A stretch of DNA of 64,000 nucleotides, from contig CACKGF010000002.1 in NCBI GenBank assembly GCA_902599625.1, forward strand, positions 241,829 to 305,828. Direction: 5' to 3'. The DNA comes from an uncultured Pelagibacteraceae bacterium (GTDB taxonomy: Bacteria > Pseudomonadota > Alphaproteobacteria > Pelagibacterales > Pelagibacteraceae). Positions 1-64,000 of the stretch are shown in pieces. The translations under genes and the position numbers were made by a program. Numbering within the stretch: position 1 is the stretch's first letter; each line of letters opens with the position of its first letter. A model generated the notes under the pieces. It searched no databases. It saw only the letters and a list, made by a program, of their open reading frames with translations, and was not told the DNA's origin.

Positions 1-709
1 AAACTTTATAAGCAAAAGCTGTATCACCCTGAATCAATAATGAGTTTTCAGGAACACCTATTTCTTGAGTTTCATTATAAATAATTTGTATATCTAAAAG
101 CATTCCTGGGACCAATTCTAAATCTTTGTTGTCCACTGTGATGCTTGCAAGAACTGACCTTGTACTAGGATCTACACGAGAACTCACAGAGTCTATTTTA
201 CCATAAAATTTTTTATCAAACGCATCTGATCTAACTTCAGCGATTAGACCGGGTTCTAAAATTTTAAGATAAATCTCAGGAACTTTAACATTTAGAATAA
301 TTGATGAAGTATCATCTAGAGTGAGAATAAATGATTCTGTTCCTAGAACACCTTGAGCAATTTCTCTTTTTCCCAAAACTCCTTTAAAGGGGGCAGTTAT
401 AATTTCATTTTTTGTTCTTAATAAAACTTCACCTTCATTAAATACTTTTCCAATAAGAATTTTTTCATTAAGTATTTCGCTTTTTTTGACTCTAAAGTTT
501 TTATTTTTTTTTGATAGAGCGGTTCCAAATGTTTCAATACTATCAAAAAAATTGGATGATTGAACAACTTCAACAATTACTCCTGGTGGTGGATATTTAG
601 AAAATTTCTTTTGAAAATGTTTTCCAACAAAGTGTCTTGCTACTATCACTGAAGCAATGACAATTGCCAATATTATTAAAAATATGGTAATTTTTTTTGA
701 ACTTTTCAT
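1..709 (-). CDS. RND efflux membrane-fusion (periplasmic adaptor) protein, 3' end outside window
   Basis: This reading frame is not in the ORF track because its stop lies beyond the left edge. It starts at the ATG at 709 and reads MKSSKKITIFLIILAIV, a signal anchor, followed by a beta-rich HlyD/AcrA-like region with RTKNEIITAPFKGVLGKR, typical of the lipoyl/beta-barrel part of adaptor proteins. Such proteins bridge an inner-membrane RND pump to an outer-membrane channel. The start overlaps the sseA stop as ATGA, so the two genes are probably translationally coupled, and an RND pump gene would be expected further left. Family assignment is fairly sure; the substrate cannot be told. Confidence 0.85.
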   Translation of the reverse strand, partial: MKSSKKITIFLIILAIVIASVIVARHFVGKHFQKKFSKYPPPGVIVEVVQSSNFFDSIETFGTALSKKNKNFRVKKSEILNEKILIGKVFNEGEVLLRTKNEIITAPFKGVLGKREIAQGVLGTESFILTLDDTSSIILNVKVPEIYLKILEPGLIAEVRSDAFDKKFYGKIDSVSSRVDPSTRSVLASITVDNKDLELVPGMLLDIQIIYNETQEIGVPENSLLIQGDTAFAYKV

Positions 710-1530
710 GCTGGATATTTACCATATTCACTCCAAGAACCATCATAAATTTTTGGAATATAATCGTTATTTACCATTTTATAGGCATAAGCTAGGACTG
801 CGGCGGTAACACCAGATCCGCAAGTAAAAACTGGATCTAATCTTTTTTCTATATTTTCATTTTGATCGAAAATTTCTCTTAATTCTTCCAGATTTTTGAA
901 CTCCCCAGTTTTTTGATTTATACAAAGATTAAAAGGTAAACAAAAAGAGTTTTGGATATGTCCACTTCTTAAACCTTTCCTTGGCTCAGATACTTTTCCC
1001 TCAAATCTTTCAAGGCTTCTTGCATCAATAACATTAAAACTCTTACTTAAAATATTCTTTTTGATTTGATCAAGGCTTACTACTAAATTTTCTTTTATAT
1101 TTGCAATATAATTACTCTCAATAATTTCTGTCGTACTTTTGGTTATAGGTTTATTTTCAAAAATCCATTTTTTAAATCCACCATCTAAAACATGTATTTT
1201 TTTTTCGTCATGACCAAAATATAAAAGACTAAACCAACATCTACATGAACTTTTTAAATTAGAGTTGTCATATATAAGAATATCATCACTATTATTTATT
1301 CCTAAGGAGGACATTATTTTTTCCCAAGTTTTTTGTTTAGGAAGCATATGTGGAAGGTCTGTATCCTTTTCAGAATTTTCGTCTAAATCAAAAAAAATAG
1401 AATTTGGGATATGACCTTTTTGATATTCCTCAGCAGGATTTCTTTTTTGAGCTGGCATGTGCCAAGAGGCATCAATTATTTTTAGACTATTTAAATTATC
1501 GAGAACCCAATCTGTCGTGACTAAACTCAT
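706..1530 (-). CDS. sseA: 3-mercaptopyruvate/thiosulfate sulfurtransferase (two rhodanese domains)
   Basis: The 274-residue protein has two rhodanese domains. The second carries the catalytic loop CGSGVTA, the CG(S/T)GVT form typical of 3-mercaptopyruvate sulfurtransferases, while the first lacks an equivalent loop, as usual. It transfers sulfane sulfur from mercaptopyruvate or thiosulfate to thiols or cyanide in the cytoplasm. It directly follows msrA (stop and start abut) and overlaps the downstream adaptor gene by four bases. The choice between mercaptopyruvate and thiosulfate rests only on the active-site loop. Confidence 0.9.
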   Translation of the reverse strand: MSLVTTDWVLDNLNSLKIIDASWHMPAQKRNPAEEYQKGHIPNSIFFDLDENSEKDTDLPHMLPKQKTWEKIMSSLGINNSDDILIYDNSNLKSSCRCWFSLLYFGHDEKKIHVLDGGFKKWIFENKPITKSTTEIIESNYIANIKENLVVSLDQIKKNILSKSFNVIDARSLERFEGKVSEPRKGLRSGHIQNSFCLPFNLCINQKTGEFKNLEELREIFDQNENIEKRLDPVFTCGSGVTAAVLAYAYKMVNNDYIPKIYDGSWSEYGKYPA

Positions 1531-1977
1531 CTAAAATTTCTTGTCTAAATATTTTTGATGGTATTCCTCAGCTATGCAATAATTCTTTAGCAAAGATAAT
1601 TTAGTAACAATTTTTCCTGAAAAATCATTGTTTTTTGATTTTAAGACCTTTTCAGCAATTTCTTTTTGTTTTGTGTTTAAATAAAAAATTTCACTTCTGT
1701 ACTGAGTTCCAAAATCTGGACCTTGAGAATTTAAAGTAGTTGGATCATGAATTTTAAAAAAAAAATTTAAAATTTCCTCATAAGTAATAATTTTTGGATC
1801 AAAATTTATTTTTACTACTTCAGCATGATTTGTTTCACCAGAACAAACTTCTTTATAAGTTGTGTTTTCAGTTTTACCTCCACAATAACCTACCTCAGTT
1901 TTATAAACTCCATTGAGACTACCAAATTTTTTTTCAGGTCCCCAAAAACATCCGCAAGCTAAAACTGCTATTTCCAT
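1531..1977 (-). CDS. msrA: peptide methionine sulfoxide reductase MsrA
   Basis: The catalytic motif GCFWGPEK lies at the N-terminus, and the C-terminus has the conserved AEEYHQKYL with a nearby cysteine (YCIAEEYH) that could resolve the disulfide. The enzyme reduces methionine-S-sulfoxide in proteins. At 148 residues it is a compact version of the family, which often runs 170-210. It is first in a probable msrA-sseA-adaptor transcription unit. The divergent transporter starts 34 bases away, so the promoter for this unit must be in that short gap or inside the transporter gene. Confidence 0.93.
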   Translation of the reverse strand: MEIAVLACGCFWGPEKKFGSLNGVYKTEVGYCGGKTENTTYKEVCSGETNHAEVVKINFDPKIITYEEILNFFFKIHDPTTLNSQGPDFGTQYRSEIFYLNTKQKEIAEKVLKSKNNDFSGKIVTKLSLLKNYCIAEEYHQKYLDKKF

Positions 1978-2010
1978 TGATTATTTAAATTATATAACTA
2001 AGTTAAACTT

Positions 2011-2892
2011 ATGCTTTCTAAAAATCAATTAGGCTTTTTGTACATGTTTTTGTCTGTTTGTGCGTTTTCCATAATGGATTTATTAGTGAAGTGGTCAGAT
2101 GAATATCCATTGGGCCAAGTTTTATTTTTCAGAGGTTTTTTTGGGATTGTTATATATTTTTTTATTATACCTAAAGACAGACTAAAGGACTTTTATACCA
2201 CCGAAAGACCATTACTACATTTTAACAGGTGCTTATTTGGTCTCATCGCTTTATTATCAATCTTTACAGCATTAAGAAACCTACCATTAGCAACAGTGGT
2301 TAGCATTTCGTTCGCTGCACCAATATTCACTACTATCTTCTCAATTTTTTTTTTAGGAGAAAAAGTCGGGTATTATAGATGGCTAGCAGTGTTTGTGGGC
2401 TTTGTTGGAATTATAATTATTACAGAACCCGGTTATAGTTCTTTAAATGTATATTATATTTTTCCAGTAATTTTTGTGCTTGGTATGTCCTATGTTGCCA
2501 TAAGCATAAGGCAGTTATCTGCAACTGAACCCGTTTGGTTAATCTCACTTTTTTTTTCAATAGCAATAACTCTTGCAAGTTTTTTTTCAATTCCTTGGGG
2601 TTGGAAAATGCCTGACTTTTTAGATCTATTTCTTTTGGTATTAGTAGGAGTTTTTGGTGGATTTGCTAATTTATGGCTTAGCCAATCATATAAATATTCT
2701 GAAGTTTCATTAGTGACACCACTTAAGTATTTAACTTTAGTTTTTGCGATTATTTTTGGATACTTAATATGGAATGAAATTCCGTCGATAAAAACTCTGA
2801 TTGGTGCTTTTTTAGTCATCATTTCATCTATAATTATTTTCAGAAGAGAAATTATTTTGAATAAACAAATTTCAGCTACACGCCATGAGTAA
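2011..2892 (+). CDS. DMT-superfamily (EamA) transporter
   Basis: The 293-residue protein is almost entirely hydrophobic, with about ten predicted membrane helices arranged as two EamA repeats. Typical repeat signatures are FFRGFFGIVIYF in the first half and TPLKYLTLVFAIIFGYLIW in the second. DMT proteins export or import small metabolites such as amino acids, nucleosides or S-adenosylmethionine; nothing in the sequence picks the substrate. The stop overlaps the start of the DNA glycosylase by eight bases, so the two are probably co-translated although they are functionally unrelated. Confidence 0.9.
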   Translation: MLSKNQLGFLYMFLSVCAFSIMDLLVKWSDEYPLGQVLFFRGFFGIVIYFFIIPKDRLKDFYTTERPLLHFNRCLFGLIALLSIFTALRNLPLATVVSISFAAPIFTTIFSIFFLGEKVGYYRWLAVFVGFVGIIIITEPGYSSLNVYYIFPVIFVLGMSYVAISIRQLSATEPVWLISLFFSIAITLASFFSIPWGWKMPDFLDLFLLVLVGVFGGFANLWLSQSYKYSEVSLVTPLKYLTLVFAIIFGYLIWNEIPSIKTLIGAFLVIISSIIIFRREIILNKQISATRHE

Positions 2893-3511
2893 AAGACCCA
2901 AATATTGGAATAGCGCTGTAAAATACTTATCCAAAAAAGACCCTGTGATAAAAAAACTGATATCAAAGTATAAAGATAAAACATTAACGACTAGAAAGGA
3001 TATTTTTTTTTCTTTATGTAAAAGCATTGTTGGCCAACAAATAAGTGTACAAGCTGCTAATTCTGTCTTTAAAAAATTTGAAAAAGTATGCAACGGTAAG
3101 ATCAATCCTAAAAAAATTAATAAACTACGGCCGAGTAAACTTAAAAGGTGTGGTTTAAGCAGACAAAAAGTAAAAGGTATTAAAGAATTAGCAATTAAAT
3201 TTGAAAACAAATCTTTTGATCCAAAAAAAATCAATTTTATGACTGATGAAGAGGCAATAATTTATTTATCATCATTAAGGCAAATAGGAAGATGGTCAGC
3301 AGAGATGATATTATTATTTACATTGAATAGACCGAATATTTGGCCAGTTCAAGATATTGGATTATTAAGATCTATTTCAAACAATTATAAAAAAAAATAT
3401 TTTCCTCCTAAAAAATTTGTCCAAACTTTAAAAAAAAAATTTTCCCCATACTGTTCGGTAGCAACTTGGTATTTATGGAGATCAATAGATGATGAGCCTA
3501 TTCAGTATTAG
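2885..3511 (+). CDS. DNA-3-methyladenine glycosylase, AlkA-like HhH-GPD family
   Basis: The 208-residue protein has the HhH-GPD fold signature: VGQQISVQAA in the first helical part, then the helix-hairpin-helix LRQIGRWSAEMILLF followed by the catalytic aspartate in WPVQDIGL. This matches alkylbase glycosylases of the AlkA/MAG type, which remove 3-methyladenine and related lesions to start base excision repair. No iron-sulfur cysteines are present, unlike the MutY encoded near the right end of the window. It overlaps the upstream transporter and ends two bases from a convergent glycosyltransferase. Confidence 0.9.
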   Translation: MSKRPKYWNSAVKYLSKKDPVIKKLISKYKDKTLTTRKDIFFSLCKSIVGQQISVQAANSVFKKFEKVCNGKINPKKINKLRPSKLKRCGLSRQKVKGIKELAIKFENKSFDPKKINFMTDEEAIIYLSSLRQIGRWSAEMILLFTLNRPNIWPVQDIGLLRSISNNYKKKYFPPKKFVQTLKKKFSPYCSVATWYLWRSIDDEPIQY

Positions 3512-3512
3512 T

Positions 3513-4406
3513 TTAATCTAACCATTCTTTAAATTTACTTTCATTGTCTAAGATAAACTGTGGAAGTTTATTTTTAGGATATAAGCCAAGTTTTCTTTTG
3601 TTCTCAGAAAATTTTCCCTCCTTCTTGTCTGTGAACATGTCATAAATAGTTTCGTTATTCTTCATTAATTTTGATATTTCTTTTAAACTAATATTTTCAA
3701 CTTCAAAGTCTCTATGATGTAAATACGATTTTAACTTGTGCTCTATTTCTGGTGGACTTTTTAAGTTAGAAAAATGCCAACCTCCATTTTTTATAAAAAG
3801 TTTATTTATGTATTTTGTCTCTGAAAAAATAGTATCAAGTCTCCAGAAACCAAACTTCTTATTCTTTATATTTCTAATCCATTGTGGAGACTTTAAGTTT
3901 TTCTTTTTGCAGGCTTTGGTCCCGTGCCATGTAAAACCCTCAAGATACCTATTAAGTTTATAGTAGAAAATACTTTGTTCAAAGATAACTAATTTATTTT
4001 TTACTTTAGCTACATTAAGGTCTTTTAAATTTGGTATTTCATCAACATCAGAGATCATTATCAAATCATCTTCGTTTGCTTTGTTTAGACCTTCTGATAT
4101 TAGATTTCTTTGGAAATTTTCTCTTAAGTGAGCATTAAAAATAAGTTTATTTGACTTTCTCCATTCTTCATCCTCTTTTTTTAAATTTTTTAAATTTGGT
4201 GGCTCATCTTCTTGCACAATATAAGTTATCTTATCCTTGAATTTAGGGTATTTATTTACATCAAATTTAAGATCCCTTTTTTTACCGTTATGGTAGAATT
4301 TACTTTCAACAATAACGAAACAATCAACAAAATTTTTTAAAGAGTTCAATCTTATGTCTAATACAACCTCTTCGTCATAAAACATAAAACAATCAAAGAT
4401 TCGCAT
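3513..4406 (-). CDS. glycosyltransferase family 17 protein
   Basis: The N-terminus MRIFDCFMFYDEEVVLDIRL and the following VIVESKFYHNGKKR are the hallmark of GT17, the family of beta-1,4-mannosyl-glycoprotein N-acetylglucosaminyltransferase. A DXD-like ISDVDEIP motif, probably metal and nucleotide-sugar binding, lies near residue 130. In bacteria such proteins are thought to act on surface polysaccharide or glycoconjugates, but the acceptor here is unknown. It has no signal peptide and stands as a single minus-strand gene between plus-strand neighbours, so it may be an accessory insertion. Confidence 0.85.
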   Translation of the reverse strand: MRIFDCFMFYDEEVVLDIRLNSLKNFVDCFVIVESKFYHNGKKRDLKFDVNKYPKFKDKITYIVQEDEPPNLKNLKKEDEEWRKSNKLIFNAHLRENFQRNLISEGLNKANEDDLIMISDVDEIPNLKDLNVAKVKNKLVIFEQSIFYYKLNRYLEGFTWHGTKACKKKNLKSPQWIRNIKNKKFGFWRLDTIFSETKYINKLFIKNGGWHFSNLKSPPEIEHKLKSYLHHRDFEVENISLKEISKLMKNNETIYDMFTDKKEGKFSENKRKLGLYPKNKLPQFILDNESKFKEWLD

Positions 4407-4463
4407 AAAATGATTTCTAACTTATATATCTTGATATATAAATCTAAAAATTGAATACTTTTT

Positions 4464-5003
4464 ATGTCTGAAAAACTTATAATTGACTGGAATGAATACA
4501 ATAGATCAATAGACGAGCTTGCCGTTCAAATAAGCGAAAGTGGTTTTAAACCATCCTTCATAATCTGTATTGCTCGGGGCGGTCTGAGAGTAGGAGATAT
4601 ACTAAGTAGAATTTTTAAAGTTAAATGTGGTTATCTTGGAGTCGAAAGCTATTCATCAGCAGGAGAGGGAAAAGTATCTGATGTTCAAAATGAACTTACA
4701 TTTGCAAGAGATTTGTCTACAACGAGTAAAATCTATGGGGAAAATATTTTAGTTACTGATGATCTTATCGATACTGGTGTGACACTTGAAAAGACATTAG
4801 AATGGCTTAAAAAATATAAAGATTTTGTTAATAAGAAAATAACTTTCAAATCTGCAGTTCTTTATAAAAAAGAAAAATCTAAATTTAAATCGGATTATAT
4901 TGTTCACAATCTTAAAGATAATCCTTGGATTGTATTTCCATATGAATTACGAGAGTTAATTTCAATAGACCAACTAAAAAAAGAATTAAAAAAAAAGGGC
5001 TAG
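4464..5003 (+). CDS. purine-type phosphoribosyltransferase
   Basis: This 179-residue protein has the type I PRTase fold. FIICIARGGLRVGDILSR forms the PPi loop, and ILVTDDLIDTGVTL is the PRPP-binding motif with paired acidic residues. It resembles xanthine/hypoxanthine/guanine phosphoribosyltransferases, which convert free purine bases and PRPP to nucleotides. The convergent gene is a purine-type permease, which supports a purine salvage role. The stop codon lies inside the left arm of an intrinsic terminator. The exact base preference cannot be read from the sequence. Confidence 0.85.
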   Translation: MSEKLIIDWNEYNRSIDELAVQISESGFKPSFIICIARGGLRVGDILSRIFKVKCGYLGVESYSSAGEGKVSDVQNELTFARDLSTTSKIYGENILVTDDLIDTGVTLEKTLEWLKKYKDFVNKKITFKSAVLYKKEKSKFKSDYIVHNLKDNPWIVFPYELRELISIDQLKKELKKKG

Positions 5004-5027
5004 ATAAATAATTTCTAGCCCTTTTTT
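4991..5027. terminator. bidirectional intrinsic terminator between PRTase and permease
   Basis: AAAAAAGGGCTAGA pairs with TCTAGCCCTTTTTT around a nine-base AT loop. The T-run on one strand and the A-run on the other make it usable in both directions. It lies between two convergent genes and its left arm includes the phosphoribosyltransferase stop codon. Confidence 0.9.
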
Positions 5028-5041
5028 AAAATTGATTTAAA

Positions 5042-6352
5042 TTAAGCAACTACAAAACTTAAAACACTTAAAATTGCAATAATCCATATTGCTGGAGAAG
5101 TGGTTGCAAATTTTCCTGTAAAGATTTTTATTAAAGCATACGCTACAAAAGCAAGCGCAATACCATTGCTTATACTGTATGTTAGAGGCATGGTAATCAT
5201 TGCAACTATGGCAGGAGCTGACTCTGCAATATCGTCCCAAGAAATGTCTGTGATATTTCTTACGAATAAAACAGCCACATATAGTAATGCAGCTCCATCA
5301 ATTTCTTTAGGCAAACTTGTTGCTAAAGGTGAAAAAAATAAGCAGAGCAAAAATAGAACACCAATAACTAATGATGTCATACCTGTTCTGCCACCAGCTT
5401 TAACTCCCGCTCCAGACTCAACATAGCTTGTAACGGTAGTAGTTCCCATTAAAGCACCAGCAACTGTACCAACGCTATCAGATAACATCGCCTTATTTAT
5501 ATCTTGAACTTTTCCTTTACTGTCTACTTTACCAGCAACGTTTGCTACCGAGGTTAATGTTCCGGCTGTGTCAAAAAAATCAATGAATAGCAAAGTAAAT
5601 ACTACCGTAGACATACTTGCAGTCAAAGCAGCTTTAAGGTCAAAGTCAAACAAGTAAGTCATAGGAGGCGGCGTATCAACTATCCCATTAAATTTTGCAA
5701 GACCCGTTGCCCATGCAATTATACTAAAAGCTATAATTCCAATTATAATATTACCTTTAACTTTAAGTTTTTCTAAAACAACCATTGCTACAAAAGCTAA
5801 ACATCCTAATAGCACCAACGGATTTTTAATGTCACCTAAAGTAACTAAAGTAACTGGGTGATCTCCAACCACACCCATTATTTCAAGACCTATAATAGCC
5901 AAGAATAAACCTATCCCTGCACCAATTCCTAATTTCAAACTTCTTGGTATAGAATTTATTAACCATGCTCTCAGCGGAGTAAGTGAAATTATCAAAAATA
6001 AAACTCCCGCAACTAGCACCGCACCAAGGGCTGCTTGTGGAGAGTAACCCATTCCTCCCACAACTCCGAAAGCAACAAATGCATTTATTCCCATTCCAGG
6101 AGCAAGACCTATTGGCCAAGTTTTTCCGTAAAAAGCCATAATAAAACAAGCTACTGCTGTTGCTAGTATGGTTGCGGTGAAAACTGCACCAAAATCAAAA
6201 AAACCTTTTTCAGGACCAGCAAATTCTCCCGACAATATAAAAGGATTTAAAAACATTATATAAGCCATTGTTAGGAAAGTTGTTATTCCTGCAATAACCT
6301 CAGTTTTAAAACTAGTTTTATGTTTTTTATATTCAAAATATTTATCTAACAT
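5042..6352 (-). CDS. NCS2/AzgA-family purine (hypoxanthine/guanine-type) permease
   Basis: The 436-residue membrane protein begins with the typical AzgA start FKTEVIAGITTFLTMAYIM and contains GLAPGMGINAFVAFGVV and FIDFFDTAGTLTSVA, conserved in hypoxanthine/guanine/adenine proton symporters. About 12-14 helices are expected in the inner membrane. The Shine-Dalgarno GGAGGT sits four bases before the ATG. It ends at the shared terminator opposite the phosphoribosyltransferase, so uptake and salvage genes face each other. Substrate range (guanine, hypoxanthine or adenine) is inferred from the family only. Confidence 0.92.
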   Translation of the reverse strand: MLDKYFEYKKHKTSFKTEVIAGITTFLTMAYIMFLNPFILSGEFAGPEKGFFDFGAVFTATILATAVACFIMAFYGKTWPIGLAPGMGINAFVAFGVVGGMGYSPQAALGAVLVAGVLFLIISLTPLRAWLINSIPRSLKLGIGAGIGLFLAIIGLEIMGVVGDHPVTLVTLGDIKNPLVLLGCLAFVAMVVLEKLKVKGNIIIGIIAFSIIAWATGLAKFNGIVDTPPPMTYLFDFDLKAALTASMSTVVFTLLFIDFFDTAGTLTSVANVAGKVDSKGKVQDINKAMLSDSVGTVAGALMGTTTVTSYVESGAGVKAGGRTGMTSLVIGVLFLLCLFFSPLATSLPKEIDGAALLYVAVLFVRNITDISWDDIAESAPAIVAMITMPLTYSISNGIALAFVAYALIKIFTGKFATTSPAIWIIAILSVLSFVVA

Positions 6353-6479
6353 GAGACCTCCAATTGATTAAAATAATTACCAGATTCTTTTTTTAATTAC
6401 TTTAAATACTTGTTTTTTATTAACAAATTTCAACTTGAAGTTTATTTTTAAGGTAAAGTAATTATAATAGTTATTCAAA

Positions 6480-6785
6480 ATGACAAAAAAAATACTTATT
6501 ATAATTTTATTGATACCATTAGTTTATGGATGTCAAACAGTCCAAGACAAAACAAATAGTCTTGTCGAAAAAGAGGAAAAATACCTTGAAAAATTTATTC
6601 ATAAAAAAATCGAAAAAGTTATTAAAGAATTTGGAGAACCTACTCAATATTTGCCACCAGACCCAGAAAGTGGCGGAGGAAAATTAATATACAATACAAA
6701 AAAATTGGGAATTAAATGTGTAAGAACTTTTGAAGTTGATGAGTCAGAGAGAGTTGTAGGATTTTCATCAAAAGGATGTTTTTAA
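6480..6785 (+). CDS. small lipoprotein of unknown function
   Basis: The 101-residue product starts with a lipoprotein signal, MTKKILIIILLIPLVYGC, where LVYGC is a clear lipobox. The mature part is charged, with a segment KKIEKVIKEFGEPTQYLPPDPE reminiscent of the SmpA/BamE-type small outer-membrane lipoproteins, but I do not claim membership. Two cysteines near the C-terminus (IKCVRTF, SKGCF) could form a periplasmic disulfide. A perfect TATAAT lies at 6463-6468, eleven bases before the ATG, but without a good -35 box. A GC-rich hairpin follows the stop. Confidence 0.8.
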   Translation: MTKKILIIILLIPLVYGCQTVQDKTNSLVEKEEKYLEKFIHKKIEKVIKEFGEPTQYLPPDPESGGGKLIYNTKKLGIKCVRTFEVDESERVVGFSSKGCF

Positions 6786-6807
6786 CTTGTGGGGAAACCC
6801 CCACAAG
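6786..6807. terminator. GC-rich hairpin between convergent lipoprotein and hsp20 genes
   Basis: CTTGTGGGG pairs perfectly with CCCCACAAG around an AAAC loop, directly after the lipoprotein stop. No long T-run follows on the plus strand; on the minus strand only TTAAAAA follows. It is a strong stem in a very AT-rich region and may work as a weak or factor-assisted terminator or as an mRNA 3'-end stabiliser. Confidence 0.55.
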
Positions 6808-6818
6808 CAAGGGTAAAC

Positions 6819-7265
6819 TTATTTTATCTCTATAAGCTTTTTTTTCTTATAATCAGGTATCACTCTTTCGCAAGCGATAGTTAGCAAACCATCTTTTAAC
6901 TCGGCTCCGTTTACTTTAACATCATCTGCTATTGTGAATGATCTAGCGAATTGTCTTTGAGATATTCCTTTATGTAAAATCTCTCCGTCCTGATCTTTGT
7001 TTTCTGATTTATCTGTCTGTTTTGTTCTCACAGTCAGCATATTGTCTTCAAACTCTACCTCTACATCTTTTTTAGTAAAACCGGCTAAAGCAACTTCAAT
7101 AGAATACTTATCTTTACCTGTTTTTCTAATATTGTAAGGTGGGTAATTTGATTGCATACTCATTCCTCCATTACCCAACATATTTTCAAATTGATCAAAC
7201 ATGTCGTCAAAACCAATTGAAAAGGGTCTTAAAGAATTGAATATTGATAGATCCTTACTTGTCAT
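6819..7265 (-). CDS. Hsp20/IbpA-family small heat shock protein
   Basis: The alpha-crystallin domain spans about residues 35-135 of the 148-residue protein, with YSIEVALAGFTKKDVEVEFED and FARSFTIADDVKVNGAELKDGLL. The tail LIEIK carries the IxI-type oligomerisation motif. It acts as an ATP-independent holdase for unfolding proteins in the cytoplasm. The ORF track start is a TTG at 7286. I place the start at the ATG at 7265 because a perfect AGGAGG lies just before it and the extra residues would translate the ribosome-binding site. A sigma32-like promoter lies upstream. Confidence 0.93.
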   Translation of the reverse strand: MTSKDLSIFNSLRPFSIGFDDMFDQFENMLGNGGMSMQSNYPPYNIRKTGKDKYSIEVALAGFTKKDVEVEFEDNMLTVRTKQTDKSENKDQDGEILHKGISQRQFARSFTIADDVKVNGAELKDGLLTIACERVIPDYKKKKLIEIK

Positions 7266-7270
7266 ATTAT

Positions 7271-7276
7271 CCTCCT
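7271..7276 (-). promoter_or_regulatory. Shine-Dalgarno AGGAGG of hsp20
   Basis: AGGAGG on the minus strand lies five bases before the ATG at 7265. This decides the start codon against the upstream TTG used in the ORF track. Confidence 0.85.
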
Positions 7277-7321
7277 TTGTTAGCAAGAATTAAAAAGGTC
7301 CCATTAGGCAACCTTAGCTGA

Positions 7322-7350
7322 TATATGGTAACTATTTCTATTTTTTCAAG
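7322..7350 (-). promoter_or_regulatory. sigma32-like heat shock promoter of hsp20
   Basis: On the minus strand the sequence reads CTTGAAA, 13 bases, then TACCATATA. This matches the sigma32 consensus CTTGAAA-N13/14-CCCCATNTA at all -35 positions and six of nine -10 positions. It lies about 57 bases upstream of the hsp20 start. A similar but weaker pair precedes groES. Confidence 0.65.
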
Positions 7351-7359
7351 ATGCTGGAA

Positions 7360-9435
7360 TTAAATTTTTTTTGCAATCTTACATATGAAAGCATAATCAA
7401 AAGCTATCTCCTCAATAATTCCATCGCGACCAGATTTACCTCCATGACCCGCATTCATTTCAGTTTTTAAAAGTAAAAGATTATTGTCAGTTTTGTTGTC
7501 TCTTAACTTTGCTGTAAATTTTAGAGGTTCATCAAATAAAACTCTATTGTCACTGAGGCTAGTGGTAATTAAAATGTTTGGATAATCCATTTTTTTAATA
7601 TTGTTGTATGGTGCGTATGAGTAAATATAATTAAAGTGTTCCTTATTGTCTTTTGCATTTCCAAACTCATCAAATTCTCCAATCGTCAAAGGTAAAGAAT
7701 GATCAAGATTAGTTGTCAAACTATCGACAAAAGGAACAGCCATTATCATACCTAAAAATAAATCTGGTTTTTCATTTACTACCGCCCCCATTAGCAATCC
7801 ACCCGCTGATCCTCCCATACCAATAATTTTTTTCTTTGAGGTATATTTTTTATCAATTAAAAATTTTGCACAGGATATGTAGTCTTGAAAAGTATTTTTC
7901 TTGTTCAATAATTTTCCCTCTTTCCACCACTTCATACCTCTTTCCATTCCTCCCCTAACATGGGCGGTTGCCCAAATAATATTTCTATTGATTAAACTTA
8001 ATCTGGTAGAAGAGAACGACGGCCACATTGAATTTCCGTAAGAACCATATCCATATAAAAGTAAGTTTGAATTACCATCTAGTTTTGTAGTTTTTTTTCT
8101 AGTAATGGTGATTGGAATTATTCTTCCATCATGTCCTTCGCACTCAAGTCTTTCAACTGTATAGTCATTCGAATTGTGACCTGACGGAATTATTTGTTCT
8201 TTGACAAGTTTTTTTTCTTTTGTTTTTAAATTGTAAATAAAGGTTCTGGATGGTGTTTTAGGAGTAGAGTAAGAAATATATATATCATCTGTTTCACGAT
8301 CTCTCTGCATAAGTGAAACAGATGAGTCATAAACAGTTTCTTCAGTAAAAATTATCTCCTCCTCTTTATTTGTTTTAAGATTTTTGACGTAAATTTTATC
8401 AAGAGCGTTTTTAAGCTCTGATCTGATTTGCCAATTATTTAAGAATGTTAAATTTCCAATCATGGTTTCTGATTGACTTGGAATATAAGTTTTCCATATT
8501 TTAGACTCGATATTACTTGAAATTAAAATTTTAAAATCCTCAGCATCCTCATTCGTATGCATATAAAAATTTCCACTCCATGAATTCACACTATAAATTA
8601 TCCCCTTTTTTCTTTGTTGAATAAGCTTAGGCTCAGGTTTTTTTTCATCTGCACCAAAGTAATATTTCTCTGATGTATTATGATCTGAGCTATTTATAAA
8701 ATAATACTTTTCGTCTGAACTTATCCCAATGCTTACCGTAAATGCTTTTGTTTTTTCCTCAAATATAAGTAGATCTTCATTAACAGATGATCCAATTTGA
8801 TGTCTAAAAATTGATCTTGGTCTGTGATTTTCATCCAACCTAGAATAAAATATGTATTGGTCATCAAGACTAAAATTTATAGAGCCAGAAGTATTTTCAA
8901 TTTTTTCAGTAACTAATTTGCCAGTTTTAATATCTCTGACATAAATTGTGAAATATTCTGAACCTTTTAAATCTAGAGAGTATGCAAGAAATTTATCATT
9001 ATAACTTACTTCAAGATCTCCCACCCCAAAATACTCAGTCTTCAGTTTACTTTTTTCTTTATCGCCATTCCAAACTTCCTCAACTTCGTCAGTTCCAATT
9101 TTCTTTCTGCATTTAATTGAGTAGTTTCCTTTTTTAGTTGTTTTTGTCCAATACTCATAATTTTTATCTTTAAAAGGAAGAGACTCATCATCTAACTTTA
9201 TTCTTCCTTTGATTTCATTAAACAATGTTTTTTGAAATTCTTTAGTATCTTTTAAGTGAAACTCAGTATACTTATTTTCCTCTTCTAAATACTTTCTTAC
9301 CTCTGGTAAAAGCTTTGAACTGTCCTTCAAAACCTCCAATATATTTTTTTGGTGAACCCAGCTATAATCATCTGTCCAGGTGACGTTATGACAGGATTTT
9401 GTTTCTGATTTTTTTGAAAGTTGTGGTATTTTCAT
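7360..9435 (-). CDS. ptrB: oligopeptidase B (prolyl oligopeptidase family S9A)
   Basis: The 691-residue enzyme has an N-terminal beta-propeller and a C-terminal alpha/beta-hydrolase domain. The nucleophile is Ser543 in GGSAGGLLMG; the acid is Asp629 in SLSDNRV and the base His664 in AGHGGKSG. The spacings (86 and 35 residues) match E. coli oligopeptidase B closely. YGYGSYG, typical of the family near the oxyanion region, is also present. It cleaves short peptides after basic residues in the cytoplasm. It lies upstream of hsp20 on the same strand, but hsp20 has its own promoter. Confidence 0.93.
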   Translation of the reverse strand: MKIPQLSKKSETKSCHNVTWTDDYSWVHQKNILEVLKDSSKLLPEVRKYLEEENKYTEFHLKDTKEFQKTLFNEIKGRIKLDDESLPFKDKNYEYWTKTTKKGNYSIKCRKKIGTDEVEEVWNGDKEKSKLKTEYFGVGDLEVSYNDKFLAYSLDLKGSEYFTIYVRDIKTGKLVTEKIENTSGSINFSLDDQYIFYSRLDENHRPRSIFRHQIGSSVNEDLLIFEEKTKAFTVSIGISSDEKYYFINSSDHNTSEKYYFGADEKKPEPKLIQQRKKGIIYSVNSWSGNFYMHTNEDAEDFKILISSNIESKIWKTYIPSQSETMIGNLTFLNNWQIRSELKNALDKIYVKNLKTNKEEEIIFTEETVYDSSVSLMQRDRETDDIYISYSTPKTPSRTFIYNLKTKEKKLVKEQIIPSGHNSNDYTVERLECEGHDGRIIPITITRKKTTKLDGNSNLLLYGYGSYGNSMWPSFSSTRLSLINRNIIWATAHVRGGMERGMKWWKEGKLLNKKNTFQDYISCAKFLIDKKYTSKKKIIGMGGSAGGLLMGAVVNEKPDLFLGMIMAVPFVDSLTTNLDHSLPLTIGEFDEFGNAKDNKEHFNYIYSYAPYNNIKKMDYPNILITTSLSDNRVLFDEPLKFTAKLRDNKTDNNLLLLKTEMNAGHGGKSGRDGIIEEIAFDYAFICKIAKKI

Positions 9436-9448
9436 AATAACTATTTAC

Positions 9449-9955
9449 ATGAATTTTTTTTTTATAACACTTGTTATTTTTGTCGTAATATATTTGATAT
9501 TAAATTGGTTTGCTAAAACCTCGAGTAGAAAAATTTCAAAGTTTATTAGATCATTTGTAATTATCTTATCTATTGTCCTTGCAATTGCAATGGTAGTTGC
9601 AGGTAGATATATATTTTCACTACCTTTTTTACTTATGGTGCTTCCTATATTGAAAACAAAAGCTGGTTTTACCCTTTTTCAATTATTTAGGTTCTGGGGC
9701 TTATTAAACGTTCTAAAAAATTCTGGAAGATTTAATTTCAATAATTTTAATAAAAATCTCAATACTAGTGAAATTACCTTGGACGAGGCATACAAAATTC
9801 TAAATCTTGATCCAAAAAAAAAATACTCAAAAGATGAAATTTTAAATTCTTATAAAAAGATAATGAAAAAAATTCATCCAGACATTAGCCCTGAATTGAC
9901 TAGATTAGCCTCAATTGTCAATGAGGCTAAGGATGTTGTTTTAAGAAACATTTGA
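9449..9955 (+). CDS. membrane-anchored DnaJ-domain protein
   Basis: Two or three hydrophobic segments occupy residues 1-70. A J-domain follows at about 110-168, with LDEAYKILNLDP, a positively charged helix II and the essential HPD tripeptide at 143-145. The layout (N-terminal membrane helices, C-terminal J-domain) resembles the alphaproteobacterial relatives of mitochondrial Tim14/Pam18. It would recruit and stimulate DnaK at the membrane. The gene is divergent from ptrB with only 13 bases between them and overlaps the convergent glycosyltransferase tail by 15 bases. Confidence 0.85.
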   Translation: MNFFFITLVIFVVIYLILNWFAKTSSRKISKFIRSFVIILSIVLAIAMVVAGRYIFSLPFLLMVLPILKTKAGFTLFQLFRFWGLLNVLKNSGRFNFNNFNKNLNTSEITLDEAYKILNLDPKKKYSKDEILNSYKKIMKKIHPDISPELTRLASIVNEAKDVVLRNI

Positions 9956-10909
9956 CAAAATTTCGTCTAGTTTTTTTTGAATTTCTGAGGGACTTATCTT
10001 ATCCTTCCCCAAAGTATCATGGCTGACTGTGTTCGCTCCCTCAGGAAGTATAGGGTGCATTAGAGAACTGTAACTTCCGTAAACTAGAGGTGTGTCAGCC
10101 ATAAGCACAATTGTCGGAATATTTAAAGCAGCAGATAAATGGCTGAAACTTGAGTCATTACATATTGAGACATCACAATTTTTAATAATAGGAATTATTT
10201 TGCTAATATTTAAATTGTTTAATGGTATACAAAATTCTTTTAAATCTGATTTTAAAATCTGATCCAAAATTTCAATTTCCTCATTTGCATTTCCTGTTGC
10301 AATAAAAAATTTACATTTCCCTTTTTTTAATGTGTTTTTCATCACCTCTATAAATATTTTAGAGGGAACTCTTTTTGTTTCACCTGATCCACCTGTCCCA
10401 AGAACAATATTGGTTTCATCATTACTAATTGAATAATTTTTCTTTACTTGGGCAACAGAGTCTGACCTAAGATTTATAGTAGGGTTTTCTTTGACATCAA
10501 CTTTTAATGTATCTTTTATAAACTTTTTAGCTGTCTCAATAATATGCTGATTTTTTTTTTTAAGAAGTTTGTAAGAATTTATACTCTTAATTCCACCTAT
10601 TTTAGCAGCCATATAAAATCTAAGCGAAGAATTAAAAATAAAAACTTTATCAAATTTTTTTTCTTTAAAATCTTTTACAAGATTAAAGAACCCTTTAAAA
10701 CCGGCATGTCTTTTTTCACCCTCGCTTCTTTCGAGATAAATTATTTCTTTTATATATTTTTCCTCATTTAAATACTCCGAGGCTTTAGTACTTTTTTTAA
10801 CCATTAAAGAAACTTGTTCACCATAATAATTTGAAATTGCTTTAATGAAAGGAAGAAACATGATCATATCCCCAATTCCCATTCGATTTTGAATAACAAG
10901 TATTTTCAT
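9941..10909 (-). CDS. glycosyltransferase family 9 (heptosyltransferase-like) protein
   Basis: The 322-residue protein starts MKILVIQNRMGIGDMIMFLP, the GT9 N-terminal loop. It has the nucleotide-sugar side motifs GTGGSGETKRVPSKIF and CDVSICNDSSFSHLSAALNIP, where the asparagine-aspartate pair in a D/NDSG/S-like loop is typical of ADP-heptose:LPS heptosyltransferases. It probably adds a sugar to the LPS core at the inner membrane face. No other core-LPS genes flank it, and the donor sugar is not certain in SAR11. Confidence 0.85.
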   Translation of the reverse strand: MKILVIQNRMGIGDMIMFLPFIKAISNYYGEQVSLMVKKSTKASEYLNEEKYIKEIIYLERSEGEKRHAGFKGFFNLVKDFKEKKFDKVFIFNSSLRFYMAAKIGGIKSINSYKLLKKKNQHIIETAKKFIKDTLKVDVKENPTINLRSDSVAQVKKNYSISNDETNIVLGTGGSGETKRVPSKIFIEVMKNTLKKGKCKFFIATGNANEEIEILDQILKSDLKEFCIPLNNLNISKIIPIIKNCDVSICNDSSFSHLSAALNIPTIVLMADTPLVYGSYSSLMHPILPEGANTVSHDTLGKDKISPSEIQKKLDEILSNVS

Positions 10910-10957
10910 AGATTCTTTGTATCTTTACTAAAAAAAAAATATTAGTTAAGTTTAATT

Positions 10958-11845
10958 ATGGGAGAAATAAAAGGCATTTATGCGGCGGCTGTTTCTATAC
11001 TAAATGATGACTTATCATTAGATGTTAACAAAACAATAAAACACTGTGAAAATATTATAAAGGATGGTTGTCATGGAGCGGTTTTATTTGGGAGCACTGG
11101 TCAATCACAGTTAATACCTCTTAATGAAAAAATTGAGATGATTAATTTTGTCTCAAAAAACGACAAAATTAAAGATAAATTGATTATTGGAACTGGACTA
11201 AATTCATTAGTAGAAAATATAAACTTCTTAAAATTATCTTTGAATATTGGTCTTAATAAATTTTTGATTATGCCTCCAGCTTACTATAATTACGGAGATA
11301 AAGAGGTAATAGAATATTATACAAAATTAATTAAATCTGTTCCAGATGCGAAAATAATTCTTTATAACTTTGAAAAACTTTGTGGATATAAATTTTCTGT
11401 TGATTGTGTTGAAAATTTAGCAGCCAGATTTCCCAAAAATATAATCGGTGTAAAAGACAGTTCATATAATCTTATGGGAAACCTTAAAATCAAAAATTTT
11501 TCTATTTTGCCCGGATCAGAATTGAAACTCCTAAGTGGGCTTAAAAAAGATTGTTCTGGAATAATAACAGCCACATGTAATGTTACCGCCAAACTTGCGA
11601 GAAAAGTTTTTGATGACTATGAACAAAATAAAGATCAAACTGTAAATGATAAACTGTGTGAAGTTAGAAAAGCTTTTGATCAGTTTAATTTAATATCAGG
11701 CTTACATTCATTTCTTAGTTTAACTGATAAGCAGTTTTTAAATATATTACCTACATGTTCCCTACTTAGTAAACAAGATGAGAAAACACTCATAGATAAA
11801 CTTAAAGATTTAGACTTTTTAGGAAAGGATTTTAAAGCTGCATAA
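10958..11845 (+). CDS. DapA-family aldolase (dihydrodipicolinate synthase/N-acetylneuraminate lyase superfamily)
   Basis: The TIM-barrel family is shown by LFGSTGQSQLIPLNEK near residue 45, ILYNFEKLCGYKF near 135 (conserved tyrosine) and GVKDSSYN near 165, where the lysine forms the Schiff base with a keto acid. Classical DapA has a TTGE-type loop; here it reads STGQ, so the substrate is more likely another 2-keto acid than aspartate semialdehyde. It is followed two bases later by cfa. The fold is certain; the reaction is not. Confidence 0.85.
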   Translation: MGEIKGIYAAAVSILNDDLSLDVNKTIKHCENIIKDGCHGAVLFGSTGQSQLIPLNEKIEMINFVSKNDKIKDKLIIGTGLNSLVENINFLKLSLNIGLNKFLIMPPAYYNYGDKEVIEYYTKLIKSVPDAKIILYNFEKLCGYKFSVDCVENLAARFPKNIIGVKDSSYNLMGNLKIKNFSILPGSELKLLSGLKKDCSGIITATCNVTAKLARKVFDDYEQNKDQTVNDKLCEVRKAFDQFNLISGLHSFLSLTDKQFLNILPTCSLLSKQDEKTLIDKLKDLDFLGKDFKAA

Positions 11846-11846
11846 A

Positions 11847-13037
11847 ATGAAACTAGTTAATTTTTTAAATAATCTATTTAAAGAAGATGGATTTAGGTTA
11901 ATTGATGCGAATAAAAGAGAGTATTTAATCGGAAAACCTAAGAAAAAAAATCCTATTATCTTGGAACTACTTGACTCATCTATGCATTACAAACTTTTGC
12001 TACTTCCTGAATTATACTTAGGAGAAGGTTATATGGATGGTAAAATTAAGATACACAATGGTACTATCACAGAATTTTTAGAAATAACTTTAAAAAATCT
12101 TGGTAAACAACATCCAAATAATTTGAGCAAGATGGTAAATAAAATATTAGGCACATATAAATATTTGACCAATTTTAATTTCGCAAAACAATCAAAAAAA
12201 AATGTAGCTTATCATTATGACATATCCGAAAAACTATATGACTTATTCCTTGACGGAAAAAGACAATATTCTTGTGCTTATTTCAAAAATGATAATGACA
12301 CCTTGGAAACTGCGCAAAATAATAAAATTGATCACATAATTAAGAAATTAGATATTAGGGATAATCAAACTGTTCTTGATATTGGTTCAGGATGGGGCGG
12401 AATGGCAATAGAAATTGCAAAAAAAACAAAAGCCAGAGTCCTTGGTATAACTTTATCAGAAAACCAACTCAAGTATAGCAGACAAAAAGCGAAGGAAATG
12501 AATCTTGAAAACCAAGTAGAGTTCAAACTAATTGATTACAGAGAATTAAAATCAAAATTTGATAGAATTGTAAGTGTTGGTATGTTTGAACATGTTGGAA
12601 AAAAATTTTATAGAAAATACTTTAAATGTGTCCACGATCTTTTAAATGAAAATGGAGCTGCATTAATCCATACTATTGGTTCGATTGATAGGCCTAGAGA
12701 CCCACAACCTTGGATTTCTAAATATATTTTTCCAGGTGGCTACACGCCTAGCTTAAGCGAAATTGCAAGACCGATAGAGGACTCAAACTTAATTCTTAAT
12801 GATTTAGAGGTTTTGAGATTGCATTACGCACATACTTTAAGAAATTGGAGAGAAAGATTTCTTAATAAAAAAGATAAAGTATTAGAAATGTTCGATGAAA
12901 GATTTTTAAGAATGTGGGAATTTTATTTAGCGGGTTGTGAGATGGCTTTTAAATGGGGAGATCAGGTTGTATTTCAATTACAATTGAGCAAGAATAAAAC
13001 CACAATACCACCTACAAGAGACTATATTTATCAATAA
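11847..13037 (+). CDS. cfa: cyclopropane-fatty-acyl-phospholipid synthase family protein
   Basis: The 396-residue protein has an N-terminal lipid-binding region and a SAM methyltransferase domain with VLDIGSGWGGMAIEIA (motif I) and ARVLGITLSENQL. SVGMFEHVGKKFYRKYF and the C-terminal LHYAHTLRNWRERF are typical of Cfa enzymes, which add a methylene bridge to unsaturated acyl chains in membrane phospholipids. Length is close to the E. coli enzyme (382). It sits two bases after the aldolase gene and 26 bases before the lysine-rich protein, suggesting one transcript. Confidence 0.92.
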   Translation: MKLVNFLNNLFKEDGFRLIDANKREYLIGKPKKKNPIILELLDSSMHYKLLLLPELYLGEGYMDGKIKIHNGTITEFLEITLKNLGKQHPNNLSKMVNKILGTYKYLTNFNFAKQSKKNVAYHYDISEKLYDLFLDGKRQYSCAYFKNDNDTLETAQNNKIDHIIKKLDIRDNQTVLDIGSGWGGMAIEIAKKTKARVLGITLSENQLKYSRQKAKEMNLENQVEFKLIDYRELKSKFDRIVSVGMFEHVGKKFYRKYFKCVHDLLNENGAALIHTIGSIDRPRDPQPWISKYIFPGGYTPSLSEIARPIEDSNLILNDLEVLRLHYAHTLRNWRERFLNKKDKVLEMFDERFLRMWEFYLAGCEMAFKWGDQVVFQLQLSKNKTTIPPTRDYIYQ

Positions 13038-13063
13038 ATTACTGATAATTTTGAAATCTCCTG

Positions 13064-14218
13064 ATGAAAAAAAATAAAAAAAGAAAAAAAAAGATCATAA
13101 AGAAAAAAAAATCTCAGAAAAAAGCCAAAAGAAGTTTTAAGCGAGCCAAAATAAGAAAAAAGAGTAAAAAAAAAGTAAAAAAGATCACAAAAAAAAGGTC
13201 TCAAAAACAGCCGGGTTTTTTAGCAAAATTCATTTTTTTACAAGAAAGTATAAAAAGAAAGCTACGTTTCAAAATTAACCTTAATCCTGAAAAAAAAATT
13301 CAGGGTTTTTTTGATTTAATTGAAAAGAAAATTATTGATACGAGGAAGTTGATTATTGAAGAAAAGCAGAAGTTTAAAATACGAGAGGTTGAGAGGGAAA
13401 GACAACAAAAAAGAGCGGAGGAAAAAGCTAAAATAGATTTATTAAAGAAACAGGTTGAGCTTAAAAAAACTGAGTTAAAAGAGGAAAAGCAGTTACAAAA
13501 AGAGAGAGCTAGAGATCTTAAGAAATTTTTAAGACAAGAACAGGCACTTTTAAGAGAAGAGCAAGCTGAGGTTCAGAGAAAGTTTCTTGAAGAAATTAAG
13601 ATAGAAAAACAAATTGAAAAATTCAGAATAAGAGAGGTAAAAGAGTTAGAAAATCTAGAGCGAATTTCCTTAAAAGAAAAAAGAGATGATTATAGTGAAA
13701 TTCAGGAAAGAATAGATAAGTTAAAAGAAAAATATAGGCTAATTAGAGATCAAAAAATTCGCGAGCGACTAGAAGCTTTAGGAATAAAAACTCTAGATGA
13801 AGATGATAGAGAAACTTTATTAAAAAAGGAAAAAAATTATATTGCTGCAAGACAACTAGTAGAAACATCTTTAGAGAGTTTTTATAGAAGTGCCTCAAGT
13901 TTAGTTTTTCAATTAAACAAAAGACACCTTACAAGGGATATGTCTATATTCAGATGTATTGATAGAAGGTTTGAAACAGGTGAGATATTTATAAAGTGGG
14001 ACGAGTCTAATGATGATGAATGGCTTATACTTATATACATTAAAGATAATTCACCAGAAGGAAAAATAGTTATTGAAGATAAATGCAATCATGAAAAATA
14101 TTTTTCAGACGAATATCAATCAAATGAAATTTTTAAGGCATCGGATAAAATGGTAGACTCACTCACACAACTTTTATATCGTGAGCGAAGTAAGAATGTT
14201 CATCAATCACTTACGTAA
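13064..14218 (+). CDS. lysine-rich coiled-coil protein of unknown function
   Basis: I do not recognise a family. Three regions are visible. Residues 1-50 are a histone-tail-like segment in which about 31 of the first 49 residues are Lys or Arg. Residues about 85-255 are a highly charged E/K/R/Q helix, almost certainly coiled coil. Residues about 260-384 look globular, with ARQLVETSLESFYRSASSLVF and an amphipathic strand region FIKWDESNDDEWLILIYI. There is no signal peptide or membrane helix. The basic tail suggests binding to nucleic acid or acidic membrane surfaces. The first 140 bases are nearly pure purine with long A-runs. The gene follows cfa and overlaps the convergent regulator by 16 bases. 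Confidence 0.8.
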   Translation: MKKNKKRKKKIIKKKKSQKKAKRSFKRAKIRKKSKKKVKKITKKRSQKQPGFLAKFIFLQESIKRKLRFKINLNPEKKIQGFFDLIEKKIIDTRKLIIEEKQKFKIREVERERQQKRAEEKAKIDLLKKQVELKKTELKEEKQLQKERARDLKKFLRQEQALLREEQAEVQRKFLEEIKIEKQIEKFRIREVKELENLERISLKEKRDDYSEIQERIDKLKEKYRLIRDQKIRERLEALGIKTLDEDDRETLLKKEKNYIAARQLVETSLESFYRSASSLVFQLNKRHLTRDMSIFRCIDRRFETGEIFIKWDESNDDEWLILIYIKDNSPEGKIVIEDKCNHEKYFSDEYQSNEIFKASDKMVDSLTQLLYRERSKNVHQSLT

Positions 14219-15627
14219 ACGGATACGCCCCTGGCATTCACATCAACGTCAAATTTTTTGTGAAGAGGAGGGAAAGCTCTCTGTGAACAATCAAGTCTGT
14301 CGCAAGTTCTGCAGGATACACCAATTGGAATTTCTGTTTTTTTGTCACTTAAACTTAAATTTTCAGTATAAACGAAATCTTTTGCATATTTGGCCTCACA
14401 ACCAAGACCAATTGAAAGCATACTTTTTTTTTGTCCGTATCTTCCAACACCTTTTTCAACAGTTCTTGCAATACAAACATATTTTTCTCCATTTGTCATT
14501 TTACTTACAGCAGCTTGTATTACGCCAGGTCTTGAAAATGCTGAATAGACATTCCATCTTGGACAAGCACCACCATATCTTGGTATTTCTATACCAGACA
14601 AAGAAAACCTTTTTGAGATGTTTCCGGCAACATCTACCCTTAAAAAATGAAAGGGAATACCCGGTAACTTAGGATCCTGCAAACTCGTTACTCTATGTGC
14701 AACCTGTTCAAAGGAAGTTGCAAAAGTATTTTGTAGCAGTTCTAAGTCATATTTTAATTTTTTACATTCAGAGTGGAATAATTTGTAAGGCATTAAAATT
14801 GCTGCACCGCAATAATTTAACAACGCAATTTGGGTAAGTCTTTTAGATTCTTCTGTTGGAAATTTAAATTCAGACAAATAATTGTTTATTTCTTTCATGG
14901 CCCCTTCCTGAGCTATTTGGGCTGCTGCATGTAATTTCTTAGTTTCTAATGAATTATAATCACTTAACAAAAGTTCTTTTTTATTTTTATCAAAGATTTT
15001 TGAAAAAGGTTTGCCTTCTTCAGGAATTACATCTTTAACTGTAATTGAATATTCTGTTTTCAAAAACTCACATAATGCAACATATCTTGTACGATTATTC
15101 TTTTGAACTTTTTCAAAAATATTATTTGCAAATTCTTCTAATTTTGGAAAATAATTTTTCTTTTCTTGTAAAAAATCAGAAATTACTTCACCAGGAAAAG
15201 CAGTTTTTCTGCTATCAATAATCTTTCCAGATAAATTTTCTACTTTGTTAATTATCTCATGATCTTTTTGTTTAAAATTATCTCCTAATTTTATAAGAGC
15301 TTTTGCAATTTTAGGATTTGTATTTACAAGATCTTTAACTTCTGGTCCTACAATATCTAGGTCCTCAAATAGTTTATCGTCTAGCAATTCTGATATGTCG
15401 TTAACGAGGTTTAAATCAGATTTATTCGTTAAATCTGAAAGTTCAATTTTTAACTCTTCACAAACTTTTAGTAATAAATCCCCGTCAATTTTTCGTTTTC
15501 CACTCTCAATTAAATTTAAATAGCTTGCAGAAATTCCTAATTGTTCTGCTAATTTATTTGCTTGAAGCCCTAATTGACGTCTAAATGATTTGATTTTTGG
15601 CCCTATTTTAAGATCAATTTGACTCAT
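14203..15627 (-). CDS. ScfR/RamB-like transcriptional regulator (XRE HTH, IrrE-like and DUF2083 domains)
   Basis: Residues about 7-60 form an XRE helix-turn-helix (RRQLGLQANKLAEQLGISAS, YLNLIESGKRKI). The middle region resembles ImmA/IrrE-type domains. The C-terminus is a DUF2083-type domain ending in CRTCDRLDCSQRAFPP, a cysteine-rich motif typical of the short-chain acyl-CoA regulators RamB and PccR. Those proteins control acetate, propionate or glyoxylate-cycle genes. This gene is divergent from aceA with a repeat-filled 312-base gap between them, so aceA control is a reasonable inference. Activator or repressor role is unknown. Length (474) is normal for the family. Confidence 0.88.
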   Translation of the reverse strand: MSQIDLKIGPKIKSFRRQLGLQANKLAEQLGISASYLNLIESGKRKIDGDLLLKVCEELKIELSDLTNKSDLNLVNDISELLDDKLFEDLDIVGPEVKDLVNTNPKIAKALIKLGDNFKQKDHEIINKVENLSGKIIDSRKTAFPGEVISDFLQEKKNYFPKLEEFANNIFEKVQKNNRTRYVALCEFLKTEYSITVKDVIPEEGKPFSKIFDKNKKELLLSDYNSLETKKLHAAAQIAQEGAMKEINNYLSEFKFPTEESKRLTQIALLNYCGAAILMPYKLFHSECKKLKYDLELLQNTFATSFEQVAHRVTSLQDPKLPGIPFHFLRVDVAGNISKRFSLSGIEIPRYGGACPRWNVYSAFSRPGVIQAAVSKMTNGEKYVCIARTVEKGVGRYGQKKSMLSIGLGCEAKYAKDFVYTENLSLSDKKTEIPIGVSCRTCDRLDCSQRAFPPLHKKFDVDVNARGVSVYVSD

Positions 15628-15635
15628 ATTTTCTA

Positions 15636-15685
15636 TTTGTAAACTTTGTAAATTATTATTTACAACAAATTTCTTTATTTTACAA
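15636..15685. promoter_or_regulatory. regulator-side operator cluster: tandem TTTGTAAA plus inverted TTTACAA copies
   Basis: TTTGTAAA occurs at 15636-15643 and 15645-15652 (nine-base period). Inverted copies TTTACAA lie at 15659-15665 and 15679-15685. The cluster begins nine bases upstream of the regulator start codon, a good place for autoregulation. The motif differs by one base from the TTTGCAAA-like sites known for RamB/PccR-type regulators. The site is seen directly; binding by the adjacent regulator is inferred. Confidence 0.65.
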
Positions 15686-15703
15686 GCATTTTATCTAATT
15701 TAA

Positions 15704-15732
15704 TTGATTTTGTAAATTTTGTAAATTATAAA
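15704..15732 (+). promoter_or_regulatory. aceA-side promoter with TTTGTAAA operator pair inside the spacer
   Basis: TTGATT (15704-15709), a 17-base spacer and TATAAA (15727-15732) form a good sigma70-type promoter. A second tandem pair of TTTGTAAA (15709-15716 and 15718-15725) fills the spacer, so a bound regulator would block or remodel RNA polymerase binding. The pair starts 73 bases, about seven helical turns, from the corresponding regulator-side pair. The predicted start of transcription falls at or next to the ATG of the 53-residue ORF. Confidence 0.6.
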
Positions 15733-15738
15733 CTCCAT

Positions 15739-15900
15739 ATGGACAACAAAAACAAAAAAAACTACTTAAAAAACCAAGAAAATGCATCAGAGAATATGCC
15801 CTCTAACAGCAGCTCAGGTATTTATTTAAGAGATGATCACTGTGATTGGGGTTCTAGCGGGATGAACGAATTCACTCAAGAATTCGGTGAAAATAACTAA
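15739..15900 (+). CDS. 53-residue small protein upstream of aceA
   Basis: This ORF is too short for the track. It begins ATGGACAACAAAAAC and encodes a hydrophilic protein, MDNKNKKNYLKNQENA at the N-terminus and RDDHCDWGSSGMNEF near the C-terminus, stopping 39 bases before aceA. It has no membrane helix or signal peptide. Its start lies six bases after the -10 box, so the mRNA would be leaderless or nearly so, and no Shine-Dalgarno is visible. It could be a real small protein or a leader whose translation affects aceA. No family recognised. Confidence 0.5.
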   Translation: MDNKNKKNYLKNQENASENMPSNSSSGIYLRDDHCDWGSSGMNEFTQEFGENN

Positions 15901-15939
15901 TTTCGCTTTAATCTGATAACATCAATAAAGGGTAATTTA

Positions 15940-17217
15940 ATGGGTGCTGAAAAAAAGGTTTCTTACGATTTAAAAAGATTTGCTGGCATTAAAAGAGATT
16001 ACAATCAAGAAGATGTTGAGAGATTAAGAGGTTCAATTAAAATTGAATATTCAATATGTAAACAACAATCCACAAAATTGTGGAATTTATTAAATTCTGA
16101 GCCATACGTTAATACACTTGGCTCTTTATCAGGTAATCACGCAGTACAACATGCAAAAGCAGGTTTAAAGGCAATTTATTTAAGTGGATGGCAAGTAGCA
16201 GCTGATGCTAATAGTGCTGGCGAAATGTATCCTGATCAATCTCTTTATCCATATGACAGTGCACCAAAATTAGTTGAAGCAATGAATAATGCTTTGCTAA
16301 GAGCCGACCAAATACAGCATATGGAAATTAAAGATGGGGATCAAAAGAAAGAAAAAAGAATAGATTACATGCTTCCAATAATTGCCGATGGCGAAGCAGG
16401 ATTTGGAGGACCATTGAATGTTTTTGAATTAACTAAAAAATTTATAAAAGCTGGAGCAGCCGGAGTTCACTTTGAGGATCAGCTAGCAAGTGAAAAAAAA
16501 TGTGGTCACATGGGGGGTAAAGTTTTGATACCAACAAGCCAAGCAGTAAAAAATTTGAAAGCTGCAAGGTTAGCAGCCGACATAGCTGATGTTCCGTTAA
16601 TAATACTTGCAAGAACTGATGCAAATGCAGCAAAACTAATTACAAACGATCATGATGAAAATGATAAGCCTTTCCTGACAGGGGAAAGATCTCCAGAAGG
16701 ATTTTACTATGTAAAATCTGGAATTGATCAAGCTATTTCAAGAGGTCTTGCGTATGCACCATACTCAGATCTTATATGGTGTGAAACCGCAACACCAAAT
16801 TTAGAGGAAGCAAAAAAATTTGCTGACGCTATTCACAAAAAATATCCTGGAAAATTATTAGCGTATAATTGCTCACCATCTTTTAACTGGAAAAAACATC
16901 TATCTGATAATGAGATTGCAACTTTCCAGAAAAAAATTAGTGAGATGGGTTATAAATTTCAATTCATCACTTTGGCAGGTTTCCATACTCAAAACATAGC
17001 TATATTTGAATTAGCAGAAAAATATAAAGCAGAAGGCATGACAGCTTATTCAAAAATTCAAGAACGTGAGTTTGCAAGAGAAAAGGATGGATATACTAGT
17101 GTCAAACACCAAAGAGAAGTAGGAACATCTTATTTTGATGCAGTCTCAAATACGATAAGTTCTGGAAAAAGCTCAACGACAGCAATGAAAGGATCGACTG
17201 AGTCTGAACAGTTCTAA
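15940..17217 (+). CDS. aceA: isocitrate lyase
   Basis: The 425-residue protein carries the isocitrate lyase signature KKCGHMGG with catalytic Cys188, and the substrate and metal-binding segments ADGEAGFGG and ARTDANAA. The C-terminal [13 protein letters not shown] is also typical. It splits isocitrate to glyoxylate and succinate, the first step of the glyoxylate shunt, allowing growth on acetate and other C2 units. Malate synthase is not in the window. The divergent ScfR-like regulator and the operator-bearing promoter suggest control by acyl-CoA status. A 97-residue membrane protein begins right after its stop codon. Confidence 0.96.
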
Positions 17218-17511
17218 ATGATTACAAGTGGATTAATTTTACTAGTTTTGTACTTTTTATTAATTTACTCTTTTGAATGCATTAAGTACTTTAATAAGAC
17301 AGACGAAAGATTCGGAAACTCATTATGGAGATGGTCATATGATTATCCTGTAAAAGGAAAGCAAGATATTTCAAACATAGATGATCCAGAATTCGTCGCA
17401 TTAAGAAGAAGAAGAAATACAGCAGTTACTTGCATGTATTGGATTTTCTTCTTAGGTTTTTTTGTTCTAATGAATTTTATAAGCCAAGTGTTATTAAAAA
17501 TTTTCGTCTAA
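17218..17511 (+). CDS. small two-helix membrane protein downstream of aceA
   Basis: The 97-residue ORF begins at the base after the aceA stop, so it is almost certainly co-transcribed. It has an N-terminal hydrophobic helix (SGLILLVLYFLLIYSF) and a second one near the C-terminus (MYWIFFLGFFVLMNFI), separated by a polar loop with FGNSLWRWSYDYPVKGKQ. No family is recognised. The close coupling to isocitrate lyase suggests expression during C2 metabolism but does not reveal the job. It overlaps the convergent gene end by four bases. Confidence 0.75.
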   Translation: MITSGLILLVLYFLLIYSFECIKYFNKTDERFGNSLWRWSYDYPVKGKQDISNIDDPEFVALRRRRNTAVTCMYWIFFLGFFVLMNFISQVLLKIFV

Positions 17512-18197
17512 TTATTTTTTTCAATATTTTTTACAATATATTCCCATTCTCCAAATTTAGAATAAGATACTTTTAAGATAACATTGGATTTATTATCCAA
17601 CCAAACATTAAACTCCTCCTTTTTTTTACCATTAGCGTTTTTCTTCATTACAACCTTAAATTTACTTGTGTTGTAGTTATCATTATTAATTTTAAGTGTT
17701 TCTTTTGATAAAAAATAAACTTCTTGAAACTTTAAACTTCCAGAAATGGGACTAATAATAACTTCTGATTGAAGAATATTGTGATTCCACCAATTTCCTA
17801 ATACAGCATTAGATGGTGCCGTACCTTTAAAAGAAGAACCTTTAATATGGTAAATTTTCTCTTTTTCATCAAGAATTAAATTGTTGTATTTATTTTTTTT
17901 ATTTTGAATAGTTTTAGAGTTATATTTTACTAACTTTCCACTTTTATAAGTTTCAGTAGAAAAACCATTTATACTAAAAAAATTTACGCCTATGATTTTT
18001 GCTACAAAATAAGTCTCATTTTTTACGATTAAAAAACCATTTTTATTAGTAAAGATATATTTATTGTAGCCTATCTTATTACCATTTCTATAAACATCCA
18101 TTTCAATAGATTTTATTTTATTATAATGATTTACATGAGGATAAAGGAATGAGGGATATATAAAAAAAAGAAAAAGAAAAAATATTTTAAATCTCAT
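17508..18197 (-). CDS. secreted protein of unknown function (DUF6134/DUF3108-like)
   Basis: The product of about 229 residues starts with a signal peptide, MRFKIFFLFLFFIYPSFLYP, and then is mostly beta-strand with IEMDVYRNGNKIGYNKY and KGTAPSNAVLGNWWNH. This pattern resembles periplasmic DUF6134/DUF3108-type proteins, but the match is only by eye. The track start is a GTG at 18212. I prefer the ATG at 18197, which overlaps the stop of the upstream glycosyltransferase as ATGA and places the signal peptide at the very N-terminus. Confidence 0.75.
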   Translation of the reverse strand: MRFKIFFLFLFFIYPSFLYPHVNHYNKIKSIEMDVYRNGNKIGYNKYIFTNKNGFLIVKNETYFVAKIIGVNFFSINGFSTETYKSGKLVKYNSKTIQNKKNKYNNLILDEKEKIYHIKGSSFKGTAPSNAVLGNWWNHNILQSEVIISPISGSLKFQEVYFLSKETLKINNDNYNTSKFKVVMKKNANGKKKEEFNVWLDNKSNVILKVSYSKFGEWEYIVKNIEKNN

Positions 18198-19648
18198 TCT
18201 TTTTTTTCCCACAAACTTAACTTAATACCACCTTGTAAAATATTATCTCCTAAAACTTTGATTTTATTAGGGGGCTTAAAACAATCATTAAATGGATTAG
18301 TTAAACAAAGGTTCCAAACTTTTCCACTAAAACTTTCAAGATTATTATTTAAAAGATTAATTCCGTAATCTTCGTTCTTAATAATCGTTTGTACATAATT
18401 ATATAAAACTAGACCATTATAGTCAGTCTTTTCACTAAACTTTTTTTCTCTATAAAGAATTAGATTGTTTGCCTCAGAACTTTTTATTATTTCAAGAGCA
18501 GTATCAAAATCTGGCTTAAATTTTTGTCTCTCATGAAAAAATTGTTTTAGTGTGCTTTCAGTAAGATGATTTCCTAAATTTATGAATATGAAGAAAAAAA
18601 TTAAGAATCTTCTTAAATTTTTATTCTCTAAATAGAAAATTAAAATGGAAATTAATAATATAATTGGAATTAAAACAAACATTATATATCTGGGAAAAAT
18701 AATTGGTTTTAAAAAGTAACCATAAATCAAAGGAATGAAATACGACAAAAACAACATTATATATAAAAAAATTATTTTTTTATTATTAATAATTTTTTTC
18801 CATAAAAAGAAAGATAAAAAAATTAATATAGCTAAATGAATTATTCCTAATAATCTTGAGCCAAAAAACTTCGAAAAATAAAAATTCGAATAGAATTTTA
18901 GGTCTGGTTGTTTAATCCAATTAATTGTATCTGTAATTAAAGAGACATATTGCAAATAATGAAATAAAAAAAACAAAGTAAAAACAGAAACCAAAATTAA
19001 AGATATATTTATTTTCTGATTCTTTTCATTGAAAAAAAAGAAATCTGCAAATGTAAAACATATTAATGAACCTAAAATAATAATACTAAATGGATGACTA
19101 AAGATAGCCAGGGTTAAAAATAAAGAAAAAAATAAAAAATTTTTTGTAAAAATTTTTGACTCACTTTCACCATAGAGATTAAAGAAGAATATTAAAGCCA
19201 AAGAAATTAAAAAAAAGGTAAAAATATATACCCTCATTTCCTGAGAATATATTATTAAATAGATGTTTAGACTTGTTAAACAAAGCGCAAGTAAAAAACT
19301 TTTATTATTAACGAACCTCTTACACAAAATACCTACTGTAAAAATACTTAAAAAACCAAAGACAGCAGAAAAAATTCTTCCTACGATTGGTTCATAACCT
19401 AAAAATGAATTACAAATTTTTATTAAGTAATAGTATAAAAAAGGGATAGATTCGGTTGACTTTACTCTTAAGAATGTTTCAGAGAATGATAAATTTGGAT
19501 CTGTTACCCAAAAAGAAAAAATTTCATCAAACCAAAGATTATCATAACCAACGTTATAAAATCTAAAAATTACTCCTAATAGAACTATTAGTAGAACAGA
19601 AAAATATATGAAAATATTATTTTCTTGAAACTTTAAAATTTTAAACAT
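18194..19648 (-). CDS. GT39/ArnT-like membrane glycosyltransferase
   Basis: The 484-residue protein has about 11-12 membrane helices. The first periplasmic loop reads GYDNLWFDEIFSFWV, with the acidic DE pair that is the catalytic hallmark of PMT/ArnT (GT-C) enzymes using polyprenyl-phosphate sugars. The partner loop STESIPFLYYYLIK is also typical. It would transfer a sugar to a lipid, protein or polysaccharide on the periplasmic face. The four-base overlap with the following secreted protein suggests that protein may be a partner or substrate, which is inference. Confidence 0.85.
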   Translation of the reverse strand: MFKILKFQENNIFIYFSVLLIVLLGVIFRFYNVGYDNLWFDEIFSFWVTDPNLSFSETFLRVKSTESIPFLYYYLIKICNSFLGYEPIVGRIFSAVFGFLSIFTVGILCKRFVNNKSFLLALCLTSLNIYLIIYSQEMRVYIFTFFLISLALIFFFNLYGESESKIFTKNFLFFSLFLTLAIFSHPFSIIILGSLICFTFADFFFFNEKNQKINISLILVSVFTLFFLFHYLQYVSLITDTINWIKQPDLKFYSNFYFSKFFGSRLLGIIHLAILIFLSFFLWKKIINNKKIIFLYIMLFLSYFIPLIYGYFLKPIIFPRYIMFVLIPIILLISILIFYLENKNLRRFLIFFFIFINLGNHLTESTLKQFFHERQKFKPDFDTALEIIKSSEANNLILYREKKFSEKTDYNGLVLYNYVQTIIKNEDYGINLLNNNLESFSGKVWNLCLTNPFNDCFKPPNKIKVLGDNILQGGIKLSLWEKKE

Positions 19649-19710
19649 ATTTAAAAATAATTAGTTTTAAATTTTTTAAAAATTAAAACTATAATATTTT
19701 GACTAAAAAT

Positions 19711-20358
19711 ATGTTTTTAACAATTAAAAAAATCCCAAAAAATTTCTGGAGTTCAAAAAAACCCCTAAACTTAAAACCTAGCTCTTTAACAATTTTTTAT
19801 CTCATCCTAGGTTTAACAATATTTGGGTTTGGTGAAGGGTTACTAATTGTATCCTATTCTGGCGCATCACCTTGGAGTGTTCTTGCTCAAGGAATTTCAT
19901 TAAACATTAATTTATCTATAGGAATTGTAACTTTTATCGTAAGTGTCTGCACTCTAAGCTTGTGGTTTTTTCTAAAACAAAAACCAGGTATTGGAACTGT
20001 TTTTAACATCATCATTATAGCTGCAATGATTGATTTAACTATTTTTTTTTTTGTAACTCCAGAAACATACTTCGGAAAATTGCTGATGGCAGTATTTGCA
20101 GTTTTACTAGTTGGTATAGGAAGTGGTTTTTACTTAATTGCAAATTTAGGTCCTGGACCAAGAGACGGATTGATGACAGGAATTCAAAAAATAACTAATT
20201 TTCCAATCGCTGCAGTCAGAGCCGGAATCGAGATAACAGTAGTATCAATTGGTTGGTACTTGGGAGGCACAGTCGGGGTAGGTACTTTATTATTTGCTTT
20301 TGGAATTGGTCCCTCTGTGGCACTTGGTCTATATTTAGTTGGAAAATTCTTTAATTGA
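19711..20358 (+). CDS. YczE/YitT-family membrane protein
   Basis: The protein has five or six helices. GEGLLIVSYSGASPWSVLAQG and the loop IANLGPGPRDGLMTGI are typical of the YczE/YyaS/YitT family, inner-membrane proteins of unknown function. The track start is a TTG at 19699. I choose the ATG at 19711 because a TATAAT lies at 19690-19695, and a transcript started from it would begin at or after the TTG. No Shine-Dalgarno is visible for either start, so this is uncertain by four residues. Confidence 0.8.
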   Translation: MFLTIKKIPKNFWSSKKPLNLKPSSLTIFYLILGLTIFGFGEGLLIVSYSGASPWSVLAQGISLNINLSIGIVTFIVSVCTLSLWFFLKQKPGIGTVFNIIIIAAMIDLTIFFFVTPETYFGKLLMAVFAVLLVGIGSGFYLIANLGPGPRDGLMTGIQKITNFPIAAVRAGIEITVVSIGWYLGGTVGVGTLLFAFGIGPSVALGLYLVGKFFN

Positions 20359-20389
20359 TTTTTATCTTAAAAAAAACTATTAATTTTTA

Positions 20390-20848
20390 ATGTCATTAAA
20401 AAATTTTATGATCGAATCTGCAAACATTCTGTTTGATGATAGTAAAAACGATTTGAGAGCTTTACCTAAAACTGTAAGACTTCAAATTTTGCTAGTTTTG
20501 AGTTTCATATGGTCCGTAGTATTTAGTTTATATATTTTTACATACACAACATTTATTTTTGGTTGGGCGGGAGTATTTCTTGCTCACCTAGGACTAATTT
20601 TTGCAGTTTATCATACCTTTAAGCAGTTTCACAAAGCCGAGGAAAAGTCAGCAAGTGTGTTTGAAACTAAAAATTTCAACCCTTTTAAAATTATGGCAAT
20701 AGTTTTTGTTATAGTTTTTATATTTGTTTTTTCAAAGGGTATTGAGGTACTAACAAATACTAACTCTTATAAAATACCTTATGGTGGACCGGATAAATCT
20801 GCCATAGAAAAATGGTTACCATTTACCCAAAAAAAATCAGAAGATTAG
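20390..20848 (+). CDS. membrane protein of unknown function
   Basis: The 152-residue protein has three hydrophobic segments, about residues 32-52, 54-72 and 100-120. The first two form a tight hairpin broken by FGWAGVF, and a charged linker KQFHKAEEKS follows. The N-terminal ESANILFDDSKNDLRALPK and the C-terminal tail YGGPDKSAIEKWLPF appear soluble. I do not recognise a family. It lies between YczE-like and PsiE-like genes on the same strand with gaps of 31 and 39 bases, so all three membrane proteins may be one transcript. Confidence 0.7.
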   Translation: MSLKNFMIESANILFDDSKNDLRALPKTVRLQILLVLSFIWSVVFSLYIFTYTTFIFGWAGVFLAHLGLIFAVYHTFKQFHKAEEKSASVFETKNFNPFKIMAIVFVIVFIFVFSKGIEVLTNTNSYKIPYGGPDKSAIEKWLPFTQKKSED

Positions 20849-20887
20849 ACATATATTTTAAGTGTAGAATCAGCTATATTTAAATCA

Positions 20888-21271
20888 ATGAAAAATCTTG
20901 TCAAAAATTTGCAGCTTCTTTTATTGGGAATAATTTTACTTAGTACAATCATCGCGGTGGTACTTGAAATAAGAACAATGTTCTTAAATCAAACTGTTAC
21001 ATTAGCTGATTTATTATTAATGTTTCTATACTTAGAGGTTATGGCCATGGTAAGAGTTTTCTGGGAAGAACAATCAATTAGTATTTCTCTTCCTTTGTTA
21101 ATTGCAATTACTGCACTAAGCAGATTTATAATTTTGCAGGGAAAACAGATGGATGCTTCTCAACTTCTTTACGAATCAATAGCAATTGTTTTAATTGCTC
21201 TCGCTATAGTGGTACTAAGACTTAGACATAGTGATAAATTGGGCTTATCAAAAAAGAGAAAAAGAAAATAA
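20888..21271 (+). CDS. PsiE-family membrane protein
   Basis: The 127-residue protein has four helices, and the segment VTLADLLLMFLYLEVMAMVR followed by ISLPLLIAITALSRFI is typical of PsiE, a phosphate-starvation-inducible inner-membrane protein of unknown biochemical function. The C-terminus is short and basic (KKRKRK). It ends the plus-strand membrane-protein cluster. The next feature is the shared terminator with groEL, 125 bases on. No Pho box was identified, so phosphate regulation is only family knowledge. Confidence 0.82.
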   Translation: MKNLVKNLQLLLLGIILLSTIIAVVLEIRTMFLNQTVTLADLLLMFLYLEVMAMVRVFWEEQSISISLPLLIAITALSRFIILQGKQMDASQLLYESIAIVLIALAIVVLRLRHSDKLGLSKKRKRK

Positions 21272-21397
21272 AATATTTAATACAACCTAATCAATTGTTA
21301 TAATTTGAATATGTGGTTTATCAGAATCAGGCTACATAAATTTGTAAGATTAACTTTTCATCCACCATGAATAAAGTAAAGTTTAAAAAATTAAGAC

Positions 21398-21430
21398 AAA
21401 AAAAAACCCTCTTTCGAGGGTTTTTTTTTT
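21398..21430. terminator. bidirectional intrinsic terminator of groEL and psiE-like gene
   Basis: A nine-base A-run, CCCTC, TTTC, GAGGG and a ten-base T-run form a compact perfect hairpin. Read on the minus strand the loop is GAAA, a stable tetraloop, followed by T9, so it terminates groEL well. On the plus strand it can terminate the psiE-like transcript. Confidence 0.92.
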
Positions 21431-21447
21431 AATTACTTAAAGTGGAT

Positions 21448-23103
<1,656 letters not shown>

Positions 23104-23122
23104 TTACTCCTTATATTAAAAA

Positions 23123-23416
23123 TTATTTTCCTGTTGATATTCCCATTATGTCAGATTCTTTCATAATGCTGTATTCTTTTCCACCAATTTTAACTTCAGT
23201 GCCTGACCATTTGCCGAATAATACTTTGTCACCAACTTTGACATCCATTGGAATGATTTTACCATCTTCAGTTCTGGCTCCACCACCAACTGCAACGACC
23301 TTTCCTTCTTGAGGTTTTTCTTGAGCTGTATCCGGTATTATTATCCCACCAGCAGTTTTCTCACTGCTGTCCAAAACTTCTATTAAAACTCTATCATGTA
23401 ACGGTTTAAACTTCAT
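23123..23416 (-). CDS. groS: co-chaperonin GroES
   Basis: The 97-residue protein starts [17 protein letters not shown] and contains the mobile-loop and roof segments [20 protein letters not shown] and GKYSGTEVKI-like [12 protein letters not shown]. It caps the GroEL ring. The track extends the frame nine residues upstream; I use the ATG at 23416 because AAAGGAG lies just before it and all GroES proteins begin at this point. A weak sigma32-like promoter lies upstream. No CIRCE inverted repeat was seen. Confidence 0.97.
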
Positions 23417-23440
23417 AAAAACTCCTTTAAATATGAAGTT

Positions 23441-23470
23441 CATATAAAGACCAAAAGATAAATTTTCAAG
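23441..23470 (-). promoter_or_regulatory. putative sigma32-type promoter of groESL
   Basis: On the minus strand CTTGAAA is followed after 14 bases by CTTTATATG, a fair match to the sigma32 -10 (CCCCATNTA at four positions). It lies 25-54 bases upstream of the groES start. The -35 box is identical to the one upstream of hsp20. Confidence 0.45.
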
Positions 23471-23539
23471 ACAAAGGATAAAATATATATTCTAAAAAAA
23501 ACCAAGAAATATGCACATTTTTGAGTTATATCATAAAAA

Positions 23540-24355
23540 ATGACTTCAAATTTAGATGAAAAAGGATTTAGATCAATCGTTGGGAAATACGATGTGTTTT
23601 TTATAGATATTTGGGGAGTTTTACATAACGGTCTAAATCTATTTCAAAATTCGGTTGAAGTTCTTGAAAAGTTAGAAAAAAATAAAAAGCAATATGTATT
23701 GCTAACGAACGCACCAAGACCAAATCTTACTGTAATTGAATATTTGAAAAAAATGGGTTTAGATGAAAAAAAAGCTCAACAAGTTTATACATCTGGCCAA
23801 GCTGCTTTAGATCATCTCAAAACCATGAATTCCAAAAGGTTTTTTCATATAGGTCCGCCAAGAGATTTTGATTTATTCAAAACATTTGAAAATCAAAAAG
23901 TTGAAAAGATAGACAGCTGCGATTTTTTGTTATGTACTGGATTATTTAATGACCATGAATCAGATTTAAAATTTTATGAAAAATTACTTCTAAACCACCT
24001 TGAAAAAAAAATGATTTGCACTAACCCAGATCTTATTGTTGATCGAGGTGAAGAAAGAGAATTTTGTGCAGGAACAGTTGCGAAAATTTTTGAAAAGTTA
24101 GGCGGTGAAGTTAAATATTTTGGCAAACCTTACCCAGAAGTCTATGCAAAAGCATTTAACACGCTAAAAGGCAAAAAGGTGATTTGTATAGGTGATAATC
24201 TAAATACTGATATCAAAGGTGCAAATATACAAAATTTTGACTCTCTTCTAATAAATAACGGAATTCATAAAAGTGAAATAAGTAACGGTATTAAAGAATT
24301 AACAAAAAAGTATAATGTTAATGTAGACTATACTCAAACAGAACTTAAATGGTAA
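23540..24355 (+). CDS. HAD-superfamily class IIA phosphatase (TIGR01459-like)
   Basis: The catalytic aspartates lie in VFFIDIWGVLHNG near residue 20, the second motif in LLTNAPRPN, and the last motif in VICIGDNLNTDIKGAN, with the class IIA cap between motifs II and III. Relatives include pyridoxal-phosphate and p-nitrophenyl phosphatases and sugar-phosphate phosphatases. This subfamily is common in alphaproteobacteria next to ribF, as here. It overlaps ribF by seven bases. A role in FMN or flavin precursor dephosphorylation is possible but only contextual. Confidence 0.85.
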   Translation: MTSNLDEKGFRSIVGKYDVFFIDIWGVLHNGLNLFQNSVEVLEKLEKNKKQYVLLTNAPRPNLTVIEYLKKMGLDEKKAQQVYTSGQAALDHLKTMNSKRFFHIGPPRDFDLFKTFENQKVEKIDSCDFLLCTGLFNDHESDLKFYEKLLLNHLEKKMICTNPDLIVDRGEEREFCAGTVAKIFEKLGGEVKYFGKPYPEVYAKAFNTLKGKKVICIGDNLNTDIKGANIQNFDSLLINNGIHKSEISNGIKELTKKYNVNVDYTQTELKW

Positions 24356-25284
24356 ATAATTTTAAAATTTATAAAAACTTTAATTTGTCCAAAAAAGACA
24401 AAGGAGCAATTATTTTAATCGGAAACTTTGACGGTCTTCATCTGGGGCATCAAAAATTATTTAATAAAGCGAAAAGTTTTAAAAAAAAATTCAAATTAAG
24501 AATAGGAGTAATTACTTTTGACCCTATACCAAAGATGTTTTTTAAAAAACTTCATAATTATAGACTTTCAAATTTTGATCAAAAAATTCAACTTTTAAAA
24601 AAAAATTATGTAAATTTTGTCGTAAATCAAAAATTTAATATAAAATTTTCAAAAATAAGTTGTTATGATTTTATAAAAAAAATTTTATTTAACAAGATTA
24701 AGCCAAAATATATTTTTGTTTCTGACAATTTTAGATTTGGTTATAAACGGGCTGGTGATATAAAACTTCTAAAGTCATTGGAAAAAAATTATGACTACGA
24801 AATTATTAATCCATCTCCTCTAAAAAGTAAAAAATTTGTAATCTCATCGACTTTGATTAGAAAAAATCTTGAAATGGGAAATTTAAAAAAAGTAAAAAAA
24901 TTTTTAGGGAGGAATTGGTGCATAGAGGGCAGAGTTGAGAAAGGGAGACAGATTGGTAAAAAAATTGGATTTCCAACATGCAATATTGATATAAAGAATT
25001 ATAAAATTCCGAAAATTGGTGTTTATGCAGTAAAAGTATCCTCTAAAAATAAAAGAAAATTAAATGGTATTGCAAATATTGGATACAGACCAACATTTAA
25101 CCAAAAAAAATTAGTTTTAGAAGTAAATATATTTAATTTTTCTGGAAATCTTTATAATAAAAATTTATCAATAGAATTTATAAAATTTATAAGAGGTGAG
25201 AAAAAATTTAATGGATTACCTAACTTGAAAAAACAAATTAAAATAGATTGTAAAAAAGCAAAGGCAATATTATCGAATGAGTAA
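24349..25284 (+). CDS. ribF: bifunctional riboflavin kinase/FAD synthetase
   Basis: The N-terminal nucleotidyltransferase domain carries IGNFDGLHLGHQKLF and ISSTLIRKNLEMGNL, and the C-terminal riboflavin kinase domain GRQIGKKIGFPTCNI and NIGYRPTF. Together they convert riboflavin to FMN and then FAD in the cytoplasm. The 311-residue length is normal. The start lies inside the end of the HAD gene and the stop inside the start of ileS, an arrangement that implies translational coupling of all three. Confidence 0.95.
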   Translation: MVNNFKIYKNFNLSKKDKGAIILIGNFDGLHLGHQKLFNKAKSFKKKFKLRIGVITFDPIPKMFFKKLHNYRLSNFDQKIQLLKKNYVNFVVNQKFNIKFSKISCYDFIKKILFNKIKPKYIFVSDNFRFGYKRAGDIKLLKSLEKNYDYEIINPSPLKSKKFVISSTLIRKNLEMGNLKKVKKFLGRNWCIEGRVEKGRQIGKKIGFPTCNIDIKNYKIPKIGVYAVKVSSKNKRKLNGIANIGYRPTFNQKKLVLEVNIFNFSGNLYNKNLSIEFIKFIRGEKKFNGLPNLKKQIKIDCKKAKAILSNE

Positions 25285-28018
25285 AAGTTCCGTAAATCTT
25301 CCAAAAACATCATTTTCAATGAGAGCTAATCTTCCTTTAAAGGAACCTGATCTAATTGATTATTGGAACAAAATATCACTTTATGAAAAGCTTAGAGCAA
25401 ACAGTAAAGGAAATGAAAAATTTGTTTTACATGATGGTCCACCTTATGCAAATGGAAATATACACATGGGAACTGCTTTAAATAAAATTTTAAAAGATAT
25501 TGTTACAAAGTTTCATCAAATGAATGGAAAAGACTCTGTATATGTTCCAGGATGGGATTGCCATGGCTTACCAATTGAATGGAAAATTGAAGAACAGTAT
25601 AAAAAAAATAAAAAAAATAAGAATGATGTTCCAATAGTTGAATTTAGAAAAGAATGCAGAGATTTTGCAAATAAATGGATCGATGTCCATAAAAAACAAT
25701 TTCAAAGATTAGGAGTTATAGGAGATTGGAAAGATTATTATTCAACAATGAGTTTCAAAGCTGAAGCTCAGATTGTTAGGGAGTTAGCGAAATTTCTAAA
25801 AGAGGGAAGCTTATACAAAGGTTATAAACCCGTCTTATGGTCCACTGTTGAAAAAACTGCCCTAGCTGATGCTGAGGTAGAGTATATGGATCATATTTCT
25901 GATACTATTTACACTTCATTTCCAATTAAGAAAACTTCAAACAAAAATCTTGAAGGTTGTGAAATTATCATTTGGACTACAACACCATGGACTATACCAG
26001 CTAATAAAGCGCTAGCTTATAATAAAGATATAAATTACCAAATAATTAAGATTGGCGATGATGGTGACTTCAAAAATAAAAAAATTGTTATAGCTAATGA
26101 TTTATTAGACTCAGTTTTGAAGGAATGTGATATTAGAAAATTTGAGAAACTTGACAAGTTACCAGGTAAAGAATTTAAAAATATAATCTGTAGCCACCCT
26201 TTGGAAAAAGAAGGTTACACTTACGATATTCCAATGTTAGAAGCAAATTTTGTTACAACAGAGCAAGGTTCCGGAATAGTTCATTGCGCACCAAGTCATG
26301 GACCTGACGATTTTAACTTATGCATTAATAATGGAATTCAAGCAATTGAAACAGTGGATGATGACGGAAAATATACTAAAAACATTTTAAATTTCGAGGG
26401 AATACATGTTTTCAAAGCCAATCCCATCGTAATTGAAAGTTTAAAAAAAAATAAAAGATTGCTTTTTAATGGGAAATTAAACCATACTTACCCCCATTCT
26501 TGGAGATCAAAAGCACCATTAATTCACAGAGCAACTCCCCAGTGGTTTATATCTATGGAAAGTCATGGACTTAGAAAAAAAGCATTAATTGCAATTGATA
26601 AAACTGAATTTTATCCAAACAAAGGTAAGGAGCGACTTAAATCAATGATTGAAACTAGACCAGATTGGTGTGTTTCAAGACAGAGAGTTTGGGGAGTTCC
26701 ATTGCCTATATTTATTTCAAAGAAGGATGAGAAAGTTTTAATTGACGAGGAAGTCTTTAACAATATTGCTAATATTTTTGAGAAAGAAGGTTCAGATTGT
26801 TGGTTTGAAAATAATAAACAAAAGTTTCTTGGAAAGAAGTACAATGAAAATGATTTTTACCAGACCACTGATATAGTAGAAGTTTGGTTTGACAGTGGTT
26901 CCACCCACTCTTTTGTTTTGGAAAAAAGAGATGATTTAAAATGGCCAGCGTCTCTTTATCTTGAAGGATCTGATCAGCATAGAGGCTGGTTCCACTCGTC
27001 TCTTTTAGAGTCTTGCGGCACGAGAGGTGAGGCACCTTTCGAGGCTATTTTATCACACGGTTTCGTTGTAGATGGAAAAGGTTTAAAAATGTCGAAATCA
27101 CTAGGAAATGTAATTTCTCCAGAGGAAATTTTAAAGAAATATGGCGCAGATATATTAAGGATTTGGGTTGCTGCATCAAATTATGCTGAGGACTTAAGGA
27201 TAGATCATAAAATTTTAGAACAGCATGCAGATGCTTACAGAAAACTAAGAAATACATTTAGATATTTATTAGGAAATTTGAACGATGAACTTAAAGAAAT
27301 CGATTTAACAAAAATCAAAGTTAATACATTACCAGAACTTGAACAATTAATGCTCCATAAATTATATAATCTGAATGAAAGCTTTATGAAACATTTTAAT
27401 TCCTATAATATCCATTTAATTTACAAAGAGCTACTTAACTTTTGTACTGTTGACCTTTCATCATTTTATTTTGATATTAGAAAAGATACTTTGTATTGTG
27501 ATGAAAAAAATTCAAAGAAAAGAAAGGACTGCCAATTATTACTTAATATTATCCTGGATAGTTTATTAAGGTGGTTTGCACCGATACTTTCTTTTACCAC
27601 AGAAGAAATATTTAAGTTAGTAAATAAAAATAATAGTGAAAAAAGTATTCATCTAAAAAAAATGAATGTATTTCCAAAGACATGGAATAATATCGGTCTA
27701 GAACAAAATTGGAAAAAGATAGTTGATATAAGAAATGCGGCAAACTCAAGTATTGAAGCCTTGAGGGCTGAAAAAATTATAGGATCTAGCTTAGAAGCAG
27801 TTATAGTAATAGAATTGGATGAGGAAAATTATAATCTGGGGAAAAATTATGATTTTTCAGAAATATGTATTACTTCATCAGCAGAAATAGTTAATACAAA
27901 AAAAAAAGAAAACTCAATTAAAGTTAATACTATTAAAGCAGAGGGACAAAAATGTCCGGTTTGTTGGAAAATTAACAAAAATGGATGTGGAAGACATTCA
28001 TGTTCTAATAAAAATTAA
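25277..28018 (+). CDS. ileS: isoleucyl-tRNA synthetase
   Basis: The 913-residue class I synthetase has the HIGH-type motif PYANGNIHMG at about 56-65 and KMSKS at 604-608, an editing CP1 domain with TTTPWTIPANKALAY and GSGIVHCAPSHGPDDF, and a C-terminal zinc knuckle CPVCWKINKNGCGRHSC as in the bacterial (E. coli-like) form. It charges tRNA-Ile and removes misactivated valine. It overlaps ribF by eight bases and is followed two bases later by lspA, the usual ribF-ileS-lspA order. Confidence 0.98.
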   Translation: MSKSSVNLPKTSFSMRANLPLKEPDLIDYWNKISLYEKLRANSKGNEKFVLHDGPPYANGNIHMGTALNKILKDIVTKFHQMNGKDSVYVPGWDCHGLPIEWKIEEQYKKNKKNKNDVPIVEFRKECRDFANKWIDVHKKQFQRLGVIGDWKDYYSTMSFKAEAQIVRELAKFLKEGSLYKGYKPVLWSTVEKTALADAEVEYMDHISDTIYTSFPIKKTSNKNLEGCEIIIWTTTPWTIPANKALAYNKDINYQIIKIGDDGDFKNKKIVIANDLLDSVLKECDIRKFEKLDKLPGKEFKNIICSHPLEKEGYTYDIPMLEANFVTTEQGSGIVHCAPSHGPDDFNLCINNGIQAIETVDDDGKYTKNILNFEGIHVFKANPIVIESLKKNKRLLFNGKLNHTYPHSWRSKAPLIHRATPQWFISMESHGLRKKALIAIDKTEFYPNKGKERLKSMIETRPDWCVSRQRVWGVPLPIFISKKDEKVLIDEEVFNNIANIFEKEGSDCWFENNKQKFLGKKYNENDFYQTTDIVEVWFDSGSTHSFVLEKRDDLKWPASLYLEGSDQHRGWFHSSLLESCGTRGEAPFEAILSHGFVVDGKGLKMSKSLGNVISPEEILKKYGADILRIWVAASNYAEDLRIDHKILEQHADAYRKLRNTFRYLLGNLNDELKEIDLTKIKVNTLPELEQLMLHKLYNLNESFMKHFNSYNIHLIYKELLNFCTVDLSSFYFDIRKDTLYCDEKNSKKRKDCQLLLNIILDSLLRWFAPILSFTTEEIFKLVNKNNSEKSIHLKKMNVFPKTWNNIGLEQNWKKIVDIRNAANSSIEALRAEKIIGSSLEAVIVIELDEENYNLGKNYDFSEICITSSAEIVNTKKKENSIKVNTIKAEGQKCPVCWKINKNGCGRHSCSNKN

Positions 28019-28020
28019 AG

Positions 28021-28497
28021 GTGTATAAATTTTTATTTAACTCAGTATTTGTTCTTATTCTTTTTTGTATAGATAGATTTTCTAAAATTTATATTATTGA
28101 ACTTGCTGAAAAAACTAATATTTCAGAAATATATTTAACTTCGTTTTTAAACTCATATTTGGTTTGGAACACAGGAATTGCTTTTGGATTATTTTCATTT
28201 TCAAATGTGTTCACCTATAATTTATTTACAGCACTTATCGTATTAATAAATTTAATTATTATTTATTTAGTAATTATTACTAAAGATTTCAGAAAATATT
28301 TTTTTTTATTTATTCTGGGAGGGTCTTTTGGAAACCTTTTTGATAGGCTTTACTATGGGTCAGTGCCTGATTTTATTGATTTCCACATAGGAAATTTTCA
28401 CTGGTTTGTATTTAATATAGCTGATATCTTTATAACCGTTGGAGTTATTTGCCTTATTTTAGCTGAACTGTTGTATAAAAAAGAGGTCAATGAATAA
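28021..28497 (+). CDS. lspA: lipoprotein signal peptidase (signal peptidase II)
   Basis: Four membrane helices and the conserved motifs NTGIAFGLF, GNLFDRLYYGSVPDFIDF and FNIADIFITVG are present, the last two holding the catalytic aspartates. It cleaves the signal peptide before the lipidated cysteine of prolipoproteins in the inner membrane. The start codon is GTG, two bases after ileS. The downstream gene encodes a lipoprotein, a likely substrate, and overlaps it by eight bases. Confidence 0.96.
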   Translation: MYKFLFNSVFVLILFCIDRFSKIYIIELAEKTNISEIYLTSFLNSYLVWNTGIAFGLFSFSNVFTYNLFTALIVLINLIIIYLVIITKDFRKYFFLFILGGSFGNLFDRLYYGSVPDFIDFHIGNFHWFVFNIADIFITVGVICLILAELLYKKEVNE

Positions 28498-28804
28498 AAA
28501 TTTTTTATTAATTATTTTGCTATTTTTTCTTTGTTCATGTCAAGGAGTTAAAGATGCATTAAGTGGAAAGAAATATGAAAATAGTGATGAGTTTCTTGTA
28601 ATAAAAAAAAATCCTTTAGTTCTTCCCCCAAATTTTAATGATCTTCCCACTCCAAAGGATGTTGCTGACACTACCCAATTTGAAAATTTAGAAAATGAAA
28701 TTGAAGATTTATTAAGCTCAATTAAAGAAAACAATAAAGAGGCAGTAGAATCGTCTTCCTCAGGTGATACAGAAAGTTTTGTTTTAGAAAAAATACAAGA
28801 TTAA
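28490..28804 (+). CDS. BamF-like outer-membrane lipoprotein (DUF3035)
   Basis: The lipobox LCSC ends a short signal peptide at residue 17. The mature part begins with a segment typical of DUF3035, PDEF-like SDEFLVIKKNPLVLPPNF. This family is found downstream of lspA in alphaproteobacteria and has been described there as BamF, an accessory of the outer-membrane beta-barrel assembly complex. The C-terminal half is acidic and probably disordered. A good AGAGGT precedes the ATG. Its stop and the pgi start overlap as TAATG. Confidence 0.82.
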   Translation: MNKNFLLIILLFFLCSCQGVKDALSGKKYENSDEFLVIKKNPLVLPPNFNDLPTPKDVADTTQFENLENEIEDLLSSIKENNKEAVESSSSGDTESFVLEKIQD

Positions 28805-29964
28805 TGTTTTCTAAAAAGATAAAGATAACCTGTTTTGATTTAAAAAAAAAAAACAATAGAAGGATAAAAGGACTATTCTCTGAAATTTTACAAAAAAAAG
28901 ATCCCAATTATAAAGTCATCGATACCTTTTCAAATAACTATCATTTTTCCTATAATAAAAAAAAAATTTCCAAATTTAAAAAATACAAAACAATAAGTAT
29001 TTTTGGGTTAGGTGGATCATCTTTATGTATAAAAGCTATTTATAATTTTCTGAGATTAAAGATTAAAAAAAAAGTTTTTTTTTACGATAATCTTAATGTT
29101 TCAGTTCCAAAAATAGCTAAAAATAAAAACCTAGATATTGTCATTTCAAAATCCGGTTCAACCCTCGAGACAATTGTTAATGAGAATATTTTCTCTAAGA
29201 GTAAAAAATTATTTATAACAGAAAATAAAAAAAGTTATTTAATGAACTTAGCTTTAAAACTGAAATCAGAAATAATTGAGCATCGAAATTTTGTTGGTGG
29301 AAGATATTCTGCTTTATCTGAAGTTGGAATGTTGCCAGCTGAACTTTTAGGTTTAAAAAGTGAAAAATTTAAAAAATTTGACGATCTAATAAAAGATAAA
29401 AGCTTTACAAACACATTGATTAATAATGTCGATATGATGTATAAGTTTTATTTATCAGGAAAAACAAATTCTGTAATACTAAATTTTGATGAAAGCTTAA
29501 TAAGTTTACTTGAGTGGTATCAGCAACTATTATCAGAAAGTTTGGGTAAAAAAGGAAAAGGTTTTTTTCCAATTATTTCAAACTTACCCAAAGATAATCA
29601 TAGCTTAATGCAACTATATCTAGATGGAAATAAAAATAATTTTTTTACAATATTTGATTTTACCGATCATAAGGCACCAAAAATTAACAATAAAAATTTA
29701 CTCTCAGGTTATAACTTTTTAAGAAACAAAAGTATAAAATCAGTAATGATTGCACAAAAGGATGCAGTAAAAAAAGTTTTTAAAAAGCAAGGTCTAAAGT
29801 TTAGAAACTTTGAAATACAGAATAAAGACGAGGAAAGTTTGGGAATTATCTTTACGTATTTTATGCTTGAAACAATATTATTAGGAAAATTGATGAAATT
29901 AAATCCCTTTGATCAGCCTGCTGTCGAGTCGATTAAAAAAGAAACAAAAAAAATACTTAGTTAG
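28804..29964 (+). CDS. pgi: glucose-6-phosphate isomerase, short form
   Basis: Signature motifs are SKSGSTLETIVNENIF (phosphate binding), RNFVGGRYSALSEVG (PGI signature 1), LLSESLGKKGKG with the catalytic glutamate region, and NPFDQPAVESIKK at the C-terminus. It interconverts glucose-6-phosphate and fructose-6-phosphate. At 386 residues it is clearly shorter than the E. coli (549) or Bacillus (about 450) enzymes but keeps all core motifs, so it looks streamlined rather than broken. It is last in the HAD-ribF-ileS-lspA-bamF-pgi run. Confidence 0.9.
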   Translation: MFSKKIKITCFDLKKKNNRRIKGLFSEILQKKDPNYKVIDTFSNNYHFSYNKKKISKFKKYKTISIFGLGGSSLCIKAIYNFLRLKIKKKVFFYDNLNVSVPKIAKNKNLDIVISKSGSTLETIVNENIFSKSKKLFITENKKSYLMNLALKLKSEIIEHRNFVGGRYSALSEVGMLPAELLGLKSEKFKKFDDLIKDKSFTNTLINNVDMMYKFYLSGKTNSVILNFDESLISLLEWYQQLLSESLGKKGKGFFPIISNLPKDNHSLMQLYLDGNKNNFFTIFDFTDHKAPKINNKNLLSGYNFLRNKSIKSVMIAQKDAVKKVFKKQGLKFRNFEIQNKDEESLGIIFTYFMLETILLGKLMKLNPFDQPAVESIKKETKKILS

Positions 29965-29965
29965 A

Positions 29966-30526
29966 TTATCTCCCAAAAATAATAGTCGATAATCCATAAT
30001 TCTTTGTATCAATTATATTAAATTTTTTTGGATAAATGTCTAAATCACCTTTTTTTCTGTGAAGAATAATTACTCCATCTTTTTTTAAGACACCCATTTC
30101 AATAATATTTTCTAATAATAAATCTATTTTTTTTTCTTTATAGGGTGGATCACAAAAAACTATCTCAAATTTTTGATCTTCTTTAAGAGTATCATTATTT
30201 ATTTTAAATACATCAATATCTATCACTTTTGATCTATTCTCGTATTTAAGATTTGAAATATTACTTTTTAAAATTTTGAGAACTGGAGGATAATTTTCAA
30301 GGAAAAATACAAATTTTGAACCTCTAGAGATACACTCTAATCCGAATGATCCAATTCCTGAAAACAAATCTAAAACCATGCTATCTTTGAGATGAAAATT
30401 AATATAGTTAGCGTGAGACAAAACATTAAAAATAGACTCTTTGGCCATATCCTTTAAAGGCCTAGTTGTTTTATCGTTAGGCATAATTAGTTTTTTCCCT
30501 TTATTAGAACCCGAGATAATTCTCAT
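29966..30526 (-). CDS. rsmD: 16S rRNA (guanine966-N2)-methyltransferase
   Basis: The protein starts MRIISGSNKGKKL and has TRPLKDMAKESIFNVL, the SAM motif VLDLFSGIGSFGLE and the catalytic FCDPPY, all diagnostic of RsmD. It methylates G966 (E. coli numbering) of 16S rRNA in the small subunit. At 186 residues it is normal length. Its start overlaps the purD stop as ATGA, so the two are coupled. It converges on pgi with one base between the stop codons and no hairpin. Confidence 0.95.
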   Translation of the reverse strand: MRIISGSNKGKKLIMPNDKTTRPLKDMAKESIFNVLSHANYINFHLKDSMVLDLFSGIGSFGLECISRGSKFVFFLENYPPVLKILKSNISNLKYENRSKVIDIDVFKINNDTLKEDQKFEIVFCDPPYKEKKIDLLLENIIEMGVLKKDGVIILHRKKGDLDIYPKKFNIIDTKNYGLSTIIFGR

Positions 30527-31788
30527 GTTTTTATCACTTTATGGCCAATATCTCTTCTAAAGAAGCCTTTCTTCCAATTTAATTTTTTTATCAAATTAAT
30601 TGTCTCATCCCTACATTTAGTAAAGTCTTCTGAGGTTGAAACAAAGTTTAATACTCTTCCACCTTTAGAAACTATGCCAGCTTTTGTTTTTAATGTACCG
30701 GCATGAAAAATATTTTGATTTTCAAGAAGATTAAGTTGCTCTAAACCTTTTATTTCAATATTGTTTTCAAATTTTTCTGGGTAACCTTTTGAACATAAAA
30801 CAATACAAATACTTTTTGATTTAGAAAAATTTATCTTTAGTTGATTTAATGTGCCATCACAACATGATAAGAGTATATCCATCAAATCAGTTTTTAAAGT
30901 AGGTAAGATTGTTTGGCATTCTGGGTCCCCCATTCTCACATTAAATTCTATTAAAAAGGGGGAATCGTCTTTAATCATAAGACCAATATATAGAAATCCT
31001 TTGTAGACTCCTCCATACTCATCAATTGCATTTAAAGTAGGTTCAATTATTTTTTTTTTAATTTTTAATTCCAAGTTATCACTTAAAAGTCTTGATGGTG
31101 AGTAACAACCCATACCACCTGTATTTTTACCTGTATCACCTTCACCAACTCTTTTGTGATCTTGAGCTGAACCAAAAAATTTATAATTTTTCCCATCAGT
31201 AACTATGAAATAACTCATTTCCTCACCATCTAAAAATTCTTCAATTAAAATTTGCTCGGCAAGGCCAAATTTTCCATTAAAAATTTCTTCCGAAGCCTTT
31301 TTTGCATCATTGAAATTTTCACATACATAAACACCTTTTCCCGATGCTAATCCGTCAGCTTTTATAACAAGAGGAAAATAACTGTTCTTTAAATATTCTA
31401 TTGTTTCGTTTAAACTTTCACAAATTTTGAATTTCGAGGTGGGAATATTATATTTTTGACAAATTTTTTTAGTAAAAATTTTTGAACCCTCAAGTTTTGA
31501 AGATATCATATCAGGACCAAAGACCTTTATCGATTTATCTTTAAAATGATTTACAATTCCTTTTACTAATGGTTTTTCAGGTCCAACAACTAACATTTTA
31601 ATGTTATTCTGTACGCAATGCTTCTCAATTTCAGAAAAGTTATCAGGATCTAAATTGACATTTTGAGCAATCAGATCTGTGCCCGCATTACCTGGAAAAC
31701 AAAAAATTTTGGACACTTTTTTTGATTTCTTAAGCATATAACAAATCGCATGTTCTCTTCCACCACTTCCAATAATTCCTACATTCAT
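30523..31788 (-). CDS. purD: phosphoribosylamine-glycine ligase
   Basis: The 421-residue GAR synthetase starts MNVGIIGSGGREHAICY. It has the ATP-grasp core with PLVIKADGLASGKGVYVC, EEFLDGEEMSYFIVTDG, TGGMGCYSPS and EFNVRMGDPECQ. It performs the second step of de novo purine synthesis. It is the first gene of a purD-rsmD unit and is divergent from a DUF2093 gene 24 bases away. A TATAAT-like box in that gap would serve the divergent gene. Confidence 0.97.
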   Translation of the reverse strand: MNVGIIGSGGREHAICYMLKKSKKVSKIFCFPGNAGTDLIAQNVNLDPDNFSEIEKHCVQNNIKMLVVGPEKPLVKGIVNHFKDKSIKVFGPDMISSKLEGSKIFTKKICQKYNIPTSKFKICESLNETIEYLKNSYFPLVIKADGLASGKGVYVCENFNDAKKASEEIFNGKFGLAEQILIEEFLDGEEMSYFIVTDGKNYKFFGSAQDHKRVGEGDTGKNTGGMGCYSPSRLLSDNLELKIKKKIIEPTLNAIDEYGGVYKGFLYIGLMIKDDSPFLIEFNVRMGDPECQTILPTLKTDLMDILLSCCDGTLNQLKINFSKSKSICIVLCSKGYPEKFENNIEIKGLEQLNLLENQNIFHAGTLKTKAGIVSKGGRVLNFVSTSEDFTKCRDETINLIKKLNWKKGFFRRDIGHKVIKT

Positions 31789-31812
31789 CTATAATGATCT
31801 TATAACTTAAAA

Positions 31813-32007
31813 ATGAAAAATAAATTAGCTAAATTAAAATACTTACCAAACAAGTTTGAAATAATTGAGCAAGGTGATCATGTTATTTGTGCAGTATCTA
31901 AGCAAAAAATATACCTACAAAATCTCAATTACTGGAACGTTGAACTTCAAGAAGCATATTTCTCCTATAAAGAAGCACAATTAAAAAGAGAAGAAAAAAA
32001 GGAATAA
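31813..32007 (+). CDS. DUF2093 small protein
   Basis: The 64-residue protein reads KLKYLPNKFEIIEQGDHVIC and LNYWNVELQEAYFSYKEA, matching the alphaproteobacterial DUF2093 pattern (Y-L-P-N... G-D-H-V-x-C-A-V... Y-W-x-V-x-x-Q-E-A-Y). Function is unknown. The short invariant CAVS segment with a single cysteine recalls a half zinc site. In alphaproteobacteria this family often sits among lipid A genes, and here it converges on lpxL. Small size and conservation argue for a real gene. Confidence 0.85.
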   Translation: MKNKLAKLKYLPNKFEIIEQGDHVICAVSKQKIYLQNLNYWNVELQEAYFSYKEAQLKREEKKE

Positions 32008-32011
32008 TAAA

Positions 32012-32869
32012 CTATTTCCATCTATCATGTGTCCATATCCATTGAGAAGGATTTTTTCTAATTTTGTTCTCCAACCATTGATTGAGTTTTAGACTAATTG
32101 AAGCATTGTTGGCATTCTCATCAATAAAAATTTGCTCATCAAAAGTAATTTTAAAATTAATTTTATTGTATCTTTCAATATGTACTGGTTGAATTTTACA
32201 TCCAAATTTTTTTACAAACTGCGCAGGAATAGTTGTTGTATGAGCTGCGTGACTGAAAAAATTTATCTTTTCACCCTCACTTACTCTCTGGTCTATCATA
32301 ATCGCAATACTTACACCTTGCTTAAAAAATTTTAGGGACTCTCTTACTCCATTAATCCCTTTTTTAATTTGATTTTTGCAAATATATTTTTTGCGTAGTG
32401 GCTCCATAATTGAATTGACCATTTTATTATTTAACGGTCTGTAAATTGCAGATAAATCTACTCCTGCTTTTTCGATAACCATAGCCATTAACTCAAAGTT
32501 ACTGAAGTGAGCTGAAATGAATACAACTGGTTGACCATTTTTTATTTCCTCTAATTTTTCTTTATTTTTAATTATAATATATTTATCTAAATAACCTTTT
32601 CTAAAACTAGATATGAATGGATACTCAGACAGTATCCTTCCATAGTTTCCCCACATCTCATTTGAAATATTTGCTACTTCCTCAGGAGTTAAAGAATTAT
32701 CAAATTTTAATAAATTATTTCTAATTATCTTTTTTGATCTAAGAAATGGTCCAAACGTTTTTCCAAGAAAGCAACCAAATTGTGATGCAGCCCTATATCC
32801 TAACATTTTAAATAAACCAAAAAGAGCAACAATCAAAATATATTCAAAGAAATATCTTACTGATTTCAT
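32012..32869 (-). CDS. lpxL: lipid A acyltransferase, LpxL/HtrB family
   Basis: The 285-residue protein has an N-terminal membrane anchor and the HX4E acyltransferase site AHFSNFELMAM near residue 120, followed by IYRPLNNKMVN and MIDQRVSEGEKINFF, typical of Kdo2-lipid IVA lauroyl/secondary acyltransferases. It acylates lipid A on the inner face of the cytoplasmic membrane. It is last in the msbA-waaA-lpxK-lpxL run, with an ATGA overlap with lpxK. Which secondary acyl chain it adds is not clear. Confidence 0.9.
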   Translation of the reverse strand: MKSVRYFFEYILIVALFGLFKMLGYRAASQFGCFLGKTFGPFLRSKKIIRNNLLKFDNSLTPEEVANISNEMWGNYGRILSEYPFISSFRKGYLDKYIIIKNKEKLEEIKNGQPVVFISAHFSNFELMAMVIEKAGVDLSAIYRPLNNKMVNSIMEPLRKKYICKNQIKKGINGVRESLKFFKQGVSIAIMIDQRVSEGEKINFFSHAAHTTTIPAQFVKKFGCKIQPVHIERYNKINFKITFDEQIFIDENANNASISLKLNQWLENKIRKNPSQWIWTHDRWK

Positions 32870-33804
32870 AACCTCTCGTTCAAATATTTATAAAACTGCT
32901 TTTCTTGATCAATTAATAATTCAACTTTCAAAAAACTTATATCTTTTCGAAAAGTTTTTTTTAATCTTAAATAATCTTTCTCAGTTGTTAATAACTCACA
33001 ATTTTTATTTTTTGCTAATTTTTTCAATTTTTGTAGATCAGACTCTTTGTAGTCATAGTGGTCTGGAAATTTTTGATACTTATCAAATTTAATTTTAAAT
33101 CTTTTTAGAGTGTCGGAAAACGTGTGAGGATTTCCTATCCCACTGAATAAGATAAATTTCTTTTTCTTTAATTTTGAGTAATTTTTGGGCACGTATTTAC
33201 CTGTGAAAATTTTTAAATTTGGATTAATCTTAATGATTTTATTGATAAATTTTTTTGATTCTTTATTTTGATCTCCATTTATAACAACGACGTCATAACT
33301 TTTGATGCTATTTAAACTTTCCCGTAAAGGCCCGGCAGGAATTATTAGTCCATTTCCCTCTAATTGAATAGAATTAAAACAAACTATTTTTAAATCGTAA
33401 TTTATTTTTTTTTCTTGCAATCCATCATCAAATATTAACAGTTCTGCGTTTTCGTTCTCTGCTTTAGTAATAGATAATTCTCTCGTTTTTTCAAAAATTA
33501 CTTTGTGTTTAGACTCCAAAAGTTTCTTTTCGTCTAAGTGTGAAGGATAATTTTTTTTAATTATGAAAGTCCTAAATCTCTTTTTAAAATGATCGGCTAG
33601 ATTATTCACAAGTGGTGTTTTTCCAGTACCACCAATATAAATATTTCCAACACAAATTGTTTTTAAATCATAGAAATTCTTTTTAATTTTGCCATTTTCA
33701 TAATAGTTCTTAATGATAACAATTAGTGATAGTGGTAATAATAGTATTGAAATCAGACTTATGTGAGCTTTTTTATCCCAAAATTTTGGTTTATAAAATA
33801 TCAT
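32866..33804 (-). CDS. lpxK: tetraacyldisaccharide 4'-kinase
   Basis: VGNIYIGGTGKTPLV is the LpxK P-loop near residue 55, and LLIFDDGLQEKKI carries the conserved DDG(L/F)Q motif. The enzyme phosphorylates the lipid A disaccharide at the 4' position. The N-terminal helix anchors it to the inner membrane. It is joined to waaA by a TAATG overlap and to lpxL by an ATGA overlap. Length (312) is normal. Confidence 0.94.
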   Translation of the reverse strand: MIFYKPKFWDKKAHISLISILLLPLSLIVIIKNYYENGKIKKNFYDLKTICVGNIYIGGTGKTPLVNNLADHFKKRFRTFIIKKNYPSHLDEKKLLESKHKVIFEKTRELSITKAENENAELLIFDDGLQEKKINYDLKIVCFNSIQLEGNGLIIPAGPLRESLNSIKSYDVVVINGDQNKESKKFINKIIKINPNLKIFTGKYVPKNYSKLKKKKFILFSGIGNPHTFSDTLKRFKIKFDKYQKFPDHYDYKESDLQKLKKLAKNKNCELLTTEKDYLRLKKTFRKDISFLKVELLIDQEKQFYKYLNERL

Positions 33805-35039
33805 TAAATAATCTTTCTCAATTCATATAAATTTTTCTTAAAAATTAAATCCCCAATTTTTTTGAGTTTTTTAATTTTATTAGAATTTTTTCTTTTATTT
33901 TTTAGCAGATTTAATGTTTTTTTTTCTAAATCTTTACTACTTTTTATTCTCAAGGATAATTTTTCTTTTTCTAACATTTTATAAACATCTTTAAAATTAA
34001 AAGTATAATTACCATGTAAAATATAACAGCCAAACCTTAAGGCTTCTAATGGATTTTGTCCTCCTTTTGAAACTAAGGATCCCCCCAGAAAGACTACATT
34101 ACTTAGTTTGTAAAAAGATTTACTTTCTCCATAACTGTCAACTATATAAATATCATAGTTTTTAAGGTTTTTTTTATTTTCACTATGTTTTATATATTTT
34201 AATTTTTTTTCTTCTAGCATTTGTAAAATTTCATTGGTTCGCTCTATATGTCTTGGAATAATTATTGATACTAAATTAGGTATCTTTTTTTTATATTTAA
34301 TGTGTAAATTAGCAAAAATTTCTTCTTCGTTATGATGGGTGCTTGCTGAACATAAAACTATTTTATTTTTAAAATATTTTTTATCAATTTTTTTTACTTT
34401 ATCGTCATGTGTACTGATAAACTTAAGATTTCCTAAAAATTTAACTTTTTCGATACCTAATTTCTTAAAGTATAAAAAAGTTTCTTTATTTTGAGGAAAT
34501 ATATAATCAAATTTCTTAAGAATATTTTTTCCGAAATATCTTATGAAAAACCACCTTTTAAATGACTTTTCACTCATTCTTGCATTGATTAATACAATTT
34601 TAATTTTTCTGTTGTTTAATTCAGTAATCATTGCTGGCCAAATTTCAGATTCGACAAAAAAAACAGAGGAGGGCTTCCAATAATTTAAAAAATTATTCAC
34701 TATATGAATATTATCTAGAGGATAAAATTGATGTAAAGTTTTTTTAAACTTGAATTTTTTAAATATTTTTGATGAACTTAATGTTGAGGTTGTGACTAAA
34801 ATTTGTTTTATATTCTTATCTTTTTCAAGTTTTTGAATTAACGGAACAATACTTAAAAACTCTCCTACACTTGAGCAATGGAACCAAATTAATTTACCCT
34901 TTTTTCTTCCTTTTTTAATTAAAGAAAACTTCTCTAAAAATCTTTTAGGATTTTCCTTTTTTTTTATTATTCTATAGGTGATAATTAGTGGAGATAATAT
35001 AACAATAATATATACCAAAAAATTATATACTATTCTCAT
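33804..35039 (-). CDS. waaA: Kdo transferase (3-deoxy-D-manno-octulosonic-acid transferase)
   Basis: This 411-residue GT30 enzyme has an N-terminal membrane anchor, the catalytic HCSSVGEFLSIVPLI region, VESEIWPAMITEL, and the GT-B donor site FLGGSLVSKGGQNPLEAL. It adds Kdo to lipid IVA before late acylation by LpxL. It is translationally coupled to both neighbours through TAATG junctions. Whether it adds one or two Kdo residues cannot be read from sequence. Confidence 0.94.
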   Translation of the reverse strand: MRIVYNFLVYIIVILSPLIITYRIIKKKENPKRFLEKFSLIKKGRKKGKLIWFHCSSVGEFLSIVPLIQKLEKDKNIKQILVTTSTLSSSKIFKKFKFKKTLHQFYPLDNIHIVNNFLNYWKPSSVFFVESEIWPAMITELNNRKIKIVLINARMSEKSFKRWFFIRYFGKNILKKFDYIFPQNKETFLYFKKLGIEKVKFLGNLKFISTHDDKVKKIDKKYFKNKIVLCSASTHHNEEEIFANLHIKYKKKIPNLVSIIIPRHIERTNEILQMLEEKKLKYIKHSENKKNLKNYDIYIVDSYGESKSFYKLSNVVFLGGSLVSKGGQNPLEALRFGCYILHGNYTFNFKDVYKMLEKEKLSLRIKSSKDLEKKTLNLLKNKRKNSNKIKKLKKIGDLIFKKNLYELRKII

Positions 35040-36778
35040 TAATTTTTTTGGATTTGTTTTTCATAAAAATTTTTATAAACTTTAGAAGTATTTATAAGGT
35101 CATCGTGCTTACCTTCCCCAATGACTTTTCCATTGTCAATAACGTAAATTTTATCCGAGTTTAAAATGGTCGATAATCTATGTGCAATGACTAAAGTAGT
35201 TCGTCCCTTAGTTAAATAGTTAATTGCATCTTGAATTTTTTCTTCTGTCTCTGCATCCAACGAAGATGTTGCTTCATCCAAAAGAATAATTCTACTTTTT
35301 TTTAAGATTGCCCTAGCAATTGAAAGTCTTTGTTTTTCACCACCAGATAATCTAATTCCATTTTCTCCAATTAAAGTGTCATATTTTTTTGGAAGTTTAT
35401 TAATAAATTCTATTGAATGAGATAATTTTGCTGCTTCTTCAATTTGCTCCTTAGTTGCGTCTAAGTTTCCATACTTAATATTATTTAATACTGTATCGTC
35501 AAAAAGAGTGGTTTCTTGACTTACAAGGGAAATGTTGCTTCTCAGAGATGATAATCTTTTAGAGTAAATAGATTGATTGTCAATTTTTATGTCACCACTT
35601 TGTGGTTCATAGAACCTTGGTATTAAATTAAGAATGGTAGATTTTCCCGCACCACTATGACCAACTAAAGACGTCATTTTTCCTCCCGATATAATCAAAT
35701 TAATTTCTTTAAGAACTACCCTATCTTCCTCGTTGTAGGTAAAATTTATTTTATTAAATTCTATATTTCCTTGATTTAAATTGATATTATCCAATTTAGT
35801 ATCTTCAGAAATTTTTCCTTTCAGATCAATAATTGGTAGAATTCTTCTCGCAGCAGCTAACCCTTGATTAATTGTTATGTTAAGAGTTGCAAGCGACCTT
35901 ACAGGCTGATATGCCAACATCATTGCAGCTAGAAATGAAAAAAAATTACTAATTCCTAGCTCGTCATTAATAATTAGTTTGCCTGAGTAAAAAATTAGTA
36001 TTGCAATCATTAAGCCTGTTAAAATCTCCATTATTGGAGACGATCTTGCGTATATTTCATTTAATTTTTTCCCTCTGTTCATAAGTACTTCCATAGCTTC
36101 ATCAGCTCTTGCAGTTTCGTATGACTCTTTTTGAAATATTTTAATTAATTTATGATTTTTGAAAATTTCTAGTAAATAAGTGTTAACTAACCCAGCTTGA
36201 TTCATGGCCTGGGTCGTGACTTTTGTAATTCTTTTACCCAACAAATTTGCAAAAAAACTTGCAAGTGGAATCATTATAATTGCAACTAATGACAATTTCC
36301 AATTTTGATAAAACATTACAGACATAAGTCCAATTAAAGTAAGGGTATCTTTTAACAAATTTAATATTGCAACACTCACTAATCCTGTCATAAAGTTTAC
36401 GTCATTTATTATATTTGTTATAATTTTTCCTGAATGTTTTTTATCTATAAAATTAGTGTCTGCTTTTATTAATGCTTTCATCATATCCATCTTCAGAGAT
36501 TTTCTTATTTCCTCTGAAATTCTAATCATAATTACTTTTGCCCCATAAAGTGATATTCCTTTTGCGGCGAAGGCCATAACAATTAAAAAGGGGATTAGAA
36601 TGATTAACGTAGTATCCTTGTTAATAAAAATTTTTTCTATGGCGGGATCAAGCAAATATGCAATTGATGAAGTGCTTCCCGCGAGTATTATAGCAAATAT
36701 TAGTGCTATAAATATTTTGTTTAAATATTTTTTTGTATAGTCCTTATACAATCTTATTAGTATTTCAGAGTCTTTCAT
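35039..36778 (-). CDS. msbA: MsbA-type lipid A flippase / ABC exporter
   Basis: The N-terminal half (to about residue 310) contains six membrane helices of the type I exporter fold. The ATPase half has Walker A LVGHSGAGKSTIL, signature LSGGEKQRLSIARAI and Walker B IILLDEATSSLDAE. A single half-transporter polypeptide implies a homodimer. Position next to waaA, lpxK and lpxL supports lipid A-core export across the inner membrane rather than drug export. It starts four bases inside the end of ubiA. Confidence 0.9.
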   Translation of the reverse strand: MKDSEILIRLYKDYTKKYLNKIFIALIFAIILAGSTSSIAYLLDPAIEKIFINKDTTLIILIPFLIVMAFAAKGISLYGAKVIMIRISEEIRKSLKMDMMKALIKADTNFIDKKHSGKIITNIINDVNFMTGLVSVAILNLLKDTLTLIGLMSVMFYQNWKLSLVAIIMIPLASFFANLLGKRITKVTTQAMNQAGLVNTYLLEIFKNHKLIKIFQKESYETARADEAMEVLMNRGKKLNEIYARSSPIMEILTGLMIAILIFYSGKLIINDELGISNFFSFLAAMMLAYQPVRSLATLNITINQGLAAARRILPIIDLKGKISEDTKLDNINLNQGNIEFNKINFTYNEEDRVVLKEINLIISGGKMTSLVGHSGAGKSTILNLIPRFYEPQSGDIKIDNQSIYSKRLSSLRSNISLVSQETTLFDDTVLNNIKYGNLDATKEQIEEAAKLSHSIEFINKLPKKYDTLIGENGIRLSGGEKQRLSIARAILKKSRIILLDEATSSLDAETEEKIQDAINYLTKGRTTLVIAHRLSTILNSDKIYVIDNGKVIGEGKHDDLINTSKVYKNFYEKQIQKN

Positions 36779-37644
36779 GAATAGTAGCCACCTATTAAAA
36801 TATTTATAAATACAAGAAATCCTAAAAAATTATTACTTTTAAATATTTTTAAACAAATTTGTGGTTCTAAAATGTTAAAATTTTTTATTTGAAAATATAT
36901 TAGATGCAATAAAATCAAAATTGAAAACATGAAGAAATAAAGACTATAAGACATTAATATTCCTATCAAAAAAATTGACATATAAAAAATTAAATAACAT
37001 AGAAATAGAAATAATTTTGGATTTTTTTTGAATTTTATTGATGTTGATTTTACCCCTATAATTTCATCATCTTTAATATCTTGAAACCCATATATAGTGT
37101 CGTAACCTAGTGTCCAAAATATGGCTCCAAAATAAAAAATCAAAGGGTAGTAGCTAAATTCATTAGTTAAAGAAATCCAAGCCATCACCAAACCATAATT
37201 GAACGTAAGTCCTAAAAATAATTGAGGCCAATAAGTAAATCTCTTCATCAAAGGATAGGAAAATGCAAAAGGCATTGAGGCCAATCCCAAAAAAATTGTT
37301 TTTTGGTTAAACTGAATTAAAATTAATAAAGCCAGAGAACACAATAAAAAAACATAAACTAAAGCTAACTGGACTGAAATTTTCCCAGATGCAATTGGTC
37401 TGTCTTTTGTTCTTTCAACCATAACATCAATTTTTCTATCCAAGATATCATTAACAATACATCCTGCAGATCTCATTAATACAGCACCACAAAAAAACAA
37501 GAAACAGTGTTTTAAGTAAACATAATTATTATTTGAAAATTGATTTGCTAGTGTGAGACCCCATACACATGGCCAAAATAAAAGCATAAATCCAATAGGT
37601 TTCTTGAGTCTCGTCAATTCTAAAAATACTTCAAAATTTTTCAT
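36775..37644 (-). CDS. ubiA: 4-hydroxybenzoate polyprenyltransferase
   Basis: The multi-helix membrane protein carries both aspartate motifs, NDILDRKIDVMVERTKDRP and GYDTIYGFQDIKDDE, typical of UbiA rather than heme O synthase (ctaB is separate in this window). It attaches the polyprenyl chain to 4-hydroxybenzoate in ubiquinone synthesis. The track begins at a TTG at 37686. I choose the ATG at 37644 because the family usually starts just before the TRLKKPIGFMLL segment, though the ATG at 37680 remains possible. It overlaps msbA by four bases. Confidence 0.93.
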   Translation of the reverse strand: MKNFEVFLELTRLKKPIGFMLLFWPCVWGLTLANQFSNNNYVYLKHCFLFFCGAVLMRSAGCIVNDILDRKIDVMVERTKDRPIASGKISVQLALVYVFLLCSLALLILIQFNQKTIFLGLASMPFAFSYPLMKRFTYWPQLFLGLTFNYGLVMAWISLTNEFSYYPLIFYFGAIFWTLGYDTIYGFQDIKDDEIIGVKSTSIKFKKNPKLFLFLCYLIFYMSIFLIGILMSYSLYFFMFSILILLHLIYFQIKNFNILEPQICLKIFKSNNFLGFLVFINILIGGYYS

Positions 37645-37697
37645 GATAATTTTCTTGTAAATAACAAAGCATCGTTTCATAATCAAACTGATTCGTT

Positions 37698-38105
37698 ATG
37701 GACATTGATTATACAGTCACAGCTTTGATGTTTCCTGCAATACCACTTATTATGGGCGTATACAGTAACAGATTTCATACATTAAGTAACTTGATAAGAA
37801 AAATTCATGATGAGCACGTTTTTGAAAAACACACCCCACCTGAATGGAAAAATCAGTTAATTAATCTTAATGATAGGATAGGGGTTTTAAAACTTACAAT
37901 TATGTTTTCGGCTTTTGGTTTTTTATTCAATATGCTAACTGTATTTGCTCTTTATTTGGATAAGATATTAGTTGCAAGAATTATATTTGGATCATGTTGC
38001 TTATCAATGATGATATCTATAATTTTTTTTATAAGAGAAATTCAAATTTCTACTAAAGCCCTAAAGTTGCATATTTCGGACATGGATGTGCAATTTAAGG
38101 AATAA
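37698..38105 (+). CDS. DUF2721 membrane protein
   Basis: The 135-residue protein has an N-terminal helix followed by YSNRFHTLSNLIRKIHDEH, a middle pair of helices, and the end segment FFIREIQISTKALKLHISDM, the pattern of DUF2721 inner-membrane proteins of unknown function. It is divergent from ubiA with a short gap and converges on the quinone oxidoreductase, overlapping it by 11 bases. No role is suggested by its neighbours. Confidence 0.8.
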   Translation: MDIDYTVTALMFPAIPLIMGVYSNRFHTLSNLIRKIHDEHVFEKHTPPEWKNQLINLNDRIGVLKLTIMFSAFGFLFNMLTVFALYLDKILVARIIFGSCCLSMMISIIFFIREIQISTKALKLHISDMDVQFKE

Positions 38106-39066
38106 TTATTGCTGGACCTAAAATTTTTCTATTTTCTAAATCTTGATGAGCAATTGATGCGTCTTTCAAAGCATATTTTTTAAATATTTCAACTTTAACT
38201 GCTCCTGATTTAACCATTTCAAAAAGCTTGTTTGATGCTTCATCCAATTCCTCTCTTGTAGAGGTGTAGTGTGCAATGCTAGGTCTTGTAAGGTACAAGC
38301 CTTTTGGTGCAATAAGTTTTCCAACATCAACAGGATCCAATTTTCCAGATGCGTTACCAAATGAAACCATTGTTCCTCGCATTTTTAAACACCCTAATGA
38401 ATTTTCTAGAGTATTTTTTCCAACCCCATCATATACTACCGGTAAACCTTCGTTATTGGTTAATTCTAAAACCTTATCTTTAAAATTTTCTTTATTGTAA
38501 TTAATCACTTCATCACATCCAAATTTTTTTGCTAATTCGATTTTTTCGTCTGATCCAACTGTTCCTATTACCTTACAGCCTAAACTTTTTGCCCATTGGC
38601 AAAAAATTTGACCAACTCCACCGGCTGCAGCGTGGAACAAAACTGTTTGACCTTTTTTAACTGGATACGTTTTGTGGAGTAGATAAAAAGTTGTTAAACC
38701 TTTGGTCATTAAACAAGCTACAATCTCAATATCCATTCCATCTGGTACTTTCACTAAATTTTTTGTTGGATAAATTCTATGTGTTGAATATGAACCAAGT
38801 GGTGCAGCTGCGTATGCTACCTTATCACCTTCTTTAAAATCTTTCACACCTGGCCCAACTTTTTCTATTATTCCTGCAGCTTCAAGTCCAATACCTGATG
38901 GAAGTGGGACAGGATACAATCCTGACCTATGATATGTATCAATAAAGTTTAAACCTATAGCTGAATGCTTTATTAATACCTCATTCTCTTTAGGGTCAGA
39001 GACAGACAATTTTTCGTATTTTAAAACCTCAGGACCACCAGTTTTTGAAAAGTTTATAAAATGCAT
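38095..39066 (-). CDS. zinc-independent quinone oxidoreductase (MDR family)
   Basis: The 323-residue protein matches the Qor group. The N-terminal GroES-like domain includes GLNFIDTYHRSGLYP and GLEAAGIIEKVGPGV. The Rossmann domain has FHAAAGGVGQIFCQWAKSLG, the NADPH-binding AxxGGVG form. The catalytic zinc ligands of alcohol dehydrogenases are absent. It would reduce quinones or enones with NADPH in the cytoplasm. It directly abuts the pirin gene, suggesting joint expression in handling reactive aromatics. Confidence 0.9.
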   Translation of the reverse strand: MHFINFSKTGGPEVLKYEKLSVSDPKENEVLIKHSAIGLNFIDTYHRSGLYPVPLPSGIGLEAAGIIEKVGPGVKDFKEGDKVAYAAAPLGSYSTHRIYPTKNLVKVPDGMDIEIVACLMTKGLTTFYLLHKTYPVKKGQTVLFHAAAGGVGQIFCQWAKSLGCKVIGTVGSDEKIELAKKFGCDEVINYNKENFKDKVLELTNNEGLPVVYDGVGKNTLENSLGCLKMRGTMVSFGNASGKLDPVDVGKLIAPKGLYLTRPSIAHYTSTREELDEASNKLFEMVKSGAVKVEIFKKYALKDASIAHQDLENRKILGPAIIIP

Positions 39067-39909
39067 TTAATATTTTGCAAAAGTACCATTTTGGTAATCA
39101 TTTATTGCCTCAATAATTTCAGCTTTCGTATTCATCACAAATGGACCACCTCTAGCTATTGGTTCTCCAATTGGTTTACCCGCGATAAATAAAAATTCAC
39201 TTTCTTTTTCAGCTCTGATTTGAAGATTCTTACCTTGTTTTAACAATATCAAATTTGAATCTGTTGTTTTTTCATGATTAGCTTTACCAACTTTAATTTG
39301 CCCTTTTAGCAAATAAATAAATGAATTATGTCCTTCTGGAACATCACAAGAAAATTCTTTTTCATTCTTTAAAACTACGTGAAAGTAAATCGGTTCAACG
39401 TTATGATTTTTTTCAGGACCCTCAATATCTTTGAACATCCCAGCAATCACCTTAACTACTTTTTCATCATCACTATAAGTTCCAAGCTCCTTATTTTTAA
39501 TGTAAATATATTCAGGTTTATTTCTTTTTAATTTTGCAGGCATGTTAATCCATAATTGAAATCCAAGTAATTGACCATCTGACATCGCAGGCATTTCAGA
39601 ATGAATTATACCTCTTCCAGTTTTCATCCATTGAACATCTCCAGATGACATTATTCCTTTAGCCCCTGTGCTATCCTCATGCTCAAATTTTCCTTTGAGC
39701 ATATAAGTAACTGTTTCAATACCTCTATGTGGATGAGGCGGAAACCCTGCAACATAATCATCTTTATTTTCTGAACCAAATTCATCTAACATTAAAAAAG
39801 GATCGATATAATCTGCCTCTGGTGTTCCTATACTTCTTTTAAGTTTTACACCTGCGCCGTCAGATGTTTCGATAGATTTAACAATTTTTTTGATTTCAAT
39901 ATTTGACAT
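39067..39909 (-). CDS. pirin-family protein
   Basis: The 280-residue bicupin has DPFLMLDEFGSEN, the metal-site motif HPHRGIETVTYMLKGKFEHEDS and WMKTGRGIIHSEMP, all characteristic of pirins. Bacterial pirins bind iron, and some (YhhW) have quercetinase activity. The gene ends exactly where the quinone oxidoreductase gene begins. The two products may act together on flavonoid- or quinone-like compounds, which is inference. Confidence 0.92.
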   Translation of the reverse strand: MSNIEIKKIVKSIETSDGAGVKLKRSIGTPEADYIDPFLMLDEFGSENKDDYVAGFPPHPHRGIETVTYMLKGKFEHEDSTGAKGIMSSGDVQWMKTGRGIIHSEMPAMSDGQLLGFQLWINMPAKLKRNKPEYIYIKNKELGTYSDDEKVVKVIAGMFKDIEGPEKNHNVEPIYFHVVLKNEKEFSCDVPEGHNSFIYLLKGQIKVGKANHEKTTDSNLILLKQGKNLQIRAEKESEFLFIAGKPIGEPIARGGPFVMNTKAEIIEAINDYQNGTFAKY

Positions 39910-39929
39910 GATCTTAGTTTAATTATGTT

Positions 39930-40586
39930 TCAAACTATTTCAAGTAGTCCTTTTAAATTTTTGATTTCTTCTTTTGGTTTATAATCAAGAATATCAAAAT
40001 GAGAGTTGTTACGGTTAACCCATATAGCATTGTAACCAAAATTGCCGCCACCTGATACATCCCAAGTGTTAGCACTCAAAAAAACAACTTCTTTGGGTTG
40101 AATTTTATATTTATTAATTGGAAGATCGTAGACCCTTGAGTCAGGCTTAAAAATTTTCACCTCCTCAATTGAAAAAAGGTCATCAAAGGCATCTAAATTA
40201 TTGGTACTTACCAATTCATTTATTAAATCTGGAGTACCGTTTGAAAGTATCGCGAGCTTAAGATTTTTCTTTTTCAAATTTGTTAAAACCTCTTTTACCT
40301 CTGGATAAGGGGATAAAACCTTATAAAGATTTAGTAATTCACTTCTCATTTTTTTATCTATATTAAAAACATTCATAGATTTATCCAAACTATCCTCAGT
40401 TATTTGCCAAAAGTCTTTATGTCTTTTCATTAAACTTCTCAACCAAGTATATTCAAGTTGTGTAGTTCGCCAAAAATTTGCAAAGGCTTCCCACTTATCT
40501 CCTATTTTATGTTTACATTTCTCTGCCGCTGAATTTACGTCGAATAATGTTCCATAAGCATCAAATACTATTGCTTTAAAATCCAT
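39930..40586 (-). CDS. haloacid dehalogenase, type II
   Basis: The nucleophile lies in IVFDAYGTLFDVNSA, the second motif in LAILSNGTPDLI, and the last motif in FLSANTWDVSGGGNFGYNAIW, which matches true L-2-haloacid dehalogenases rather than general HAD phosphatases. The 218-residue length is normal. It would hydrolyse L-2-haloalkanoic acids to hydroxy acids, although many marine members have no proven halogenated substrate. It lies 20 bases upstream of pirin and may be co-transcribed with pirin and the oxidoreductase. Confidence 0.9.
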   Translation of the reverse strand: MDFKAIVFDAYGTLFDVNSAAEKCKHKIGDKWEAFANFWRTTQLEYTWLRSLMKRHKDFWQITEDSLDKSMNVFNIDKKMRSELLNLYKVLSPYPEVKEVLTNLKKKNLKLAILSNGTPDLINELVSTNNLDAFDDLFSIEEVKIFKPDSRVYDLPINKYKIQPKEVVFLSANTWDVSGGGNFGYNAIWVNRNNSHFDILDYKPKEEIKNLKGLLEIV

Positions 40587-40621
40587 ACTTAAATTTAAGT
40601 TTTTATATTATACTATATTTT

Positions 40622-41332
40622 ATGAATATTAGATTATATCACCCAAACAGTATAGTCGAAAATACAACTAAGTCGCTTTCAAAGGAACATAGTCATTATG
40701 TAGCAAACGTAATGAGACTTAAATTAGGTTCCCGTATAAATTTTTTTAATAAAAATGGAGAATGGGAAAGTGAAGTAACTTTTATTCAAAAAGATAAGGT
40801 TGAAGTAAAATTTATAAAAAGAATAAAACAAGCAAGCAATGGATCTAAAATTGAACTTGCAATTTGTTTAGTCAAAAAAAATCCAATGGAAACAATTTTA
40901 CAAAAATCTACTGAACTAGGTGTGAGTAAAATAATTCCAATTGTTTCTGAGAGAACAGAAGTTAAAGACTTAAATTATGAAAGAGCAAGAAAAATAGTTA
41001 TTGAAGCTACAGAACAATCCAATCAATTAAATCCTCCAGAAATTTCAGAAGTCAAAAAACTTAAAGACTTTCTAAAAAACTTAGATAGTTCCACTAAACT
41101 ATTATTTGCCGATGTGAATTCCCAAACTATTTTAAAAAATGATAATGTCAAAAAAGGAGAAGCTTTAAGTATTTTGATAGGACCCGAAGGTGATTTTTCA
41201 CCAGCTGAACGCGAGTCGATTTTGACAGTTCCTGATGTGAAATCTTTTACTATATCAAAGAATATTTTAAGGTCAGATACTGCCGTTATAACCGCTATTT
41301 CATTAGTGAATTTCGTCTATTTCAATTCGTAA
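40622..41332 (+). CDS. rsmE: 16S rRNA (uracil1498-N3)-methyltransferase
   Basis: The 236-residue SPOUT enzyme has an N-terminal PUA-like domain (HYVANVMRLKLGSRINFF) and the C-terminal knot with IQKSTELGVSKIIPI, ERTEVK, LIGPEGDFSPAE and ISKNILRSDTAVITA. It methylates U1498 of 16S rRNA. It is divergent from the dehalogenase with 35 bases between start codons and precedes the cytochrome oxidase operon, from which it is separated by a 58-base gap with a likely promoter. Confidence 0.95.
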   Translation: MNIRLYHPNSIVENTTKSLSKEHSHYVANVMRLKLGSRINFFNKNGEWESEVTFIQKDKVEVKFIKRIKQASNGSKIELAICLVKKNPMETILQKSTELGVSKIIPIVSERTEVKDLNYERARKIVIEATEQSNQLNPPEISEVKKLKDFLKNLDSSTKLLFADVNSQTILKNDNVKKGEALSILIGPEGDFSPAERESILTVPDVKSFTISKNILRSDTAVITAISLVNFVYFNS

Positions 41333-41350
41333 TTGTCGCATTAATTGAAT

Positions 41351-41378
41351 TTGTTAATTGAATTAAAAACTGTATAAA
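41351..41378 (+). promoter_or_regulatory. putative promoter of the cytochrome c oxidase operon
   Basis: TTGTTA, a 16-base spacer and TATAAA lie 12 bases before the coxB start codon. Match quality is moderate and AT-richness makes chance matches likely. The predicted 5' leader would be only a few bases long. Confidence 0.35.
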
Positions 41379-41390
41379 AACGAAATAAAA

Positions 41391-43842
<2,452 letters not shown>

Positions 43843-43855
43843 TTATTGGAATTAG

Positions 43856-44767
43856 ATGACAACTTATAATTCTAGAGCAAAAAGTATTTCACTATTTGAT
43901 ACATCAATTTTCTTAGAATTACTAAGACTGATGAAACCTAGAGTAATGTCATTGGTGATATTTACCTGTGCGGTTGGTTTATTAACTGCCCCGGGTGAAA
44001 TCAGCTTTATTAAATCAATAACAAACATTTTTTTTGTGACACTTGGTGCTGGAGCAGCAGGGGCTCTTAATATGTGGTATGAGGCAGATTTAGACAAACT
44101 AATGAGCAGAACATGTTTAAGGCCACTTCCAACAGGAAAACTAAAAAAGAAACATGCGCTTATTTTTGGAATAGTCCTATCAGTAGTTTCAGTTTTAGGA
44201 CTTTACTATTTTTCAAACCTGCTATCTGCTTTAGTTTTGCTTTTTACAATTAGTTTTTATTTATTTGTTTATACAATTTGGCTTAAAAGAAGAACGCCAC
44301 AAAATATAGTAATTGGTGGAGCATCTGGTGCGTTGCCTCCTGTAATCGGATGGACAATTGTTACTAATTCTTTAAGTTTGGAAGCACTATCATTTTTCTT
44401 GATAATATTTTTTTGGACACCTTCACATTTTTGGGCTTTAAGCTTGTATAAAGTAGGTGACTACAAAAGGGCCAAAATTCCAATGTTACCAGTTACTAAT
44501 GGTATAGAAAATACAAAGAAAAATATTTTTGTATACTCACTTTTAATGCTCCCAACGTTGGCTCTACCTTACGTAATAGGTTTTGTTGGAGAATTATTCC
44601 TTGTTAGCACTTTTGGTTTAACAATTTATTATATTTTATTATGCTATGCTTTATTAAAAACAAAAAAAGACTCCTTTGATTTACAAAAAGCCAAAAGAGT
44701 TTTTGGTTATTCAATCTTTTACTTGTTCTTTATATTTGTTTTATTTTTAATTGATAAATTATTCTAA
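43856..44767 (+). CDS. ctaB: heme O synthase (protoheme IX farnesyltransferase)
   Basis: The 303-residue UbiA-superfamily membrane protein has NMWYEADLDKLMSRTCLRP with the first aspartate motif, and FFWTPSHFWALSLYKVGDY, which is diagnostic for heme O synthases. It farnesylates heme B as the first step to heme A needed by subunit I. It is followed by a TAATG overlap with a 40-residue ORF. The ctaA gene for heme A synthase is not in this window. Confidence 0.96.
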   Translation: MTTYNSRAKSISLFDTSIFLELLRLMKPRVMSLVIFTCAVGLLTAPGEISFIKSITNIFFVTLGAGAAGALNMWYEADLDKLMSRTCLRPLPTGKLKKKHALIFGIVLSVVSVLGLYYFSNLLSALVLLFTISFYLFVYTIWLKRRTPQNIVIGGASGALPPVIGWTIVTNSLSLEALSFFLIIFFWTPSHFWALSLYKVGDYKRAKIPMLPVTNGIENTKKNIFVYSLLMLPTLALPYVIGFVGELFLVSTFGLTIYYILLCYALLKTKKDSFDLQKAKRVFGYSIFYLFFIFVLFLIDKLF

Positions 44768-44889
44768 TGGAAGTCGACAAAAAAATTAAAAAAAAGAATA
44801 TATTTACTGCTATTGGACTTATAGTGTTTATCTTATTACTTTTTGTATTTACACTTTACAATGTTGGAGTTTTTGAAAGAGCCATATGA
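44767..44889 (+). CDS. 40-residue single-helix protein in the oxidase operon (CoxF-like position)
   Basis: This ORF is not in the track. It begins at the A of the ctaB stop (TAATG) and ends in an ATGA overlap with ctaG, filling the gap exactly. It encodes MEVDKKIKKKNIFTAIG, then a hydrophobic helix LIVFILLLFVFTLYNVG. Small single-helix proteins at this position in alphaproteobacterial oxidase operons are often annotated CoxF or as assembly small proteins. The double coupling and clean topology support a real gene; the exact role is inference. Confidence 0.75.
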   Translation: MEVDKKIKKKNIFTAIGLIVFILLLFVFTLYNVGVFERAI

Positions 44890-45431
44890 TTAGTAAAAAA
44901 AACCTAACGCCATTGATTTTATCTTTAATATTCTTTCTAATGCTAGGATTATCATTTGCCGCTGTTCCACTGTATGATTTATTTTGTCGAGTCACAGGAT
45001 TTGGGGGCACTACTCAAATCTCAAAAGCAGCTCCAAAAATAGTTATAGATGAACCCGTTAGAGTAAGATTTGACACAAATGTTCAAACAGACTTGGCTTG
45101 GAATTTTAAAGCAAGTAAATCTTTATATGATATTAAACCAGGCAAAGTATATAAAGTTGTGTTTGAAGTAGAAAACTTTGGAAAAGAACCTTCAAGTGGA
45201 GTTGCAAGTTATAATGTATCTCCATCAACTTTTGGACAATATTTTAATAAACTAGGATGTTTTTGTTTTGAAAAGCAAACTCTTAAAAGTGGGGAAAAAA
45301 TGAGTTATATTTTAACTTTCTATTTAGATCCTGAAATGGTAAATGATCCAAAAACTAAAAACATCGACGATATTACAATGTCATATACATTTTTTTCTTC
45401 TGACTATTACAAACAATCAAAGGTTAATTAA
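44886..45431 (+). CDS. ctaG: cytochrome c oxidase assembly protein CtaG/Cox11
   Basis: The protein has an N-terminal membrane anchor followed by VPLYDLFCRVTGFGGTTQ, and a periplasmic beta-sandwich with the copper-binding pair CFCFEKQTL and PEMVNDPKT. Cox11 delivers copper to CuB of subunit I. At 181 residues it is typical for the family. The start overlaps the 40-residue ORF and the stop is two bases before ctaE. Confidence 0.96.
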   Translation: MISKKNLTPLILSLIFFLMLGLSFAAVPLYDLFCRVTGFGGTTQISKAAPKIVIDEPVRVRFDTNVQTDLAWNFKASKSLYDIKPGKVYKVVFEVENFGKEPSSGVASYNVSPSTFGQYFNKLGCFCFEKQTLKSGEKMSYILTFYLDPEMVNDPKTKNIDDITMSYTFFSSDYYKQSKVN

Positions 45432-45433
45432 TT

Positions 45434-46225
45434 ATGAGCTCTAAAGATCAAAAACATGACTACCACTTAGTTGATCCAAGTCCGTGGCCAATCTATACAT
45501 CTTTTGCTACTTTAATTACTGCTGTGGGATCAGTTTACTATTTTCACTCAAAAGTTATGTGGGCTATGCTACTTGGTTTCGCTCTTCTAATTTATGGGGC
45601 ATACATGTGGTTCAGAGATGTTGTTAATGAAGCTGAACATCAAGGTCACCATACACCAGTTGTTCAGATACATCATCGTTATGGAATGACATTGTTTATA
45701 GCATCTGAAGTAATGTTTTTTGTTGCTTGGTTTTGGGCTTACTTTGATGCTAGTTTGTATCCAAGCGCTTTTGTTGGTGGAGTTTGGCCGCCTAAAGATA
45801 TTGAAGTTTTTAACCCGTGGGACATTCCATTAATCAACACTCTAGTTTTATTATTGTCCGGAACAACTGTTACATGGGCTCACCACTCTTTATTAGAAGA
45901 TGACAGAAAAGGTTTTATACAAGGTCTTTGGGCAACAGTTCTACTGGGTTTCTTTTTTACGCTTCTTCAAATTTATGAGTACCAACATGCGAGTTTTGAT
46001 TTTTCAGGGCACATATACGGTGCAACATTTTATATGGCCACAGGCTTTCATGGCTTTCATGTGGTAATTGGAACTATCTTTTTAGCTGTTTGTTTGTGGA
46101 GAGGAAAACTTGGTCATTTTAATAAAGATCATCATTTTGGATTTGAAGCTGCAGCATGGTACTGGCATTTTGTTGATGTAGTTTGGTTGTTTTTATTTGC
46201 AGCAATCTACGTTTGGGGAAGCTAA
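45434..46225 (+). CDS. ctaE: cytochrome c oxidase subunit III
   Basis: The 263-residue protein has seven helices. It carries the N-terminal YHLVDPSPWPIYTS, the central RYGMTLFIASEVMFFVAWFW with the conserved glutamate, and HGFHVVIGTIFL and FEAAAWYWHFVDVVWLFLF. It stabilises the proton-uptake path of subunit I. It follows ctaG by two bases and precedes surf1 by five. Confidence 0.97.
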   Translation: MSSKDQKHDYHLVDPSPWPIYTSFATLITAVGSVYYFHSKVMWAMLLGFALLIYGAYMWFRDVVNEAEHQGHHTPVVQIHHRYGMTLFIASEVMFFVAWFWAYFDASLYPSAFVGGVWPPKDIEVFNPWDIPLINTLVLLLSGTTVTWAHHSLLEDDRKGFIQGLWATVLLGFFFTLLQIYEYQHASFDFSGHIYGATFYMATGFHGFHVVIGTIFLAVCLWRGKLGHFNKDHHFGFEAAAWYWHFVDVVWLFLFAAIYVWGS

Positions 46226-46230
46226 TTTAA

Positions 46231-46887
46231 TTGAGATATAAGTTTCTTTTCACAATATTTGTTTCTTTTTTTATTACCCTTTTTCTTGCTCTTGGATTTT
46301 GGCAACTATACAGACTTAATTGGAAAAACAATCTAATTGAAGAAATTAATTCTTCTCTCATGAACAATCCAGTAAAATTTGAGGCTCAGAAAATAAGAAA
46401 CTTTCAAAAAATTAAATTCAAAGGAAAAATCAATAATAAGAATTTAATTTATTTATATGGACTCAGCGATAATGGGGAACCAGGTTTTAATATAATTAAA
46501 GAAGTTGATATTGAAGGAGAAAACTTTTTAATTAATCAAGGATGGATACCAAGAGATTTGAAAGGTAATTCATTTGATCTAAAACAATCAGAATACTTTG
46601 GCATTACAAAGTTAAAATCAAGTAAAAATTATTTCAAACCTAATAACGATTTAATAAAAAATTATTGGTTTAAACTTGATGATATAGATTTAAAAAAACA
46701 TACTGGCAAAACATTTTCACCTTTTATAATTTTTATCCAAAATGGAGAACAAACAAACTCTTTTCCAATACCAAAAAAAATTTCATCAGATCTGCCTAAT
46801 AATCACCTTAAATACTCTTTAACATGGTTTTCAATAGCGATATCAATTCTTTTGATATATCTATATTTTAGAAAAAAGAATTATTAA
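46231..46887 (+). CDS. SURF1-family oxidase assembly protein
   Basis: Two membrane helices, near residues 5-25 and the C-terminus (LTWFSIAISILLIYLYF), enclose a periplasmic domain with INQGWIPRD, the typical SURF1 layout starting with LGFWQLYRLNWKN. Surf1 assists heme A insertion into subunit I. The start is a TTG, because no ATG occurs before the conserved region. The stop overlaps the thrC start as TAATG. Confidence 0.9.
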   Translation: MRYKFLFTIFVSFFITLFLALGFWQLYRLNWKNNLIEEINSSLMNNPVKFEAQKIRNFQKIKFKGKINNKNLIYLYGLSDNGEPGFNIIKEVDIEGENFLINQGWIPRDLKGNSFDLKQSEYFGITKLKSSKNYFKPNNDLIKNYWFKLDDIDLKKHTGKTFSPFIIFIQNGEQTNSFPIPKKISSDLPNNHLKYSLTWFSIAISILLIYLYFRKKNY

Positions 46888-48257
46888 TGGAATATATAAG
46901 TACAAGAGGTGATAATAAGAAATTTTCCTTCAGTGAGGTATTTCTCAAAGGTCTTGCTGATGACGGAGGCCTTTTTATACCGTTGAATATTAAAAAATTT
47001 GATGAGAGTAAAATGAACTCTCTAAAAAAATTAAATTATGTAGATCTAGCTACCGAAATTATTTATTTATACACAGGTGATTTTTTAAGCAAAAAAGAAT
47101 TAAACGAAATTGTAAAAAAATCATATTCTAATTTTAGAGAAGAGGATGTTGTCAAAATAGTTGAGCTAAATCAATTAAAAATCTTGGAATTGTTTCATGG
47201 ACCCACTCTAGCCTTTAAAGATATTGCAATGCAGTTAATTGGAAATATGTATGAGCATCTTTTAAAATCAAATAACAAAACAATAAACATAGTTGTTGCA
47301 ACATCCGGAGATACTGGTGCAGCAGCCATTGATGCAATTAAAGGAAAATCTAATTTAAATATATTTGTTTTACATCCAAATAATAGAATTTCCTCTGTTC
47401 AAAGAAAAATTATGACTACAGTAGAGGAAAAAAATGTTTTTAATATTGCAATTGATGGAAACTTTGATGATTGTCAAAATATTGTAAAACAAATGTTTTC
47501 TGATCTTGAGTTCTCAAAATCTATAAATATGTCAGGGGTAAACTCAATAAATTGGGCGAGAATAATTGCTCAAGCGGTATATTATTTTTATGCACATTTT
47601 AAATTAGAAAAAGACAATATCTCTTTTTCAGTTCCAACAGGAAATTTTGGAGATGTCTTTGCAGGATATCTTGCAAAAAAAATGGGATTACCAATTGATA
47701 AATTAATTGTTGCAACAAATGAAAACGATATTTTACATAGAGCCATTACAAAAGGAGATTATATTTCTAAAGAAGTTAGAGAAACATTATCCCCTAGTAT
47801 GGATATCCAATTAGCAAGTAACTTTGAAAGATTAATTTACTACGTGAATAATTCCAATTCTGAAAAAACAGCAGAAATTATGAAAAAAGTGAAGGAGAAT
47901 TCTTGTCAATTTGAAAAGAGAGATTTAGATATAATTCAAAAAGATTTTTTATCAGAAAGCTGCAATGAAAAAGAGACTCTAGGAATTATTAAGAAAAATT
48001 ACGAGGAAAATGGTGTAGTTTTAGATCCACATACAGCTATTGGAGTGGGCGCTGCACAAAAATTATCTTTGAATGATTGTGTAGTTTTATCAACTGCACA
48101 TCCGTGTAAATTTCCAGACGCCACAAACAACGCGATTAATAAACATGAAAAACTACCAAAAGAACTTCAGCACGTACTTAATAAAAATGAGAATTTTCAA
48201 GTACTAAAGAATAGTACGGATGAAGTAAAAAAATTTATTAAAAGTAAAATTTTATAA
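46887..48257 (+). CDS. thrC: threonine synthase
   Basis: The 456-residue PLP enzyme starts MEYISTRGDNKKFSFSEV. It has the PLP lysine in FHGPTLAFKDIAMQ, the phosphate-binding VATSGDTGAAAID and SVPTGNFGDVFAGY. It converts O-phosphohomoserine to threonine. Position at the end of the oxidase operon is standard in alphaproteobacteria. The thrB kinase that makes its substrate lies just beyond the convergent rnhA. Its last six bases overlap rnhA. Confidence 0.96.
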   Translation: MEYISTRGDNKKFSFSEVFLKGLADDGGLFIPLNIKKFDESKMNSLKKLNYVDLATEIIYLYTGDFLSKKELNEIVKKSYSNFREEDVVKIVELNQLKILELFHGPTLAFKDIAMQLIGNMYEHLLKSNNKTINIVVATSGDTGAAAIDAIKGKSNLNIFVLHPNNRISSVQRKIMTTVEEKNVFNIAIDGNFDDCQNIVKQMFSDLEFSKSINMSGVNSINWARIIAQAVYYFYAHFKLEKDNISFSVPTGNFGDVFAGYLAKKMGLPIDKLIVATNENDILHRAITKGDYISKEVRETLSPSMDIQLASNFERLIYYVNNSNSEKTAEIMKKVKENSCQFEKRDLDIIQKDFLSESCNEKETLGIIKKNYEENGVVLDPHTAIGVGAAQKLSLNDCVVLSTAHPCKFPDATNNAINKHEKLPKELQHVLNKNENFQVLKNSTDEVKKFIKSKIL

Positions 48258-48674
48258 GTTTGCAGCTTCTTTAGCAATTAAATCAACTTCATTGTTTAAC
48301 TCGTCAGTTGAGTGCGCTTTTACCCAATTCCAACTTATTTCAAATTCATTGGCTAAAATATCTAGCTCTGTCCAAAGATCTTTATTTTTAACTTCTTGCT
48401 TATTTGCGGTTTTCCATCCATTTTTTTTCCAGTTATAAATCCACTCTGTAATTCCTGACTTTACATACTTAGAGTCTGTAAAAATTTGAACTTTACTTCC
48501 TTTGGGAATTTTTTTTAATGCTTCAATAGGGGCGAGTAACTCCATTTGATTATTTGTAGTATTCTTTTTACTTCCTTTAATATTAGTTTTTTGTCCATTG
48601 TTTATAATTATTGCTGCCCATCCACCATTGCCAGGATTTTCTAAACAGGATCCGTCAGTATAAATTTTAATCAT
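48252..48674 (-). CDS. rnhA: ribonuclease HI
   Basis: The catalytic acids occur in IYTDGSC, QMELLAPIEAL and IFTDSKYV, with the late WVKAHSTDELNNEVD holding the histidine and last aspartate. The enzyme degrades RNA in RNA-DNA hybrids. At 140 residues it is slightly shorter than the E. coli enzyme (155) and complete. It overlaps thrB by eight bases as last gene of the long minus-strand run and converges on thrC with a six-base overlap and no terminator. Confidence 0.96.
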   Translation of the reverse strand: MIKIYTDGSCLENPGNGGWAAIIINNGQKTNIKGSKKNTTNNQMELLAPIEALKKIPKGSKVQIFTDSKYVKSGITEWIYNWKKNGWKTANKQEVKNKDLWTELDILANEFEISWNWVKAHSTDELNNEVDLIAKEAANL

Positions 48675-49638
48675 TTAAGTATTCCTCGAATCTTTCTATA
48701 GAGTCATGAAACCTAAGTTTTTGTATATATTCTGATGGATCCTTTTTTTTTATTAAAATATTTTTAGGAGTATTTACGTAATCATACGCTCTTGTAGCCA
48801 GATATCTTAAGGCAGATCCTTTACAAAGAATTTTCATACTCCTTTTTTCCCCTGGTTTAAGTTTTCTTATACTTTCATAACCCTTGAAAAGCTTAGAAGC
48901 TTTTTTCTTATTAAACTTAAATTTATTTTTTGTTTTATTAAAACAAAGAGAATTTATACAAATAGCAAGTTCATAAGCTTGAAAATCATAAGCTGAAAAA
49001 TAAAAATCAATAAACCCCCCGAATTTTCCCTTTTGAAAAAAAATATTGTCAATGAATAAGTCACCATGAATTACACTACTTGGTATTCCTTTTGGCCATT
49101 TTTTTCTGATATCACGAAAACTTTCCTTCATTTCTTCTTTAAGATTCTTAGGTAACTTCGAATTTTTTAAGTTAATTTTATTTATAAGACTATTTATTTT
49201 GAGGGGTGAAAAGCTATTTTTTCTTTTAAGTTTTATCTTCGTTAATTTTTTATGCATTAAACCAATTTTTTTTCCAATGACTAATAAATCTTTTTCCAAA
49301 AGCTTTTTTTTATCGTTACCCTCTAAGAAGGAAACTAGACAAGCTTTTTTTCTTTTTAAATTAAATATGTATTTTCCAAATTTATTTTTGATTGGAGATG
49401 GGCATTTAATACCTCTTTTTGACAGTGCATCCATCAACTTCATAAAGTAGGGCAAATCCTTATTATTAACTCTACTTTCAAAAATCGTTAAGACGTATTT
49501 TTTATTTTTTGTGGCAACAGTATAATTTGTATTCTCTATTCCTTTTTTAATACCCTTAAAGCTTGTGATTTTTTTAAATCCAAAAATATTTTGGACATTA
49601 TAAATGTCAGCTTGATTTAACTTTGTAAATACAGCCAT
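48667..49638 (-). CDS. thrB: homoserine kinase (ThrB, APH-fold type)
   Basis: The protein starts MAVFTKLNQADIYNVQNIFG and has FKGIKKGIENTNYTV, the start typical of the aminoglycoside-phosphotransferase-fold homoserine kinase of proteobacteria. The catalytic loop is VIHGDLFIDNIFF, with the metal site GFIDFYFSAYDFQAYELA. It makes O-phosphohomoserine for ThrC, encoded about 400 bases away on the other strand. The TAATG junction with ispH and the overlap with rnhA form the conserved ispH-thrB-rnhA order. Confidence 0.94.
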   Translation of the reverse strand: MAVFTKLNQADIYNVQNIFGFKKITSFKGIKKGIENTNYTVATKNKKYVLTIFESRVNNKDLPYFMKLMDALSKRGIKCPSPIKNKFGKYIFNLKRKKACLVSFLEGNDKKKLLEKDLLVIGKKIGLMHKKLTKIKLKRKNSFSPLKINSLINKINLKNSKLPKNLKEEMKESFRDIRKKWPKGIPSSVIHGDLFIDNIFFQKGKFGGFIDFYFSAYDFQAYELAICINSLCFNKTKNKFKFNKKKASKLFKGYESIRKLKPGEKRSMKILCKGSALRYLATRAYDYVNTPKNILIKKKDPSEYIQKLRFHDSIERFEEYLND

Positions 49639-50582
49639 TAATTGAGTTTTCCTGGAACTTTAAAAGTTACGTTTTCTTTTACTATTTCGACTTCTTGAAT
49701 TTCGACATTAAATTTTTCTTTAATTTTTTCTATAAAATCCTGAACTAAAACTTCAGGTGCTGATGCACCTGATGAAATACCTATAGTATTACATTGAGAA
49801 ATTTTTTCTAATGGAACTGAACTTTCAGAATGTATTAACTCTGAATAATTACATCCTGCTTTATTGGCTACCTCCACGAGTCTTTTTGAATTAGATGAAT
49901 TCCTACTCCCAATTACAAAGAACATGTCACACTTTGATGCAATATGTTTAACGGCTGCTTGTCTATTAGTCGTGGCATAACAGATGTCCTCTTTATTTGG
50001 CTCTTTAATTTGTGGAAATTTTTTCTTTAAAGCATCAATAATATCTTTTGTATCATCAACAGAAAGAGTTGTTTGAGTTACAAAAGCTAATTTTTTATTT
50101 GATGGAATATCAATATCCTTAACATCATCAATCGTTTCAACTAATTCTATTGATCCCTCTGGAATTTGACCCATAGTGCCAACTACTTCAGGATGATTTT
50201 TGTGACCAATTAAAAAGATATGGAAACCAGCTTTATTTAAATTTTCAGCTTCTCTATGCACTTTAGAAACCAAAGGACAAGTAGCATCTATATATTCCAT
50301 TTTTAAATCTTGAGCTTCTTTTGGAACTTTTTTTGGTACTCCATGAGCTGAAAAAATTACTGGTCTAGTTTTGTCCTTAATTTCACTAATTTCTTCTACA
50401 AATACTGCACCAATTTTTTTTAAATTTTCGACTACATGCTTATTGTGAACTATCTCATGTCGCACATAAACTGGTGACCCAAATTTATTTATGCTTTTTT
50501 TTACAATTTCTATTGCTCGATCAACTCCAGCACAAAACCCTCTTGGAGCAGCTAAATATATTTTTAAATCTTTATTTTTCAT
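49638..50582 (-). CDS. ispH: 4-hydroxy-3-methylbut-2-enyl diphosphate reductase
   Basis: The three iron-sulfur cysteines lie in APRGFCAGVDRAIE, YIDATCPLVSKVH and EDICYATTNRQ. SARNSSNS-like SRNSSNSKRLVE is also present. The enzyme makes IPP and DMAPP, the last step of the MEP pathway. The track starts at a TTG at 50591. I use the ATG at 50582, which gives 314 residues and an 11-base overlap with blh. Isoprenoid precursor supply is thus joined to the carotenoid genes upstream. Confidence 0.95.
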   Translation of the reverse strand: MKNKDLKIYLAAPRGFCAGVDRAIEIVKKSINKFGSPVYVRHEIVHNKHVVENLKKIGAVFVEEISEIKDKTRPVIFSAHGVPKKVPKEAQDLKMEYIDATCPLVSKVHREAENLNKAGFHIFLIGHKNHPEVVGTMGQIPEGSIELVETIDDVKDIDIPSNKKLAFVTQTTLSVDDTKDIIDALKKKFPQIKEPNKEDICYATTNRQAAVKHIASKCDMFFVIGSRNSSNSKRLVEVANKAGCNYSELIHSESSVPLEKISQCNTIGISSGASAPEVLVQDFIEKIKEKFNVEIQEVEIVKENVTFKVPGKLN

Positions 50583-51486
50583 TTTTTTCAATAAGATACT
50601 CCAATAATATATGCGGAAAGGTCAAAGACGCCAAACCTATAAATATTACTTTTAAAATTGCATCGTCAAAAACATAATATTTAGCTAAAAAATAAAGACT
50701 TATTATAAATAGTAATAAAGTCATTAATGTAAGCGGTAATGCTTTTCTTATAAACTTATAAAAACCAACTTTAAAATCATTACTATCAATTTCATATATT
50801 AGAGAAAGGGAATGTCTTACAGAGTGTAAAAAACAAAAATAAATTGTGAAAGCAATTAATGGAGAGAGAAAAACATTAAGTAATATAATATTTGTCCAAT
50901 CTGCAATTAAGAATCCGCCATTGTTTGATTGAACTGTTATAATAATGTTTGCAATAAAACTAAGAAATATCATAAGTATTAAAAATTTACTGCTTAAAAA
51001 ACCTAAGTCTAAGTTTAAGATTTGAAAAATTTCATTGGTCTTTTCATTATGAAATAGAAGGGGTGCAATAATGATTACACTTCCTTTAAACAAATATAGA
51101 AAATCGTAAACTAAACTTTTTATGTTTTGTTCTACGCAACTATCCTCTTTACCAAAATGATATGAAGCAACCATTAAAAAAATTATTAAAACAATTTCTG
51201 GAACTATCATCCAAGTAAAAATTACTATCAACGAGACAGCTATATAAGCTAAGTAAAAGTATGACTTATTTTCAATTTTATAGACTTTCATTAATTTATA
51301 ACCTTTTAGGTGATCAAGAGCTCCATGAGAAACACCTATGATAGATATTAAAAAGAAACAGATGATAGTTTGATATTGAAATTCTATTTGCTTATTTTCA
51401 AAATATTTTGAAATTAAAATTAAAAAAATAATATTGAATAGAAGTAAAAAAAACGAATATTTTTTATTTATTTTATATAAATCCAT
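50572..51486 (-). CDS. blh: beta-carotene 15,15'-dioxygenase, Brp/Blh family
   Basis: The polytopic membrane protein carries the histidine motifs of the Brp/Blh family: IGVSHGALDHLKGYKL, ASYHFGKEDS, CFLHSVRHSLSLIY and LTFPHILLEYL. It cleaves beta-carotene to two retinals, the chromophore of proteorhodopsin. The track begins at 51516. I use the ATG at 51486, which overlaps the crtY stop as TAATG, the same junction used elsewhere in this run. Presence of blh implies a rhodopsin gene elsewhere in the genome. Confidence 0.93.
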   Translation of the reverse strand: MDLYKINKKYSFFLLLFNIIFLILISKYFENKQIEFQYQTIICFFLISIIGVSHGALDHLKGYKLMKVYKIENKSYFYLAYIAVSLIVIFTWMIVPEIVLIIFLMVASYHFGKEDSCVEQNIKSLVYDFLYLFKGSVIIIAPLLFHNEKTNEIFQILNLDLGFLSSKFLILMIFLSFIANIIITVQSNNGGFLIADWTNIILLNVFLSPLIAFTIYFCFLHSVRHSLSLIYEIDSNDFKVGFYKFIRKALPLTLMTLLLFIISLYFLAKYYVFDDAILKVIFIGLASLTFPHILLEYLIEKNEK

Positions 51487-52544
51487 TAATTGAATAAAGC
51501 CTTTATAAAAGGCCACTTTGGCATTTTTGATATTATTGATAAGTCTTGAAAAATATTACTTTTATTTGAGAGAAATTTTACACTTGTTTCTGCGCTAGAA
51601 TTAAAGATTTCAAAAAAAATATTTGGCATTCTTTTAGCATTCCTTTTCAACACTTTTAAAAATATTTTATCAAGAATTTCATATTTTTTCCCGATATTGT
51701 AAGTTTTTAAATTATCTAAGTTTTTAACAATATATTTACAATGTTCTTGAATATTTAAAAAAGTGTATCCAGTGCTTAATCTCGTCATTTTACCTGCTGT
51801 TCCGATATTAATTTTTTTTTTACCGTTTAAATTTGTAGGATAAAATAATGGAATTTGTCCTTTTTCTTTATAAATAATTTTGTAATTTTTAATCTTAAGA
51901 ATATTTTCAATATATTCCTTAATCTGAAAATCATAGTCTTTTTCCGAAGGATCTTTCATATTTGATAACCAAGTTGTTTCAATTAAAGCTTTATTTTTTG
52001 AAAACGGAAGAGTGTAAAAAAAATGAACGCTATTTTTTTGGTCACAATCAAAATCCATTAAATTAATTATAGAATCATCAAATATATTCTTATCCGTTTC
52101 AATTTCATAACCTCCAAAATGTTGCCAAAGATCATTTTCATTTGAATTTATTTTAGGAACACTATTAAATACGTATGAATTTTCTGTATTCACATCCTCC
52201 TTATTTCTGAAGAAATGAATATTTTTATTTGCTTTAAGTCTGTTTAAAGTTTTTTTGTAAAATAGACCACTGTCAACAGATTGATACGGTAGACTTTCAC
52301 ACTCAACCTGCTTTGATTTATTGGGAATATTAATTGAAAAAGAATCCCAACTTTTAATCACACAATCTTCAAAATTATGTGGAAATGTTTTCCAAAAAGA
52401 CCATGTTTTATCTCGTTGGTATTCAGTCCTAGGCTCAATAATAGCTAAGGTTTTATCACTTAACTTGTTATTGATTTCAAGCTCGTAAGCTAAGGAGAGG
52501 CCAGCGCAACCGCCACCAATTATTGTATAATCAAATTCTTTCAT
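51486..52544 (-). CDS. crtY: lycopene beta-cyclase
   Basis: The FAD-binding start YTIIGGGCAGLSLAYELE is followed by YQRDKTWSFWKTFPHNF, where RDKTWSFW is the bacterial CrtY signature, and later by GTAGKMTRLSTGYTFLN. It cyclises both ends of lycopene to give beta-carotene, the substrate of Blh. At 352 residues it is slightly shorter than usual (about 380). It overlaps crtB by 14 bases and blh by one. Confidence 0.93.
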   Translation of the reverse strand: MKEFDYTIIGGGCAGLSLAYELEINNKLSDKTLAIIEPRTEYQRDKTWSFWKTFPHNFEDCVIKSWDSFSINIPNKSKQVECESLPYQSVDSGLFYKKTLNRLKANKNIHFFRNKEDVNTENSYVFNSVPKINSNENDLWQHFGGYEIETDKNIFDDSIINLMDFDCDQKNSVHFFYTLPFSKNKALIETTWLSNMKDPSEKDYDFQIKEYIENILKIKNYKIIYKEKGQIPLFYPTNLNGKKKINIGTAGKMTRLSTGYTFLNIQEHCKYIVKNLDNLKTYNIGKKYEILDKIFLKVLKRNAKRMPNIFFEIFNSSAETSVKFLSNKSNIFQDLSIISKMPKWPFIKALFN

Positions 52545-53379
52545 CTATATTAATTTCTAAACCAATCTCATTATGCTCTTCATTTCTGTAATAATTATCT
52601 GATTGAATAAATAATAATCTAAAAAAATCAAAAATACTTAAAATAGTTTGAACGATTTTGCCAGATTTAGTAACATAAATTTTTCCAGATTGATTATATT
52701 CCTCAATGTCTCTTTTTTTAATGATTTTATAACCAATCTCTCTATAAACTCTGCGAGCGACTAATATAGCGAAACGGCACCTAATTGGAATTTCTCTGAT
52801 TGAATTAAAACAACTATTATAAAACAAATCTGCAGTAGTAATTGTATTTTTTATATTTGAAATATCATGCTTAATATATTCTCTATTTTTCTCTCTATCT
52901 TCTATTACATCTCTAGAGATATTTGTAAGCTGCATCGCTATCCCTAAATCAATTGCAGATTTCAGAGCTGTTTTAGATTTTACTCTAAGAATTTTCGCCA
53001 TCATCAAACCTACCGTTCCAGCCACTCTATAAGAATATACTAGCAGCTCTCTTTTAGATTTAAATTCTATTTTTTCTTTTAAATCAGACTCAATGCCATC
53101 AAAAAGATCGAGAACAATTTTTTCTGATACATCGAAGTTTTTAATAATGCGATGTATCTTTTTGATACTATCGTTTTCGAAGTTGTGGTTAATAAAGTCA
53201 TTTTTATAGTTAAGGAATTTCTTCTTTTTAATCTCTAAAGATATTTCTTCATCAGCAATATCGTCTAATATTCTACAAAAATCATACAGGTCAGATCCAT
53301 TTTTATAAACATCGCTAGGCAAGAAAAATCCAGCCCAGCTAAAAGACTTTGCATGAATTGATAAAAGATTATTCACCAT
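52531..53379 (-). CDS. crtB: phytoene synthase
   Basis: The two aspartate-rich motifs, CRILDDIADEE and LTNISRDVIEDREKNREY, mark a head-to-head prenyl synthase, and YSYRVAGTVGLMMAKIL is typical of CrtB. It condenses two GGPP molecules to phytoene. At 282 residues it is complete. It overlaps crtI by one base (TAATG) and crtY by 14 bases. The GGPP synthase crtE is not next to it. Confidence 0.94.
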   Translation of the reverse strand: MVNNLLSIHAKSFSWAGFFLPSDVYKNGSDLYDFCRILDDIADEEISLEIKKKKFLNYKNDFINHNFENDSIKKIHRIIKNFDVSEKIVLDLFDGIESDLKEKIEFKSKRELLVYSYRVAGTVGLMMAKILRVKSKTALKSAIDLGIAMQLTNISRDVIEDREKNREYIKHDISNIKNTITTADLFYNSCFNSIREIPIRCRFAILVARRVYREIGYKIIKKRDIEEYNQSGKIYVTKSGKIVQTILSIFDFFRLLFIQSDNYYRNEEHNEIGLEINIDERI

Positions 53380-54836
53380 TAAAGAATTTTATCTAAAACT
53401 TTTGCCGATGATAAAACTCCAGGCACACCAGCACCAGGATGTGTTCCAGCTCCAACAAAATATAATCCATCATAAATTTCAGACTTATTGTGAAATCTAA
53501 AATAAGCAGATTGTGTAAATTTTGGTTGAATTGAAAAGCCTGATCCAAATTTTGTGTTAAGATCTTTTTCAAAGTAATCGGGCGTTAAGTAAAAATCCTC
53601 GACTATGTTTTCTCTTAAATTTGGAAGCAAATCCTTTTCCATTTTATCAATTACTAAATTTTTAATTTTTTCACCGCTCTCCGACCAATTTATATTTGAT
53701 TGATTATTAGGAACTGGGACTAGAACATAAAAACAATCACATCCATCGGGTGCCATCGAATTATCTGTTGCTGTAGGTCGATGCAGATAATAGCTTATAT
53801 CATCGTTAAGTTTCTTTTTATCAAAAATATCATCCAAATGTTCTTTATATTTGTTACCAAATTTAATCGTGTGGTGAGCGACATCCTTGTAAACTTTTTT
53901 AGTTCCAAAATAATAAACAAATAAACCCATTGAATAATCCATTCTTTTTCTCTTAAAGTTGAAAAAAAAATTCAGGTCTTTTTTATTTAATAATCTCTCA
54001 TAGACATCAGGCGGATCAGCATTACAAACCACATTATTTGCAGAAATTTCATCACCGTTTTCCAGTCGAATACCTTTAATTGTTTTTCCATTTGAAATAA
54101 TTTTGTTTACCTCAAAGCCTTTTTTTATTTTTATATTTTCCTCATTCATTAATGTTTCAAGACCCTTAATTATATTTCCGGTTCCCCCCATCGAGTAATG
54201 AATTCCCCATTTCTTTTCTAAATAAAGTATTAAGCCATAAATCGAAGTTGTTGTGAAAGGATTACCACCCACAAGTAGAGGATGCATGCTAAGAATTCTT
54301 CTTAGTTTTTCGTGTTTAACATATGAGGACACAAGAGAATAAACAGATTTATAACTTTTTAATTTTAATAAAGATGGAATTTGTTTCATCATGAAAAAAG
54401 GTTTCGTAAAGGGAACATCTGAAAGTTCTAAATACCCCTTTTCAAAAATTTTTTTTGTGAAATTTACTAATTTGATATAACCTTTCACATCATCTGGAGA
54501 AATTGCAGATATTTGCTTTTCCATTTCTTCTTCATTTCCTGAGTAATTGAATTTTGTGCCATCTTCAAAAACGAATTGATACCAAATATTTAAAGGTTTT
54601 ATGTTTAAATAGTCTTTTGGATCTTTTCCAAATAATTCGAACAACTCATATATCAAATAAGGTGCGGTAATTACTGTCGGTCCAGCATCAAATGAAAACC
54701 CATTCTTTCTAAAAATTCTTGCTCTACCACCTAAATCATTTTGTTTTTCAATTAAGGTCACCTCGTGGCCTTTTGCTCTCAGCCTAAGAGCTGCAGATAT
54801 ACCACCAAAACCTGAACCTATGACTATGGATTTCAT
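53379..54836 (-). CDS. crtI: phytoene desaturase
   Basis: The dinucleotide-binding start IVIGSGFGGISAALRLRAKG and IEKQNDLGGRARIF lie at the N-terminus. FDAGPTVITAPYLIYELF and the C-terminal YFVGAGTHPGAGVPGVL are characteristic of bacterial CrtI. It converts phytoene to lycopene by four desaturations. The gene is first of the crt run and starts 43 bases after the ATP synthase b subunit gene on the same strand with no terminator between. Confidence 0.95.
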   Translation of the reverse strand: MKSIVIGSGFGGISAALRLRAKGHEVTLIEKQNDLGGRARIFRKNGFSFDAGPTVITAPYLIYELFELFGKDPKDYLNIKPLNIWYQFVFEDGTKFNYSGNEEEMEKQISAISPDDVKGYIKLVNFTKKIFEKGYLELSDVPFTKPFFMMKQIPSLLKLKSYKSVYSLVSSYVKHEKLRRILSMHPLLVGGNPFTTTSIYGLILYLEKKWGIHYSMGGTGNIIKGLETLMNEENIKIKKGFEVNKIISNGKTIKGIRLENGDEISANNVVCNADPPDVYERLLNKKDLNFFFNFKRKRMDYSMGLFVYYFGTKKVYKDVAHHTIKFGNKYKEHLDDIFDKKKLNDDISYYLHRPTATDNSMAPDGCDCFYVLVPVPNNQSNINWSESGEKIKNLVIDKMEKDLLPNLRENIVEDFYLTPDYFEKDLNTKFGSGFSIQPKFTQSAYFRFHNKSEIYDGLYFVGAGTHPGAGVPGVLSSAKVLDKIL

Positions 54837-54879
54837 AACAATAATTTATATTTTTTTTCTAAAAATGTAAGAATTTATT

Positions 54880-55380
54880 TTAATTTGAGCCAGCTTTTTT
54901 CAAAGCATCTTTAGCATCTTCTAAATTTTTTTGAAATAAATTGTCGAGCTTTGATTTTTCAATTGAATTTTTAATTAAATTTTCTGAAGCAGAGAATGCA
55001 ACATCTACTGAAGTATTTTTAATTTCTCTAACAGCTTCATCCTTCATTTGTTTAATTTTGCTTAAAGATAGTTCTTTTTTAATTTTAGCCGAGTTCTCAA
55101 ACTTAAGCTCTAATTCACTCACCATTTTTTCAGAGTCATTTTTTGCTTGATCTATAATTTTTTTACTTTCCTTCACGGCTGAGCTTAATTTTGATTGAGA
55201 GTCTTCTAATAATTTTTTTGTTTCTATTCTTAACTTTTCACTTTCATCTAATTCATTTTTTATCTCAGAGATCTTTGTGTCTAAAGCCTCATTTATTTTT
55301 CTTGGGATCTTGAAATAAATTAGAACTCCAAAAAAAATAACAAAAGATATAGCTACCCAAAAAGTTGAATCAAATTCCAT
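54880..55380 (-). CDS. atpF: F0F1 ATP synthase subunit b
   Basis: An N-terminal membrane helix (FWVAISFVIFFGVLIYF) is followed by a long charged coiled coil, KISEIKNELDESEKLRIETK, the peripheral stalk pattern. At 166 residues it is normal for the b subunit. It forms the outer stalk with the b' protein, whose gene it overlaps by 11 bases, and AGGAGC lies just before its ATG. This is the last F0 gene. The F1 genes (alpha, beta, gamma) are not in the window. Confidence 0.93.
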   Translation of the reverse strand: MEFDSTFWVAISFVIFFGVLIYFKIPRKINEALDTKISEIKNELDESEKLRIETKKLLEDSQSKLSSAVKESKKIIDQAKNDSEKMVSELELKFENSAKIKKELSLSKIKQMKDEAVREIKNTSVDVAFSASENLIKNSIEKSKLDNLFQKNLEDAKDALKKAGSN

Positions 55381-55957
55381 TTGTGCTCCTGCTCAATTTT
55401 TTAAGTTCTTCTTCAACTAAAGCAGAAACACTGCTTTCATTTACATCAGTTCCAATTAATCTTTTTATTACTTCGTTGGTTATATTAGAAGCTATTGAAT
55501 TTATCTTTTTTGGTGAAGATAATTTTAACTCGATTATTTCTTTTTCAACATTTTGAATTTCTGAATTTAAGTCTTCATCAAGTTTCATTTTTTTTTTTGT
55601 TATTTCAGAGTCAACCTTCTCTCTTGCGGCTAACATTACTTCTTTAGCTTTGTTTTTACTTTTCAAAATTATCTCATCAAATTCTTTGAGATTTTTTTCA
55701 CTTTGTTCTCTTTGCTTTTCAGCTGTCTCAATATTTTCTAAAATTTGCAATCTTCTCTGTTCTAGGTTTTTACTTATTCTAGGCAAGATAAATTTAGAAA
55801 GGACTAAAAAAAGGGTACCGAAAGTTATGGTTAACCAAAAAATTTGCGATACCCAAAATTCAGGATCCAATTGAGGCATTCCTCCTTTTTCTGCACTTTT
55901 CACTGCTACAGTGCAGAACGAGAAATAAAAAATATTAAGTAAAATAATTTTTTTCAC
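55370..55957 (-). CDS. atpG: F0F1 ATP synthase subunit b'
   Basis: The 195-residue protein has a short signal-like N-terminal stretch, a membrane helix (FWLTITFGTLFLVLSKFILP) and a coiled coil, with the PQLDPEFWVSQIFWL start that marks b' of alphaproteobacteria and other photosynthetic-type synthases. The start codon is GTG. It pairs with b as a heterodimeric outer stalk. It lies between atpE and atpF, the standard order. Confidence 0.9.
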   Translation of the reverse strand: MKKIILLNIFYFSFCTVAVKSAEKGGMPQLDPEFWVSQIFWLTITFGTLFLVLSKFILPRISKNLEQRRLQILENIETAEKQREQSEKNLKEFDEIILKSKNKAKEVMLAAREKVDSEITKKKMKLDEDLNSEIQNVEKEIIELKLSSPKKINSIASNITNEVIKRLIGTDVNESSVSALVEEELKKLSRSTNGI

Positions 55958-55963
55958 AATTAC

Positions 55964-56191
55964 TTAAAAAGCAAATAAAATTATCAAAGCTACAACAAGT
56001 CCAAACAACCCAGTGGCCTCAGCTAATGCGAAACCTAAAAGTAAATTTGGAAATTGTTTTTGAGCTGCAGATGGATTTCTCATAGCGCCAGATAGATAGT
56101 TACCAAAAATAATACCTATTCCTACTCCTGCTCCTGCTAGAGCAATTGCCGCTAATCCCGCTCCAATCATTTTTGCTGCTTCTAACTCCAT
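55964..56191 (-). CDS. atpE: F0F1 ATP synthase subunit c
   Basis: The 75-residue proteolipid has two helices joined by the polar loop MRNPSAAQKQF, and the proton-carrying glutamate in LGFALAEATGLFGLVVAL. The glycine-rich first helix AIALAGAGVGIGIIFG is typical. The residues around the glutamate fit a proton rather than a sodium ring. A strong GGAGG lies before its ATG, in keeping with the high c-subunit copy number. Confidence 0.97.
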   Translation of the reverse strand: MELEAAKMIGAGLAAIALAGAGVGIGIIFGNYLSGAMRNPSAAQKQFPNLLLGFALAEATGLFGLVVALIILFAF

Positions 56192-56207
56192 ATTATCCTC
56201 CTTATGA

Positions 56208-56942
56208 TTAATGGTGTAAATTTAATGCATCATTTAAATAAATGCATGTTAAAATTGCAAAAACATAAGCTTGAAGAAAAGCAACTAATATCTCCAAACC
56301 TGTTAATGCAACTGAAAAACTCAGTGGAAGCCATCCACCGACAATTCCAAGACTTACTACAAAGCCTCCGAATACTTTCATCATTGTATGTCCCGCCATC
56401 ATATTTGCAAACAATCTTACAGATAAACTGATGGGCCTACTTAAATAAGAAATAATTTCTATAACTACTATTAGTGGTAACAAGACAGCTGGCACTCCGC
56501 TGGGTACAAAAAGTTTTAAATAGCCAAATCCATGTTTAATAAATCCAATAATTGTCACTCCAATGAAAATAAACGCTGCTAAAACAAATGTTACGATTAT
56601 GTGGCTTGTTACTGTAAAAGAATAGGGGATCATACCGAACATGTTACAAAAAAGAACAAACATAAAAAGTGAAAATATAAATGAAAAATATGGTTTTGCT
56701 TTCGAACCAGCTGTATCACTTATCATCTTAGACACAAATGTATAACTAAGTTCTGAGAGCAATTGTATTTTATCAGGAATTATATTTTTCTTTTGTGCAC
56801 CTAAATTAAAAATTATCAATATTGCTAATGAGCTTATGACCATAAATAAACTAGCATTAGTAAAGGATAAATCTATTTCCCCTATTTTAATTTCTGGACC
56901 AATTCTATAAACATTAAATTGGTACATCGGATTTGCTGCCAT
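56208..56942 (-). CDS. atpB: F0F1 ATP synthase subunit a
   Basis: The 244-residue protein has the essential arginine helix LSRPISLSVRLFANMMAGH and the final LEILVAFLQAYVFAILTCIY. FVPSGVPAVLLPLIVVIEI is also conserved. It forms the proton half channels next to the c ring. It lies between atpI and atpE with gaps of four and 16 bases. Confidence 0.97.
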   Translation of the reverse strand: MAANPMYQFNVYRIGPEIKIGEIDLSFTNASLFMVISSLAILIIFNLGAQKKNIIPDKIQLLSELSYTFVSKMISDTAGSKAKPYFSFIFSLFMFVLFCNMFGMIPYSFTVTSHIIVTFVLAAFIFIGVTIIGFIKHGFGYLKLFVPSGVPAVLLPLIVVIEIISYLSRPISLSVRLFANMMAGHTMMKVFGGFVVSLGIVGGWLPLSFSVALTGLEILVAFLQAYVFAILTCIYLNDALNLHH

Positions 56943-56946
56943 AAAA

Positions 56947-57213
56947 TCAATTCTGTAGTCTTTTTGCTGACCTGATTACATTTAATATACCCGCAACTAC
57001 ACCAACAAAAAAAAATATTATTATTAACCATGGTTTAGTATCAAACCAATTATCTAAAATAAACCCTATAATTGTCCCTACTAATACAGCCGCTACTAAT
57101 TCAGTGCTCAATTTGAAAGCTTGTCCAATATTAGATGTTTGGGGATTTTCTTTTTCTACTTTTAACTTTTTACGTGCATTTTTAAGGCGATCTTTTAGCC
57201 GTTCTTTACCCAT
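56947..57213 (-). CDS. atpI: AtpI/AtpZ-family protein
   Basis: The 88-residue protein has a basic N-terminus (KERLKDRLKNARKKLK) and two helices (AVLVGTIIGFILDNWF, IIIFFFVGVVAGILNVI) typical of the small protein at the start of F0 operons, thought to aid c-ring assembly or ion transport. It begins at the base after the smc stop, so F0 genes probably share a transcript with smc or have a promoter inside it. Confidence 0.88.
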   Translation of the reverse strand: MGKERLKDRLKNARKKLKVEKENPQTSNIGQAFKLSTELVAAVLVGTIIGFILDNWFDTKPWLIIIFFFVGVVAGILNVIRSAKRLQN

Positions 57214-59610
57214 CTAGGCAACCATGCTCTCAGCTTTTTCAAGGTCAACTGAAACTAGCTGGCTTATGCCTTTCTCTGGCATGGTTACACCATAAAGTCT
57301 ATTCATTTTTGACATCGTAAGGGCGTGATGGGTAACAATAATAAATTTTGTTTTAGTAATTTTTATGAGTTCATCCAAGAGATTACAAAAACGAGTAACG
57401 TTTGCGTCATCTAAAGGTGCATCTACTTCATCAAGAACACATATTGGTGAAGGGTTAGTTAAGAAAACTGCAAAGACTAAAGATAAAGCAGTGAGTGCTT
57501 GCTCTCCACCTGAAAGAAGAGTAATTGACTGAAGTCTTTTTCCTGGAGGACTTACCAACATTTCTAAACCTGCATCAAGCGGATCATCAGAGTCAACTAA
57601 TTCCAGTTTCGCGCTTCCACCGTTAAATAATTTTGTGTAAACTTCATTAAACTTTCTATTAACCTTTTCAAAGGCCTCAAGGAGTCTTTCTCGACCTTTT
57701 TGATTAAGTTCATTAATACTTTCTTTAAGTTTGACAATAGCTGTCACTAAGTCTGATCGATCTTTTTCCATTTTTTTAATTTCAATTTCGTATTTACTTG
57801 TTTCTTCATCTGCTCTTAGATTTACTGATCCTAGTTTGTCTCTCTCTCTTTTCTTTTCATCAAGCAATTCTTCTTGTGTGAGTGCGTCCGGGAGATCACT
57901 TTGATCTTTCAAGTTTGAGAATTCAAAAACATCTTTTTCTGCAAGATTTAATTCATTTTCAATTCTCTCTAACAAATCAATTCTTCTTTTTGACAGACCA
58001 TCAATTGTTGCTGTTGAACTCGCTTTTCTTTCTCTGATTTCTATAGAATTTTCTCTGATCTCTGAAAGCTCAAGATTTAGGGCGTTAGATTTTTTATCTG
58101 ATATTTCAATTAATTTTTCATTCTCTTCTTTCTCAATTTCAGAAAGTCTTAAATTTTCAGTTAATTGCCCTTTTTTTTCTGCTTGGGTGTTTGGTTTATT
58201 TTCTAATAGATTTAATTGACTAGATGATTTTTGTCTTCTTTCATTTAGTTGTTTTATTGATTTGTCGGAGTTTTCAAGTAGGTTTTTCCAACTTTCAATT
58301 TCAGTATCAATAATTTTTATTCTTTCTTTTCTTTTAATAGAATCGTTTTTTATATTTTGATTTTTACTGTAGCTTTCAGCATATTCTTCAATTATGTTTT
58401 TACATTCTTCAATAGCTTTTATAGCATCATCATTTTGGTTCTGACTGATTAAAGTCTTTACGTTTTCAAGATTGTTTTTAAGTTTATCTTTTACGGAAAA
58501 AAGATCGTCATTAGATTTTTTTTCAGTATCGTAGTATTTTGTATCAATATCGATTAAATCATTTTTTTCTTCTTTTAATCTTTTTTCATTTGAATTTGCA
58601 TCGATCGTAATACTTTTTTCTCTATCTAAATCATTATCGATTTCAACAAGGCTATTTTTAAAATTTTCGATCTCTTTTTGTATTCTATCATTTTCCTCAT
58701 CCAAACTTTTAAGTTCCAAGTTTAATCTTTGGATTTTAGAAAGTATTTCAAAATTTTTCTCTTTGATTGGATTATTTGTTGCATTTTCACTTTCTATATT
58801 TTTTTCAATTTCATTTATTTTATTTGAAATATTCTCAAATTCCTGATCAGAGTCTTTATTAATTTCTTTTTCTAAAGTAATTTCTTTATCTATCTCCTGC
58901 AATTTGAGAAAATATAATCCAGCCTCGATTTTTTTAATCTCTTCTGAGATCATCTTATATTTCCCAGCTTCTTCTGCTTGTTTTTGTAAATTTGCTAGTT
59001 GTTTCTCTTGTTGTCTCCTTAATTCATCTGCTCTTTTTAAATTATTTTCTGCAGCATTTAATCTTACTTCAGCTTCATGTCTTCTAGCATGTAAACCAGA
59101 AATTCCCGCAGCCTCCTCAAGAATTGCCCGTCTATCACTCGGTTTTGCTGTTACTAACGATCCAATTCTACCTTGGCTTATTAATGATGGAGAGTGAGCC
59201 CCAGTTGAAAGGTCAGCAAAAAACATTTGAGCATCTTTTGCCCTTACTTCTTTCCCATTTATATGAAACTTTGATCCCTTATCTTTTTCAATCTTTCTTC
59301 TAATTTCTATTTCGGGAATGTGTTTATAATTGTGTGATCCTAAACTTCCATCATTCGATAGGTTTACAATTACCTCAGCTATATTTTTGGAAGGTTTGTT
59401 TGAAGTACCGGAAAAAATTACATCTTCCATACCTGAGCCTCTCATACTTTTTGCTGATGTTTCACCCATGCACCATCTTAAAGACTCAACGATATTTGAT
59501 TTACCACAACCGTTTGGACCAACTATTCCAGTTAGACCGTCCTCAATAAGTAAACTTGTTTTATCTGCGAAAGATTTAAAACCGTTTAGTTGAATTTTTT
59601 TAAATTCCAT
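57214..59610 (-). CDS. smc: SMC chromosome-segregation protein, shortened and without a recognisable hinge
   Basis: The N-terminal head has GPNGCGKSNIVESLRWCMGE (Walker A, residues 31-38) and GRIGSLVTAKPSDRRAIL. The C-terminal head has LLSGGEQALTALSL (about 698-711) and ICVLDEVDAPLDD with Walker B at about 724-730. These head sequences are clearly SMC. The whole protein is 798 residues where bacterial SMC is normally about 1150-1200. The middle (about 175-650) is charged coiled coil with no stretch resembling the hinge dimerisation domain and no CxxC zinc hook. The frame is open throughout, so it is not a pseudogene. It lies in the usual mutY-dciA-dsbA-smc neighbourhood. Confidence 0.9.
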   Translation of the reverse strand: MEFKKIQLNGFKSFADKTSLLIEDGLTGIVGPNGCGKSNIVESLRWCMGETSAKSMRGSGMEDVIFSGTSNKPSKNIAEVIVNLSNDGSLGSHNYKHIPEIEIRRKIEKDKGSKFHINGKEVRAKDAQMFFADLSTGAHSPSLISQGRIGSLVTAKPSDRRAILEEAAGISGLHARRHEAEVRLNAAENNLKRADELRRQQEKQLANLQKQAEEAGKYKMISEEIKKIEAGLYFLKLQEIDKEITLEKEINKDSDQEFENISNKINEIEKNIESENATNNPIKEKNFEILSKIQRLNLELKSLDEENDRIQKEIENFKNSLVEIDNDLDREKSITIDANSNEKRLKEEKNDLIDIDTKYYDTEKKSNDDLFSVKDKLKNNLENVKTLISQNQNDDAIKAIEECKNIIEEYAESYSKNQNIKNDSIKRKERIKIIDTEIESWKNLLENSDKSIKQLNERRQKSSSQLNLLENKPNTQAEKKGQLTENLRLSEIEKEENEKLIEISDKKSNALNLELSEIRENSIEIRERKASSTATIDGLSKRRIDLLERIENELNLAEKDVFEFSNLKDQSDLPDALTQEELLDEKKRERDKLGSVNLRADEETSKYEIEIKKMEKDRSDLVTAIVKLKESINELNQKGRERLLEAFEKVNRKFNEVYTKLFNGGSAKLELVDSDDPLDAGLEMLVSPPGKRLQSITLLSGGEQALTALSLVFAVFLTNPSPICVLDEVDAPLDDANVTRFCNLLDELIKITKTKFIIVTHHALTMSKMNRLYGVTMPEKGISQLVSVDLEKAESMVA

Positions 59611-59617
59611 TAAGGAA

Positions 59618-60196
59618 TTATAACAGTTTTTCTATGGCTTTTTTTAAATTTTTAAACGATAGCGTTTTTTCAAACTTTTGGTCGTCTAAAATAAGTGTAG
59701 GGGTTGAATTTATATCAAATTCTTTTATACCCTCGATTCGTTCGTTTAAGATAAAGGCCTCTAACTCAGTGTTAGAAAAACACTTTTCTTCATCTAGAGG
59801 TTTTCCAAATAATTTTATAACTGAAGACAAATTTGAATTAAGTTCTTCAATTGTTGATCCTTTAGCCCACTTTTTTTGGTTAGAATATAAAAAATGTAGT
59901 AAGTCTGATTTGCCATCATTGTTACAATGAGCCAGTTTAGATGCATTTAATGCTGCCATGTCTAATGGGAAATTTCTAAATTCAATATTTATAATACCAG
60001 TATCAATAAATTCTTTTTTTAATTCAGGGTAAACTTTATTATGAAAATCTGCACAGAATGAACAAGTAAGAGACTCGTAAATTATTAGTTTAATTTTTGC
60101 ATCTTCTCTTCCCTCAATTATTGGTTTGAAGGAAGATGCGTTAATATTTGTCTGAAATAGAACAAAAATTATTAGTACAAAAATTTTCTTAATCAT
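59618..60196 (-). CDS. DsbA-like periplasmic thioredoxin-fold protein
   Basis: A signal peptide (KKIFVLIIFVLFQTNINAS) precedes a thioredoxin domain with the active site CSFC in YESLTCSFCADFHNKVYPEL and the cis-proline loop DINSTPTLIL. It resembles the DsbA/DsbG-type thioredoxins encoded before smc in many alphaproteobacteria and would oxidise or isomerise periplasmic disulfides. The track start is 60220. I choose the ATG at 60196, which puts the signal peptide at the N-terminus and overlaps the DciA gene by eight bases. Confidence 0.88.
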   Translation of the reverse strand: MIKKIFVLIIFVLFQTNINASSFKPIIEGREDAKIKLIIYESLTCSFCADFHNKVYPELKKEFIDTGIINIEFRNFPLDMAALNASKLAHCNNDGKSDLLHFLYSNQKKWAKGSTIEELNSNLSSVIKLFGKPLDEEKCFSNTELEAFILNERIEGIKEFDINSTPTLILDDQKFEKTLSFKNLKKAIEKLL

Positions 60197-60656
60197 TTTT
60201 TTCTCTATACACTTTAGCAAATTCTTTTAAAGAATTTTCAATTTTTTTATTTTTAATTTCCCCTAAATTATATTTGGAATTTCTTTTTTTAACACTTTTT
60301 ATTTTTTCATCTTTCCCGTCAAAGGTATACACTTTTAATGTTGAAATTAAATCATATCCAAAAAAAGAATTGATCTTATCTATTATATTTTTTTTCGAAT
60401 ACTCTAATTCGACTTCGTGACCTCTCTTAACCATTACTTCCAATACGGATTTTCTAAATTTATTAGAACTCAAATATTTTTTTGGATAACTTAAAGAAAA
60501 TAGCTCATCACCAACAAACATTCTCCAATTTTCTATAAGTTCAGAATAAACCTCTCCTTTTTGTTTCAATAACTTTTTTACCTTTGTGGGCAAAGTGTCT
60601 TTAAAAGATCTTAACCCTTGAATGACTTTAAATCTCTGATTAGAATTAAATTTCAT
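60189..60656 (-). CDS. dciA: DciA-like DUF721 protein
   Basis: GLRSFKDTLPTKVKKLLKQK followed by YSELIENWRMFVGDELFSLSYPKKY is the DUF721 core. The family includes DciA, the replicative-helicase (DnaB) loader of most bacteria that lack DnaC or DnaI. The C-terminal part is charged and probably flexible. It is first in the minus-strand run to smc. Its start codon overlaps that of the divergent mutY (CATG). Confidence 0.85.
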   Translation of the reverse strand: MKFNSNQRFKVIQGLRSFKDTLPTKVKKLLKQKGEVYSELIENWRMFVGDELFSLSYPKKYLSSNKFRKSVLEVMVKRGHEVELEYSKKNIIDKINSFFGYDLISTLKVYTFDGKDEKIKSVKKRNSKYNLGEIKNKKIENSLKEFAKVYREKND

Positions 60657-61644
60657 GACTAAATCAATTATATCAAAAAAAATTTTATTTTGGTACGATA
60701 ATAATAAGAGAATTCTCCCATGGAGAAAAAATAATTCTAAGGAACAAAAACTTTATTTCACGTTGGTTAGTGAATTTATGTTGCAACAAACTCAAGTTTC
60801 AACTGTAATTCCTTATTTCAAAAGATTTGTGCAAAAAATTCCAAACTTTAAAAAGTTGTCTAAAGCAAATGACCAAACACTAATGAAGTTGTGGGAAGGA
60901 CTGGGTTACTACTCTAGAGCTAGAAATCTAAAAAAATCTGCGATAATGATCAATGGTAAATTTGGTGGAACTTTACCATCCAATATTGAAGATTTAAAAT
61001 CTTTGCCTGGAGTTGGTGACTATACGTCTACTGCAATAATGGCTATTGCTTTCAATCAAAAATTTATTCCTTTGGATGGAAATGTTGAAAGAATTCTTAA
61101 AAGGGTTCTATATCTTAGAAGCGAAAAAGCTATATTAAAAGAAAATATGCAAATTTCAAAAAAATTTTTTGGTTTATCAGAAAGAGCAAGTGATTATGCT
61201 CAAGCTATAATGGAATTAGGTGCTTTAGTATGCAGGCCCACCTCTCCATTATGCGACAAGTGTCCAATAAGAATAAATTGTATTTCATATAAACGAAAAG
61301 ATTTTTCTTTAATAAAAAAAACAAAAAAAAATAAGATCAAATATTTTGAGGCAAATATTTATATAAATGAAAATAAAATGTTATTAGTTAGAAATAATAA
61401 ATTTAACTTTCTTAAAAATTTATTAATCTTTCCGATGAACGAAATAGATAAGTCAAAATTTAACTCTTCACCAAAAGTAAAAACAAAAATTAAGATATCT
61501 AATATAGATATGAATATTGTAATTAATAAAAATAAAATTAAATCAACAAATAAAGGCTTAATTTTAAACCGAAAAAAAATATTAAGTGAAGTAATACCAT
61601 CTTTTACAAAAAAATTATTTAGAGTAGCTTCAAGTAATGTATGA
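60655..61644 (+). CDS. mutY: A/G-specific adenine glycosylase MutY
   Basis: The protein has LPWRKNNS, EFMLQQTQVSTVIPYFKRF with the catalytic glutamate, the helix-hairpin-helix LPGVGDYTSTAIMAIAF with the following aspartate (PLDGNVER), and the iron-sulfur loop CRPTSPLCDKCPIRINC. A C-terminal NUDIX-like domain, which recognises 8-oxoG, follows but is short and divergent. It removes adenine mispaired with 8-oxoguanine. Length is 329 residues. The start codon overlaps that of dciA and the stop overlaps the next gene as ATGA. Confidence 0.95.
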   Translation: MTKSIISKKILFWYDNNKRILPWRKNNSKEQKLYFTLVSEFMLQQTQVSTVIPYFKRFVQKIPNFKKLSKANDQTLMKLWEGLGYYSRARNLKKSAIMINGKFGGTLPSNIEDLKSLPGVGDYTSTAIMAIAFNQKFIPLDGNVERILKRVLYLRSEKAILKENMQISKKFFGLSERASDYAQAIMELGALVCRPTSPLCDKCPIRINCISYKRKDFSLIKKTKKNKIKYFEANIYINENKMLLVRNNKFNFLKNLLIFPMNEIDKSKFNSSPKVKTKIKISNIDMNIVINKNKIKSTNKGLILNRKKILSEVIPSFTKKLFRVASSNV

Positions 61645-62783
61645 AAAAAATTGGAATTATCGGAGCAGGGATATCAGGATTATACATAGCTAATCTTTTT
61701 AAAAAAAACCCTAAATATCAAGTATCAATTTTTGATAAAAAAAATTCTCTTAATCTAGATGAGGGGTACGGCGTACAATTATCTACAAATAGTGTCAAAC
61801 TTTTAAATGAAATTGGATTTAACAAATTAGAAAAAAACGAAAAATTTAATCCAGAAAAAATAAATTTTTATTCAAAAAAAGATGAAGATAAAATATGTGA
61901 ACTAGATATATCTGAATTTAACTCAAATGATTGCAAGTATACTACTTTGAAAAGATCTACTTTGATCAATTTTCTTAAAAAAGATTTAGAGGATTTGATC
62001 AAAACAAATTATAGTGTATCGAAAATTGATCAAGAGCAAGAAAAAATAAAACTTACTTTTGAAAATAAAGAAACTCACAAATTTGATTATCTAATTATTT
62101 CTGAAGGGGTTTTTTCAAAAAGTAGAAATCTTGTTTCAAATAAACAAGTTCAACCAAAATATAATAATACTTTAGCTATAAGGGGAACGATACCGGCAAA
62201 TTCAAATATAATTGATAAAAAGAATATTTTGTTATTTTTGGGCTCTGATTTTCATCATGTAATTTATCCTATTTCTCCAGGTGGAGATTTAAACTTAATA
62301 GCTATAATGAAATATAAACTTTCAGCAGACGAACAGAAAAATTACTCATTGTTTAATGATAAATTATTTATACAAAAAATTTTGGAAAATATTCCTCAAG
62401 AGAACAAAGAATTTTTTAATAATCTTAAAGAATTAAAAATATTTCCTGTGTTTGTTAGTGATAATTTTTTTGAAGTAAAAAATAAGAACATTTATTTAAT
62501 AGGAGATGCTTTTTTTGCTTTTCCACCATCATTTGCTCAAGGTGCATCTCAGTCTATAGAGGGCGCACATGAACTATTTGCTAGTATAGAAAATAATTCC
62601 AATGCTAACTTTTTTAAAAATAGGGTTAATAAAACAAAAATGGTAAATAATAGATCAAAATTGAATCAGTTTGCTTTTCATCTATCAAATCCTTTAACTG
62701 TATTTCTTAGAAATGTTTTTTTAAAAAAATTAGTAAAAAATAAAAAGTTTTTAGAAAGTTATTTAGGAAAAATTTATAGGTAA
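61641..62783 (+). CDS. FAD-dependent monooxygenase (UbiH/PHBH-like family)
   Basis: The FAD Rossmann motif IGIIGAGISGLYIANLFKK lies at the N-terminus and the second FAD motif IYLIGDAFFAFPPSFAQGAS near residue 290, with the middle LIISEGVFSKSR. This layout is that of aromatic-ring or ubiquinone-pathway hydroxylases. The C-terminus lacks an obvious membrane anchor. It is coupled to mutY by an ATGA overlap and converges on ccrM with a ten-base overlap. The substrate is unknown; a ubiquinone role is possible because ubiA is nearby but not adjacent. Confidence 0.82.
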   Translation: MKKIGIIGAGISGLYIANLFKKNPKYQVSIFDKKNSLNLDEGYGVQLSTNSVKLLNEIGFNKLEKNEKFNPEKINFYSKKDEDKICELDISEFNSNDCKYTTLKRSTLINFLKKDLEDLIKTNYSVSKIDQEQEKIKLTFENKETHKFDYLIISEGVFSKSRNLVSNKQVQPKYNNTLAIRGTIPANSNIIDKKNILLFLGSDFHHVIYPISPGGDLNLIAIMKYKLSADEQKNYSLFNDKLFIQKILENIPQENKEFFNNLKELKIFPVFVSDNFFEVKNKNIYLIGDAFFAFPPSFAQGASQSIEGAHELFASIENNSNANFFKNRVNKTKMVNNRSKLNQFAFHLSNPLTVFLRNVFLKKLVKNKKFLESYLGKIYR

Positions 62784-63853
62784 CTTTTTGACAAGAATTT
62801 TTGTCTTAAATTATCTATTGGCACGAAAGTATCTCCTAATTCGCAATGCCAATAAGTCCATCCATTACAGCTTTCTGCTCCTAAAATTATAGCTGCAACC
62901 TTATGAATTGAACCTTCAGTTTGAGCATGTTTGATACTCCCATCAACCATAATTTTTGCACTGATTTTCTTTTTATTATCAAAAATAATAGTGCCAGGCT
63001 TAATTATTCCCAATTCAACCAGTGAACCAAAAGGTATTCTTGGTTTGGATTTATTATTTTTAAGTGTATCTAAATAATGATCTTCTATTGGTTTTGTATT
63101 TTTCAATCTTTGTTCGGCAGCTTTGAAATAGGATTTTTCTTTTTCTATACCGTAATAATTTCTACTCAATTTTTTTGCAACCGTTGCAGTTGTGCCTGAT
63201 CCCAAAAATGGATCAAGAATTAAATCATCTTTATTTGAAGTTGCTAATAAAATTCTATGAAGTAAAGCTTCTGGTTTTTGTGTAGAATGAACCTTCTTTC
63301 CATTTTTTTTTAAACGTTCTGTTCCATTGCAAATGGGCAAATCCCAATTAGATCTCATTTGTAAATCATCATTCAAACATTTTAATGATTGATAATTAAA
63401 AGTATATTTTGAATTCTCTGATTTTGAAGCCCAAATTAAAGTTTCATGAGCATTAGTAAATCTTGTCCCTCTAAAATTTGGCATTGGATTTTTTTTGTTC
63501 CAAATTACATCATTTAAAATCCAAAACCCTAAATTTTGAATAGCTGTACCAACTCTAAATATATTATGATAACTTCCTATAACCCAGATTGCTCCATTCT
63601 TTTTTAAAATTCTTTTACACTCACTTAACCACGCATATGTGAATTCGTCATATTTCTTAAAACTTTCAAATTGATCCCATTTATCATTTACTGCATTAAC
63701 TTTTGATCTATCTGGTCTAGTTAGTTTATTTTTTAGTTGAAGGTTGTAAGGCGGATCTGCAAAAACTAAATCGAAAGTCTCATCTGGAATTCTTTTCAAT
63801 TCTTTAAGACTGTCTCCGTTAATAATTTTGTTTTTTAAATCTAACTCTCTCAT
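62774..63853 (-). CDS. ccrM: CcrM-type adenine DNA methyltransferase (GANTC)
   Basis: The 359-residue beta-class enzyme has motif IV FADPPYN at 31-37, the RPDRSKVNAVNDKWDQF loop and motif I DPFLGSGTT at 214-222. A C-terminal domain follows (RIPFGSLVELGIIKPGT and ESCNGWTYWHCELGD) that is specific to the CcrM group, which methylates the adenine of GANTC. No restriction partner is next to it, as expected for the orphan, cell-cycle-linked enzyme of alphaproteobacteria. Its upstream region contains three GANTC sites, two inside a likely promoter. Confidence 0.95.
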   Translation of the reverse strand: MRELDLKNKIINGDSLKELKRIPDETFDLVFADPPYNLQLKNKLTRPDRSKVNAVNDKWDQFESFKKYDEFTYAWLSECKRILKKNGAIWVIGSYHNIFRVGTAIQNLGFWILNDVIWNKKNPMPNFRGTRFTNAHETLIWASKSENSKYTFNYQSLKCLNDDLQMRSNWDLPICNGTERLKKNGKKVHSTQKPEALLHRILLATSNKDDLILDPFLGSGTTATVAKKLSRNYYGIEKEKSYFKAAEQRLKNTKPIEDHYLDTLKNNKSKPRIPFGSLVELGIIKPGTIIFDNKKKISAKIMVDGSIKHAQTEGSIHKVAAIILGAESCNGWTYWHCELGDTFVPIDNLRQKFLSKSYL

Positions 63854-64000
63854 TTTAAAAGAAACAATTAGACTCTAGGTCGGAGTCCAGGTCAACTCAT
63901 GATTGAATTAATTTTGATTAATTGTGCCTTCGATTATTTGGGACTCAATATATTGTGTATTGGTTTGAATGTTTTTCTATGATGTTTTGTAATTCCAAAT
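63854..64000. other. ccrM upstream intergenic region to window edge
   Basis: Beyond the promoter there is a TTAA-N6-TTAA element (about 63907-63920), one base short of the CtrA consensus TTAA-N7-TTAA, and an additional GANTC. No ORF, tRNA or terminator is visible before the window ends. Confidence 0.5.
63867..63895 (-). promoter_or_regulatory. ccrM promoter containing two GANTC methylation sites
   Basis: On the minus strand TTGACC, a 17-base spacer and TCTAAT match sigma70 boxes at five of six positions each. One GANTC lies within the spacer (63883-63887) and another overlaps the -10 box (63871-63875). The -10 ends 13 bases before the ATG. A third GANTC lies upstream at 63942-63946. Confidence 0.65.

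Follow-up and report, generated by a model that had tools for sequence, protein, structure and literature searches.

GANTC sites inside the ccrM promoter of SAR11 bacteria: a conserved arrangement through which CcrM methylation may feed back on its own gene

The window, by which we mean the whole stretch of 64,000 nucleotides analyzed, corresponds to G000:C2:241829-305828 of a SAR11 genome whose family name, Pelagibacteraceae, comes from named near-identical loci. On its reverse strand, positions 62774 to 63853 encode a protein of 359 aa with N6_N4_Mtase and RAMA domains, identified by Pfam search (PF01555, E=1.8e-68; PF18755, E=1.5e-15). The product scores 573 bits with the NCBIfam CcrM model, under the equivalog cut-off of 830; it has the N6_N4 methylase fold and a C-terminal RAMA domain and aligns to CcrM over its full length. 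Judged by these features the gene is a genuine ccrM, encoding the GANTC adenine methyltransferase. Upstream, in the same direction and across a gap of 80 bases, is the 3' end of a ribonuclease HII gene (positions 63934 to 64000, reverse strand, running past the window; ORF L112 1263-1847), which we take to be rnhB on account of its own sequence and because rnhB and ccrM are known as a gene pair; its stop codon is at 63934-63936. At the other end, ccrM and a convergent FAD-dependent monooxygenase-like gene (61641-62783) share 10 bases at their stop codons (62774-62783).

The first-pass annotation had proposed a ccrM promoter of the form TTGACC-N17-TCTAAT, with one GANTC in the spacer and one overlapping the -10 element, and the sequence bears this out. 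All on the reverse strand, the -35 element TTGACC occupies 63890..63895, the 17-base spacer 63873-63889, and the -10 element TCTAAT, with C at -11, 63867..63872. The spacer site (GACTC) is found at 63883..63887, and the second site (GAGTC, 63871..63875) shares two bases with the -10 element. The third GANTC, noted 55 bases further upstream, is present at that position (63942..63946, reverse strand), not in the intergenic region but inside the last codons of rnhB at its 3' end; it is retained in only part of the relatives, and many of them have another upstream GANTC about 65 bases before the ccrM ATG. From the position of the -10 element, transcription would be expected to start at 63859..63861 on the reverse strand, 6-8 bases before the ATG, giving a nearly leaderless transcript, and no Shine-Dalgarno sequence was seen before ccrM. 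Sigma70 prefers A at the second -10 position (-11), and a consensus promoter scan called no promoter at TTGACC-N17-TCTAAT because the proposed -10 element has C, not A, at -11; this C follows from the second site in genus g1 being displaced by one base relative to the layout seen across the class.

An imperfect inverted repeat, TTCAATCATGAGTTGAC, lies over the -35 element (63891..63907, reverse strand) and is conserved in genus g1; on sequence grounds it is possibly the operator of a further factor. Several other genera have a similar repeat over or behind the -10 element: among SAR11 genera (L131, L133, L142 and others), the inverted repeat TTCAAY-N5-RTTGAM of ccrM promoters is located at the -35 element in some and in the -10/start region in others. 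We rejected a TTCAAY-N5-RTTGAM regulon: over the patterns tried, three places in the genome matched, a count near that estimated for chance, and they form no coherent set, the other two being located before an aldehyde dehydrogenase-like gene and before a transporter gene.

This genome contains few GANTC (1,589 occurrences in 1,078,715 bases, or 1.47 per kb), and the window as a whole is depleted in them, with 97 observed versus 179 expected. The probability of at least two GANTC in a 29-base stretch is about 7e-4, and that of at least three in 80 bases about 2e-4. Among 1,669 genomic occurrences of TTGAC, only that of the ccrM promoter has two GANTC in the 24 bases after it; the composite promoter pattern has one match in the window, and 100 shuffles gave none. 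The presence of two GANTC in the ccrM core promoter is not due to chance. A second genomic TTGAC...GANTCTAAT (C2:85597) was discarded as a like promoter, being inside a coding frame. Many intergenic GANTC near gene starts in G000 are parts of tRNA T-arms (GTTCGANTCC), so that simple counts of promoter GANTC in this genome are inflated. Three GANTC spaced 12 and 11 bases apart were also observed at G000:C3:69436-69463, in the gap separating a LexA/UmuD-like gene from a divergent one.

The annotation had named conservation of the sites in relatives with the same promoter as a check, and conserved they are. The 110 ccrM upstream regions sampled from SAR11, mostly from genus g1, reduce to 50 distinct core promoters: 44 have two sites, six have one and none has zero, so at least one site is found in 50/50. 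The sequence TCTAAT is found in 49 of the 50, the -10-overlapping site in 48, and the spacer site, at spacer offset 2 or 3, in 46; TTGAC is unchanged in all 104 retained SAR11 loci. On a CcrM tree of these 104 loci, we count 1, 1, 0 and 2 changes at the four fixed positions of the spacer site, as against 7 at its N and 13-23 at the three preceding bases. The spacer site as a whole sits at either offset 2 or offset 3, having switched 7 times on the same tree, and the spacer stays at 17 bases. Such a pattern is what one expects when a methylation site within a functioning promoter is under selection. In genus g1 the -10 site shows no variation at its N, so that its conservation, taken by itself, could have another cause.

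Outside g1 the arrangement is found in various states. Both sites are present in the ccrM promoters of g6, g11 and g13, and g4 has two at a different spacing; mostly the spacer site is kept in g2, g5 and g10, and mainly the -10 site in g3, g7 and g8. In the sister family f2 both sites are found in 6/9 loci and the -10 site in 9/9. Genus g9 and three of the five g12 genomes examined have lost the core-promoter sites despite keeping GcrA and CcrM, showing that the sites are not essential. Genomes G009, G021, G022, G031 and G047 (L142, L249, L251, L252 and L146), with CcrM and GcrA kept and a core promoter without GANTC, offer natural controls.

Beyond SAR11 we sampled 60 further alphaproteobacterial families. 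Both sites follow TTGAC in 24 of these, mostly with a 17-base spacer, and fixed GANTC sites inside the ccrM promoter appear to be a feature of SAR11 and of about half of the other families sampled. The pattern TTGAC-N14-GANTC was found in 27/60 class promoters, every one of which continues with A-N3-T, a plausible -10 element; a further GANTC is located 8-13 bases before TTGAC in 26/60. Across the class, the 180 bases nearest to ccrM on its upstream side contain 17.3 GANTC per kb, about six times the density of the rnhB side (2.9 per kb); four control palindromes before ccrM are not enriched (1.9-3.3 per kb). In these promoters each of the four letters is found as N at either site. A whole-genome pattern search of 114 class genomes gave 95 matches (about 14 with the reversed pattern), of which 27 are ccrM promoters and 26 end in TGATTC. 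For 22 of the 27 ccrM matches, the spacer site has an offset of 2, 3 or 4 and the second site follows at a distance of 11, 10 or 9 bases, respectively, which indicates that the 17-base spacing is retained across the class too. Phage-borne copies of the promoter were considered and set aside: three matches in IMG/VR have the wrong spacing and no ccrM nearby.

The annotation had also called for gcrA and ctrA to be looked up in the genome. A gcrA gene is present (G000:C8:2941-3372; PF07750, E=3.6e-38), as it is in 55/57 good-quality genomes of the family and in 128/147 of all family genomes; the SAR11 GcrA scores 117 bits with the NCBIfam GcrA model, below the cut-off of 280, and the parts of it that bind DNA and sigma align with the solved Caulobacter GcrA structures 7ye1, 5yiu and 5yix. 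CtrA is absent among the four OmpR-type regulators of this genome, which is 93% complete. Their best models are PhoB (over its cut-off), a sortase-system or CreB-like regulator, an OmpR-like one and a degenerate one, and the CtrA model reaches 115.8 bits on the third, versus a cut-off of 350; this agrees with published work on SAR11 (PMC2877005). A conserved CtrA box TTAA-N7-TTAA at the -35 element of ccrM was not found; a TTAA-N6-TTAA upstream of ccrM lies in an AT-rich gap and is not retained in relatives. With CtrA missing, the Caulobacter wiring, in which CtrA drives ccrM, cannot apply. SAR11 has kept CcrM and GcrA despite the absence of CtrA.

The ccrM gene of Caulobacter likewise has GANTC sites near its promoter. 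These sites, in work by Stephens from 1995, are reportedly 3' of the promoter, whereas those of SAR11 are inside it, and Caulobacter ccrM is activated by CtrA. Published Caulobacter models have ccrM transcription depend on the methylation state (PMC2217572, PMC8865702). The GcrA-dependent Caulobacter promoters ctrA P1, mipZ and podJ P2 are similar in having GANTC between or touching the -35 and -10 elements in a genome that encodes GcrA; promoters of Caulobacter with GANTC in this interval fire at a set time in the cell cycle, and the podJ P2 site at -24 (PMC4287350) is close to the position of the SAR11 spacer site. They differ in that SAR11 has two sites in one core promoter, and on ccrM itself. 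The SAR11 ccrM promoter has two hallmarks of a methylation-dependent sigma70 promoter under GcrA/CcrM control, namely GANTC between or overlapping -35 and -10 and an encoded GcrA. The extended motif YGAKTCK of the Caulobacter promoters, however, fits neither of its sites (gGACTCc and aGAGTCt) on either strand, and GcrA binding here is a prediction; YGAKTCK is not required in Brevundimonas (PMC7987155).

That ccrM can be a GcrA target through GANTC is already known as a broad idea. Adhikari et al. 2021 (PMC7987155) predicted ccrM as a core GcrA target, lost in Caulobacterales, on the basis of extended GANTC motifs across 13 species; they give few likely GcrA targets for Ca. P. ubique, and their score ignores site position. 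In comparison with that text, our analysis adds the fixed geometry, the dense sampling of SAR11 and the persistence of the sites without GcrA. In the literature that we searched, we came across no description of two sites at fixed positions in the core promoter, of this layout being found throughout SAR11 genus g1, or of its being kept in genomes lacking GcrA, and the fixed geometry and this persistence appear to be new. A parallel is found in the CfrBI restriction-modification system, where, by the title of a paper cited in PMC3874152, methylation at the system's own target site is involved in controlling expression; CfrBI shares with CcrM control of a methyltransferase system at its own target site, and differs in that CcrM is an orphan, cell-cycle enzyme.

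The conservation of the sites and the published work on Caulobacter suggest that methylation changes ccrM transcription, directly or via GcrA; which factor reads the sites, and in which direction the loop acts, we likewise infer. Our main reading, to which we give a probability of roughly one half, is that the ccrM promoter senses the methylation made by its own gene product, with GcrA and RNA polymerase as the likely reader in SAR11. N6-methylation at the spacer and -10-edge sites would alter the use of the ccrM promoter by RNA polymerase, probably acting together with the sigma70 cofactor GcrA. Replication of the locus would leave both sites hemimethylated, the hemimethylated promoter would be transcribed, CcrM would then remethylate both sites, and ccrM expression would drop again. 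In Cand. P. Giovannoni NP1, 3477/3482 GANTC are methylated, with less methylation near the origin (PMC9516812).

We favor this sign, by which replication would open the promoter and CcrM would close it, because of the Caulobacter GcrA binding data, in which GcrA protects hemimethylated DNA to a different extent than fully methylated DNA (PMC3667746), and because of the model in which Caulobacter ccrM is on when hemimethylated and off when fully methylated (PMC2217572). A loop of the opposite sign is almost equally possible, given that in Caulobacter both ftsZ and mipZ are activated by methylation (PMC3708114). It would have GcrA-sigma70 activate ccrM on methylated DNA only, so that methylation sustains itself as an epigenetic on-state, and we hold this tentatively as a possibility: GcrA prefers methylated DNA, binding methylated GANTC at ctrA P1 and mipZ (PMC3667746), and a similar tandem precedes the division gene ftsB in other alphaproteobacteria, whereas the hemimethylated-active Caulobacter model speaks against it. 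Chromosome position was tried as a clue to the sign and dropped, for the distance of about 220 kb between ccrM and parB (about a third of a replication arm; four SAR11 genomes, the count not crossing a contig end) fits either.

Which protein reads the sites is a separate matter. At class level two sites are found in 18/47 genomes with GcrA and in 7/13 without GcrA detectable at the PF07750 cut-off; among the latter, G231 is a single contig of 100% completeness with both sites. Keeping the sites thus does not depend on detectable GcrA, which weakens GcrA as their only reader, and on sequence evidence GcrA may not be the only one. Methylation could act with no cofactor, N6-methyladenine at the spacer and -10 edge altering sigma70 binding or melting, as a self-limiting thermostat like that of restriction-modification systems. 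The seven GcrA-less genomes fit such a direct effect; so do the position of the -10 site, which abuts the -12/-11 bases where melting starts, and the SAR11 promoter without A at -11, which should be weak and easily modulated. Against this, GcrA is encoded in almost every SAR11 genome and a diverged GcrA has possibly been missed in the class genomes concerned, and we regard a purely direct effect as doubtful. A further version, which we consider unlikely, makes the ccrM promoter with its tandem GANTC a self-contained methylation sensor ancestral in Alphaproteobacteria, with m6A tuning sigma70 RNA polymerase without CtrA or GcrA and GcrA layered on later.

It is improbable that methylation is irrelevant and that the sites belong to another protein's binding site or to a terminator repeat of rnhB: here the two sites do form a 7-pair hairpin followed by T-rich DNA, which a scan called terminator-like, GAGTCTAAT at the -10 element is fixed as a block in genus g1 and the conserved inverted repeat overlaps the -35 element, but the hairpin is not conserved, the N letters it requires being complementary in only 13/46 distinct SAR11 spacer sites (N=C against G) and 8/27 class promoters, the spacer-site N varies while GA and TC stay, and of five palindromes tested GANTC alone is enriched.

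Few cells in the sea are as abundant as those of SAR11. With its own methylation sites in the promoter, SAR11 ccrM would provide a minimal way of linking DNA methylation to replication; the fixed geometry is suited to a direct in vitro test of the effect of m6A on bacterial transcription, for which single-site, no-site and GcrA-less relatives supply natural variants as controls.

The matches that end in TGATTC include a TTGAC...GAATC...TGATTC tandem before an ftsB-like gene in eight alphaproteobacterial families (L313, L315, L317, L324, L325, L334, L338 and L340; match near base 1501). The next gene is ftsB-like in eight of these matches, with three confirmed as DivIC (PF04977). In SAR11 itself ftsB was rejected as a second target, as it overlaps the upstream enolase gene and is without such a promoter. 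Outside SAR11, the ftsB tandem may well be a second methylation-sensing promoter, going by its sequence, and it appears to be new.
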